From Syncephalis fuscata (lineage: Eukaryota > Zoopagomycota > Zoopagomycetes > Zoopagales > Piptocephalidaceae): a DNA stretch of 64,000 nucleotides. The stretch is from NCBI GenBank assembly GCA_025786725.1, contig JAHLTZ010000004.1, positions 186,001 to 250,000 on the forward strand. The letters run 5' to 3'. Every line of letters starts with the position of its first letter. Within the stretch, counting starts at the first letter, position 1. This document shows, piece after piece, positions 1 to 64,000 of this stretch. The notes beneath the pieces were generated by a model. That model was given only the letters and a program-made list of their open reading frames with translations, was not told the DNA's origin and searched no databases. The position numbers were made by a program, and so were the translations under genes.

Positions 1-534
1 AGAGCAAGACTCAATTAGCAGTAGGACTTGAACGTAAGTTATTTATACCACGAATATGCAATAGTTAATAAATTGTTTATAGGCTATAAATTGGCCTATA
101 CAAGTACACGACCTTCATCAGCTATACTGTCTAAACAAGCCGATGATTATATTATTAAACATGAAGCGCAAGAACGAGCAAAGGAAGCCAACCTATCGGC
201 CATGTATAACGTACCCGATGCCGATGGCTTTGTTACTGTTGTGCGCCATCATCGTAAACGAGGTAATACCGATGGACGTGGCACAGTAAAGGCCATTCGG
301 GCGGAAGAAGCAGCCAAACTAAAGGAAAAAACAGGCCAAGACAAAGAACGAGTCGACTTTTATCGATTCCAACACCGAGAAGCTAAACGTGAAAGTAAGT
401 ATTAATCTGATTGTTTACCTAACAGCATTTATTAATATTGTACTATAGAATTGCTTGATTTACGTCGTAAATTTGAGCAAGACAAAGAGCGCATTGCTCG
501 TATGCGTACCAATCGTCGTTTTAATCCCTACTAA
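1..534 (+). CDS. RRP7: RRP7-like rRNA processing protein, 3' part
   Basis: This is the C-terminal part of an RRP7 family protein, a nucleolar factor needed for 18S rRNA maturation and small-subunit assembly; the 5' part lies outside the window. Three exons are visible, 1-33, 83-394 and 449-534, with GT-AG introns. The spliced frame runs GLERYKLAYTSTRP through DADGFVTVVR to a basic helical tail containing FYRFQHREAKRE and DLRRKFEQDKERI and ending RRFNPY-stop. In RRP7 proteins the tail (YRFQ.RE..R followed by LR.KFE.DK.RI and a final F.PY) is the most conserved part, so the assignment is firm. The TAA stop is at 532-534. The next gene is convergent. Confidence 0.9.
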
Positions 535-711
535 TCTATCTATATTCATCTATTAAGAGGTTGTTTCTCTTTGGCCGTCACGATGACTACGACGTGTAAC
601 CTTTTTCTTTATAAATTATACTAAATGAAAACAGCTATATTTATTTCGAAAACATATTGATGTATCTAATTAAACAATTGGCTTATGAACGATGCATACA
701 AAAAGTAGGCA

Positions 712-2479
712 CTAGTTAAAAAAAGGATGTGAAAGAGCATCCGACGCAGTAATTCTATCCACTGGATCCACTTTTAGCAGTTTATCAAGTAGACTAACGG
801 CATTTAGATCAATCAGATCAAGACGTTCTTGGTTTAGAAACTTGATTAAGCGTGACAAATCCACTGGACGGTTACGTATCGTAGGAATATTACAATGGAA
901 ACTTCGATCTATAATGTCAAGTTAGTATAAATGCTAGAATGTAATAGTATTGTACTTGCGATATTTCGCAGCCATAGCCTTCATAGCAGAACGACCTTGT
1001 AAACAAGTAATTTCCACTAATGCTTCTGCATCACTATTTGAATTAAAAAATGGATAACGGCCGGTGAGAAAAGATAGTAGAATAACACCGGCTGCCCAAA
1101 TATCAAGTGCTATATTAAATACAATTTATATTAAAACTACGTTAAATGAATAAAATGTACATTTTAACTACTTACCAGCTGTTTGATGTTCAATCTTTAA
1201 TAATACCTCAGGTGGTCTAAATCCACGGGTTCCTGCACGATTAGCCCGTAGAACAGGTCTATTAATCAATTAATCAATTAATCAGCTAATCAGTTAAACA
1301 ACTAGTTAAATGTTTATATCTATGCTTACCGACTATCGTGTACTAAATAGCCAACACAATTATCCTCTGACATGGGTGTACTTACTAATGGTGCTGCTGT
1401 TTGAGGATACAGTGGCTTTGTTGGATCAACATCCTATTAAATAGTTAAATAGTTAATGAGTATTGAATTATATTAATTATAAAAACATTACCTGGGCCAG
1501 ACCAAAATCAACTAGAAATCCTCGATGTTGTCGAAGATCATAAAGAAAATTCGTTGGCTTCACATCTCGATGAATAATTCCCTGACTATGTGTATCTCTT
1601 AATGATTCTAATAAAGAGTACATATAACAGCGAATTTCATCTAACCCACAACTAGTATAGAATTTCTAATGATTATAAGTATATGTATGTATATATATAC
1701 ACTATATTATTAATAATATTAATATAATAAAATTACCTTAAAATCATCATGTCGAATATAAGGTAGAACAATGGCTACTCTATCTTCATAGCGAAATGCA
1801 TCAAGCATAGGAGCAATAGAGGGTGAATGACTATTATTATTATTATTATAATAGTAATAACATCCATCAGTTAATAGTATTCTATTAATAACATCAACTA
1901 CTTACCGTAAAGCGGCCAATTTATTAATTTCACTATGAATTCTGGATGGTGAACTACTAATATGAATACATTTAATTGCCATATAATGTTGGGCTGATGG
2001 CGGCAATTGCCATCGATTATCCTTTAAACTGCGTCCTAGTAAATCTTTGGCCTTGAATACAATACTAAATGTTCCTATCAATATATATATACATATATAT
2101 ATTAATAAAAATTAGTAATAGATTTAGATGATTAATATAGTAAATAATTACCCTCTCCAATTTTACGTATAAGTTGATATTGATGTGCTAATGGTGGAAA
2201 ATGTTTTGTAATATAAGCTATTTCAGCTCTTTCTCCTCTATAGACAGATCTTGTATCATCACTAGAATCTATATATTCTTCTTCTTCTACTATTTCCTCT
2301 TCTACTATTTCTTCTTCGTTATTATCATCATCATCATCTAATAATTCAATAACTGTAGCTTTCCCTTTTATTGTTGATTGTACATTATTTGATTCACATA
2401 GCATATTTGTTGCTTTACAAGTATCATTGGATTGTTCTTGAGGTTGTGGCGCTGTTTCTGTTATAGTAGATAGTAACAT
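712..2479 (-). CDS. CDC7: CDC7/Hsk1-type S-phase protein kinase
   Basis: Catalytic subunit of the Dbf4-dependent kinase, which phosphorylates MCM proteins to fire replication origins. The multi-exon reading on the minus strand gives the glycine loop KIGEG followed after an intron by a β-strand region, SRIHSEINKL, RVAIVLPYIRHDDFK, the catalytic loop IIHRDVKPTNFLY, the activation segment FLVDFGLAQ, then after an insert GTRGFRPPEVLLK and LDIWAAGVILLSFLTGRYPFF. RIHSEI, LPY..HD.F and VDFGLAQ are typical of CDC7 rather than CDKs. The stop TAG is at 712-714. I start at the ATG at 2479, preceding an acidic linker (poly D/E). The same frame stays open upstream to about 2590, so the start is uncertain and the neighbouring upstream segment may be part of this protein. 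Confidence 0.85.
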
Positions 2480-2768
2480 TGACTTTTTAGTGTCTATAGT
2501 TTCTGTTTGATAATGATCTCCAAGTGATTCTGACTCTTGTAATCTACTTGGTTCTTCTTCTACTATTTCTTCTTTTTCTTCTTCTTCTTCTTCTTCTTTC
2601 CATGATCAATTTGCATCAAGTCAGCCTTTTTAGGCGTTAATGAACAAGATGGTATATTTATAGATTCATTATGATGTTGCTTATTATCAACTGTTATAGT
2701 ATTATTGATTATGGTACTATTAATTGTAGTGGTTGATACTAATACTTGTTTGTCAGGTATTGTATCTG

Positions 2769-3991
2769 TTAATTCAGATAATGTACTGCTGTTCGCTTTC
2801 CTAATACTGTTTATAGATTATAATTTGTATGATTAATATTAAAATAGATTTACCTTGTGGTGTTGATTCTAAAATACGATCTCTCCATTCATCGGCTTCT
2901 TTACGAAATAGTAATTCTTCTGTTTCTCGTTTCATACAAGCTTGAATATCGTCGCTCATACAATCATCATAGTCATCGTGCATTTCATAATCATCACTAA
3001 GTGGTGCAAATGCTACTCGTGGAAGACCAAGTCGTCGTTGTTCTTGTGGTCTATTAATGTAACTACTTGCCTCATTACTAATAGATGGCGATGAAATAAA
3101 TTGACGTGAATGCTGAGATAGATTTGTTTCATTAGAATGCAGTACTGTTAACTGTTGTTCTCTAGTATGATAAGTAGAACTATAAGCTGTATCTTTTTCT
3201 TTTTCATCTATTTCGTTTATTTCTTCTTCTTCCACTTCTACTATTTCTTCGCCTTCGTCGTCGTCGTCTTCTTCCTCTTCTTCTTCTATACCTGTTCCGT
3301 AAATGGCTTCAGCTGCAGTCATAACATGTGATGATGTAGTTGGTTTCAAATAGAATTTGCTTCGATGTAGAGTAGGTGTCAGTGTAATAGAATGAGTGGA
3401 TGAACTACTAAGTCGATCTCCGTATGGTGTCTTGGATGGAGTTTTCTGTAATTGATAATGACGTATACACCGAGGTGTTGTCAGTATGTCTTCTTTATTG
3501 TTTTCACCATCTTTATCTTCTGTAGATTGTATGGATTCATTTAAATTGATATCGCGTGTTAATGAAGGTTTACGAGCGGATGCATATAGCTGTTGAATGG
3601 CACTTAATCCAGATCCTTTGGTATTTACCATCTCCGTATTAGCGTTGTGACTCGAGTCAATATAAGGATTAGAGTATGACTCGTCTAGTTGTTCATAAAT
3701 AGGCTCAGTTTCATTTTGCATATGATTATGGTCGATGTCCTCTTCAGCTGACTCGATACTGGACGAAAGCGTATCAGATAGCTCCGAACCAGATTCCAAG
3801 CCAAGTAACGCGGCCATATTGACGGATTGTAAAGTACGCGTCGACTGTAATACACGTTCTGTATCTTCTGTTTGGTAATTGTCTGCAGTCGATGGTTTAG
3901 CATACATTGACGACGATGGTAACGACGACGGCAGAGAAGACGACGGCAGAGAAGACGACGGCGGTAATTTTGTTTTTTTAGTGGCACGCAT
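2769..3991 (-). CDS. Low-complexity acidic protein upstream of CDC7 (separate gene or its N-terminus)
   Basis: I do not recognise this protein. From the ATG at 3991 a long exon (2854-3991) encodes a Ser/Pro-rich start, TPSKTPYGDRLS, long Glu/Asp runs, and a charged helix ending EADEWRDRILESTPQ. A GT-AG intron (2807-2853) leads to a short exon that stops at 2769-2771 if read in the spliced phase. A different frame stays open from about 2806 to 2563 (SSTLSELTDTIPDK, then LTPKKADL), and a third frame opens at about 2590 and runs into CDC7. Two single-base deletions would merge all of this into one large CDC7 precursor with an acidic N-terminus. Whether this is a separate gene or a CDC7 extension cannot be settled here. 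Confidence 0.45.
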
Positions 3992-4275
3992 GATATTTAA
4001 AAGAATCTTAAAAAAGAATAAACAAATTATAGAAATTGGTTTGCGTCATTAATTAATTAATTATTATTTGTTTACATTTAAATAAATAAACTTTATAATT
4101 AAAAATACGTAAAATGTACATTATTAAAATACACACAATTCGTACAATTGAAAATACGTAAATATTTAATGGGAGTATTCATTTATTGTTAAACATAGGG
4201 GGCGATTGAATTGAATAAAAAATAAAATTCATGTTCAAATAAACACACGTACGTACGTATGTATGTGTATAAAGA

Positions 4276-6318
4276 TTAGACCTGGCTAGATACAGAAGAT
4301 GTTGCGTCCTGCAATGTGGCAGCAGCGATAGCAGACTTCTTAGTAGGATCGACGGCAGTGGAGGCTGTGTTGTTGCCGGATAGTGTTGACGTATTGCTAG
4401 TCGTGTTGTTGATACGCTCCAGCCGTTCAGCCAACTCCTTGACGGCATCTTGCTCGTGTTGTGCCTCTTCAAGTAGCTCGCACATATCGTCAAGCGCATT
4501 GGTGAGCGAGACACGCATCTGCTCGCTATTCATACCTTTGCTACAGATGTTCGAGTAGACAAAGTCGTCGTGGACCATGTAGGCATAGCCGTAGCCTTCA
4601 GGCACAACTTCACCCCAGGCATAGGCTACAACGGCCGAATCGGTAATCTGTGAGGTCGACAAATACCAATGGGTCGAGTAAGCATAGGTTGGATCGGCAA
4701 ATATGTCTGGCATAGTGGGTTGTTGACCAGTAGCCTTTGCTTCATCGGCTAACAGCATACGGAAGCCAAGTAGATGACGATCAATACCCTGTCCATTAAC
4801 GGCAAGTGCCGTGTTACGCGAGTGAATAACAATGGCTTGACGTAAAAGATCGGCCTTGGCAGAATAGGAGATGTTTGGATCACTCATTGTCTTGACCCAT
4901 TCAAGCGATTTGTCGTTAACGGAACGTGCAGTTTCGGTACGGCCATAGCGGAAACGGCGAGTGGCAGCCGATTCGTAAGTGGGTCGGCATGTACCGTGCA
5001 TGCGGTAGTAGGCAAGCTGAATAGCCATCTGAACAAATGCATCTGGACTGACGTTAAACTTCTTCATACGGCTCTTGCCGTATCCGTTATAGCGCAGAAC
5101 AGATACTTCGTGCGCAGCTACTTCTTGTTCCCAGTTGGCACGTGCATCGTGAATATCTGCACGCACAGCATCGTTATACTGCAGAACAATTGGCGATGGC
5201 TGTTCAGACAATCTAACTTGAGCAATAGCAATGGCAACTTCTTCTGCACCGAGTGGTAAAGTCTCTCGATCAGTCTTTTCCAAAGCAGTGCGGCATAGGC
5301 GACTGGTAGTTGTACCATCGACCAAAGAATGCTCTCCGCTGAATCCACAGCGGCCATTGGCAAATGCAATAAGCTGGAAGCATTTATCGTAGTAGCGATT
5401 AAGACCATCACCATGCCAGCAGGCACGGCTAAATTCTGCATCACTTTCTGGCTTCGACTCATCTAAACAGATAAGGAAGGCTGCCGACTCTAAACGTTCC
5501 AGTTCGGTAGCATTATCGGGATGGGCGGCCAATAGACGGCCACGCTTTTCGGTCCATACATCGCGGTGATCAGCGGATAGTACACCAAAACCGAGTTGAT
5601 TATCAGCTGCACTGGCTTGTTTGGCCAATGCATATACTCGGTGCAACTGGGTCAGTATTTCAATAGTCGATAAACGACTACCATCGGCATGGACTGACTC
5701 GAAGGTGTAGAAACGGCCACGGCAGACCACGGCTATATGATGATTTTTATCGTAATCGAATGACTCGGTATGGTCAAGAGGCATAGCGGGGAAGCGGCAT
5801 GCATTGAATAGATAGTCGTATTGGGACATGCAAAACGGTTGGCCACGCATTGCGTCTGGTTCAAGTGTACGTGAACGAATTAAATCGCGGAAGTCAAGCA
5901 TACCAGTGGCCAGCGAGGCAACACGAGTAAGCCAGTCAAGCTTAGCACCACGGATATCAGGCCGGAAGCCAAAGCCGTAGTTTACATAGAAACAAACGCT
6001 TTCGCGATTGGAAAAATAGGCATATTCGTTCCACCAGTCGAGCAACCAGGAATTCTTGCTAATGGCAGCACGATCTTCAAGCTGAGCCTGAAGCTTAATG
6101 CCTTCACCAGTGCGGAAAGCCTCAACAGCGCGTTGGGTATGTGCCCAGCGGTCGGGCTGGCCATCTAAAAGTGGCTCTACCGAGGCGAGATAGCGGTCCA
6201 GCGTGTCATTAAGCGCAGGCACTGGTAGTTTAGGCATAGTATCCTGTCCACGGTCCATTGGAGCCGTGTTATCAGCCGACGTGGCTTGTTGTTGTTCGTG
6301 ACGGTTCGTCATGGTCAA
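4276..6318 (-). CDS. Carnitine O-acetyltransferase
   Basis: A single-exon choline/carnitine acyltransferase of 680 residues, transferring acetyl groups between CoA and carnitine for export of acetyl units from peroxisomes or cytosol to mitochondria. The N-terminal family signature is present (LPVPALNDTLDRYLASVEPLL at about residues 31-51). The catalytic histidine is in EHSLVDGTTTSR (His330, with Asp333), and the CoA/carnitine region includes the GYGKSRMKKF loop and STSQITDS further on. There is no clear mitochondrial presequence and the C-terminus (SSVSSQV) lacks a PTS1 signal, so a cytosolic FacC/Yat-like form is most likely; the compartment is inference. The C-terminal 60 residues are Ser/Thr/Ala-rich and probably disordered. 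The internal Met at residue 3 or 21 could also serve as start. Confidence 0.92.
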   Translation of the reverse strand: MTMTNRHEQQQATSADNTAPMDRGQDTMPKLPVPALNDTLDRYLASVEPLLDGQPDRWAHTQRAVEAFRTGEGIKLQAQLEDRAAISKNSWLLDWWNEYAYFSNRESVCFYVNYGFGFRPDIRGAKLDWLTRVASLATGMLDFRDLIRSRTLEPDAMRGQPFCMSQYDYLFNACRFPAMPLDHTESFDYDKNHHIAVVCRGRFYTFESVHADGSRLSTIEILTQLHRVYALAKQASAADNQLGFGVLSADHRDVWTEKRGRLLAAHPDNATELERLESAAFLICLDESKPESDAEFSRACWHGDGLNRYYDKCFQLIAFANGRCGFSGEHSLVDGTTTSRLCRTALEKTDRETLPLGAEEVAIAIAQVRLSEQPSPIVLQYNDAVRADIHDARANWEQEVAAHEVSVLRYNGYGKSRMKKFNVSPDAFVQMAIQLAYYRMHGTCRPTYESAATRRFRYGRTETARSVNDKSLEWVKTMSDPNISYSAKADLLRQAIVIHSRNTALAVNGQGIDRHLLGFRMLLADEAKATGQQPTMPDIFADPTYAYSTHWYLSTSQITDSAVVAYAWGEVVPEGYGYAYMVHDDFVYSNICSKGMNSEQMRVSLTNALDDMCELLEEAQHEQDAVKELAERLERINNTTSNTSTLSGNNTASTAVDPTKKSAIAAATLQDATSSVSSQV

Positions 6319-7889
6319 TGAATAGAAAGATGGCTAGAAATGCAGATAAAATAGCACAAATGTCAGATATTGTAAATAAAGAGTAAGCTGCTTTGTTTAA
6401 AAGCGTACAGGGTCTAGCTATTGACGCTGTCCAATCGCAACAAAAAGAAAACTCACAGTCCTCGCAGATATGACGAAACAGGTAAAGAAGTGAAAATGAC
6501 AAATAGCAGCAACGAATGAAACGCAAAAAAGGTTTCAATATAAAAAGTAGTAAAAGTAGCAGTGAAAGAAATTGTAGTTGTAGCAGTAGCGGTGTCAGTA
6601 TATGAGCTATTGCTCTTGAATCGCTAATAGAAAATGCACGTATGACAATAAAATGACGAAAATACCGAAAGTGCAGGTTTAGAGAAAAGGTCAAAGATTG
6701 AGGAGGATCAAAAGGGCGGTTGTAGTTAAGGAGACGGACAACTTATACGAGACACATTGAAGGGCACGTGGAAGAACGATGTAAGAAACGCCTCGGCTCG
6801 GTAATCAATACGAACCGATGATATATATTAAATTATGACTTACTTGTTATCGGTATTAAGACAAATATCCGCAAATAATGGTTGTGATCGACACGTTATT
6901 GCACGAGTAGCAGTTAGTTTAGCGTAAAAGTAACTAGACTATAACACAATAATGAAAATGCACAGGCAATAAAACTCAAGTAGAGAAAAGAGTGTGATAA
7001 TGCGAGTATGCACGCACGTTAATGGAAACAAACGAATAGAAACGAGGCTAGACGAAACTAGACTAGAATAGACGAAACGAAACGAAACGACAATGGCAGA
7101 GTGCGTATGTATACAAAGTAGCATCGCCACGAATAGGCAGCCTATTTATTGACCAGGCAGACCAAGTAAACACACTACCAATAAAAACAGCGTACAAGCA
7201 AAGTAAAAAAAAGTTCACATGAGTCTCACGTCATCTGACCGTTCACTTTTGCATAACTCCGCTATGCTAGCTGATTTCATATATTCTATAGAACAAATAA
7301 TCTTTCTTTTATTTGCTGTATATTCATATTGAATAAAGAAAGCTTAAATTAAATTATAGAATAAAAGCAAAGTAATTGCTGGATCAATAATATAATGACT
7401 ATTAATACATAAAATCTGTATTAATGATGTCCATTTTTATTACTGGCTATTAAACAAATAAAACATCAGTATAAAACAGCGTATTTGATTAGATGGTTGA
7501 TTAAGATCAATAATATGTTGTGCGTGTTTATGCGTACTTGTAGGAGTTACAAGTGGATGAGTGAATAAGCGAATGCTGCTTATTACTTGTCTGTGGGGTC
7601 ACACGCACACGCACACGCACATATTTGGATAAATCAGCGTCAACATTAGTGTGTGGGTGTGTAAAAAGGCAATAGTGTTTTTCCAAACATGAACTCCGTT
7701 TTATTGACAGTCTCATGGGAATAGAAATAGCCTAAGCACAATAATGATTGATTCTGATATACTGCTAGGAGATAGCATCAATTATGCCAACCATGGACAT
7801 GCAGAAATCAATAGCACAGCGTCTGATAGGTGATAACAATGCAACAGTAATCACCAATGAATGATGGCCATTACTGAGCAATTGTAACA
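6319..7889. other. Intergenic, no gene seen
   Basis: This region lies between the divergent 5' end of the acetyltransferase and the 3' end of the TMX2-like gene. It holds short low-complexity stretches, such as an ACACGC run near 7603-7620 and repeated gacgaaac near 7043-7090. Open frames here are short, hydrophobic and lack family resemblance, so I read the region as promoter plus spacer. Confidence 0.5.
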
Positions 7890-9162
7890 CTATCCGATAA
7901 GCTGTGGTGTTGAGGACGAGGCTGGTCGTTGATTTGGATCATAGGCGAGATCTTCCAATTCAAAGGCATTTACGACGGAATCCTAATAATAGGAAATAGT
8001 AGAAAATGATATGTTAATGATCGTATCTTTTTTTACTGATTAATCTAAACATGTGCCAATGACGACTTACAAATGATCGATTCCATGCTAAACGGGCCGC
8101 CGTGCCTTCGGAACGCGAGGGTAAACGTCGGCGTTCCTGGCCATCGCGATAAAGCACGATCGTGGGCATTTCTAGCGTTGTAGATGAGACGTTGATACGG
8201 TATTTATCGGTAACCTCTTTACTGACATCCACGTTAATGACGGCTAAACATATGCGGCATTTTAATGAATAGGAATAATAGATGACGGCTAATCAACTTA
8301 CCAAACTGTAAACGCTCACTAGCATATCTATTACAAAGACAAGATTAGAATAAAACAATAACCATAATCATAAATATATTAGCATGCTAATAAAACCATA
8401 TTAATTACTTACTTTAATGATAGTTGCGCAAATGTTGTCTCAAAGTAACGACTAGCCGGTGCCCATACTGCCGCGTACATAACAATTAATGCTGGAGCAT
8501 TACTATTGTTGCTATTAGACTTTTCTGTCTTGGTTCTTTCGATTTATCTTTACGACGACTTGAAGATGATGCACCCGAGTCTTTGGATGTTCCAGTAGAT
8601 GCTGAACGTGTGCCTGCTACCATTGCATCCAATTCTTCAAGCGTAGCCAATGATGTCAATTTACTATAACCATGATAGCCCGGTAAAGGAAGTAAAAAGA
8701 AAGAAGCTATTATATTGTATCATTAATATCGTTATTATTATATAGTACTAATCTACTAATCTACTAATTTATATATATATATATATTAGTTCTTACCTAG
8801 CCAACTTGCTAAAAATAGGACCAATGATATCCATGCTTTACGGGCATATGCCATATACAAGCTAAATAGTCGAATATTAAGAGAAATGGCACTAATTCGC
8901 TCTTCAGCCGTGGGTGCCGTACGAAACTTAAATAGCGATAGCACTAGAATACCCAGTAATAGCTTGAATTCATCCTAAAGTAATATCTATCCAATTAGTA
9001 TGGCTATTTACTAGCTGGCCCATTTAATAAACGTACCTCAATTGAATAGGCTGATGTATCAGCCCAATAATAAAGATAGAGCGAGTAGAAAATGCCCGAT
9101 AACGCGTTAACTATGTAGTGCGGTCGCAGCAATCGCATACGAAGGTCTTCGAAGGAAACCAT
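7890..9162 (-). CDS. TMX2-like thioredoxin-fold membrane protein (apparent frameshift)
   Basis: This matches the thioredoxin-related transmembrane protein 2 family of the ER/mitochondria contact region. Starting at the ATG at 9162, exons encode hydrophobic helices (VNALSGIFYSLYLYYW; KLLLGILVLSLF; AWISLVLFLASWL), a Ser-rich linker, then a thioredoxin fold: ALIVMYAAVWAPASRYF, FAQLSLKYASERLQFAVINVDVS, and MPTIVLYRDGQERRRLPS with the cis-proline MPT. Five GT-AG introns fit. The usual active-site cysteines are absent (WAPASR where thioredoxins have WCxxC), so redox activity is doubtful. The linker at about 8521-8548 needs a one-base frame change to join the membrane part to the thioredoxin part; no intron explains it, so it is either a sequence error or a broken gene. 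Confidence 0.72.
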
Positions 9163-9659
9163 GCTTATCGTATCAATCTATCTACTGGCTACTACAAAAA
9201 AGTACTGGCCTGTAACTAATCAATAAGATTAATCGTAATAATGAGACTTCAATCGGCTTGCTATACAACAGGTAATACACCGTGAAGTTGGCAAAGGAAA
9301 AGAAAGACTCTTTATTCAAAAATAGCACTTTCAACTGTTCTCGGCTACAACGATCGCTTGCTGCCACGCAAGACATTTCTGTTTCTCTCTCTCTACACAC
9401 ACAAACACACACCTCGACTGCTCGACGCGTCAGTCTATAAAGTACTGCCAACCAGTGTAGTTTGATAGGCGTGCCATTCCTACGGGGAGGAATTCAACGG
9501 CTTCACGTCATCAACCAACGAACACACGAGCTTGTGTTGCGACTTTTGGTTCCAATTGACGCATGACTTATACTGTATCTGCTTTAGACGAATATATTCG
9601 CTCTTTTTTATTTTCTATTCCGTTATTTACCTTGTATTTTCATATTTACGCTGATCAAT

Positions 9660-12100
9660 ATGCGTGCCAAACACAAATCGATTGATTGGCTTAATGAGAT
9701 CGCCTTTTGGGGGCAGATTTGCCTCGCTTTATTAATGCTATTTGCCCTTCTATCCTTGCCGGGTATACCAAAGCCTACTCGTTTCTTCCGTCGTCTATTT
9801 GTCGGACTGGGCCGTTGTTGTCTTGGTCTATTAGAACTGACCGGCATCGGTCTACTGTATCGGCCACTCTGTACACTATGGGGTGGAATACTTGTGCTGT
9901 TACAGCCGTTTAATATGGCCATACTATATTGTAATTTTAGAGATGGATGGGACTGGCTATCTGATCAATTATACATACGAGTCCTAGGTGGTAAGTAGCA
10001 TAAGAGATTAATAGAACTATGATGGATAAAGCTACTGACCATACTAATAATAGGACAATATCGACATGCACCTATTCGTGGTCTAATTAATACAGGCAAT
10101 TCTTGTTTTTTAAACTCTGTTCTTCAAGTAATTATAGTGAATAATATGGACAAGTGAAATAGTAATAATTGATATTATATATAGTCTATGGCTGCATCGC
10201 CTACCATGTTGGCATTTCTAGACGAAATGAAGAAAAGTGACGATAAAATAATTGGCGGAAATAGAACTGAAGAAAATATGTCGCTTGTCTCAAATACCTT
10301 GTTAGATACACTAGAATGTAAATGTTAATTAAATTTATAATGTAAAATAGATTGAATATTAACATATTAAATGTTGATATATTAAATAGCAATTAATGCA
10401 CCGCTCAATGGACCTGCAGCATTTAGACCTCGTAAATTGACTCAGTCACTAGCACAGCATCAACGAGTTATTAATCGTGAACAACAGGTAATATAGATGC
10501 TCAATAACAAAATGAATGAACTAAGCAGATATACTCTATTAGGATGCTCATGAATTCTTTCAAATATTGTCGGCTACTTTAACACAAGAAGCAAGCAAGA
10601 TTAATGAACAGCGACAAGTTGTGTCTCTATTTGATACAAATATGCTAAAACACATACTGAAGAATACCGCAGTATGTATATAATATCTCTACTATGCTTT
10701 ATGACTTATTATATAATCTAGCTGGTAGGACATCAATATCAACGAATACGTAATCCATTTTCTGGATTATTAGTAAGTCGCATATCATGTGTTGATTGTG
10801 GCTATACGGTAAGTATATGAATAATCTATAGTAATATAATGTGCAGCAATCCTAATAATGGATATTTAGGGACCTATTCGACATTTTCCATTTGATAATT
10901 TATCACTAAGTCCACCATTACAGGTCAGTTAGACTATAGATATTATATATGGTAAATAGTTGTTAATAGTGTATTATCTACAACAGTTTTCATGTAGTCT
11001 AGCCTATTGTCTTGAAGAATATATTCAATTAGAAATGTTGGATGATTTTAGTTGTCGACGTTGCAGTCTTGTGGCAACTAAAAATCGACTTTCAAAACTT
11101 ATAGCCAGTTTAGAAGAAACTAATGAAGCTGAAGTAACGAATAAAGCTACACAAGACTTGGCAGTAGTAGAGAATGCATTAGCAACAGATATAGAACGTG
11201 AATTAGTAAGTAGACATCTGTTATTCAAATGACTAAACATTAATCAATTAAATTCAAGCCTAATGTTAAATTAGTACGAGCAATTAGTCAACAAACAACT
11301 AAACAAGTGATGATTGCACAGGTAATATAAATGTTAGTATAAATATCGGTTTGTACTCTAACCACAATTGTTAATAGCCCCCACCTTTACTTTGTTTACA
11401 TATATCTCGATCTACATTCTCATATGCCGGTGATTTACGTAAAAATGGCTGCTGGGTTCGTTTCCCTATTCATCTTAATCTAGCCCGCTACTGTACCCAT
11501 GGCCAATTATGTCTCGAACCAACTAAATCAATATCGGGAATGGCTGTTCAAATGTCAAATAACGAAGACTATGATAGTAAAGGTGAAGATATGGATAGTG
11601 AAGAAGAAAAGAAAAGTACGACTGTAAAAGAGGAGATCATTGATGACACATCCATTCTACCTGTATGGTATAAATTACGTAGTATTGTTATTCACTATGG
11701 AGGTCATCATTATGGACATTTTGTAGCCTTTAGACGTGCTACAATATCGGAACATATAGATGATAATGATGGAGATGAGAAATTAGAGGGTAATGAAGGA
11801 TGGTTCAGAGTATCGGATGATACAATTAGACAGGTGCCTGTAGATGATGTACAAAATGAAAATCCTTATTTGTTAATCTATGAACGCGATCCAACCTTTA
11901 ATCTTAAATCAGAACCACCATCTGCTTCTGAATTGACGTTTATTAAAGACGAGGATCGATTACAGCAGATGAATGGCACTATACTTTCTGCTTTACAACA
12001 GCAACAGCAACAACAGTCACTCCTATCTTCTGACAATTTAACCGCGTCTATTCTCTCGTCAATGAATGATTGTGCATATGCAGGCCGTCAACCCATTTAA
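9660..12100 (+). CDS. Membrane-anchored ubiquitin-specific protease (Ubp1/USP30-like)
   Basis: A ten-exon USP-family cysteine protease that removes ubiquitin from substrates. The first exon (9660-9990) encodes hydrophobic segments (WGQICLALLMLFALLSL and LGRCCLGLLELTGIGLLY), so it is membrane-tethered like yeast Ubp1 and animal USP30. Exon 2 (10054-10127) carries the Cys box GLINTGNSCFLNSVLQ, with Cys128 as nucleophile. Later exons give DAHEFFQILSATL, SRISCVDCGYT and DFSCRRCSLV (two CxxC zinc-binding pairs), and the last exon (from 11378) gives HYGGHHYGHFVAFRR, the His box, and NPYLLIYERDP. An acidic insert (about residues EDYDSKGEDMDSEEEKK) interrupts the catalytic domain before the His box. 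The C-terminus is Gln-rich. All catalytic signatures are intact. Confidence 0.88.
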
Positions 12101-12284
12101 AATAGCTAATAAATATAAATTACAATGGATTTTTCTTATTATTGCTACTATTATTATGACATAATGGTCATGGAATTCTAAATAGCATTAACAGTTGACC
12201 CTGTCATACTATTACTCTACATCAATGTTGTTGTAGATATAAATAGTCTAGTAGAATTCATAACTGATCTACATCACTAGCGAC

Positions 12285-12702
12285 ATGTTTTCCACTTCTA
12301 TTTACCAATTGCCACAACGTATTCTTAATAGTATGCGTTACATTAGGCCGTCATCATTTACTATTATTCTATTAACCTTGGAGGGTGCCGTCCTGACTTG
12401 GTATGGACTGAAGCTTGCTTATCATCATTTATTTGCCTCACAAAGATGTATTCTATATACTAAAGGATTGCCAGGTAATTGTACTAGTTTAATATAATTA
12501 TTTAACATAATATGTATTGTTAGCTGATTATTGCTGCTGTTACTATTCTCGGTGCCGTAAATGTTCTTGGCATATTATACAACATGATCCATGCTTCTAT
12601 TATCCTATAAGTCCATGTGATTCAACTTCTATTCCTACCATATGCTCATCTCCAGTAACAATTACTTCATCGTCAATGGATGATATTTGCACATATCCTT
12701 AA
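12285..12702 (+). CDS. Small cysteine-rich membrane protein, function unknown
   Basis: A two-exon gene (12285-12474 and 12524-12702, GT-AG intron, phase 1) of about 122 residues that I do not recognise. The N-terminal half has one hydrophobic segment (SFTIILLTLEGAVLTWYGLKLAY), followed by a Cys/Tyr-rich stretch, DYCCCYYSRCRKCSWHI, and a Ser/Thr-rich tail with further cysteines. The cysteine cluster resembles metal-binding or palmitoylation sites rather than a named domain. The intron keeps the frame (GLPA joins across it), which supports it being a real gene. It is convergent with the J-protein gene downstream. Confidence 0.6.
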
Positions 12703-12806
12703 ATATTAAATAAATAATTGATTTGTTTTGATTAAATGCATATTTATAAAGTAAACAGTTATTTATTACTAAAATGATAAATTCGATGTATTTCAATGGA
12801 TAATTA

Positions 12807-13856
12807 CTACAACCGGCGTCGTTGTCTTACTACACGTCCCATCGCTTCACTGTAGATATGTGCATGTTCGGGATCTTCCATTAAACGCATATTAATCATC
12901 ATTTGTTTAATTCGATGATGCAACTTGACCAACAGTGTCTGTGTTGAAGCATCTTCTTCATCAATATTTTGTAATGGTGCAAACGATTCGCGTAAAGCAT
13001 CGGCCGATTGTCGTGCTAGTATTGCTGTGAACGCATTGGCACGTAACAGCTGATCCTTTAAAGACAACTCATCCGACATACTCTTAATCCATATTGGGCC
13101 TACTTGACTGACTGCAATGAAGAAATTAATATAAACTTGGTGCAGAATAGTAATTTGTTCGTGTGGCGTATATCTGGGCAGCATATTGCCGAACATCCAA
13201 AGCAGCCATGACTCTGGCCATAGCGTTAAACTGGCTTCAGTAAGAAACATGCCACAAAGAGCGAGCCAGCGCCAGTAACTGCCAAAACCAGCTTTACCAA
13301 ACAGTGCAAATAATCCTATAGTAGTCACGGTGCCAATATAGTAACCTAGCATATTTGGTACGGCATTCTTTCGATACTCCTCAACTGTGCGACATCTTGG
13401 ACATTGGTTCTGTTCCATACCAAAACGGTCATAGACATATCGACGCACCGGATCATTAAGTGTTTCATAGGCCTCGCGAATCCTAATAAACTGGTCTTCG
13501 TTGCCATCATTTTTATCGGGATGTGCTTGGAGTGAAAGCTTTTTAAAGTTGAGTTTCAATGCCCTTGAATTGAACTTTGACGGTGTTAAATTAAGTTGCG
13601 TATAATGGTTCGTTGGAAGTTGCTGACACGCCTCTAATACTGTGTACGCCAGATAACTGAGCACTACAATAGTATAGATGCGTCGATTGTGGCGATTGTA
13701 TTTCGCATCTCCTGGGGCGGGCTGAGAGCGTGAATCTACTGGATAAACTATCCGGTAATAGATCGACTGTATGATTTTAGTGACGAATCCCGGCACAAAG
13801 GTCCATAATAGCATGTAGACATACATGGAGGAGCTACCGCTCTCTGAAGAGCCCAT
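12807..13856 (-). CDS. Multi-pass membrane J-domain (DnaJ) protein
   Basis: An intronless 349-residue Hsp40 co-chaperone expected to recruit and stimulate an Hsp70 at a membrane, probably the ER. Two hydrophobic segments (about 11-30 and 60-77) precede a J-domain at about residues 84-150, with the diagnostic HPDK at 112-115 (LQAHPDKNDG) and the helix IREAYETLNDPVRRYVYDRFG. A CPRC pair (about 154-157) follows, then more hydrophobic stretches (YYIGTVTTIGLFALFGK; WLALCGMFLTEASLTLW) and a helical basic C-terminus ending RQRRRL. The layout matches fungal ER-membrane J-proteins, but I cannot assign an orthologue. Confidence 0.85.
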   Translation of the reverse strand: MGSSESGSSSMYVYMLLWTFVPGFVTKIIQSIYYRIVYPVDSRSQPAPGDAKYNRHNRRIYTIVVLSYLAYTVLEACQQLPTNHYTQLNLTPSKFNSRALKLNFKKLSLQAHPDKNDGNEDQFIRIREAYETLNDPVRRYVYDRFGMEQNQCPRCRTVEEYRKNAVPNMLGYYIGTVTTIGLFALFGKAGFGSYWRWLALCGMFLTEASLTLWPESWLLWMFGNMLPRYTPHEQITILHQVYINFFIAVSQVGPIWIKSMSDELSLKDQLLRANAFTAILARQSADALRESFAPLQNIDEEDASTQTLLVKLHHRIKQMMINMRLMEDPEHAHIYSEAMGRVVRQRRRL

Positions 13857-14536
13857 ACTAGCAACGCTGTTCTTTGTTTAGTTAACGAGCAAGACAGAGA
13901 AAGTAGGAAAGAAAGCGGGATAGAGAGAAGGGAAGAAAAGTATAGGCGATTCAGGTAATACAACACTGCTATAGGAGGTAATACTTTGAGAACATTATCA
14001 GTACAACTTAAAGTTCCTGTTGACGACTCTAATATAGTCAGTACTTTTATAATGCAGTTTAATATTTTTATTAAATTTTTAGCTTGTGTGAAACTATAAA
14101 ATATTATAATTAAAGCTTAATAGTACGATATAAAGAATTGTAGTGTAGTGTAATAATGTTTAAAATAATAAATGACTAGAATACAATATTGCGACAACAC
14201 TCGCTTAAATGTCACAATAGTCGTACTAATACACTGGCCTATAAAAGTCATGGCATATGTAACAAAAATACCAGGAGGATAGTCACAAAATATATGGAGT
14301 TATATCAATTGCATGTATGCATAGCTATTTAACTTTGGGTTCAGCGAGCTTTATTACTATGCTTTGACTTGAATATAAGAATGCCATGTATATTTAGTTT
14401 ACAGTTATATCTCCAGTACAAGTAGGGACTGATACAAAATAGCATTGAGTCGAGCGCGCAATTTACACTGAGGCATCCTTCCGACAATGATCATACAAGA
14501 ACATAGCAGTAATCCAGCTTAAAATAAGCTGTCTAT

Positions 14537-17470
14537 CCTTGCAGCTAAATCACAATGCCGAACATAAATGAATATACGAACCAATCAGTATACTTTTATG
14601 CTTTGAAGAACTGCAGCTAGCATATACGTAACAGAAGATAATTGTAAGAAAGTACGGTTTAGTGCATTAAAACTGATGCCGCATTGATATCATGCATTGT
14701 TTGTAAAAAAGATGTTTATTTACCAACTATCAATAAATGTAACCATCTGTAAAATAGAGGAAATAAATATTTTGTCTCAATTGACCAGCTTCATTTTCTT
14801 GCAGAAAAATCTATTGGTTTCTTTCTAAGATAGCACGACTATTTGCTTACCATGCACTGTTTGGAGTGCATAAAGATATTGGGATACATTTGCCGAAAAA
14901 TAGCAGCAAATGCACAGTGATGCATCGTCACTGTTTTTATAGAACCAATAAATTCAGTTTACACTGCATAGCTGAATTATGTAGCTGCAAAACAAAATTG
15001 ATAGGTGTATTTCTATTGCACCATAGATATATTGGTATACGCATGCTTTAAGCTATCATGTGGCTGTGTTCTATTGGTTACATTATGTTCTAATGGTACG
15101 ATTTATACAATAAATTTACTTGATGCCTCACCATAATTACAGATTTAAATAGTTCGCATAATATACACATCTAGCTAACAGTGTCACCATTAAACCTCGC
15201 TTTCTGCCAAATACCCACTATTACCTACTTTATACCAATCCACTCTATTGTTTATTTAGCAAATCGATAATAACATGAAGCTTTTTATTGCCGTTCTCTG
15301 CGCCATTGCCGCGACTCTTGTGATTAGTACAGCTATAGTGGATGCTAAACCAACTTCATTAGGCCATGGTATGTTGCAATTACAATAAACATCCAATAGT
15401 GTTATGTTTACTAAATCTGTGTCTAATTGATGATGATACTAGGTGGTAAGTCCTTATTATAGGCTATTGTGTTTGCACTTACTGTATGTTGTTATACACA
15501 TTATAAACATTATAAACACATTTGAACAGTCGGTAAGTGTTGGACATACATTTTTAATAAATTACTAATTAATGAATAACTGCTAATGTAAAACGGATAA
15601 ACCAGTACCATTGGCTAAGAGTAAGTTTAATATAAAACAATAAATAAAGCACTTGTTCATAACACTAATATAATAAATTTATATTAATAGGAGGTAAACC
15701 ACAATAGAAATTGCCAGTTATTTAACTAATTAAGTATTGTTTATACTACCAAACTAACTTTACTAGCTCGTAAGTAGCATTAAATATTAAATATATATCA
15801 TACATCATATATGTCTAATAACTTGTATCAATAGCCCGTAAGTGGCATTGAATAGCACATGACTATATCTAAACATATATCATGCATATTGCGTATTTAA
15901 TAACTTGTATTAATAGAGAGTAAGTGGCATCGAATAGTGCATATTTATATACTAAACATATATCATGCATATCATGTATTTAATAATTTGTATTAATAGT
16001 TCGTAAGTGACATTGAGTAGTGCATACTTATATAATAAACATATACCATACATGTCTAATAACTTGTGACATAGCTGGTAAGTAGCATTAGATAGTACAT
16101 GATTATATACTAAATATGTACCATATATTTATATGTCTAATAACTTGCATTAATAGCTCGTAAGTAGCATTAAATAATTACAATTACACACTAAATATAT
16201 ACCATATATCATACATGTCTAATAACTTGTGACATAGCTAGTAAGTAGCATTAAATAATTATAATTACATACTAAACATATACCGTATATTATACATATC
16301 TAATAATTTGTATTGATAGCTCGTAAGTGGCATTGGATGCTAATGAACAATATACTAAACATATACCATATACCATATATGTTTAATAATTTGTGGCATA
16401 GCTCGTAAGTAGCATTGAATAGTGCATAATTATATACTAAACATATACCATATACCATATATGCCTAATAACTTGTATTGATAGGACGTAAGTGGCATTG
16501 GATGCTAATGAACAATATACTAAACATATACCATATACCATATATGTTTAATAACTTGTATCAATAGCTTGTAAGTAGCATTGGATAGTTATGATTATAT
16601 ACTAAACATATACCATATACCATATATGTTTAATAACTTGTATCAATAGCTTGTAAGTAGCATCAGATAGCCATAATTATATACTAAACATATACCATGC
16701 ATTGCGCGCGTCTAATAACTTGTATTGATAGGGCGTAAGTGGCATTGTATAGCCATAATTATATACTAAACATATACCATGTACTGTGCGCGTCTAATAA
16801 CTTGTATTAATAGCTCGTAAGTGGCATTGAATATTAATGAGCTATATATTAAAAATATGTCATGCATATTATCTGTCTACTAACTTGCATTAATAGCTTG
16901 TAAGTGGCATTATATACTGCTCAACTATTACTAAAAATATACTATAAACTGTGTGTTTAATAACTTGTATTAACAGAAGGTAAGTGGCAACATATAATGT
17001 TAGATTGTGCATTAATTCTATGGCATATCTTACATTATTTATAACCATAGAGTAACCGATGCTTTCAAGGCATCAGCATTGGTAGTATGGTTGAGCTGCT
17101 AGCTTCATACACTTTAGGTATATATTCGGCAAGAAACAAGCCCATTCAACAACTGCCGTTTAGTTCATTTATATATCAAGTTCTAACCAATGCTCCGGTT
17201 TATTGGCCTTTCAATCAATGGCATCATTATATTACCAACAAGTCTGCAATGAGTTGTGCCTATTCAACTGTGCAAACCTTTAGTAATAAACACATGATTT
17301 CATTTTAATTATATTTGATCAAGCTGTTGTTAGATCATATTTTATTTGCATTTAAGAATTAGCAAACAATAGCCGAGTACACAGATTAGCAGTACAATTT
17401 TACAATTTGCAAAGTTGCTTTTGTACGCTAATTATAATAATAATTTATTAATATGTAAAAAAATAATTAA
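14537..17470 (+). repeat. Cassette A: dispersed ~2.9 kb repeat carrying a microexon gene
   Basis: This block is present in inverted orientation at about 48520-51450 (C) and 59288-62215 (D) with near identity, and in a more diverged form at about 37770-40590 plus 3' flank (B). It consists of a ~700 bp 5' flank (starting near the shared CACAATGCCGAACATAAATG), the microexon gene, and a ~450 bp conserved 3' region that ends at an AT-rich stretch. I see no transposase, terminal repeats or target-site duplication, so it is a dispersed gene cassette rather than a recognisable transposon. Confidence 0.85.
15275..16978 (+). CDS. Secreted peptide precursor encoded by single-codon (3-nt) microexons, copy A
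   Basis: Exon 1 (15275-15368, 94 nt) starts MKLFIAVLCAIAATLVIS, a clear signal peptide, and ends in phase 1. Internal exons, each AG|exon|GT: 15443 GTG, 15540 TCG, 15606-15620 TACCATTGGCTAAGA, 15693 GAG, 15767 CTC, 15835 CCC, 15917 AGA, 16000 TTC, 16075 CTG, 16157 CTC, 16238 CTA, 16320 CTC, 16402 CTC, 16485 GAC, 16568 CTT, 16650 CTT, 16732 GGC, 16814 CTC, 16897 CTT, 16977 AAG. Joined, they read GVVPLAKR then APQIPAPTPRPSWPP, then TAA formed as T|AA across the last junction. LAKR is a Kex2-type dibasic site, so a 15-residue mature peptide is predicted. Introns are ~79 nt with TCTAATAAC branch-like and TTAATAG acceptor motifs. A final exon beginning AGTAACC at about 17052 would be untranslated. 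Function is unknown; a pheromone-like signal or effector is inference. Confidence 0.72.
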
Positions 17471-20400
17471 TTATAACCAATAACCAGTGCATTGTTGAAC
17501 AACTAACTGTCAGTGCTGGTAACTAAAGAATAATAGCGTTCGACCAAACTGCAAGTAACAAAGGCAACATTATTTATTGTTTTTAAAAGCTACTTTAGAT
17601 AATCACACTCGTTACAAAATTATAGTCTGTGAAAACTGACAGCTTATATAAAATTGAGATTTAGAAAAAGTAAAAATATTTCTAATATTGCTCATGTATA
17701 TAGCTAGTATGTAGGAACATCTAATTATCATAAGAATCAATTAATTTAAGATAGCTCAATTTTTCCAGATATTATCATTGATGTTTGTTTGCCCCATACC
17801 AGTTTATATCAAGGATTGGTGTCTATCATTTTTAGCTGAGTATGTTGATTAACTGATAACTGGCACATCTGCTTTTAAATTGACCTGCCATCAAATTACG
17901 ATTGACCTGTCGATATTGATAGTAAGCATAGAACAATTGAATAATATCAAAGCTATGAATATATGATAAATAATAATTGCCACAAAATTAATTAACCAAT
18001 TGATGTTGTAAGTAATAATAAAGCCTATGAGGTTGCCGCAAGAGTAATAGCATAAACACGTTGCTTTTATAGTATTAAAATATATAGTAATATAGGCACT
18101 GTGAATGAGCAAGTGAAAGTTAGCAAACAACGATTGTAAAGTTATAGTGTGTATAAAAGTGAAATGAGTAAAATAAATCAAAACTTATAACAAAGTTTGC
18201 AGTTAACAAATATCTTTATTATTATGTGCGAGATTAGCCGACAATATGATGATATATATTAGTATGTGTATACAATGGGGATGATATGACTAGATAGAAT
18301 ATATATATGTGTGCGTCCAGAATAATAATGTTATTTAACTTAAATAAATAAATATAGAACACCATTCTAATGAATTTATTGAATTAATTTATATTGATTA
18401 ATGTTTAACAAATGAGTTTTGTAATAAATTTAATGTGTGTTTTGGCAGCCATTACATTGTAATTCCATATTGTGCTACAAGTCAAAAGAAATGCTTTATT
18501 GACTTTGGAATGTAAAAACAACTACTCATCTTAAGCTATTGTGCTTCGACTCTTACATTCTCACTTATTTATTTCACCCCTCTTAGCACTTTTAAATACA
18601 ATTAAACACGCACTCATCACTATAACATGTATAATATTGCATCAAACATTAATTAATTTGTGTGTAACTATTAATACAATAATGTAATTAAATATGCACA
18701 TTACGGTAATAGCTGAAGCTAAAATAACATTCAATAAAATAAAAGGCTTTTTAAACTGAATTGTTAAATATCTTTGTTGAAATGGTCTACAAGTATAAAA
18801 TAATAAAATAATTGCAATTATTGAATATAATTATTACGATATGCAAATGTGGTTCAAGTAAACAGAAACAAAATAAAAAAGAAATAGATCACATAACAAT
18901 TTGGTGTGCAGTATGACAAACAGGCAACAGAAGTAATGAGTAACGATATGAAATCAATCATATGGCTTTTATTAATATTCGATCAATCTTTTTACACATA
19001 GCCAACAACAATAATAATTAACCTCAAGTGTTTCAAATAAATTAAATAGTATGTTACATTATACATTTAAATCAGTTTATTAACAATATTTTAATAGAAA
19101 GTAATATAACTATGTTGTGCATCATATTGGCATAACTTCGATTGGAACGAATTGTGCTTTGGGAACAGATGTGGGAGCAAAGTAAAATGCAACCATAATC
19201 TTTCAAATAAATAGTGTAACATATCATTTGATTTTCTTGAAACATTTAAGACCAATCATTGTTGGCTATGTGTATGAAGATTAATTGAATATTAATAGAA
19301 GCCATATGATTGATTTTATACCATTCCGCAGTCGTTGTTGTTGTTGTACTAATATATACATGCTATGTACCATTTCATTTTTAACTTTTAACTTTTAGTG
19401 CTTGTTAGTTGAGTTAAATAAACTTCATCATCATATAAAATATTGTGTGTCATTCAACATTATTATACAATCTAATTAAATTATTAATTAGAGTGTGATT
19501 TGGATACTAAGTGGCTACATTTAATAACATCCAATCTATTGAACATGATAGTGGGTGGTGCGTGATATCAATCATCAAATACTCATCAATGTAGATTTAT
19601 TATCCAGTATGCATATGTCCACCATTTACCTATATCACTCCCAATATGCCCCACACTACTATATATTATTCTATGATATACTAGACACATTCTGTTTATT
19701 ATATGTTCCAATATACTTCATTCAGTTTACTTATTGCATTATGTGCGTTATAGGTTCAACAGCGTTATTTATGCTTGTCTATCGTACATTTATTCTACTT
19801 TATATCATTATATTGTATAGTATCGACACGTTATTTAAACTGCTGTTTATTTAATACTAGCTTGGTTACTAATAAATTTAGATTATTACATTTATTTGCT
19901 CATGCATATATGTACCGTGCTATTATTTGATAAACAAATCAGTTAATGCGAATTGGCTATGACTTTGATGCTAGTAGAGTAATTAATGGATATCCATAGT
20001 AACAACAAGTTCAAACGAAATAAAAACGCGATGAATTGATGAGTATGCAAATAGAGAAGAAAGCTAGAAATAAAACAGCGTAAACAGTAATAACATAGTA
20101 TGTAATAATGATATATGCGTATTAATAATAAATATATACCAATAAACAAATGCTTGCACAAATGCTTATTTCCCTCACTCCGTTATATGCACTATAACTT
20201 CAACACCAATTATCATACTTTTTTATTATACATTTATTTTATTCTATATTATTTTATACTTGTCTAGCCTTTCTCTATTCAATACTATTTTTATTTTTGT
20301 TCTAGCTTTATTATTAGCAAATGTCGACTAATTCCGCTCATTGATTATGCATATGTGCTCAATAACTTTAACATTGCTAATCTCGTTCAATATTGCGTAT

Positions 20401-21629
20401 TCATTATAGTGTTATTATTTTATTATATATTGGCTATACGCTGTCTATATCCGTTGTCGGTATGGCTCCAACTCTTTTATTAATAAAATTGACATATCAC
20501 ACTTGATTTGCTTACTGAATTATATTGGCATAACAAATAATATGAATATGAACGGAGTTATGTTTTATTAAGATTATTTATAAATAAATTAAATCATGTC
20601 AATTAGTTATGATCTTAATGTTAATCAAGCAAAATAACGGATATAAATAGTAATAACACATAATGTGATAATATATGCATACTGAATAATGAATCTACAA
20701 TGGTGAGTATTTTGGACCCTGATGTGAATTACTTCTAGTTTCATGTTCCCTGGAATAAAGTTTAAAAGTGTAAATATTATTAAATGTAGTCATTTGATCA
20801 CCAAACAAACAATAAATGACTAGTAAATTGTTTAATGTACATAAAAGATTATTTTTATTTAATTAATAAATAATGTAATATATATAATCCATAAATCGAG
20901 TGGCATTGTATATAAAAATACTATGAACAAACTAAAATACAGATAAGGGAATTACTTAAGTGGTAGAATAAAATAAAGAATAAAAATCAATAGCATAAAA
21001 GCAAATATAATTATAGAACATGTCAACAGTAAAACAATAAGTGTAATAAGAAGAATAGATAGCAAACAATAAATACAAGTATATTCACAGAACAATGTCA
21101 CAGGTAAATAAGAAGGATGAATATCAATGCATAAACAAATGTTATTGTCAGAACATGATATTATAATTGACAGCTAAACTTGTAAGCATTAGATTTAGTA
21201 TATAAGCAACAGTGTTTATTGAATGTTAAATAAAATGTAAACATACCTATTCTAAACTGCGCATTTGTACATATCATTAAATAGTGATCCATCAAGAGAG
21301 AAAGAAAAAGAGTTAACAAAAAAGATTAGTACAAATAAGCATACCAACACACCACTTGAGTAAAATAAATGTTTAAAATAGCAGCTACTAATACAATGTT
21401 TTATTACATTTAATTTTATTTTATGAAAATGATAATGCTATTACATTTATTAATATTTATTATGAATGATGATTTAAACACAAATCAATCTAATCAACTT
21501 ATTATAATCGATTGCGTAAAATGATTTACTGCCCCGGTGGGTTAAAGTAGATATCAATTATTTACCTCTTTTTAATACAACTAATTATAGCTTTTTTATT
21601 CAATTGCTACACGTTGCTTTATTGGAATC
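17471..21629. other. Gene-poor AT-rich region
   Basis: About 4.2 kb with no convincing gene on either strand. Open frames are short, rich in Ile/Tyr/Leu as expected from AT-rich noncoding DNA, and share no family motif. Apart from the foldback element at 18951-19316 I find no array of microexon units here; an isolated cttgtaagcattagattt near 21181 resembles one degenerate unit. Confidence 0.5.
18951..19316. mobile_element. Foldback / MITE-like element
   Basis: The ends are imperfect inverted repeats: AAATCAATCATATGGCTTTT at 18951 is mirrored by the complement ending at 19316 (AGCCATATGATTGATTT). Pairing continues inward through TACACATAGCCAACA and a segment around tgtttcaa...aatag, for arms of roughly 110 nt or more. 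The element is ~366 bp and noncoding, which suits a MITE or long hairpin. I could not identify a target-site duplication. Confidence 0.6.
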
Positions 21630-23498
21630 ATGACTGCCAGCTACGCTGTAGAAGATCGGTTACGTAAACTGGAGAATGATCTTTGTTTGCTTCGTTACCC
21701 GTACACGCTGGACACGCACGGGTAAGATAACAATGAGAATGCAACCAATATCGGTTGACGGTTGTTGTGGTCTAGAGTTCGCGAGAGCAATATCCAAGCC
21801 TATTTGCCTGTACTTAGCTATTTACTGACCGAGTTTTCACATCCTATTACAACTTATTTGGAAAACTTACCGGAAAAGTCAAAAATAGAGCCGTGGACCA
21901 TTGTAATAGATCGAATTAACCATCGACGTGGAGGCGCAGCCTATATTGTAGATGCCATTTATCGACTATTACGAGAGGAGCTCGATGAGCCACACCCGCG
22001 TCTATCAGAGGCTCAACTATTTGACAATGCAACTTCTGCTGAATTAAAACTTGACTGGATCACTTATATTATGCGATTGTTTCGGCATTGGCACAACGAT
22101 CTTTTACTTGAAAAGAAAAGTAAATCAGTAAAGCCGCATCAAATTGATGATTATCAACACAATATATTATCACATCCAATCTCTGTAGCAAATTTAGAAA
22201 TGAATAATCATCCTACAGGCCGATTAGATCATGCACACACCAATACAAGGCTGAGCACCGATCAGCGTAGGCACGAAGACTTTACCGATTTTGACTATTT
22301 ATTGGATGGCCCGTCAGAGCTATCAACCGACAGAGAAAAGAAATATTACGGCGTTAATGGTATTGTTAGAGAAGGTGCAAGAATGAAAGGTCTGTCTAAA
22401 GCACCAGCCGATATCCACTTTAAAAATGAGCCTGCATTAAACGACGACGATTTTGATCAACTGGTTCAAACACAGCAAGAAATCCAAACGGTATTTTAAC
22501 AAATTAATTTATTATTATTGCTAATAATACAATTATTAGGAGATACGTGTACTTATTAGCAAGCTTTATAAGCTAGAAACACAGCTTACAACAGTGACAA
22601 GCCATTTAAGCCGGTATCAATTGTCTAAACAAGAGACAGCAAACTACAAAGAGGCCACTACGACTACGGCTACCACCACCGATCGTATTCGTTCTACTAC
22701 ACCTCAACTAACAAACTATCCACTGGAAAACTATCGCAATAATCCCAAAAATAATCTAATGAATAGCGAAAACCATGCATCATCACGTTATCGATCAAAT
22801 AGTCTAAATCAGCCGAATTTACAAGAACAAGCAAGTAAACAAAAACATGTAACATCAAGATTTTATCATATTCAAGAAAAAAAGGTAAATATTAATTTAA
22901 TATTAGTTAATTGTAAATCAAGTATTAATCTGCTGTAGACAAATCAATTTGCACTACCACCGGTTGAAGACTCTATTCATCCCATTGACGCAGTAAAAAC
23001 TTGGCGTCATGATACTTTTTCTAGAAATCACTGGGCTATTCCAGATGATGAGGTAATATGTAATATGACTTGTGATTTATTAAAACTGACTAATTGTATC
23101 TTTCTATAGACCATTCATTCGGATAACCAGCATCATAGACGCCGTCGTTTACCAGATGCCTATGAAGTGGCAAGTAATAGCTATATTACTTTAATTAACA
23201 CTATATTAATGAATATAGAATAATGTATAGGCAGCCCATAGAACACAAAATGATCCCATCACGTCGTCACCCATAACAAATAGAGTCGTATATCATCCAC
23301 CGGTAACTATTATAAACTAATTTTTATTAATAACTAACTTTTGAACTAAAGATGAATGCAACGCGAGTAGAGTCCAAGCGAGAAAGAACTGGCCATTCAA
23401 GCAAGAAAGAACGCTTTGAATCAGATGATTCAATTGATGCCATGCTTCATAACATGTCAGCACGTTTTCATCGGCCAGTTACAAAACATAAAGAATAA
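21630..23498 (+). CDS. CEP44: CEP44-like centrosomal protein
   Basis: Seven exons (21630-21721, 21776-22490, 22540-22884, 22939-23052, 23110-23169, 23231-23302, 23352-23498) join in frame. The N-terminus, RLRKLENDLCLLRYPYTLD followed by LPVLSYLLTEFSHPIT and AYIVDAIYRLLREEL, matches the CEP44 N-terminal domain, which binds microtubules and helps convert centrioles to centrosomes in animals. The middle has a helical segment (IRVLISKLYKLETQLTTV), and the rest is charged and disordered. The intron after exon 5 has a GC donor (GTG|GCAAGT). CEP44 tracks with centrioles, so its presence suggests the organism builds basal bodies; that step is inference. Confidence 0.78.
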
Positions 23499-23546
23499 AA
23501 ATACTATTAAAATACTAAACTTCACTTTTTAATCATTTCACTCATC

Positions 23547-24215
23547 ATGTCACTATTTACTCGTCAAACTACATCGCCTGCCCGTCCGGAATGTATACCG
23601 GAAGCGAGCCAGAATGACGAGCCGACAACCAATGAAGAGACTACACCAAAAGCACCTATTCCTGAAGATGTACTCAAGTATCTTGAAAGCCAAGCATATG
23701 TGATGGCACATCAGTTCCAATCACTTATAGCCGGTCTTCATGACCAATTACAAGATGTAGGTAAAGGAAGATAATAGAAGAGGCATAGTAGAAATAAAAG
23801 TAAAAGAAACAAGTGCGAGAAAAGCGATGAATAGTATATAACACTCGAGTCAATGTTGGCCAGTTGAGGAATGAGCCATTTGTTGACTATAAAGATTAAA
23901 ACCTATAAAATAAGGCTCATGTTTATTATTGGATTTTAGATGACGCAGCTGACACTCGATAATGTGCGAACACATGCATTCTCGGTCGAACGCTTCGACA
24001 CGCAGGTAAACGCAATGATCGAGAAAGCATCTGCCCTTATTGCTCAGTGCGACCACTTGGATCGAGAACTCGAGTCGATCTATGTTATAGCCGACCAATT
24101 GTGAGTGGCGTTTTTGCTATTTAGCTATTTAGAATAGATAATGGTGTCTAACAATAGCTGTAGAAAGGGCTTTCATCAGATGTTAGATGTACTCGAACAG
24201 CAGCTACGAGTCTAG
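23547..24215 (+). CDS. BORCS6-like subunit of the BORC lysosome-positioning complex
   Basis: Three exons (23547-23756, 23940-24100, 24158-24215) give a 142-residue protein. After a disordered 40-residue start, the helical domain reads LKYLESQAYVMAHQFQSLI, MTQLTLDNVRTHAFSVERFD and KASALIAQCDHLDRELESIY, ending MLDVLEQQLRV. The pattern LE.QA..........L...L.....MSQLT......Y..SVE......D......A.....C..L...M is that of BORCS6/lyspersin, a BORC subunit linking lysosomes to Arl8 and kinesin. The first intron uses the donor GTAGGT; a donor 3 nt downstream would put the rest out of frame. Family assignment rests on pattern similarity of a short coiled-coil protein, so it is moderate. Confidence 0.65.
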
Positions 24216-26426
24216 ACTGGCCTATCTTTGTTTTATTTTTGTATATTAATGAATTGCATTATTTCTTGAGCTATAAATAACGCATACTCAATAAATAGTT
24301 TGCCAAATTGGGACGGGATGTGGACAGCCGCAAAGTACTGTGGTATCAAAAAAGAACGACCAAATGTGCTCCAAATTAATTTCTTTAAATAAATAGTCTG
24401 ATTCGTAAGCATTAATAGTGTTCTTGGCAAGTAATTTATAGAAAAGTTTGGCTATTTTTGTAGCCATTCATGGTAAGGAATGGTGTTATTCTAGGAACAC
24501 CAATGTCCATATTCATCATTTGAACGGCTTCCTTTGATAAATAGAAGAATGGCGTATGCATGGCAGTGCAGAAAGTTTGCAGATGGCGGAGGTGCAAAAG
24601 CCAATCAAACAGCAAGCTATTTTTACATTGTTAAAAATACCTCTGTACTAAGGCTAGTTTCTTTGTTAATTCTTTTGAAATGAGCGGAAATCTAATACGA
24701 AAAAAGCAGTATTGCAAGTGCCATTTTTGTTAATGGCAAAACAAAGAATTGTACTGACGTCTAGAGCCATACACATGTTGTGGTTCACTTTCTATTTATG
24801 AATACAACAAAGATATAAAGCTATTAATAAACAGCTAAAGAAAAACAATAACATTATTCGCAAGTTTATTACATTGTTCAGATGGTGATACTATCAAGCA
24901 AATAGTTCTAGCCTGTTATTGGCCCATGAACTAGGCTGATTATAATCCATAGGGGTGATGGCTATCACAAATGAAAATAGAATGTGATAGTACGTGAACA
25001 GATGACAATCAGTAATGGCAACAGCAACGCAGTAATCAATAAACCAACACTTATTCTAAAAACTAAGGTGGTGACGATCTATTTCCACATGTTGATGTGT
25101 ATGAATCAGCGTTGTTTTGTATCTATTAGCCTATTCTATGTATGAATGGGTGGGTGGTTGTGCCTGTGTGCTTGTGTATGGGTATGGATGTCGATATGTA
25201 TGACGAAGATGGAAATGCACTACTTCTCCTTTGATACAACATCGGCGCGTTCCAAACCTGCCCGCAAAGTCACCCATGGCACCTCGTGCTTTATCGCAGT
25301 ATAAAGCGCCTTTGTCGCCGAGCTACGTCTCTTGCTCCTCCCCCGGCATTCCCTTCGTCTCGTCTTTTATTCGACTGTTAGCATTCCCTTGTTACTTTCG
25401 TCAGCATTCACAACGCTTAGCATTTCCCTTCATTGACGTCTAAATAACTTTGGACGTTTCCGCCGGCTGCATTTCCTTTGTACATCACATACATACCACT
25501 TGGTTTTAGGTTGAAGTACAAGGATTTTTGTTTATATTCTTATTTTTTATCATATCATCAACAGTTGTCTGTTTATAACGAAGGAGGATCATTATTGACA
25601 CGTATAATCACGCGTGATATTCATCTACATCATAGCTATTGTCGTCCAATTTGTAAATACTGGTCGATAATTATAACTACAGTGTACACGCGTGTTTGAT
25701 TTTACATTCTATTTACAAGTTTATTATCTTTTTATACGCTTGTGTGGATGTTTATACGTGAACTACAATAACATTACCATTACACACCATATCGCCACCA
25801 CTACCATCATCACCATCATCACCACTACCATCATCATCACCATTAAAAATACCTTTATTGCTGCGGGACGAACGCGCACACAAAAACACACAGACAGGAA
25901 AAAACGATTTACACACACTCACACAGATCTACACGAACTGTGAATTGCTCGTGTGCGATATTATCATTGAAGCTCACTGTACGACAGTCGTTCTTCATTT
26001 GAATACTCGTCATTATTGTTAGGCGCGGCCTTTTGTCCGTGACATCACTGCTGTGTGGCTAACCGGTTTTTTATTGACGTTTTGGAGTACAGCGACAAAA
26101 TCACCATCAAAATTATCGCAATACAATTACTACTTACACGTCTTCGCTGTGTAGATACCAACGTCAATCTATACACATTTATTACGTTACACTACCTGTG
26201 GTATTTACACTTGTTTGTAAGCCATACTAAAATTTATATGCGCGGAGCACGGATTGTCTTCATATTGCCCGCATTTCCTTTTAAAACGCAGACACGCGAC
26301 CTACCGTTCATTGGACAGGTCTAAAAATAACACTTATCGTCACTATTACGATCTATACAAGGAATACAGTTTTGTGTGTGTGTATATCTGGATACTTACG
26401 TAGTAATCCGTGATCTATAATACAAC
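24216..26426. other. Long intergenic/promoter region of the kinase gene
   Basis: About 2.2 kb between BORCS6 and the Ran1-like kinase without a supportable gene. It contains a CAC/CAT trinucleotide tract at about 25795-25850, pyrimidine-rich stretches and a GT run near 26371. The length and pyrimidine-rich 3' part suit a long 5' leader for the kinase. Confidence 0.5.
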
Positions 26427-28458
26427 ATGCGACCCATTACACCTTCAGTATTGTCCTCGGAGAGGTTTGCCTATTTTATCATTAATGTTGTGGCAACATC
26501 TCATAATTCGATCGTCTATTTGGCAACATCAGTTCCACTCAATGACTACCTCGAGAACTGTATCAATATCCAAAATTCGCAATTAGTTGTGCTAAAGCAG
26601 GTTAATCGTCGCCAAGAGTCTATCTGCGAGTTGCAATGCCATGAATTTGTTCATAGTCATCCTAATGTCCTCTCACTACTCGACTGTATTGTACACGATG
26701 AAGATATGTTTTTTGTGCTCGAATACTGTCCCGAGGGCGATCTTTTCAATGCTATTATGACACAAAATGCTAATGGTACACTTACTCAGCGTGAACGCGA
26801 AGTCTGGGCCATGGATATTTTCCGTGATATCATCAACTCAATTAGTTGGTGCCATAAGAACAGTGTTTGGCACCGTGATATTAAACCGGAGAATGTTCTT
26901 ATTGCCTCGGATGGACGGGCTTTACTTGCCGACTTTGGATTGGCTACAACATACGCGCAGACTTACGACCATGGTGTCGGCAGTGCCATTTATATGGCGC
27001 CCGAATTACTAAATACGTCTGGCGCATGGCATGGCAAAACTCCGATTGATTCAGCCAAAGTTGATATTTGGGCGCTTGGCGTTCTACTAATCAATATGCT
27101 CTCAGGCCGTAATCCATGGGGTAGTGCTCATTATGCTGATGCTGCATTCCAGATCTATTTGAATCGTCCAGAAGCACTACGTGAAACATTCAACTTGTCG
27201 GAGGACGGTTGGTATATCATTAAGCGTATGTTGGCCATTGATCCATATGAACGGCCAACTATTGAACAAGTATCTAGCTGGATCGATATGGTCAAATCGT
27301 GGACTATTGAACAGCCTATGGCCGTTGTATCAATTTGCTTTAACGAGCCAGCCACAGCTACAACTGCCGTTGTTGATGCTGTCGCCACCATTGATGATGA
27401 TGCATTTGACTTTGATGCAATTGATGCTGAACTACAAGCAAATGCACTTATCTTTGCCTATGGCCAAGAAATGCTAGATATCATGGTCAATGATGAAATG
27501 ACTGTACCAGTTTGCGATGAAGCATTAGTACCTAATATTGATGTTCAACATGAACTTGCCAATAATACGGCAGCATTTAAAGAGACGGATGCAATTAGCG
27601 TACCTGAACTTGATTCTATTGAGCCGGTTACTCGCACTTCTGGCCGACCTCGTTCACTGCCTAGTCCGAGGAGCACTATGCACCTCTTTTAATGGAAATT
27701 GCCGCTAACGATCTTATTCACACAGAAGCGCCACAGCCTCGAACAACCCGTGTGCCATCGCTTACCAACTCGCTGGCCAGTCTATCCGACGACGACCTTG
27801 ATGCTATTGATCTGGCCGTCTATGAAATGCACACATTAACGTCAATGCATGATGATACGACTACCGGTTGGTATACACATACTGAAGATAGCACTCCACT
27901 TATCGATAATAGCCATCTTAATGCTGTACAGCAAATGCACCAAGCAGCGCTGTATGACGAAGACGATGAACTATTATTGAGTAGTATGGGTCTAGACGAC
28001 GATAGCAGTGTTATTGCCGATATTTACGATGCATATCAATCCATGCCTATCGACTATAATACAGCATCTAAAATGCCTACATCGACAACAACGACAACAA
28101 CACTATCGTCAACAGATAACATTGCTGTAACGCCATCGTTATCAGCATCGTCGTCGTCGTCGTCGTCGAGTTCGTCGCGTCTATCATCACAAGTATGTAC
28201 GATTGAGCAGCCTAACCGGTCTATATGGCCCGTGTCCATCCAACATTGGATTTAGTAGCTAAACCGACACGGAGCAATTCGACTATACTACGGCAGCCAT
28301 GGGTTGATATTAAAGAGATGACGACGGCCACTGCATCGCCCGTCCATGGATTAAACGAACTAGAACGCATTCAACGCGGAAGACATACTGGACACGGCTT
28401 CGTTACAACGGAATCGTGGACACCGTTTGAACGAGTTGGCACACCTGCATGTGCTTAG
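26427..28458 (+). CDS. Ran1/Sks1-like serine/threonine kinase with a frame-broken C-terminal tail
   Basis: A protein kinase domain occupies about residues 15-290: VVLKQV (ATP-binding Lys), FFVLEYCPEGDLFNAI, SISWCHKNSVWHRDIKPENVL (catalytic loop), LLADFGLATT, then VGSAIYMAPELL and VDIWALGVLLINMLSGRNPWG. YC..GDLF, WHRD.KPEN and GS..YM.PE fit the fungal Ran1/Pat1-Sks1-Vhs1 group, which acts in nutrient and meiosis control. The first frame stops at 27690-27692, overlapping an ATG (TAATG) that opens a second frame (to 28255), and a third frame is open to 28458. The second and third are acidic or Ser-rich and look like one continuous tail, so two single-base deletions, near 27665-27690 and 28225-28255, are the simplest account. 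If the sequence is right, the protein ends at residue 421. Confidence 0.78.
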
Positions 28459-29716
28459 TTAATGGCCTTGTATAATGTGCTATTACCTACACACTCGCTC
28501 TCTACGGCTTAGCTCGACTCGATTCAATTCGATTTAGCTCCTGTTCTTCTCTGTTCTTTGCATGTTGCTGTCGTTTAAATGACAATTATTTTTATCTTCC
28601 ATGGTACGCGGCGTCTTATGTTATGGCGCATTCTCACTCTACGCCACACTCACATCTTCGTATTTCTTTGTCTACGAATCTGGTCTATTGAACCTTTTTG
28701 CGTTCAATAGCTCTATTTCATTCGCCCTTTCTTTTTAATTCCCGCGTCTTCAGTTCTTAGTTTCAGTACTCTTTGTCATGCTCTTCACTCTCTCTCTATC
28801 TCTCTCTCACCGTCTTTTACGTAACATGCCATCCATGAGCAGTTAACATACAGCTCGGCCAGTATCCGATGCGGCTATCCTATGCTTTACTTGCTAGGCC
28901 ATACACACGTCATTCCATCGTGCCATATGCCACATCTGATACTGCATCAGCATCGGCGATGGCCACATCCATGTATCTTCCATTGGAAGATGTGGGAGAT
29001 GCCTTTGCATAAGCAAGGCATAGGATGGCCTAAAAAGAGCATCGTGAGTTACTTAGTCTTGGATTTTCTCTAGCATGTCTTTCTACTCTGTCGACAACGC
29101 TTGCATATTTGTTGTGGAGTCGTTGTACGTCGTAGCACACATACACATATACAGCACTACGGTCACCTGCTTTCGCTTTCTCTTCACTTACGCACCTTCC
29201 TTTACTTCTATTTCTTCCTTCTATGGTTTTCTCCCTCTCTCTCTCTCGCTATTGCGACGCAGTCGGTGACCGTGTGGGTGTATGTGTGTGCGTGTCTACG
29301 TGAATACGTAGCATGCGCGCGCACACCATCGGTTCTACAGACCGACTGGCTGGATTAGAGTCGTGTAAAAGAGCAGCAATAATACTTGCTTGCACCACAC
29401 TTGCTTCAACCTGCGCTTGCGCGCATGCTCAATAAAACGATCTCCTATTTAAGTTATATACTTCCTAGTACTTATTGCCACCTGCATGACACGTGTCTAA
29501 TAACCAATCACTGCTGATCGGCAGTTGTCAATCCGCGTACGCGCGTATCATGTACATTTATAATGCTATTAATAGCAGTTAATTTCTTTTCTACGCACAT
29601 ACAGTTATCTACACTCAATCTATATTTCAAATTCAGAATCTTTTATTTAAAAGACATTACAGGTAGATTACACTACACTGACATTAAATTGCTTGATTAT
29701 TCATTCCATTGCAGTC
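28459..29716. other. Intergenic, pyrimidine-rich
   Basis: About 1.25 kb with CT-rich stretches (near 28785-28810 and 29231-29250) and a purine/pyrimidine alternating TGTGTG/GCGCGC segment near 29271-29325. Open frames are short and without family resemblance. It probably holds the 3' end of the kinase transcript and the promoter of the UMP/CMP kinase gene. Confidence 0.5.
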
Positions 29717-31011
<1,295 letters not shown>

Positions 31012-31262
31012 TTAATATTATTGTAATAAACTATATCATTTCCCAATTAATATTTTATCATTTTAGTTCAATTAATGGTTAGAATTAAAATAAATTTATC
31101 AAAAAATGTCAACGATTTATCATTAATAGATATGAAAAAGAAATAATGGTAATTTTATTAATATGAATCATCGTGGAAACAAAAAAGAAAAAGAAATTGG
31201 TCTGTATAAACAATTAAAAAACAAACACACACACAAGCAATGCAGTGACAAAATTACGTAGA

Positions 31263-34085
31263 TTATTCTGGTGGTAATAAAGAGTTAATATGACTTTGAA
31301 TTGATTCATGTACTGTAGCCGTAGAAGTTGTTGTTTCCGTTGTTATTTTGGTCACTGTAAATTGGCTTTCTTCCTCTCGTTGTTGTTGTTGTTGTTGTTG
31401 TTGTTCCTCTTCATCTGACTCTTCTTCTTCATCTGATGGTAATCCTGTTTCTAATATTTCACTATCAGATTTGGTACGATTTAATGTTTCCGTTTCTTTA
31501 TCTTCCTCCTCATCTTCGTCTAATATTGCTCCTTGGAACAAGTGAAAGTTGGGTGCAACGAATTCAAATGGTTCATCACCCGGCTGTCCCTTTGACGTGC
31601 CATGTGGTAATTTCTCATGTTGTAATTCCCAGTTCAAACGTCGACATAGTTCGGGTACAATAAGATCGCAATCACCTAGTAATTGGACATCAAATTCCAT
31701 ATGTCGAATAGGTGTTTTGTTGATAACAATTTGAGGTACTCTATGTGGAATATGGCCTAGTTGTATAGGGGATATCAATAGACATTAGTTATACTGTCCT
31801 ATAATATGACTACAGTGTAATAGATACTTACCCATTATGCCAGATACTGGTGCCACTTTTAAACTTGATCCCATGACAATAAGCAAATCAACCTCTTCTC
31901 TATCCATGGCCAATCGATCATCAAATTCTGAAGGAAGATTTTCACCGAAGAATACAATATCTGGCTTTAAGATGCCATCACTATTTTCGTCATCTTCATC
32001 CTCACTGTCATCGTCGCTGGTTCTTTTTCTAATAGGCTTGTTTTCTTTGCGTCGTTGAGCACATTGTGGGCATCGAGGTACACGCTAGAATATTAAATAC
32101 ATATATGTTAGTACTATTGTATTATTTATCAATTATAAATCCAACTATTAAACATACCTCAGCAAAAATATCATCTTTAATTTCATTACCAGGCACCACA
32201 TGATGGCATTTAATGCATCGAGCTGTAGCAAATGAGCCTAATAATACTATTAGTAAACAATAACTAATGAATGCCATTTATTAATACACTTACCGTGACA
32301 TTGTAACACACGCTCAATACCGGCTGATTGTTCTAGTGTATCAATATTTTGTGTATAGTTACGTAAAAGTCGACCCTTCTCTTCCAATAAACGAATAAAT
32401 GCATGTGAAGGTGATGGCTTAAAGTTACTTGGATAGATTTCCTACATATTATAATTAGTGAATGTATTATATTATATGCTAGTTATTTACCTTGGCAAAT
32501 GAAAAGAATATCTCAGGACAATATCGAAAGTATTCTATATCAAACATTTGTTGTGGATCATCCAGTGGATATTTATCCATACGAGAATATATGCCATTGG
32601 CTGAACGAAAGTCAGGAATACCACATGATACTGATACCTATTATAATATATATATATATATATTAATACATATAATATTATTTAATGTTAATATAACAGA
32701 TGTATTATACTTACACCAGCACCGGTCAATACAATAATATTCTTGGCCTCATGCATCAATCGAACCACATCATCGATGGTATTCACATCTGCCAATTTAC
32801 GACGTCGACGAAGAAATCGTTGAATCGAATAAACAAGAATTGATAATAGACGGCTATCCGGTAGTAATAAAGCTTGTGATGGCTAATAGTAATAGCAACA
32901 GTAAAGTATTAATATACTATTTATCTATTAATTAATTAATTATTAATTAATTACCAATGGTCGATCAAATAATTCAATTAGTTTGGCAAGAGGCACTGTT
33001 TGTTGTGTAACGTATTTTTCTATAAATGAAACCATACCAATTTCTCTAGTCTCTTCCAACAATGCTTCACGCTCTTCTCCTTTATAATAGTCTAGGACAG
33101 GTGGTGGAGAGGCCAATGACTCATCTCCTACTTTATAAAAACATTAATAAACTATTAGTGGCTGTTAATAAGCTATATATACCTTGCTTTGATTGTGTAT
33201 TAGCGGCAATCTCTTTAAGTAATGCGACAAATGGATCATCAAGATCACTATCGTCGTGGTAGCTTTCATCGTCTGAGGAGGCCGACTCGTAAAACGGTGA
33301 CTGTGGTTGCTGCAGCTCGTCTTCATTATCACTGCTATTTTCATGGGTATTTAAATAATACTGAGCTATGTCATCGCGTGCCAATTGCTCAGTCGACCAG
33401 TTCGAGTGTCTATCCTGTGTATTAAGTGACGGCAACGCCACTGACATAACAGGTCTTCTGTCACTTGTAGTAACTGGTATATTAGGGAAAATATCAGCTG
33501 GTGAGATGGATGGCATAAGCGTAGTCGCAACACTACTTTCATCTATAACCGATGTCGCTGCAACAATGGCCTCAGATAAGTCTACCGACGATCCAATAAT
33601 CCCATTCATCTCGAGAATGACATCGTCGGTACATGCAATTGGAGCCATGTCTAATGGCACCGATGTTATTACTGGAGGCAACGCAACAGCCCCATGGCTT
33701 ATATCATTGCCGATGGTAGGTGGATTAAAGATGGCTAAATAGTATAAATAAGTTAATTACTATACAATTAGTTGGTGGTCATTGATACTGGGTGACGTGT
33801 GTTTTTCGCGCATTTCTATTCCTTTTATGTTTAATTGTTATGTTTACTCGCGTCACTATGTCTACAACTATTCTAGACCGCACAGCCAATATGTCTATGG
33901 ATTACATATGTCGCACACACACATATATATATATATAACGTACATGCGTACGTACAACACGTGTACTTACCAGGGGCTGCTTCTTTAACATCCTCACAAG
34001 ATGACGCAAATCGTTTGGCAGGTGAACCTTCTCGATCATGATCGCGATCATTGGCGATCCGCTTTGAAGAGAATGGAGAATTCAT
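31263..34085 (-). CDS. SIR2-family NAD-dependent deacetylase (SIRT1/Hst-like)
   Basis: Multi-exon sirtuin on the minus strand, removing acetyl groups from lysines using NAD. Exon 1 is 33971-34085. After a long acidic, Ser-rich N-terminus comes the catalytic core: NIIVLTGAG, then [10 protein letters not shown] (NAD-binding GAG and GIPDFR), [19 protein letters not shown] with the catalytic His, two zinc-binding pairs CIKC and [15 protein letters not shown], and [12 protein letters not shown]. An N-terminal block ([15 protein letters not shown] and [20 protein letters not shown]) matches the Sir2/Hst1/SIRT1 class. A charged insert ([19 protein letters not shown]) sits between the second zinc pair and the FFGE motif. 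The C-terminus has acidic and poly-Gln runs. A nuclear chromatin-silencing role is inferred from class. Confidence 0.9.
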
Positions 34086-34947
34086 ATGCTGCGCCGTGAA
34101 CTGTTGTCAAGCTATACGAATCAGTAATCCTGGAAGATATAGACAGCACAGCTTATACACAATCAAGCAAATGATGAGGATATGTGGACGAGTGTATGGG
34201 AATTATTAGTGTGTGTGTGCTTTATGCATGTATCCATATCCGAGTGTGTGTGTGTGTGTGTGTGTGAAAGTGTAAGTAATACTGGACCCAAATATCACGT
34301 GACTATGTTTAATTCAATTTTCACGTTATTCTTTTATTTTTTACTCATCGGGCATTGAATTATTGTTACCAATAATGGAAAAGTTTAGTCTATACGTCAT
34401 TTCTATGATAAAAATAAATATAGCTATTGAATAATACAACATGCCTGTATAACTTGTTCTAAAAAATACACTAGCGTTGCTCGGCAAAAGCATTTACATT
34501 TAGCGGATGTTTGTGCAACCATGTGTGTATTAATGGTGTGTATTTCATTGTTATAACTGGAAATAGATTCCTTTGAAAAGTACTTGCATGCGTCTTTGTT
34601 CTGTCGTTCCTGTTCTATACCGCTAGTGCTATTTCTTTCGACAGCTTTTACTCTTTCCTCTTTCTCTCCTTTCTCTCTCTATCACTTTCTATTTGTCGTT
34701 CTATCGAAAGTTACTATTGATTTATTTAGCATTTACTGTCTATCTGCATTTTCCTTTCCTTTCTGTCTATTGTGTAGTGTACTTAAAGCACTCACTAGCT
34801 CAATTGCAACTATCATACTAACAAGAAACTTTAAACATTGTCATACAGACGTATCATTTGTCATCACCTCTTGTATTCAGTAGCTTTGGTTTGTCTATAA
34901 CATATCAGTGCTTAGTTTTATTTGTTTATATTAAACACACTGCCATA

Positions 34948-36554
34948 ATGTTTGGCAGTTTGAAAGCAACGTCGGGTGATAATTATCGCTTCAGTAATAA
35001 CTATGTTGACTTGCCTGTTGGTATGCGCAAAGGCAAGACATGGCGGCAACGTTTGATACCCGAGACAATCGTTGGCAAGGTTGCTCTTGCTTTTATGTCG
35101 CTCCAAGCGCTTATCACTTTAGTTCTTGAGATTGTTATTACTGTATTTCATATACAGCAAATGAGCAATGCCGGTAATACCCATTACTCTATGGACGGCC
35201 ATATGGTAGCGCCTAATTCCACTAACGATGCCAAAGGCTCATACATGGAACAACAAATGCGGCAAAGTGAATCAGTCATAGTATATCATTACATTTTCAT
35301 GAGTGCTCAATTCTTTTTGGTGGCCATGACGTGGGATGCGGTAAGTAAAAGGCGGACTTGCAAAAGCATCTAGCGCCGTGCTGTGCCACGCCGTGCCACT
35401 TGTGTACTACAAACATTGAACTAATCGATATTTAGATTATGCGTAAAAATACATTGCAACTTATTGGAATTTGTCTATTATTACTTCTATTCATTGCCTA
35501 CACTTATATCCAATCTAATCAACACGCCAATGTAAGTGATACTTGTCAAATGGCTACAATAGTTATTTAACTTATATAACAATTTAGATGAATATGGATG
35601 ATATTAAACATCTTGCGGAGACGCATCACGTCTTTGTTCATAATACAATTCCATATGAAATGACCTTAATTGCCATCACGGCCGCCGGTAGTATATTCAT
35701 GGCCGCCATTACATGGGAGCTTTATCGAGACTTTGGTTGGAAGATTTACAAGAAACTCGGTGCCGATCTTCAAATCAGTCGTATGTAGCCTATAATATGA
35801 TAAATTGGCAAAGACCAACGCTAATGGAACTTGACTTTACAACGCTAGGCATGTATCGTCTTCATCAAATCACACTTACTTATCTCAAGTTTGATGCGTT
35901 CTTTTTTATTGCTTTCTCTGTACAAATTGTGATATTGTCGCTTAAAGGCGCCGATTCTGAACGCTACATACAAGTGACTGTGGCTATCCCACTTAGTGTT
36001 TTGATGATTTGTTTGGCCATGTTTGCGGTAAGTGTTTAACAGCTGCGCTATAACGTTATAGATGTACACATACTAATTATATTTATAGATTCACAAAGAA
36101 AGCAAGCCATTACTTATTTTGTATTTACTTACTTTGGTTATTGGATTTGGCTATTTAATCTACAAACTGGTAGACATTTCTATTACTGAAAGGAATGAGA
36201 AGGATCCCTACATAGCCAGTCGTAAATTCTTATATTTTTTCGGTAATATAGTAATATACAATAATTTAATATGTAACTAACAAATGGTTGTTTAGTGTTG
36301 GTGACTCTGGCTCTTGGTGTAATTAGCGCTATTTACTCGATACTGTGCTACAGATACTTTGGTCGTGGTTTAATTGAACATCGTAAGTTTATTTATTTCT
36401 ATGCTAAATCCTTATGCTAACGAGGTTGACTACAGGTCGCCAACACAAGCTTGGTCGCGTTGCGGCGCCAGTGAGTGCCACCGACGAAGAAGCGAGACGA
36501 ATTTCTTTAATGCATCGACAAGAAATGAATGCCAATCGTATGGAGTTGGATTAA
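34948..36554 (+). CDS. UPF0658 family Golgi membrane protein
   Basis: Seven exons (34948-35340, 35436-35531, 35588-35780, 35849-36027, 36089-36242, 36296-36382, 36436-36554) join in frame into a polytopic membrane protein of ~406 residues. Hydrophobic segments include VALAFMSLQALITLVLEIVI, IGICLLLLLFIAYTYI, LIAITAAGSIFMAAITW and PLSVLMICLAMFA. The motifs ITWELYRDFGWKIYKKLGAD and YLKFDAFFFIAFSVQ are those of the fungal UPF0658 Golgi apparatus membrane proteins of unknown molecular function. The C-terminus is basic and cytosolic-looking, with no ER-retrieval motif. The gene is a good fungal marker. Confidence 0.8.
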
Positions 36555-37769
36555 TAAACTGCGTTTGTTTCCTATGTTAATGCTAACATATGGACAGCGA
36601 GCTACCTGCTCGGCTTATCTTTATTTCATTTATTTTGACTAACGTGATTTTATCAGTAAATAAAAAGTCAAGTATTAAGATTAAGTAATAGTTATAACTT
36701 TTGCTTTAATTTTTGTGCAATAACTTCAATCTAATAGTAAATGAAATACAATATTAAACAACGAGTATTCATAAATAGGTGCTAATATTTTGACAAACAA
36801 AGCATTCAATAGACTGGCTGCATTGCATTTTATAAATTAAATTAAATGGCATCGGGTCTAATATTTAAATATATTTAATGTCAAGATCAATAAGTAGAGT
36901 CAGTTAATATTAATAAACCAGAAAATAAATAATTAAATAATGCTATTATTGATACTTTAACAGTTCAAACGATCCATGATGAAGTTATTACATTCTCGTT
37001 TATATAGAAACAAAATAACTTTGAATAACAAATGATTCAACGGATTATATGGAGGCAGCCGATAATTAGCTAGTACCATTATTAAATAACGACCTATTAA
37101 TATATCTAATGAACAAATCAATAAATATTATAACAATGCATATTTTAAAGATTTATTGTATGAAAAAAAGTCGCGGAAAAGCCCTTTATTAGTTTTATAA
37201 TGCGAGGAGTATTATATCTATACTGATCTATACTATTCAATTATAAAATATTGCCACAACACTTAATTTATTGATTAAAGAGGATTCATTGACCGGGTTA
37301 CCTACAATTTTTATATCATTAGTTCGTGATTTTATGATATCAAAACAACTCATAAAATAATTACAGTTTAATCATTTATGCAATTAACTTGGACTAATGC
37401 TAAATAGTATGATAACCACTAAAACATTTATTTAAATGTAGTGCATTATAGTTATTTAAATATTTAAAATAAAAAGCCCACATCTACAGTAATAATATTA
37501 TTTGAATTAATCTGACAGATTCGCTTAGTCTGTCTTTATTAGTTCAAATTGATTCGACAATATCAAAAATATTTTTACTTTTCGTGATATCTCTATTGTA
37601 CATGTCCTGGTGACTTTTACAAACTAAAGTGCTTTGATGAATGCAATCGCCTGGAGTAGCCTTTAAAACAATAAATTATGCTTTTTTGTTGGTTGCAATA
37701 TTATTGGGCGCCATTTTTTAGTTTCAATACTGACAATGAATTGTTTAGCATTTTATTGACAATTTTTAT
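36555..37769. other. AT-rich intergenic region, no gene seen
   Basis: About 1.2 kb of AT-rich DNA between the UPF0658 gene and cassette B. I see no open frame with coding character, no RNA gene signature and no microexon units. Confidence 0.5.
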
Positions 37770-38261
37770 AATTATTTATTCTTTTACATATTAATAAATT
37801 ATTATTATAATTAGCGTACAAAAGCAACTTTGCAAATTGTAAAATTGTACTGCTAATCTGTGTACTCGGCTATTGTTTGCTAATTCTTAAATGCAAATAA
37901 AATATGATCTAACAACAGCTTGATCAAATATAATTAAAATGAAATCATGTGTTTATTACTAAAGGTTTGCACAGTTGAATAGGCACAACTCATTGCAGAC
38001 TTGTTGTAATATAATGATGCCATTGATTGAAAGGCCAATAAACCGGAGCATTGGTTAGAACTTGATATATAATGAGCTAAACGGCAGTTGTTGGATGGGC
38101 TTGTTTCTTGCCGAATATATACCTAAAGTGTATGAAGCTAGCAGCTCAACCATACTACCAATGCTGATGCCTTGAAAGCATCGGTTACTCTATGGTTATA
38201 AATAATGTAAAACATATCATAAAATTAATGCACAATCTAACATTATATGCTGCCACTTACC

Positions 38262-39882
38262 TTCTGTTAATATAAGTTATCAAACACACACAGTTTACAG
38301 TATATGCTTAGTAATAGTTGATCAGTATATAATGCCACTTACAAGCTATTAATGCAAGTTAGTAGACAGATAATATGCATGACATATTTTTAATATATAG
38401 CTTATTAATATTTAATATTACTTACAACCTATTGGATACATACAATGCATGACATATGCTTAGTAGATAGCTCATCAATATACAATATAACTTACCAACT
38501 ATTGATACAAATTATTAAATATACAAATCGTGTATGATATATGTTTAATATATCATTTATTAATATCTGATACTACTTACGACCTGTCGATACAAGTTAT
38601 TAAATACACAATATGCATTACGTATGTTTAGTATATATTTTAATAATATAAAATACTACTTACCGACTAGTAATCCAGGTTATTAAATACACAGTACATG
38701 ATATGTTTAGTATATAGCTTATTAATGAACAACAGTACTTACCTTCTATTAATACAAATTATTAAACACACATGATACACAACGTGTGTTTAGTATATGG
38801 CTAATTGATGTGCAGTGACACTTACCAACTAAAATTACAAATTGTATATAATATATGCTTAGTATATAGTTAATTGTATACAATGGTACTTACAATCTGT
38901 TGATACGAATCATTAGACACACAGGATGCATTATATATGCTTAGTATATAGTGAATCAATATAAAATGCCACTTACTCTCTATTAATACAAGTTATCAAA
39001 TACACGCAATGTATAGTATATGATTAGTATATGAATCATTAATAGATAATGGTGCTTACCTTCTATTAATACAAATTATTAAATACACATGATACACAAC
39101 ATGCGTTTAGTATATAGCTAATTGACGTGCAGTAATACTGACCAACTATTGATACAAGTTATTGAACACAATTCGTGTATGATATATGTTTAGTTTATAA
39201 GTAATTAATATATAATGGCACTTACAAACTAGCAATGCACGTTATTGAGCACGCAGTGCATGGCATATACTTAGTGGTAATTAATCAATATATAATTCCA
39301 CTTACCGACTATTAATACAAGTTATAAAGTAAACATAGCACATAATATACGTTTAGTATATAGCTTATTAATGTACACTGCCGCTTACTTTCTATTATGT
39401 TATTATTTTCGATGCAAACAATAGTTAGCCAAATAAATAAATAATACTTTCCACGGTAGTTTACCTCCTATTAATATAAATTCAGTATATTAGCATTATT
39501 AACGTGGCACTTTATTTATTGTTTTATATTAAACTTACTCTTAGATAATGGTACTGGTTTATTCGTTTTTGATCAACAAGCAATCATTAATTAGTAATTT
39601 ATTAAAAACTTATGATTAATACTTACCGTCTGCTTAAATGTATTTATGGCGTTTATCACATGTATAGCAACATACAGTAAGTACAGGAACAATAATCTAT
39701 AATCAGGACTTACCAGCTAACATAACCATTAGTTAGCTATAATGCTAGAAATACACCAATATGCACATTTATTATAATTGTAACATACCACGATGAGCTA
39801 GAGCTGGCATAGCATCCACCATAGCCATATTGGCGACAAGAGCTACGATAATGGTGCAGATGATGGAAATAGAAAGCTTCAT
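38262..39882 (-). CDS. Secreted peptide precursor encoded by 3-nt microexons, copy B (divergent peptide)
   Basis: Same architecture as copy A. Exon 1 (39789-39882, 94 nt) starts MKLSISIICTIIVALVANM, a signal peptide, and ends in phase 1. Exons in transcript order (lower coordinate): 39714 CTG, 39627 ACG, 39539-39553 TACCATTATCTAAGA, 39465 GAG, 39389 AAA, 39306 TCG, 39226 TTT, 39143 TTG, 39060 AAG, 38977 AGA, 38894 ATT, 38826 TTG, 38743 AAG, 38664 TCG, 38581 GTC, 38496 TTG, 38426 GTT, 38343 CTT, 38261 AAG. Joined: ADVPLSKR, then EIVFEENFEVGLGS and a TAA split as T|AA. The KR site is kept, but the 14-residue mature peptide is acidic and unrelated to the proline-rich peptide of A, C and D. One donor is GTCAGT (after 39143), two are GTAAGC. 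No stop arises in 20 consecutive junctions. Confidence 0.7.
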
Positions 39883-40020
39883 GGTGATATCGATCTGTTG
39901 AAACAAGCAAGTAGAATGAGCAATAGAGCCTGTTTACGTAAAGTAGATAGTAGCGTAAAACAAGTAAAAGTAAACTTTTGCGTAAGTGGTAAAATGTGAT
40001 AAAACGTAACAGTGTGATAA

Positions 40021-40528
40021 CGAAAATGTTTACTCCAAATAAACTGTGTGCATATTTAAATAATGCTAATGTGGGTGATTGGAGTGTATATATGATGGTA
40101 CCGTATATATATATATATATATATGGAAACGTATAACGTGGATGATATCAATGCGGTAACGTAATACGTATTGATTCTCAGGTTACATATGTATATACAG
40201 CACATGTTACATAGCAAGTATTTAGCAGAAAGTAAATGTGCTGAGGATACCGTTAGCTATTGTGTAAGTTGTGTAAACTATTTAAATCTATAATTGTGAT
40301 GAGGCATCACATTTTACTTTCTGCTAAATACTTGCTATGTAACATGTGCTGTATATACATATGTAACCTGAGAATCAATACGTATTACGTTACCGCATTG
40401 ATATCATCCACATTATACGTTTCCATATATATATATATATATATACGGTACCATCATATATACACTCCAATCACCCACATTAGCATTATTTAAATATGCA
40501 CACAGTTTACTTGGAGTAAACATTTTCG
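40021..40528. repeat. Long near-perfect inverted repeat 5' of gene B
   Basis: Left arm 40021-40240 and right arm 40308-40528 are near-perfect complements over ~220 nt, including cgaaaatgtttactcc against its mirror at 40513-40528 and an inner end at tttagcagaaagtaaa. The ~67-nt loop (40241-40307) resembles the upstream region of cassettes A, C and D (gttagct...aactatttaaatct, ending gaggcatca). Thus the 5' flank of gene B was duplicated in inverted orientation. The arms start about 140 bp upstream of the gene B start codon. Confidence 0.88.
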
Positions 40529-41383
40529 GTACCACATTATTACATATTTATGCTTTGGTCATTTTACATGGAAATTGAATTTTATTTGTTACGTATATGC
40601 TAGCTGCAGTTCTTCAAAGCATAAAAGTATACTGATTGGTTCGTATATTCATTTATGTTCGGCATTGTGATTTAGTTGCAAGAATAAACATTTTACTTTA
40701 GCACTGTGCTACAGTCTGTTGATATGGGTTTATTTAGCAATCACTTGTGGACATGAATTATTGACTGCTGCCTAACAACACTTCCAATAGCAGAGCATTC
40801 AATTTTAGCATTGCTGTCATCGATTGTTCAACCATACAGCAATGTAACAACACTAGGCTGCACTGATTTGGCAATCTCCGTCAAATATATCCAGTGTTGA
40901 ATGTACGGCGGCAACATACAAATACTAACCAGTGACAATTTAAATGCACAAGTGATTTATTTGGCAATGACTCAAAGAATAGTTATCTGTTTATTATATC
41001 CATAGTGGTTTATTATAGGCGCACACATCAAATTGCTAACAATTCAAGACAAACTACATCAGGACAAGACTGTGGCATTGAAACTCATAGCAATATCACA
41101 TTCTAAGCATATTCTTACCAGTCTGTAAATCCATGGCAATACTGTCATCATTCCAATAACTATGGCTATATTCAATGAATATTGCTTTCAACACTTAATA
41201 TAAAGACAATTTTTAATAAAGTAATTTTTATTTCATATATACTGACAAAAGAACGACAACGATCATATTGCAGCGGAACAGTTCTAATTAAAATAATGTT
41301 GATTATGATAATCCAATTTTTACTTGTATCAAATTTGTGTGCAATTTCATAACCAAATATTACATTTTTTAATTTTTATTAGT

Positions 41384-42694
41384 ATGCCAATCTTGAATCC
41401 ACAGCAAGAGTGGGAGTTGTTGCAGCATTTAGAGCACTATCCCGGTCGGCTACCGGTACAAGCTGCACGGCTAAGACGACGCTTGCATTTGCGTAGAGTA
41501 GGTGCTTATTAATTGGGGGCACTACCGCAGCTAACCAATTAATAGGTAAGACGCGGGCTCGGTGTAAGGAATTTCGACTTGGACACTTGGGTGACGCGCC
41601 ACTTACACTCGGGTCAAGCAGCTGAGCCACTGCCTACGCGCCAAGAAATAGCCCAAAGAGGTGCAAACAGTGATGATCTTACCAACTATCAGGCAAGTAG
41701 TAGAAACGAGTGATTAGTGATAGATAGCTAATACTTGCTATCAGTTGACGTCGACTTTGTATCGAAATTCGTTTGAATACCGTCTACTTGGGCGATCCTC
41801 TGCATCACTAACGACTGAAGAGCCATGGATAAGTACTTACATTGGACGTAAGCTGCGGCCGTTTATATGGCGTGATTATGAGTCGCGTCCACCTCGTTTG
41901 CAACTACTACTTGATATTCATTGCCGGTAAATTGATACTATACTTCAAACATCTATATTAATGACCACTAATACAATCATAAATTAAATATAGAGCCACC
42001 GTAGACAACGATACTGATCATAACAGTGATGCATATATTCCTGGATCCATTGATTTTTGCTACTTTCAAAAGTGTCATCTCTCACAAGTCAACTTTTTAT
42101 TAGAGCTACTATTTTGGCCAGGGATTGACAGTAAGTGGATAGCGTAACAACAACAGCAATATCTCATCATTAATATGTGTATGGCATTAGTGACAGAGGC
42201 GCTACTGTATCCGGATTTCAGCGTTATAGCCTTGTATAAACGGATTGTTGTCGGATGTGCCTTTATGACACCAGAGGCCTATGTAACCTATGTTGGTGTA
42301 GCACCAGGATGGGAACGAGCAAATATTGGACGGTAAGTAAAGAAAGTTAAATCATCATGTGTAGCTGATTAGCCGCTAATCTATGGCATAGATTTATGAT
42401 GTATCATTTAATACAAGCAAGTATTGTTTGCAATGATTATTTTAGATAACTTATACTTTTACCTGTAGCTGTCGGGTGGCAAAGATGTAATCCTACATGT
42501 ATCGGCCAATAATCCAGCTATGGTATGTAGTAAACGGTTTAAAGTAACTCTAGTTGATACTATTAAATTATTAGATCATGTATCAACAGTTTGGATTCAA
42601 GCCAGAAGAATTTATTATTAATTTCTACGATAAATACCTTCCGGAAGATAGCCGGTTGTGTAAAAATGCATTTCTACTTCGACTACGTCGATAA
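41384..42694 (+). CDS. KAT14: KAT14/CSRP2BP-type GNAT acetyltransferase, copy 1
   Basis: Eight exons (41384-41497, 41546-41692, 41745-41926, 41994-42130, 42191-42332, 42392-42416, 42469-42522, 42575-42694), 288 residues. The second half is strikingly like the C-terminus of animal KAT14, a histone acetyltransferase of the ADA2A/ATAC complex: YIGRKLRPFIWRDYESRPP, LFWPGIDMTEALLYPDFSV, YVGVAPGWERANIGRFMMYH, GKDVILHVSANNPAMIMYQQ, FGFKPEEFIINFYDKYLP and a final RLRR. Acetyl-CoA binding is expected at the GWERANIG loop. It is much shorter than the animal protein, which has a long N-terminal region. Two introns have GC donors (after 41692 and 42416). Its stop is 147 bp from that of RIB3, convergent. 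Confidence 0.88.
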
Positions 42695-42841
42695 ACTATT
42701 ATGTACACATTACTGATTAAATACATACTTTATTATTTATGTCATATCCCCAAAACAGCCATATGCTTAATGATACGTATAGACAGTAGTAAAGAAAGAC
42801 ACAATGATTTTATATAAAATGATGCCACAGTTATATAGAAG

Positions 42842-43668
42842 TTAGTTTTTTGTAGCTAGTTTGCGACGATGATCGGCCAGATCAGCAATGCTAATCATTT
42901 TAAGGTTCCATTGCTTGGCGAATTTGTAGCAGTCATCCCTGCGAGCCATTGTACCGTCGTCATTTACAATCTCACATAAAACGCCAGCTGGATACAGTCC
43001 TGATAATTCACAAAGATCTAGTAATTGTCAGTATAGTTAGCAATCGGCTATTAATTGTGTCATAATATTTCATCGTTGCTTACCGATGGAGGCCTCAGTA
43101 TGGCCGGGACGCACAAGAACACCGCCTTCAGTGTAGCGCAAAGGGAAAATGTGGCCTGGTTTGGCAAATGCTTCAGGATCGAAAGTTTCCGAGTTGGCCA
43201 ATTGGCGCAAAGTAAGTGCTCGATCAGCTGCAGATATACCTGTCGTGGTACCTGTAGAGAAAAATAGTCGTGCATAAGTAAGCATGTTTAAGCACAAACA
43301 AGTTCAGCAAGTTACTTACCAATTTTATAGTCAACGGTAACAGTAAATGCCGTGTTAAATGATTCAGAATTCTTGGGCACCATCAACGGCAGTTCAAGCT
43401 GCTCAAGACGCTCCTTGCGAAGAGGACAACAAATAACACCACTCGTGTAGCGTACCATAAACGCAATATCCTGCGCGGTAACGTTCTCGGCGGCAATAAT
43501 AAGGTCGCCTTCGTTTTCGCGATCTTCGTTGTCGACAACGACCAGGAACTTGCCAGCAGCAAAGTCTTTTAGTGCTTCGGGAATACTGTCGAATTGCATA
43601 TTGAAACTGTCGTTATCACCGCTGGTAGCAGACAAGGCTGATGTGCCATTATGTTCAATAGGAGACAT
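42842..43668 (-). CDS. RIB3: 3,4-dihydroxy-2-butanone 4-phosphate synthase, copy 1
   Basis: Riboflavin-biosynthesis enzyme converting ribulose 5-phosphate to dihydroxybutanone phosphate and formate. Three exons (43320-43668, 43084-43251, 42842-43017). All family signatures are seen: [20 protein letters not shown] (acidic metal/substrate loop), [66 protein letters not shown], and [22 protein letters not shown]. It is full-length for a monofunctional RIB3 (230 residues), without a fused GTP cyclohydrolase II. The start ATG at 43668 is preceded by an AT-rich leader. It shares a ~930 bp divergent promoter region with NDE1. Confidence 0.95.
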
Positions 43669-44602
43669 GATAAACAAGAATTATTGTTTAGTATAAAAGG
43701 TATCGACTCGCCAGCTGATGAGAATAAAACAAGTTAAAACAGAGAAAATGGAGACAAAGAGATAGAAGTGGCAGCAGTAAAAAGAAGAAAGCAAGAGCAA
43801 GACGTATTATCGTAAATTATACGTATGCAATTACGTGTACAAGTGGATATGGTTATCAGAAAGCGTTTGGATATGACGTGGTGTATCGATCACTGGTTGG
43901 CCGTAGAAGCGAAGGTGGTGATCGTGGTGATATACTAAAACAAATACGAATTGGCCAGTAACAAGTGATACGCAAAAAGTTAATTGGTTTTTTATAATTC
44001 CCATTGGTCAATGGTAAAACCACGGCGATATTTATACTCACATTGCTCGGCCAATACAATAGTAATGTTGATTTGTGATCCGCCTTGGAGCATTACAAAC
44101 ACTGATACTCACGGCCATAAATTACCACGATAACGCCATGTAAAAAACCAATGATGTTGAGCAAATGAATATGGCTGACAAAGCATTAAACCGCGGTGAT
44201 TAGCCACTGCTTGACTACTGAATATCAGCAACTATACAATAGCGTATTAACAAGTAGATTACATATTTTAATTGTTTATTGTAGCTTATTTACATGTATA
44301 GTAAAGTGTATTTGGGTAAAGTATTATTCAACTTTTCTCCATCACATGTTAATGGGTCGGAATTATTAGATGATTAATCAGCGTCCTTTAGAATGATTAA
44401 GCAAATGGCAGTTTATGAATTTGATAGTTTTAATTTATACAGTCAATTAAAGATCAGCATTTGGCAATAGCAACGCTATACGTCATCAATGACGGATTTA
44501 GCAGTGCCCTGCCGATCCATGTAGTGAATAGGCATTGTCCTGTCGAGGCTTGTTCCATGTTACTGCTGCACAACTACATAATATATTTTACACGATTTCA
44601 GT
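43669..44602. promoter_or_regulatory. Divergent intergenic region between RIB3 and NDE1 (copy 1)
   Basis: About 930 bp between two divergent start codons. No gene is supported; short open frames here lack motifs. It should hold both promoters. The same region recurs at 54438-55371. Confidence 0.5.
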
Positions 44603-47247
44603 ATGAGATATTTGCTACAGACTAGACAATTTGCAACGCGGGTTGGGCGGCAACACTGGACGACGGGTAGCCGAACAACCACAGTGGTCGGTGCACGTCT
44701 GGCCAGTACAAAGTCCGCGCTGACTGAGAAAGTAGTGTCGGCGCCTACAGGTGGTAGACAGCGTAACTGGCGCTCAGTCGCTATGACATCGGCTGCATTG
44801 GCTATTGGCGGTGCTTCTGCATTCTATTTACTAAGTCGGCAAACACCACTAGCACTTGAACCAGAGCATCAAGCCTCACCAGCAATCACGGCCATCGATC
44901 CTAATCGTCAGCCAACTAAGCCTCGATTGGTTATCCTTGGTTCTGGCTGGGGTGTACGTAGATTGACTGGCAATCAATCATAACTACAATTACTAACGGC
45001 TAATACAATTGATAGGCCACCTCACTGTTAAAAGCAATCGATACGAACAAGTATGAAGTAACGGTTGTTTCGGTAAGATAAATCATCATTTATTTATTTA
45101 TTCATTAAATTTATAATATTAGCCCACAAATTACTTTTTATTCACGCCATTGCTACCATCAGCCACGGTTGGCACTGTTGAATTAAGGTAGGTATTACTA
45201 CTGTTAACCATCTATCTGCATTTGTTTTAACACTATTTAACAGATCGTTGATTGAGCCTATCCGTAAACTCCTTAAACCACTTAATGGCCGATTTATTGA
45301 GGTAAATAGACTGCTAATTGGATATGATGGTTGGTAATGAAACATCTGTATTTAGTGTGAATCATCAAATATTGATTTTGATAACAATACTGTGAAGTTA
45401 CAAGATAAAAATGGCAACGTAGCCGACTTGCCTTATGACAAGGTAATCCACCGTTTATTTATCTATTATTTTTAATGTACTTATACGCAACATCGATCAA
45501 TCTACAGTTGGTTATTGCTGTCGGATCAAAAACAAATAGTATGGGCGTGTCTGGTGTTGAGCACTGCTGCCAATTGAAAACATTTGGAGATGCTGCCCAC
45601 ATCCGTCATAAGATCATGGACAACTTTGAACGAGCTTCTTTACCAACAACTTCTCCTCAAGAACGTGAACGCCTACTAAGCTTTGTCATTTGTGGTGGCG
45701 GTAAGATAAATAATAGATAAATAATAGTGTACAGTACTAATATATATATATATATTGTAATTTCAGGTCCAACAGGTAATCGTCAACAAGTTTAGTCAAT
45801 TAATTTAGTGTAATTAATACATCAATCACATTTAGGCGTTGAATTTGCTGCCGAGTTATACGAATTTTTAACTGAAGATCTAGTTAATTATGTAAGATGA
45901 GTTCTTTACATTTAATATTACTTTCACTAACTTACCTTTATTTCTATTTTAGTTCCCTGAAATACCAGTCAACGATGTGCGTGTATCGATTATCCAATCA
46001 CAAGACCATATTCTTAATACATACGATCGAATCATCTCCCAGTTCGCCGAGGTAATAGATAAAATATCATTGCTACTACTATTAAATTAATGTATTGTTA
46101 AACAGAAACACTTGAAGTCAACCAATATCGATGTATTGGCCCGTACTCGAGTTACTCGTGTTGAGCCTGATCATATCGTTTTTAAACGTAAAGACGAGAA
46201 TGGCAAACTAAGTGATGCAGAATCAGAACTACCATTTGGCCTTTGTCTTTGGTCAACAGGCATTGGTAAGTGACACTAACTGCTGATATACTGCTTTAAT
46301 CTAATCATAACGATAATATAACAGGTATTTGTCCTATGGTAAAAACAGTAAAGGAACATCTAGGCGCTGCCCAACAAAAGGCACGTGCTCTAGCTACAGA
46401 TGATCAACTACGTGTTCGTGGTGTTACCGCCGAAAATGTCTATGCCATTGGTGATTGCGCCAGTATTGAGAATCCACGCTTGATTGACAATATTGTTGAA
46501 TTCTTTACTGCTGCCGATACAAATAAGGATGGCGTGCTTGATAAAGAAGAGTTTCAACAGCTGGGTCAAACACTGAAGCATAAATATCCACATACATCGG
46601 AACATTTGCTTAAATTGAACGATTTGTTTGAGGAATTCGATGTTGACAAATCTGGTAAGTACAGTCGTTATAATTGTTTATTTAAACAAACATAACAACA
46701 ACTATTATGCTATAGGCACACTTGATAAAAACGAATTGCGTTCTATGCTACAGGCAATCGACCGTCAAATGACAAATCTACCCGCTGTAAGTCGTGTAAA
46801 TGATTAACACCATGTATCAACTGCTAATATTTTATTTTAATAGACGGCCCAAGTAGCTAGTCAACAGGGCAAATACATGGCCAATAAGTTGAACAAGCTA
46901 TCGGAATATGCTAAAGCGGCACCAGCTATTGGATACACGTTCCCTAAAGATGAGGAGGAAAACAAGCCCTTCAACTATAGTCATTTAGGCTCACTTGCCT
47001 ATATTGGCAACGCAGCAGTGGCCGACTTTGGATCAGGACGTGCTTATACAGGTGGATGGGCGGGCAAGTACTTGTGGCGAGGTGCCTATTGGAATGAACA
47101 GGTAATGCGTCAATAGAAGCCACGTCATCTATAACTAGAGTTATTGATATTGGTATTGCTATTTAGGTCTCATTGCGTACACGTACATTATTGGCCATTG
47201 ACTGGACAAAGGAACTGCTATTTGGTCGAGATATATCGCGTGCGTAA
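44603..47247 (+). CDS. NDE1: Type II NADH:ubiquinone oxidoreductase with EF-hands (external NDE), copy 1
   Basis: Mitochondrial alternative NADH dehydrogenase, which passes electrons from NADH to ubiquinone without pumping protons. A basic presequence (MRYLLQTRQFATRVGRQHW) and hydrophobic segment (SVAMTSAALAIGGASAFYLL) lead to the FAD-binding RLVILGSGWG, PTNYFLFTPLLPSATVGTVE, the NAD-binding FVICGGGPTGVEFAAEL and GVTAENVYAIGDCA. EF-hands follow directly: DTNKDGVLDKEEF and DVDKSGTLDKNEL, as in calcium-regulated fungal and plant external enzymes. The C-terminus gives GSLAYIGNAAVADF and the WKGAYW-like WRGAYW. One internal exon is only 9 nt (45767-45775, GTCCAACAG, the GPTG turn). The last exon ends at TAA 47245-47247. 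Confidence 0.93.
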
Positions 47248-47458
47248 TTCTATCGTATCAATGTTATTCATTATTACAGTAGGGTTTGTTGTTTATATTA
47301 TTATTGAATGGTCTACAAATAACTATTCTATGCATTATCTTATCACAACAAACATTTATTAAGCATCTTTGGTGTTGCAGCTATCAATTGTCCATTCTTC
47401 TCATATCATTAGACAAGTCCATGTTCCAAAATCTATAGCAAATGTTAATGGCCTATGC

Positions 47459-48261
47459 CTAATATTGATAGCAGTTACTAACCTTTTTTGGCTCCATAAA
47501 CGCTAGCCAGTCTGAAGTGGCTGTTGGTAATAGTCCCATAGCCGATAACTTGTAAATACCCAGCAAAATAGTTAGTACATTCATTAGTACAAATACTAGT
47601 TTGGGCAGTGTCAATTCGCCAGCAGTACGCGTTCCTTTAATCTCAAATCGCTCAAATGCTATAGTCTATGTTAAATTGCTGTTTCTAATCTTTATTGCAT
47701 CTATATTGTTTACCTGTATTCAAGCTCATAATAGCCTTAACTGGCTGAAAGAATAACATCGCCGTAATCATAATACTAAAGATTTGCACACCATTGCCGC
47801 TCATCCATAGCATAAATCCATTCATAGGCAATGATTTTCCCGGTGCCAATGCCGCATCCCATGCTCTCTAAATAGTGACGATTACAAAGCTGTTAGTCTT
47901 ACAGCACAACGACTAAACTGTCGTTGTTATAGTCTACCTTAATTTTCAAGTTGGCATGTGCGTCTACCGAGTCTGTTCGGCTATGTTTCTAGCAGTTCAA
48001 TAAAATAACTGGTTAACATAATATTGCTACAGCGTGGCCTATATATATATTTACTATGTTTCCTTTACTACTTTTGCCTGAACCAGCAATGAAGCCAAGT
48101 GGGTCTTTTGGTGCACTACGTGGTCCACGATTCCTATCATCAGAATCTTGTTCAATATCCTCATCTACCTATTGCCAGAAGTTAATAACTTACTTGGAAC
48201 GGTCCAACGTAGAAAAGTCAAATGCCCACTTGCGTGTAGCAGCAGTATTTTTGTTACTCAT
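47459..48261 (-). CDS. EMC4: ER membrane complex subunit 4, copy 1
   Basis: EMC4 is a subunit of the ER membrane complex, which inserts transmembrane segments. Start ATG at 48261 gives RKWAFDF, then a hydrophilic linker with RGPRSAPKDPLGF, KHSRTDSVDAHANLKIK, and the conserved core RAWDAALAPGKSLPMNGFML, WMSGNGVQIFSIMITAMLFF, then KLVFVLMNVLTILLGIYKL and GLLPTATSDWLAFMEP. The family's W..AL.P.K..PMN.FM.YM.G and LP...SDWLAF are intact. The first intron (near 48180-48215) is unclear: the obvious GTAAGT donor and the nearest acceptor would leave a 25-nt intron out of phase. I read the end as the in-frame stop 47459-47461; an extra 3' intron is possible. Confidence 0.82.
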
Positions 48262-48519
48262 TGACACAGTGTTGAAAGGAAAAGGAAGTGTGTTGAATAC
48301 ATTTAATATTACTTGATTATTGATATTTAATTTATTTATTAATGTTATGATGCTCCTTCATAAACGACATAATAGTTGCATTATACCATATAATGCATTT
48401 ATAGTTTTTCAGTTAATAGATGGCTTTTAATTACGCTGAATTATTCATCATCAAGTTTTACTGTTTATTGATTAGCAAGTTTGTGTCAGTGAATGTATTT
48501 GTTATTTTCTATAGTTATT

Positions 48520-51450
48520 TATTTTTTTACATATTAACAAATTATTATTATAATTAGCGTACAAAAGCAACTTTGCAAATTGTAAAATATACTGTTAATA
48601 CGTTTACTCGGCTATTGTTTGCTAATTCTTAAATGCAAATAAAACATGATCTAACACAACAGCTTGATCAAATATAATTAAAATGAAATCATGTGTTTAT
48701 TTACTAAAGGTTTGCACAGTTGAATAGGCACAACTCATTGCAGACTTGTTGGTAATATAATGATGCCATTGATTGAAAGGCCAATAAACCGGAGCATTGG
48801 TTAGAACTTGATATATAAATGAACTAAACGGCAGTTGTTGAATGGGCTTGTTTCTTGCCGAATATATACCTAAAGTGTATGAAGCTAGCAGCTCAACCAT
48901 ACTACCAATGCTGATGCCTTGAAAGCATCGGTTACTCTATGGTTATAAATAAATGTAAAACATATCATAAAATTAATGCACAATCTAACATTATATGCTG
49001 CCACTTACCTTCTGTTAATATAAGTTATCAACACACACAGTTTACAATATATGCTTAGTAATAGTTGATCAGTATATAATGCCACTTACAAGCTATTAAT
49101 GCAAGTTAGTAGACAGATAATATGCATGACATATTTTTAATATATAGCTCATTAATATTCAATGCCACTTACGAGCTATTAATACAAGTTATTAGACGCG
49201 CACAGTACATGGTATATGTTTAGTATATAATTATGGCTATACAATGCCACTTACGCCCTATCAATACAAGTTATTAGACGCGCGCAATGCATGGTATATG
49301 TTTAGTATATAATTATGGCTATCTGATGCTACTTACAAGCTATTGATACAAGTTATTAAACATATATGGTATATGGTATATGTTTAGTATATAATCATAA
49401 CTATCCAATGCTACTTACAAGCTATTGATACAAGTTATTAAACATATATGGTATATGGTATATGTTTAGTATATTGTTCATTAGCATCCAATGCCACTTA
49501 CGTCCTATCAATACAAGTTATTAGGCATATATGGTATATGGTATATGTTTAGTATATAATTATGCACTATTCAATGCTACTTACGAGCTATGCCACAAAT
49601 TATTAAACATATATGGTATATGGTATATGTTTAGTATATTGTTCATTAGCATCCAATGCCACTTACGAGCTATCAATACAAATTATTAGATATGTATAAT
49701 ATACGGTATATGTTTAGTATGTAATTATAATTATTTAATGCTACTTACTAGCTATGTCACAAGTTATTAGACATGTATGATATATGGTATATATTTAGTG
49801 TGTAATTGTAATTATTTAATGCTACTTACGAGCTATTAATGCAAGTTATTAGACATATAAATATATGGTACATATTTAGTATATAATCATGTACTATCTA
49901 ATGCTACTTACCAGCTATGTCACAAGTTATTAGACATGTATGGTATATGTTTATTATATAAGTATGCACTACTCAATGTCACTTACGAACTATTAATACA
50001 AATTATTAAATACATGATATGCATGATATATGTTTAGTATATAAATATGCACTATTCGATGCCACTTACTCTCTATTAATACAAGTTATTAAATACGCAA
50101 TATGCATGATATATGTTTAGATATAGTCATGTGCTATTCAATGCCACTTACGGGCTATTGATACAAGTTATTAGACATATATGATGTATGATATATATTT
50201 AATATTTAATGCTACTTACGAGCTAGTAAAGTTAGTTTGGTAGTATAAACAATACTTAATTAGTTAAATAACTGGCAATTTCTATTGTGGTTTACCTCCT
50301 ATTAATATAAATTTATTATATTAGTGTTATGAACAAGTGCTTTATTTATTGTTTTATATTAAACTTACTCTTAGCCAATGGTACTGGTTTATCCGTTTTA
50401 CATTAGCAGTTATTCATTAATTAGTAATTTATTAAAAATGTATGTCCAACACTTACCGACTGTTCAAATGTGTTTATAATGTTTATAATGTGTATAACAA
50501 CATACAGTAAGTGCAAACACAATAGCCTATAATAAGGACTTACCACCTAGTATCATCATCAATTAGACACAGATTTAGTAAACATAACACTATTGGATGT
50601 TTATTGTAATTGCAACATACCATGGCCTAATGAAGTTGGTTTAGCATCCACTATAGCTGTACTAATCACAAGAGTCGCGGCAATGGCGCAGAGAACGGCA
50701 ATAAAAAGCTTCATGTTATTATCGATTTGCTAAATAAACAATAGAGTGGATTGGTATAAAGTAGGTAATAGTGGGTATTTGGCAGAAAGCGAGGTTTAAT
50801 GGTGACACTGTTAGCTAGATGTGTATATTATGCGAACTATTTAAATCTGTAATTATGGTGAGGCATCAAGTAAATTTATTGTATAAATCGTACCATTAGA
50901 ACATAATGTAACCAATAGAACACAGCCACATGATAGCTTAAAGCATGCGTATATCAATATATCTATGGTGCAATAGAAATACACCTATCAATTTTGTTTT
51001 GCAGCTACATAATTCAGCTATGCAGTGTAAACTGAATTTATTGGTTCTATAAAAACAGCGACAATGCATCGCTGTGCATTTGCTGCTATTTTTCGGCAAA
51101 TGTATCCCTAATATCTTTATGCACTCCAAACAGTGCATGACAAGCAAATAGTCATGCTGCCTTAGAAAGAAATCAATAGATTTTTCTGCAAGAAAATGAA
51201 GCTGGTCAATTGAGACAAAATATTTATTTCCTCTATTTTACAGATGGTTACATTTATTGATAGTTGGTAAATAAACATCTTTTTTACAAACAATGCATGA
51301 TATCAATGCGGCATCAGTTTTAATGCACTAAACCGTACTTCCTTACATTTATCTTCTGTTACGTATATGCTAGCTGCAGTTCTTCAAAGCATAAAAGTAT
51401 ACTGATTGGTTCGTATATTCATTTATGTTCGGCATTGTGATTTAGTTGCA
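48520..51450 (-). repeat. Cassette C (inverted relative to A)
   Basis: Near-identical reverse complement of cassette A, including the 5' flank, microexon gene and 3' region. It spans the junction of tandem units 1 and 2, since the flank right of 51361 is also the start of unit 2. Intron sequences differ from A at scattered sites while all microexons are identical. Confidence 0.88.
49010..50714 (-). CDS. Secreted peptide precursor encoded by 3-nt microexons, copy C
   Basis: Exon 1 is 50621-50714. Exons in transcript order (lower coordinate): 50544 GTG, 50457 TCG, 50369-50383 (15 nt), 50296 GAG, 50220 CTC, 50152 CCC, 50070 AGA, 49987 TTC, 49912 CTG, 49830 CTC, 49749 CTA, 49677 CTC, 49585 CTC, 49502 GAC, 49419 CTT, 49337 CTT, 49255 GGC, 49173 CTC, 49090 CTT, 49009 AAG. 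The joined frame is identical in protein to copy A: signal peptide, GVVPLAKR, APQIPAPTPRPSWPP, stop split T|AA. The final, untranslated exon would begin at AGTAACC near 48938. All 20 internal exons match A although the introns carry substitutions and small indels, which favours selection on the exons or recent conversion. Confidence 0.72.
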
Positions 51451-52153
51451 AGAATAAACATTTTACTTTAGCACTGTGCTACAGTCTGTTGATATGGGTT
51501 TATTTAGCAATCACTTGTGGACATGAATTATTGACTGCTGCCTAACAACACTTCCAATAGCAGAGCATTCAATTTTAGCATTGCTGTCATCGATTGTTCA
51601 ACCATACAGCAATGTAACAACACTAGGCTGCACTGATTTGGCAATCTCCGTCAAATATATCCAGTGTTGAATGTACGGCGGCAACATACAAATACTAACC
51701 AGTGACAATTTAAATGCACAAGTGATTTATTTGGCAATGACTCAAAGAATAGTTATCTGTTTATTATATCCATAGTGGTTTATTATAGGCGCACACATCA
51801 AATTGCTAACAATTCAAGACAAACTACATCAGGACAAGACTGTGGCATTGAAACTCATAGCAATATCACATTCTAAGCATATTCTTACCAGTCTGTAAAT
51901 CCATGGCAATACTGTCATCATTCCAATAACTATGGCTATATTCAATGAATATTGCTTTCAACACTTAATATAAAGACAATTTTTAATAAAGTAATTTTTA
52001 TTTCATATATACTGACAAAAGAACGACAACGATCATATTGCAGCAGAACAGTTCTAATTAAAATAATGTTGATTATGATAATCCAATTTTTACTTGTATC
52101 AAATTTGTGTGCAATTTCATAACCAAATATTACATTTTTTAATTTTTATTAGT

Positions 52154-53464
52154 ATGCCAATCTTGAATCCACAGCAAGAGTGGGAGTTGTTGCAGCATTT
52201 AGAGCACTATCCCGGTCGGCTACCGGTACAAGCTGCACGGCTAAGACGACGCTTGCATTTGCGTAGAGTAGGTGCTTATTAATTGGGGGCACTACCGCAG
52301 CTAACCAATTAATAGGTAAGACGCGGGCTCGGTGTAAGGAATTTCGACTTGGACACTTGGGTGACGCGCCACTTACGCTCGGGTCAAGCGGCTGAGCCAC
52401 TGCCTACGCGCCAAGAAATAGCCCAAAGAGGTGCAAACAGTGATGATCTTACCAACTATCAGGCAAGTAGTAGAAACGAGTGATTAGTGATAGATAGCTA
52501 ATACTTGCTATCAGTTGACGTCGACTTTGTATCGAAATTCGTTTGAATACCGTCTACTTGGGCGATCCTCTGCATCACTAACGACTGAAGAGCCATGGAT
52601 AAGTACTTACATTGGACGTAAGCTGCGGCCGTTTATATGGCGTGATTATGAGTCGCGTCCACCTCGTTTGCAACTACTACTTGATATTCATTGCCGGTAA
52701 ATTGATACTATACTTCAAACATCTATATTAATGACCACTAATACAATCATAAATTAAATATAGAGCCACCGTAGACAACGATACTGATCATAACAGTGAT
52801 GCATATATTCTTGGATCCATTGATTTTTGCTACTTTCAAAAGTGTCATCTCTCACAAGTCAACTCTTTATTAGAGCTACTATTTTGGCCAGGGATTGACA
52901 GTAAGTGGATAGCGTAACAACAACAGCAATATCTCATCATTAATATGTGTATGGCATTAGTGACAGAGGCGCTACTGTATCCGGATTTCAGCGTTATAGC
53001 CTTGTATAAACGGATTGTTGTCGGATGTGCCTTTATGACACCAGAGGCTTATGTAACCTATGTTGGTGTAGCACCAGGATGGGAACGAGCAAATATTGGA
53101 CGGTAAGTAAAGAAAGTTAAATCATCATGTGTAGCTGATTAGCCGCTAATCTATGGCATAGATTTATGATGTATCATTTAATACAAGCAAGTATTGTTTG
53201 CAATGATTATTTTAGATAACTTATACTTTTACCTGTAGCTGTCGGGTGGCAAAGATGTAATCCTACATGTATCGGCCAATAATCCAGCTATGGTATGTAG
53301 TAAACGGTTTAAAGTAACTCTAGTTGATACTATTAAATTATTAGATCATGTATCAACAGTTTGGATTCAAGCCAGAAGAATTTATTATTAATTTCTACGA
53401 TAAATACCTTCCGGAAGATAGCCGGTTGTGTAAAAATGCATTTCTACTTCGACTACGTCGATAA
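52154..53464 (+). CDS. KAT14: KAT14/CSRP2BP-type GNAT acetyltransferase, copy 2
   Basis: Tandem duplicate of the gene at 41384-42694, with the same eight exons shifted by 10,770 bp and both GC donor introns kept. Changes seen: WVTRHLRSG for WVTRHLHSG, DAYILGS for DAYIPGS, and SQVNSLLEL for SQVNFLLEL. None touches the acetyl-CoA loop (GWERANIG) or the C-terminal GNAT motifs, so both copies should be functional. Confidence 0.88.
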
Positions 53465-53611
53465 ACTATTATGTACACATTACTGATTAAATACATACTT
53501 TATTATTTATGTCATATCCCCAAAACAGCCATATGCTTAATGATACGTATAGACAGTAGTAAAGAAAGACACAATGATTTTATATAAAATGATGCCACAG
53601 TTATATAGAAG

Positions 53612-54437
53612 TTAGTTTTTTGTAGCTAGTTTGCGACGATGATCGGCCAGATCAGCAATGCTAATCATTTTAAGGTTCCATTGCTTGGCGAATTTGTAGC
53701 AGTCATCCCTGCGAGCCATTGTACCGTCGTCATTTACAATCTCACATAAAACGCCAGCTGGATACAGTCCTGATAATTCACAAAGATCTAGTAATTGTCA
53801 GTATAGTTAGCAATCGGCTATTAATTGTGTCATAATATTTCATCGTTGCTTACCGATGGAGGCCTCAGTATGGCCGGGACGCACAAGAACACCGCCTTCA
53901 GTGTAGCGCAAAGGGAAAATGTGGCCTGGTTTGGCAAATGCTTCAGGATCGAAAGTTTCCGAGTTGGCCAATTGGCGCAAAGTAAGTGCTCGATCAGCTG
54001 CAGATATACCTGTCGTGGTACCTGTAGAGAAAATAGTCGTGCATAAGTAAGCATGTTTAAGCACAAACAAGTTCAGCAAGTTACTTACCAATTTTATAGT
54101 CAACGGTAACAGTAAATGCCGTGTTAAATGATTCAGAATTCTTGGGCACCATCAACGGCAGTTCAAGCTGCTCAAGACGCTCCTTGCGAAGAGGACAACA
54201 AATAACACCACTCGTGTAGCGTACCATAAACGCAATATCCTGCGCGGTAACGTTCTCGGCGGCAATAATAAGGTCGCCTTCGTTTTCGCGATCTTCGTTG
54301 TCGACAACGACCAGGAACTTGCCAGCAGCAAAGTCTTTTAGTGCTTCGGGAATACTGTCGAATTGCATATTGAAACTGTCGTTATCACCGCTGGTAGCAG
54401 ACAAGGCTGATGTGCCATTATGTTCAATAGGAGACAT
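53612..54437 (-). CDS. RIB3: 3,4-dihydroxy-2-butanone 4-phosphate synthase, copy 2
   Basis: Duplicate of 42842-43668 with identical coding exons as far as I can read (54089-54437, 53854-54021, 53612-53787). The first intron is one base shorter because an A-run has four rather than five A's (near 54031). The family motifs [11 protein letters not shown] and [12 protein letters not shown] are unchanged. Confidence 0.95.
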
Positions 54438-55371
54438 GATAAACAAGAATTATTGTTTAGTATAAAAGGTATCGACTCGCCAGCTGATGAGAATAAAACA
54501 AGTTAAAACAGAGAAAATGGAGACAAAGAGATAGAAGTGGCAGCAGTAAAAAGAAGAAAGCAAGAGCAAGACGTATTATCGTAAATTATACGTATGCAAT
54601 TACGTGTACAAGTGGATATGGTTATCAGAAAGCGTTTGGATATGACGTGGTGTATCGATCACTGGTTGGCCGTAGAAGCGAAGGTGGTGATCGTGGTGAT
54701 ATACTAAAACAAATACGAATTGGCCAGTAACAAGTGATACGCAAAAAGTTAATTGGTTTTTTATAATTCCCATTGGTCAATGGTAAAACCACGGCGATAT
54801 TTATACTCACATTGCTCGGCCAATACAATAGTAATGTTGATTTGTGATCCGCCTTGGAGCATTACAAACACTGATACTCACGGCCATAAATTACCACGAT
54901 AACGCCATGTAAAAAACCAATGATGTTGAGCAAATGAATATGGCTGACAAAGCATTAAACCGCGGTGATTAGCCACTGCTTGACTACTGAATATCAGCAA
55001 CTATACAATAGCGTATTAACAAGTAGATTACATATTTTAATTGTTTATTGTAGCTTATTTACATGTATAGTAAAGTGTATTTGGGTAAAGTATTATTCAA
55101 CTTTTCTCCGTCACATGTTAATGGGTCGGAATTATTAGATGATTAATCAGCGTCCTTTAGAATGATTAAGCAAATGGCAGTTTATGAATTTGATAGTTTT
55201 AATTTATACAGTCAATTAAAGATCAGCATTTGGCAATAGCAACGCTATACGTCATCAATGACGGATTTAGCAGTGCCCTGCCGATCCATGTAGTGAATAG
55301 GCATTGTCCTGTCGAGGCTTGTTCCATGTTACTGCTGCACAACTACATAATATATTTTACACGATTTCAGT
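54438..55371. promoter_or_regulatory. Divergent intergenic region between RIB3 and NDE1 (copy 2)
   Basis: Copy of 43669-44602, differing at one or two positions. No gene is supported within it. Confidence 0.5.
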
Positions 55372-58016
55372 ATGAGATATTTGCTACAGACTAGACAATT
55401 TGCAACGCGGGTTGGGCGGCAACACTGGACGACGGGTAGCCGAACAACCACAGTGGTCGGTGCACGTCTGGCCAGTACAAAGTCCGCGCTGACTGAGAAA
55501 GTAGTGTCGGCGCCTACAGGTGGTAGACAGCGTAACTGGCGCTCAGTCGCTATGACATCGGCTGCATTGGCTATTGGCGGTGCTTCTGCATTCTATTTAC
55601 TAAGTCGGCAAACACCACTAGCACTTGAACCAGAGCATCAAGCCTCACCAGCAATCACGGCCATCGATCCTAATCGTCAGCCAACTAAGCCTCGATTGGT
55701 TATCCTTGGTTCTGGCTGGGGTGTACGTAGATTGACTGGCAATCAATCATAACTACAATTACTAACGGCTAATACAATTGATAGGCCACCTCACTGTTAA
55801 AAGCAATCGATACGAACAAGTATGAAGTAACGGTTGTTTCGGTAAGATAAATCATCATTTATTTATTTATTCATTAAATTTATAATATTAGCCCACAAAT
55901 TACTTTTTATTCACGCCATTGCTACCATCAGCCACGGTTGGCACTGTTGAATTAAGGTAGGTATTACTACTGTTAACCATCTATCTGCATTTGTTTTAAC
56001 ACTATTTAACAGATCGTTGATTGAGCCTATCCGTAAACTTCTTAAACCACTTAATGGCCGATTTATTGAGGTAAATAGACTGCTAATTGGATATGATGGT
56101 TGGTAATGAAACATCTGTATTTAGTGTGAAGCATCAAATATTGATTTTGATAACAATACTGTGAAGTTACAAGATAAAAATGGCAACGTAGCCAACTTGC
56201 CTTATGACAAGGTAATCCACCGTTTATTTATCTATTATTTTTAATGTACTTATACGCAACATCGATCAATCTACAGTTGGTTATTGCTGTCGGATCAAAA
56301 ACAAATAGTATGGGCGTGTCTGGTGTTGAGCACTGCTGCCAATTGAAAACATTTGGAGATGCTGCCCACATCCGTCATAAGATCATGGACAACTTTGAAC
56401 GAGCTTCTTTACCAACAACTTCTCCTCAAGAACGTGAACGCCTACTAAGCTTTGTCATTTGTGGTGGCGGTAAGATAAATAATAGATAAATAATAGTGTA
56501 CAGTACTAATATATATATATATATTGTAATTTCAGGTCCAACAGGTAATCGTCAACAAGTTTAGTCAATTAATTTAGTGTAATTAATACATCAATCACAT
56601 TTAGGCGTTGAATTTGCTGCCGAGTTATACGAATTTTTAACTGAAGATCTAGTTAATTATGTAAGATGAGTTCTTTACATTTAATATTACTTTCACTAAC
56701 TTACCTTTATTTCTATTTTAGTTCCCTGAAATACCAGTCAACGATGTGCGTGTATCGATTATCCAATCACAAGACCATATTCTTAATACATACGATCGAA
56801 TCATCTCCCAGTTCGCCGAGGTAATAGATAAAATATCATTGCTACTACTATTAAATTAATGTATTGTTAAACAGAAACACTTGAAGTCAACCAATATCGA
56901 TGTATTGGCCCGTACTCGAGTTACTCGTGTTGAGCCTGATCATATCGTTTTTAAACGTAAAGACGAGAATGGCAAACTAAGTGATGCAGAATCAGAACTA
57001 CCATTTGGCCTTTGTCTTTGGTCAACAGGCATTGGTAAGTGACACTAACTGCTGATATACTGCTTTAATCTAATCATAACGATAATATAACAGGTATTTG
57101 TCCTATGGTAAAAACAGTAAAGGAACATCTAGGCGCTGCCCAACAAAAGGCACGTGCTCTAGCTACAGATGATCAACTACGTGTTCGTGGTGTTACCGCC
57201 GAAAATGTCTATGCCATTGGTGATTGCGCCAGTATTGAGAATCCACGCTTGATTGACAATATTGTTGAATTCTTTACTGCTGCCGATACAAATAAGGATG
57301 GCGTGCTTGATAAAGAAGAGTTTCAACAGCTGGGTCAAACACTGAAGCGTAAATATCCACATACATCAGAACATTTGCTTAAATTGAACGATTTGTTTGA
57401 GGAATTCGATGTTGACAAATCTGGTAAGTACAGTCGTTATAATTGTTTATTTAAACAAACATAACAACAACTATTATGCTATAGGCACACTTGATAAAAA
57501 CGAATTGCGTTCTATGCTACAGGCAATCGACCGTCAAATGACAAATCTACCCGCTGTAAGTCGTGTTAATGATTAATACCATGTATCAGCTGCTAATATT
57601 TTATTTTAATAGACGGCCCAAGTAGCTAGTCAACAGGGCAAATACATGGCCAATAAGTTGAACAAGCTATCGGAATATGCTAAAGCGGCACCAGCTATTG
57701 GATACACGTTCCCTAAAGATGAGGAGGAAAACAAGCCCTTCAACTATAGTCATTTAGGCTCACTTGCCTATATTGGCAACGCAGCAGTGGCCGACTTTGG
57801 ATCAGGACGTGCTTATACAGGTGGATGGGCGGGCAAGTACTTGTGGCGAGGTGCCTATTGGAATGAACAGGTAATGCGTCAATAGAAGCCACGTCATCTA
57901 TAACTAGAGTTATTGATATTGGTATTGCTATTTAGGTCTCATTGCGTACACGTACATTATTGGCCATTGACTGGACAAAGGAACTGCTATTTGGTCGAGA
58001 TATATCGCGTGCGTAA
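55372..58016 (+). CDS. NDE1: Type II NADH:ubiquinone oxidoreductase with EF-hands, copy 2
   Basis: Duplicate of 44603-47247 with the same exon structure, including the 9-nt microexon (56536-56544). Two amino-acid changes are visible, NVANLPYDK for NVADLPYDK and LKRKYPH for LKHKYPH; FAD, NAD and EF-hand motifs are unchanged. With two intact copies, gene dosage of this respiratory bypass may be raised. Confidence 0.93.
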
Positions 58017-58227
58017 TTCTATCGTATCAATGTTATTCATTATTACAGTAGGGTTTGTTGTTTATATTATTATTGAATGGTCTACAAATAACTATTCTAT
58101 GCATTATCTTATCACAACAAACATTTATTAAGCATCTTTGGTGTTGCAGCTATCAATTGTCCATTCTTCTCATATCATTAGACAAGTCCATGTTCCAAAA
58201 TCTATAGCAAATGTTAATGGCCTATGC

Positions 58228-59030
58228 CTAATATTGATAGCAGTTACTAACCTTTTTTGGCTCCATAAACGCTAGCCAGTCTGAAGTGGCTGTTGGTAAT
58301 AGTCCCATAGCCGATAACTTGTAAATACCCAGCAAAATAGTTAGTACATTCATTAGTACAAATACTAGTTTGGGCAGTGTCAATTCGCCAGCAGTACGCG
58401 TTCCTTTAATCTCAAATCGCTCAAATGCTATAGTCTATGTTAAATTGCTGTTTCTAATCTTTATTGCATCTATATTGTTTACCTGTATTCAAGCTCATAA
58501 TAGCCTTAACTGGCTGAAAGAATAACATTGCCGTAATCATAATACTAAAGATTTGCACACCATTGCCGCTCATCCATAGCATAAATCCATTCATAGGCAA
58601 TGATTTTCCCGGTGCCAATGCCGCATCCCATGCTCTCTAAATAGTGGCGATTACAAAGCTGTTAGTCTTACAGCACAACGACTAAACTGTCGTTGTTATA
58701 GTCTACCTTAATTTTCAAGTTGGCATGTGCGTCTACCGAGTCTGTTCGGCTATGTTTCTAGCAGTTCAATAAAATAACTGGTTAACATAATATTGCTACA
58801 GCGTGGCCTATATATATATTTACTATGTTTCCTTTACTACTTTTGCCTGAACCAGCAATGAAGCCAAGTGGGTCTTTTGGTGCACTACGTGGTCCACGAT
58901 TCCTATCATCAGAATCTTGTTCAATATCCTCATCTACCTATTGCCAGAAGTTAATAACTTACTTGGAACGGTCCAACGTAGAAAAGTCAAATGCCCACTT
59001 GCGTGTAGCAGCAGTATTTTTGTTACTCAT
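58228..59030 (-). CDS. EMC4: ER membrane complex subunit 4, copy 2
   Basis: Duplicate of 47459-48261 with the same coding signature (RAWDAALAPGKSLPMNGF and SDWLAFMEP). A g/a difference lies in an intron (near 58647) and a c/t difference (58530) is synonymous or near so. The ambiguity at the first intron is the same as in copy 1, which argues against a random sequencing error there. Confidence 0.82.
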
Positions 59031-59287
59031 TGACACAGTGTTGAAAGGAAAAGGAAGTGTGTTGAATACATTTAATATTACTTGATTATTGATATTTAAT
59101 TTATTTATTGATGTTATGATGCTCCTTCATAAACGACATAATAGTTGCATTATACCATATAATGCATTTATAGTTTTTCAGTTAATAGATGGCTTTTAAT
59201 TACGCTGAATTATTCATCATCAAGTTTTACTGTTTATTGATTAGCAAGTTTGTGTCAGTGAATGTATTTGTTATTTTCTATAGTTAT

Positions 59288-62215
59288 TTATTTTTTTACA
59301 TATTAATAAATTATTATTATAATTAGCGTACAAAAGCAACTTTGCAAATTGTAAAATATACTGTTAATACGTTTACTCGGCTATTGTTTGCTAATTCTTA
59401 AATGCAAATAAAACATGATCTAACACAACAGCTTGATCAAATATAATTAAAATGAAATCATGTGTTTATTACTAAAGGTTTGCACAGTTGAATAGGCACA
59501 ACTCATTGCAGACTTGTTGGTAATATAATGATGCCATTGATTGAAAGGCCAATAAACCGGAGCATTGGTTAGAACTTGATATATGAATGAGCTAAACGGC
59601 AGTTGTTGGATGGGCTTGTTTCTTGCCGAATATATACCTAAAGTGTATGAAGCTAGCAGCTCAACCATATTACCAATGCTGATGCCTTGAAAGCATCGGT
59701 TACTCTATGGTTATAAATAAATGTAAAACATATCATAAAATTAATGCACAATCTAACATTATATGTTGCCACTTACCTTCTGTTAATACAAGTTATTAAA
59801 CACACAGTTTATAGTATATTTTTAGTAATAGTTGAGCAGTATATAATGCCACTTACAAGCTATTAATGCAAGTTAGTAGACAGATAATATGCATGACATA
59901 TTTTTAATATATAGCTCATTAATATTCAATGCCACTTACGAGCTATTAATACAAGTTATTAGACGCGCACAGTACATGGTATATGTTTAGTATATAATTA
60001 TGGCTATACAATGCCACTTACGCCCTATCAATACAAGTTATTAGACGCGCGCAATGCATGGTATATGTTTAGTATATAATTATGGCTATCTGATGCTACT
60101 TACAAGCTATTGATACAAGTTATTAAACATATATGGTATATGGTATATGTTTAGTATACAATTATAACTATCCAATGCTACTTACAAGCTATTGATACAA
60201 GTTATTAAACATATATGGTATATGGTATATGTTTAGTATATTGTTCATTAGCATCCAATGCCACTTACGTCCTATCAATACAAGTTATTAGGCATATATG
60301 GTATATGGTATATGTTTAGTATATAATTATGCACTATTCAATGCTACTTACGAGCTATGCCACAAATTATTAAACATATATGGTATATGGTATATGTTTA
60401 GTATATTGTTCATTAGCATCCAATGCTACTTACGAGCTATCAATACAAATTATTAGATATGTATAATATACGGTATATGTTTAGTATGTAATTATAATTA
60501 TTTAATGCTACTTACTAGCTATGTCACAAGTTATTAGACATGTATGATATATGGTATATATTTAGTGTGTAATTGTAATTATTTAATGCTACTTACGAGC
60601 TATTAATGCAAGTTATTAGACATATAAATATATGGTACATATTTAGTATATAATCATGTACTATCTAATGCTACTTACCAGCTATGTCACAAGTTATTAG
60701 ACATGTATGGTATATGTTTATTATATAAGTATGCACTACTCAATGTCACTTACGAACTATTAATACAAATTATTAAATACATGATATGCATGATATATGT
60801 TTAGTATATAAATATGCACTATTCGATGCCACTTACTCTCTATTAATACAAGTTATTAAATACGCAATATGCATGATATATGTTTAGCATATAGTCATGT
60901 GCTATTCAATGCCACTTACGGGCTATTGATACAAGTTATTAGACATATATGATGTATGATATATATTTAATATTTAATGCTACTTACGAGCTAGTAAAGT
61001 TAGTTTGGTAGTATAAACAATACTTAATTAGTTAAATAACTGGCAATTTCTATTGTGGTTTACCTCCTATTAATATAAATTTATTATATTAGTGTTATGA
61101 ACAAGTGCTTTATTTATTGTTTTATATTAAACTTACTCTTAGCCAATGGTACTGGTTTATCCGTTTTACATTAGCAGTTATTCATTAATTAGTAATTTAT
61201 TAAAAATGTATGTCCAACACTTACCGACTGTTCAAATGTGTTTATAATGTTTATAATGTGTATAACAACATACAGTAAGTGCAAACACAATAGCCTATAA
61301 TAAGGACTTACCACCTAGTATCATCATCAATTAGACACAGATTTAGTAAACATAACACTATTGGATGTTTATTGTAATTGCAACATACCATGGCCTAATG
61401 AAGTTGGTTTAGCATCCACTATAGCTGTACTAATCACAAGAGTCGCGGCAATGGCGCAGAGAACGGCAATAAAAAGCTTCATGTTATTATCGATTTGCTA
61501 AATAAACAATAGAGTGGATTGGTATAAAGTAGGTAATAGTGGGTATTTGGCAGAAAGCGAGGTTTAATGGTGACACTGTTAGCTAGATGTGTATATTATG
61601 CGAACTATTTAAATCTGTAATTATGGTGAGGCATCAAGTAAATTTATTGTATAAATCGTACCATTAGAACATAATGTAACCAATAGAACACAGCCACATG
61701 ATAGCTTAAAGCATGCGTATACCAATATATCTATGGTGCAATAGAAATACACCTATCAATTTTGTTTTGCAGCTACATAATTCAGCTATGCAGTGTAAAC
61801 TGAATTTATTGGTTCTATAAAAACAGCGACAATGCATCGCTGTGCATTTGCTGCTATTTTTCGGCAAACGTATCCCCAATATCTTTATGCACTCCAAACA
61901 GTGCATGGTAAGCAAATAGTCGTGCTATCTTAGAAAGAAACCAATAGATTTTTTTGCAAGAAAATGAAGCTGGTCAATTGAGACAAAATATTTATTTCCT
62001 CTATTTTACAGATGGTTACATTTATTGATAGTTGGTAAATAAACATCTTTTTTACAAACAATGCATGATATCAATGCGGCATCAGTTTTAATGCACTAAA
62101 CCGTACTTTCTTACATTTATCTTCTGTTACGTATATGCTAGCTGCAGTTCTTCAAAGCATAAAAGTATACTGATTGGTTCGTATATTCATTTATGTTCGG
62201 CATTGTGATTTAGTT
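59288..62215 (-). repeat. Cassette D
   Basis: Third close copy of the A-type cassette, in the orientation of C. It joins the truncated third unit at its right. Differences from C are scattered substitutions and small indels in introns and flanks. Confidence 0.88.
59778..61482 (-). CDS. Secreted peptide precursor encoded by 3-nt microexons, copy D
   Basis: Exon 1 is 61389-61482. Exons in transcript order (lower coordinate): 61312 GTG, 61225 TCG, 61137-61151 (15 nt), 61064 GAG, 60988 CTC, 60920 CCC, 60837 AGA, 60754 TTC, 60679 CTG, 60597 CTC, 60516 CTA, 60434 CTC, 60352 CTC, 60269 GAC, 60186 CTT, 60104 CTT, 60022 GGC, 59940 CTC, 59857 CTT, 59777 AAG. The predicted precursor is identical to A and C, ending in the mature peptide APQIPAPTPRPSWPP. 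Donor, branch-like and acceptor motifs are intact at every junction. Confidence 0.72.
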
Positions 62216-62813
62216 GCAAGAATAAACATTTTACTTTAGCACTGTGCTACAGTCTGTTGATATGGGTTTATTTAGCAATCACTTGTGGACATGAATTATT
62301 GACTGCTGCCTAACAACACTTCCAATAGCAGAGCATTCAATTTTAGCATTGCTGTCATCGATTGTTCAACCATACAGCAATGTAACAACACTAGGCTGCA
62401 CTGATTTGGCAATCTCCGTCAAATATATCCAGTGTTGAATGTACGGCGGCAACATACAAATACTAACCAGTGACAATTTAAATGCACAAGTGATTTATTT
62501 AGCAATGACTCAAAGAATAGTTATCTGTTTATTATATCCATAGTGGTTTATTATAGGCGCACACATCAAATTGCTAACAATTCAAGGCAAACTACATCAG
62601 GACAAGACTGTGGCATTGAAACTCATAGCAATATCACATTCTAAGCATATTCTTACCAGTCTGTAAATCCATGGCAATACTGTCATCATTCCAATAACTA
62701 TGGCTATATTCAATGAATATTGCTTTCAACACTTAATATAAAGACAATTTTTAATAAAGTAATTTTTATTTCATATATACTGACAAAAGAACGACAACGA
62801 TCATATTGCAGCG
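62129..62813. repeat. Truncated third copy of the tandem unit
   Basis: Matches 40591-41275 and 51361-52045 almost exactly and then ends abruptly at tcatattgcagcg, about 110 bp before the KAT14 start codon. The sequence beyond is the 3' end of BUD23. The breakpoint marks the right edge of the duplicated tract. Confidence 0.92.
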
Positions 62814-62843
62814 TAACACATATAACCAATATAGTAAAATTCA

Positions 62844-63964
62844 TTAGAATCGCGGTTTACGTTTACGTGCCGTATATTTCGAATCTTCGGCCACCTTTTT
62901 GCCTCGTTTACGCATTAATTCCTTCTTGCGCACCACCCAATCCTTATCTTTAACGCCCTTTCGCTGCTTATTCGATGGTCGACGCTCCCGTATACTAAAT
63001 AAACCAATTAACATTATACACTATTTTAATCATAGTTCACCTCCCACTTACCGATCTGCGTTGTAAACGACGCCATCCTCTTCCTCGCCAAGTGCACGAG
63101 GCATTTGATTTGATCCAGGCATCGAGCCAGTAAATAAACACAAATAATACTTTTTGGCCTTTTTGCTATTTGGATAATCAACTACTAAACCACCAGTAAA
63201 ACCGGAACGTGTTGCTTGTTCCATTATCATCTCAATTTGATTATCGTTTTCGGGATAGAATTGAAAGATGGCACGTGCCCCATTAGCTAGTGAACTATAT
63301 AGCGTTGTAAAAAACTGGGCCAATCGACGACGTGGTTCGTGCCACCGTTTATCAGCATTGCATAGCCATTGTAATACGGAAATACTAAATAATACATCAA
63401 TTATATTAGATATGGCTAATTTATACATAATTACGCTCTTATTACCTAATAGCACCATCAAATGTTCCCGGCCGAAATCCCAGACCCTCTCCTACATCCT
63501 GTAGAAATAGATCACCTTCAACTTCACGTTCCACAGCAATATCTATCAAATATTAATTAATTAATTAACACTTTAAACATAACAACTACTTTACACTTAC
63601 TTAACATGGCCGGTGCAATATCAAGTCCTACCCAATGATGGCCTTCCTCGTCCAGAATTTCACCACTAAGTCCCGATCCACATCCAATATCTAGCAACAT
63701 ACACTGCTTTCCTTCAGGTAAACAAAGCAATTCAAGAGCACGGAATGCCATTTCAGCTTGGATGCCAGCAATACGTGTACTAATATATTCATACTTGTTA
63801 ACAGCTATTGCTTGCCCCTATAAACACCACTTACTTTGAAGTGTATTTCTCCGCTTCGCCTTCATTATAAACCTATCCAATGACTATTAACCGATATATT
63901 CTATTCATTGGTTAGCCATTATATTTACCACTTCAGGTGGCCCCTGATGTTCTGGACGAGACAT
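62844..63964 (-). CDS. BUD23: 18S rRNA (guanine-N7) methyltransferase BUD23
   Basis: SAM-dependent methyltransferase that modifies a guanine in 18S rRNA with Trm112 and helps export of small subunits. The start ATG at 63964 gives [11 protein letters not shown], then [12 protein letters not shown], the SAM-binding motif [73 protein letters not shown] and [21 protein letters not shown]. The C-terminus is the basic BUD23 nuclear tail ([26 protein letters not shown]). Six or more GT-AG introns are present. The gene is complete in the window and its stop TAA is at 62844-62846, only 30 bp from the duplication edge. Confidence 0.93.
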
Positions 63965-64000
63965 TATCCTTAGTTACTTCTGCTAATCGTCGTCGTGACC

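Follow-up and report, generated by a model that had tools for sequence, protein, structure and literature searches.

How can a peptide be encoded if almost every one of its codons forms a separate exon? The question is raised by a locus in Syncephalis fuscata, lying in a window of 64,000 nt (assembly GCA_025786725.1, contig JAHLTZ010000004.1, positions 186,001 to 250,000 of the forward strand), for which a sequence-only reading had proposed a secreted peptide gene composed mostly of 3 nt exons. Exons of very small size are considered difficult to splice, and those on record are isolated exceptions. We consider it probable (about 0.88) that this locus, here termed gene A, and its relatives are real genes of a large secreted-peptide family in S. 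fuscata built from single-codon exons; their splicing is inferred from the signs of selection on the spliced product.

A putative peptide gene of single-codon exons

Gene A lies on the plus strand. Its first exon (15275..15368), 94 nt in length and ending in phase 1, appears to encode a signal peptide and the start of a propeptide. Twenty internal exons follow, of which one measures 15 nt and the remaining 19 exactly 3 nt, so that decoding bore out the proposed anatomy. The microexons GTG (15443..15445) and TCG (15530..15532) precede the 15 nt exon (15606..15620), which encodes V-P-L-A-K and with it the first part of a KR site, completed by the microexon GAG (15691..15693). The 16 further 3 nt exons, which with their introns occupy 15767..16979, start at 15767, 15835, 15917, 16000, 16075, 16157, 16238, 16320, 16402, 16485, 16568, 16650, 16732, 16814, 16897 and 16977, and encode the predicted mature peptide APQIPAPTPRPSWPP and a split stop codon. 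The terminal exon, the first 90 nt of which lie at 17051..17140, contains a 3' UTR homologous to that of the intronless paralogues described below. Joining the exons reproduced the expected single open frame, with a PLAKR-type site, mature peptide and stop: the predicted product is MKLFIAVLCAIAATLVISTAIVDAKPTSLGHGVVPLAKR followed by APQIPAPTPRPSWPP, with the TAA divided between the last two microexons. The predicted coding length is about 165 nt, 162 nt of it up to the final residue.

Between exon 1 and the last microexon lie 20 introns of 65-84 nt, 11 of them being 79 or 80 nt, in agreement with the anticipated length of around 79 nt. They had been described as near-identical, but are only similar: the units of the tandem array detected within the gene (15784-16989) match at 76%. 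Likewise, the form AG-NNN-GTAAGT, proposed for every 3 nt exon, holds for the donor in 18 of 19 cases, but not for GAG at 15691, where the donor is GTAAAC. The proposed extent of the gene, 15275..16978, is correct at its start, but the last microexon (16977-16979) stops one base later and the 3' UTR exon lies beyond it.

Related genes in the window

Three more genes of this kind are found in the window, all on the minus strand. Gene B is a diverged paralogue with the same anatomy as gene A, comprising exon 1 (39789..39882), an array (38261..39716) of 19 internal exons, 18 of which are 3 nt long, and a terminal exon (first 90 nt at 38100..38189); its product would be a different peptide, with EIVFEENFEVGLGS following PLSKR and preceding the stop. 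Genes C and D each have 20 internal exons, 19 of 3 nt, and predicted products identical to that of gene A; exon 1, array and first 90 nt of the terminal exon lie at 50621..50714, 49009..50546 and 48847..48936 in gene C, and at 61389..61482, 59777..61314 and 59615..59704 in gene D.

Several other features were observed in the window. Within a tandem segmental duplication, its copies offset by around 10.77 kb (e.g. 41476/52246 and 50714/61482), lie a DHBP synthase gene, another gene with matches to EF-hand and Pyr_redox_2, and peptide genes C and D. An inverted repeat of 236 nt (40001-40236 and 40313-40548), 97% complementary with a 76 nt spacer, lies just upstream of gene B, whilst a DnaJ protein encoded at 12807-13877 has 59% identity to a Syncephalis plumigaleata protein. 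Rfam gave no match in the window at gathering scores, and ARAGORN detected no tRNA there.

Distribution of the family in the genome

The genome sequence searched amounts to 28.95 Mb, in which the motif TTAATAG-NNN-GTAAGT has 1992 matches, duplicates and relics included, as against one match to the reversed control. When the 3 nt spacer was replaced by 2, 4, 5 or 6 nt, there were 13, 5, 2 and 6 matches, with 8, 4, 0 and 2 in the respective reversed controls. A two-unit pattern matched 3053 times, compared with 20 times when reversed; together with the strict motif, this upholds the contention that the motif is not a product of chance. As decoded arrays contain a mean of 16.2 such matches (calculated from 26 of 27 arrays, omitting L012), the two-unit count suggests, as a rough estimate, a total of around 190 arrays in the genome, duplicates and relics included. 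The signal-peptide exon has at least 150 matching places among 341 candidates. In a survey restricted to multi-unit clusters, the four on contig C1 each lay behind an exon 1 of the family.

One set of 20 loci consisted of 15 arrays, three intronless genes (L017, L023 and L024) and two decayed copies (L015 and L016). These 15 arrays and genes A-D formed a set of 19 decoded array loci, which was extended by eight to 27; removal of C, D and L010, as near-identical copies, left the 16 and 24 arrays used for counts. Selection was mostly through similarity of exon 1, hence the arrays are not a random sample, and L059 and L061, decoded later, are outside all counts. For 23 of the 27 loci, decoding also yielded a terminal exon. 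Array L058 has no recognised exon 1 within the stretch examined. The relic or decayed loci are L015, L016, L057 and L060; L057, apparently a relic array, has ACG at the expected start of exon 1 and a stop within that exon, and L060, another apparent relic, has an array and a UTR-like end with no recognisable exon 1.

Exon lengths, reading frame and stop codons

The decoder scored splice signals together with intron length, and by default exon length as well; reading frame and stop codons played no part. The acceptor matrix was learned from AG-NNN-GTAAGT pairs; by default, exons of 3, 6 and 15 nt are favoured, exons of up to 24 nt are permitted and introns are centred near 79 nt. All counts come from the third version of the decoder, which allows long introns and a terminal exon. 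Of its predecessors, the first demanded strong acceptors, stopped early and was dropped, and the second was replaced as it was unable to cross long introns.

When the exon length preference was removed, 469 of 473 exons in the 19 loci were recovered, and in the 16 arrays 383 of 413 exons were 3 nt long and 406 were multiples of three. Exon 1 is 94 or 97 nt long in the 19 array loci, such that the arrays start in phase 1, and 406 of the 413 internal exons keep that phase. Out-of-frame units of 2 or 4 nt occur in four of the 24 arrays (L014, L019, L021 and L049). Just two of 591 three-nt exons begin with TA, a hint of a splicing constraint, since TA would place a decoy GTA beside the acceptor.

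With the exons in their true order, there are no interior stops among the 455 codons of the 16 arrays, compared with a mean of 15.3 and a minimum of six in 2000 shuffles of exon order within genes; in the 24 arrays there is one in 685 codons, whereas 2000 shuffles averaged 26.3 and never gave fewer than 11, the last two codons of each array being left out of all these counts. L049, an array with degraded units, accounts for the single interior stop. Reading each triplet as a codon in its own right also gives few stops (three in 634), hence stops alone do not fix the frame; what fixes it is that the array reads on from exon 1, together with the PLAKR-type site and the cysteine pattern described below.

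These data bear on whether the arrays could be a non-coding satellite of around 82 bp, with AG-NNN-GTAAGT present in the unit by chance and the open frame accidental. The tandem repeats are real, and relic arrays exist, as a satellite would have it. However, intron lengths are spread over all three classes modulo three (168, 155 and 104), yet of the 2018 motif matches with spacers of 2-6 nt, 1992 have a spacer of 3 nt; furthermore, there are hardly any interior stops, and the cysteine framework requires the true exon order. We attach a negligible probability to the satellite explanation. The original proposal that all the microexons are joined into one secreted-peptide frame is instead supported by the exon-order shuffles and the restriction of the spacer to 3 nt, as well as by the three paralogues in the window, the 23 arrays decoded elsewhere and the cysteine framework of the intronless paralogues, all of which point to splicing as predicted.

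Intronless paralogues and the cysteine framework

In 18 of 20 short loci, the signal exon continues, uninterrupted by introns, into a frame of 64-111 aa; the other two, L046 and L047, are arrays. Of these 18 taken together with L017 and L023, fourteen align on the pattern C-x2-C-x3-C-xn-C-x3-C-x3-C, with five of the cysteines invariant, whilst other intronless loci, such as L039, L041, L043 and L044, encode different peptides, and the frame of L040 extends into sequence that is UTR in other loci. The same six-cysteine framework is found in seven of the 24 array products (L013, L018, L020, L025, L051, L052 and L053), that of L052 being decoded as GSYEECKACMVVCKDRGELSKEQCQGKCYNQCNNPQP; it appeared in at most one array in any of 2000 shuffles, which were scored with the same pattern, this having been picked after the products were seen. 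In a profile test based on the intronless family, the true exon order scored above all 200 shuffles in five of the 24 arrays; one to five shuffles scored as high in seven, more did so in nine, and three had no score.

The similarity between the two types of gene also includes their flanks. Intronless L017 matches the 500 bp upstream of array gene L013 at 79%, with L023 and L015 matching array genes closely over about the last 100 bp only. The 3' UTRs of intronless genes match the terminal exon of array genes, and short UTR sequences such as TTTCAAG..CATCAGCATTGG recur downstream of many genes of either type. Because they share the signal exon, a homologous 3' UTR and the cysteine framework, the intronless paralogues offer a natural view of the spliced product expected from the arrays.

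Frequent skipping of microexons, giving each gene an in-frame mixture of peptides, would make alternative splicing the point of this organisation. The frame does survive the loss of a 3 nt exon, and skipping has been suggested for schistosome microexon genes (PMC4671649); the cysteine spacing, on the other hand, implies selection on the form in which all exons are included. We view widespread skipping as possible, if somewhat unlikely, and take full inclusion as the predicted form.

At E <= 1, a protein search with L023 retrieved just three proteins, all from S. fuscata, and the records of the family proteins P0008-P0010 carry that species name; a protein search with the product of gene A returned no candidate. 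In P0008, the one deposited model that was traced, intron 1 is removed and translation then reads through from microexon 1 into intron 2, such that the joined-microexon product is absent. Such a model would be apt if the mRNA retained the later introns and encoded a short peptide of this form. Yet the tail of P0008 is intron sequence, and the distribution of stops, the cysteine framework and the intronless paralogues favour joined microexons; partial splicing of this kind is accordingly given a very small, if not quite negligible, chance. Given that a single protein search finds three members, compared with at least 150 places matching the signal exon, gene finders miss the family, and as they miss the S. 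fuscata arrays, other genomes may conceal genes of the same kind.

Divergence between paralogues

Four close pairs of arrays (L011/L012, L012/L026, L011/L026 and L018/L019) differ at 25-44% of microexon bases, compared with 6.6-14% in introns, 0.8-3.7% in donor signals, 0-3.2% in exon 1 and 0-7.8% in the upstream 500 bp. The excess in microexons over introns has Fisher p values from 6.6e-5 to 7e-11, with three of the four pairs sharing members. Microexons likewise diverge more than introns in the more distant pairs A/B and L027/L028, making six pairs in total. In the near-identical pairs A/C, A/D, C/D and L009/L010, none of the 72 microexon bases differs in any pair and introns differ by 0.1-0.9%, hence faster change in microexons is not seen at this distance.

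Whole codon-plus-intron units are present in one paralogue and missing from the other. In L020 a block of eight units recurs ten units further on, the introns of the two copies being 94-100% identical; repeated CAA/ACC units occur in L011, and L027 has three consecutive GAG units. The arrays have probably lengthened by tandem duplication of codon-plus-intron units and shortened by their loss: each duplication or loss would add or remove one residue whilst keeping the frame, with the codons then diverging fast, perhaps under selection.

The order of events could also have been the reverse, with intronless genes first and introns later inserted at each codon, rather than arrays first and intronless genes arising through recombination with cDNA. 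A tree built from 19 array genes and 20 intronless ones requires five label changes (3-7 in bootstraps) and leaves the root unsettled, and a codon test of arrays against intronless genes is not significant (p 0.26), both of which leave room for an intronless ancestor. Nevertheless, the uniform phase, uniform 3 nt spacing and unit duplications are better suited to tandem growth than to repeated insertion, and an intronless origin appears unlikely, though well short of negligible.

Predicted processing, structure and function

In the proposed mechanism, each intron of around 79 nt would be removed separately by the spliceosome, most likely through intron definition, with the 3 nt exons joined in order. 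As every decoded array starts in phase 1, a microexon would complete one codon with its first two bases and begin the next with its third. Exon 1 looks to encode the signal peptide and, in 21 of the 27 decoded arrays, where it ends in a dibasic RR site, a putative propeptide; the array would supply the mature peptide, and the last exon the 3' UTR, preceded in some cases by the final residues and the stop. In genes A-D, L009 and L010, where exon 1 has no RR site, a KR site lies within the array instead. A second, PLAKR-like dibasic site was observed in a subfamily made up of A-D, L009, L010, L027, L028, L034, L041 and L054, which mixes arrays with intronless genes (L034 and L041).

AlphaFold2 modelled the mature peptide of intronless L031, using 14 sequences, as a helical hairpin (pLDDT 84.7, pTM 0.49). 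This peptide had no sequence match among solved structures, and a fold search with the predicted hairpin gave no match at E <= 0.001. In a Pfam search with nine proteins, seven of them intronless paralogues, none scored above the gathering threshold; the best hit, TIL, reached 15.7 bits where 24.5 were required. Species of Syncephalis are parasites of other fungi. As the products are small, apparently secreted and fast-changing, and belong to a large family, we favour them as candidate secreted effectors or antifungal peptides, presumably released by dibasic cleavage, and a role in recognition is conceivable too.

More tentatively, and with less than even confidence, the roughly 190 arrays might be seen as a coding intron satellite, with information only in the 3 nt between repeat units, in which peptides evolve residue by residue through gain, loss and exchange of units, and in-frame skipping creates a combinatorial peptide library against other fungi.

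Comparison with known systems

A search of openly licensed PMC papers, preprints excluded, found no description of serial single-codon exons or of coding intron-repeat arrays, no paper linking fungal microexons to secreted peptides and none linking Syncephalis to microexons. On the strength of that search, we regard the gene organisation as new, though it would work like a microexon gene. To our knowledge, the S. fuscata arrays would be the most finely split genes known. Families of the conotoxin type combine a conserved signal peptide with a hypervariable, cysteine-rich mature peptide, and we know of no case where that mature part is split into microexons. Introner elements are similar introns scattered over unrelated genes.

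The two systems nearest to the arrays resemble them in gene plan. In schistosome microexon genes (MEGs), the signal peptide lies mostly or entirely in a long 5' exon, a run of microexons is central and the products are small and secreted; these microexons are of mixed sizes below 36 bp, 26 of 33 (79%) in MEGs 26-32 being symmetrical (PMC4671649). The decoded S. fuscata arrays similarly have long flanking exons around central microexons of less than 36 bp. Unlike those of MEGs, their microexons are one codon long (383 of 413), their introns are copies of one repeat, and intronless paralogues exist. Bicycle genes of aphids are likewise fast-evolving putative effectors with many small internal exons, almost all of which start at codon position 2, as do nearly all the small internal exons of the arrays; they differ in belonging to insects and having around 17 exons per gene on average, and the accessible text mentions neither single-codon exons nor repeated intron units (PMC9168663).

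Splicing of exons as small as 1-3 nt, in both a plant and a fungus, is documented by an alternatively spliced 3 nt exon and by the 1 nt exons of Arabidopsis APC11 and Fusarium CYP621A (PMC4674806, PMC12940212), the Fusarium case also drawing support from an intronless relative. These are single exons rather than arrays, the 1 nt ones lying in conserved cellular genes. Functional microexons were termed undescribed in filamentous fungi until 2024, with Trichoderma virens Xlr2 providing an instance of one; this differs in being a single regulated exon in a transcription factor (PMC11121469). If the S. fuscata genes are as predicted, long series of single-codon exons in one genome would constitute a natural test of small-exon recognition, and would offer a route by which an intron repeat can become coding sequence and a peptide can vary one residue at a time.

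Insertions in array introns

One array intron of 414-502 nt was observed in each of L012, L022, L026, L027, L049 and L061. ARAGORN identified no tRNA in the loci with inserted elements. In L022, L026, L027 and L049, such introns contain an element of around 400 bp with GCTTGTGAGCCCC near its start, the exon array resuming downstream; the far end of this element resembles, by eye, a reversed tRNA-derived SINE.
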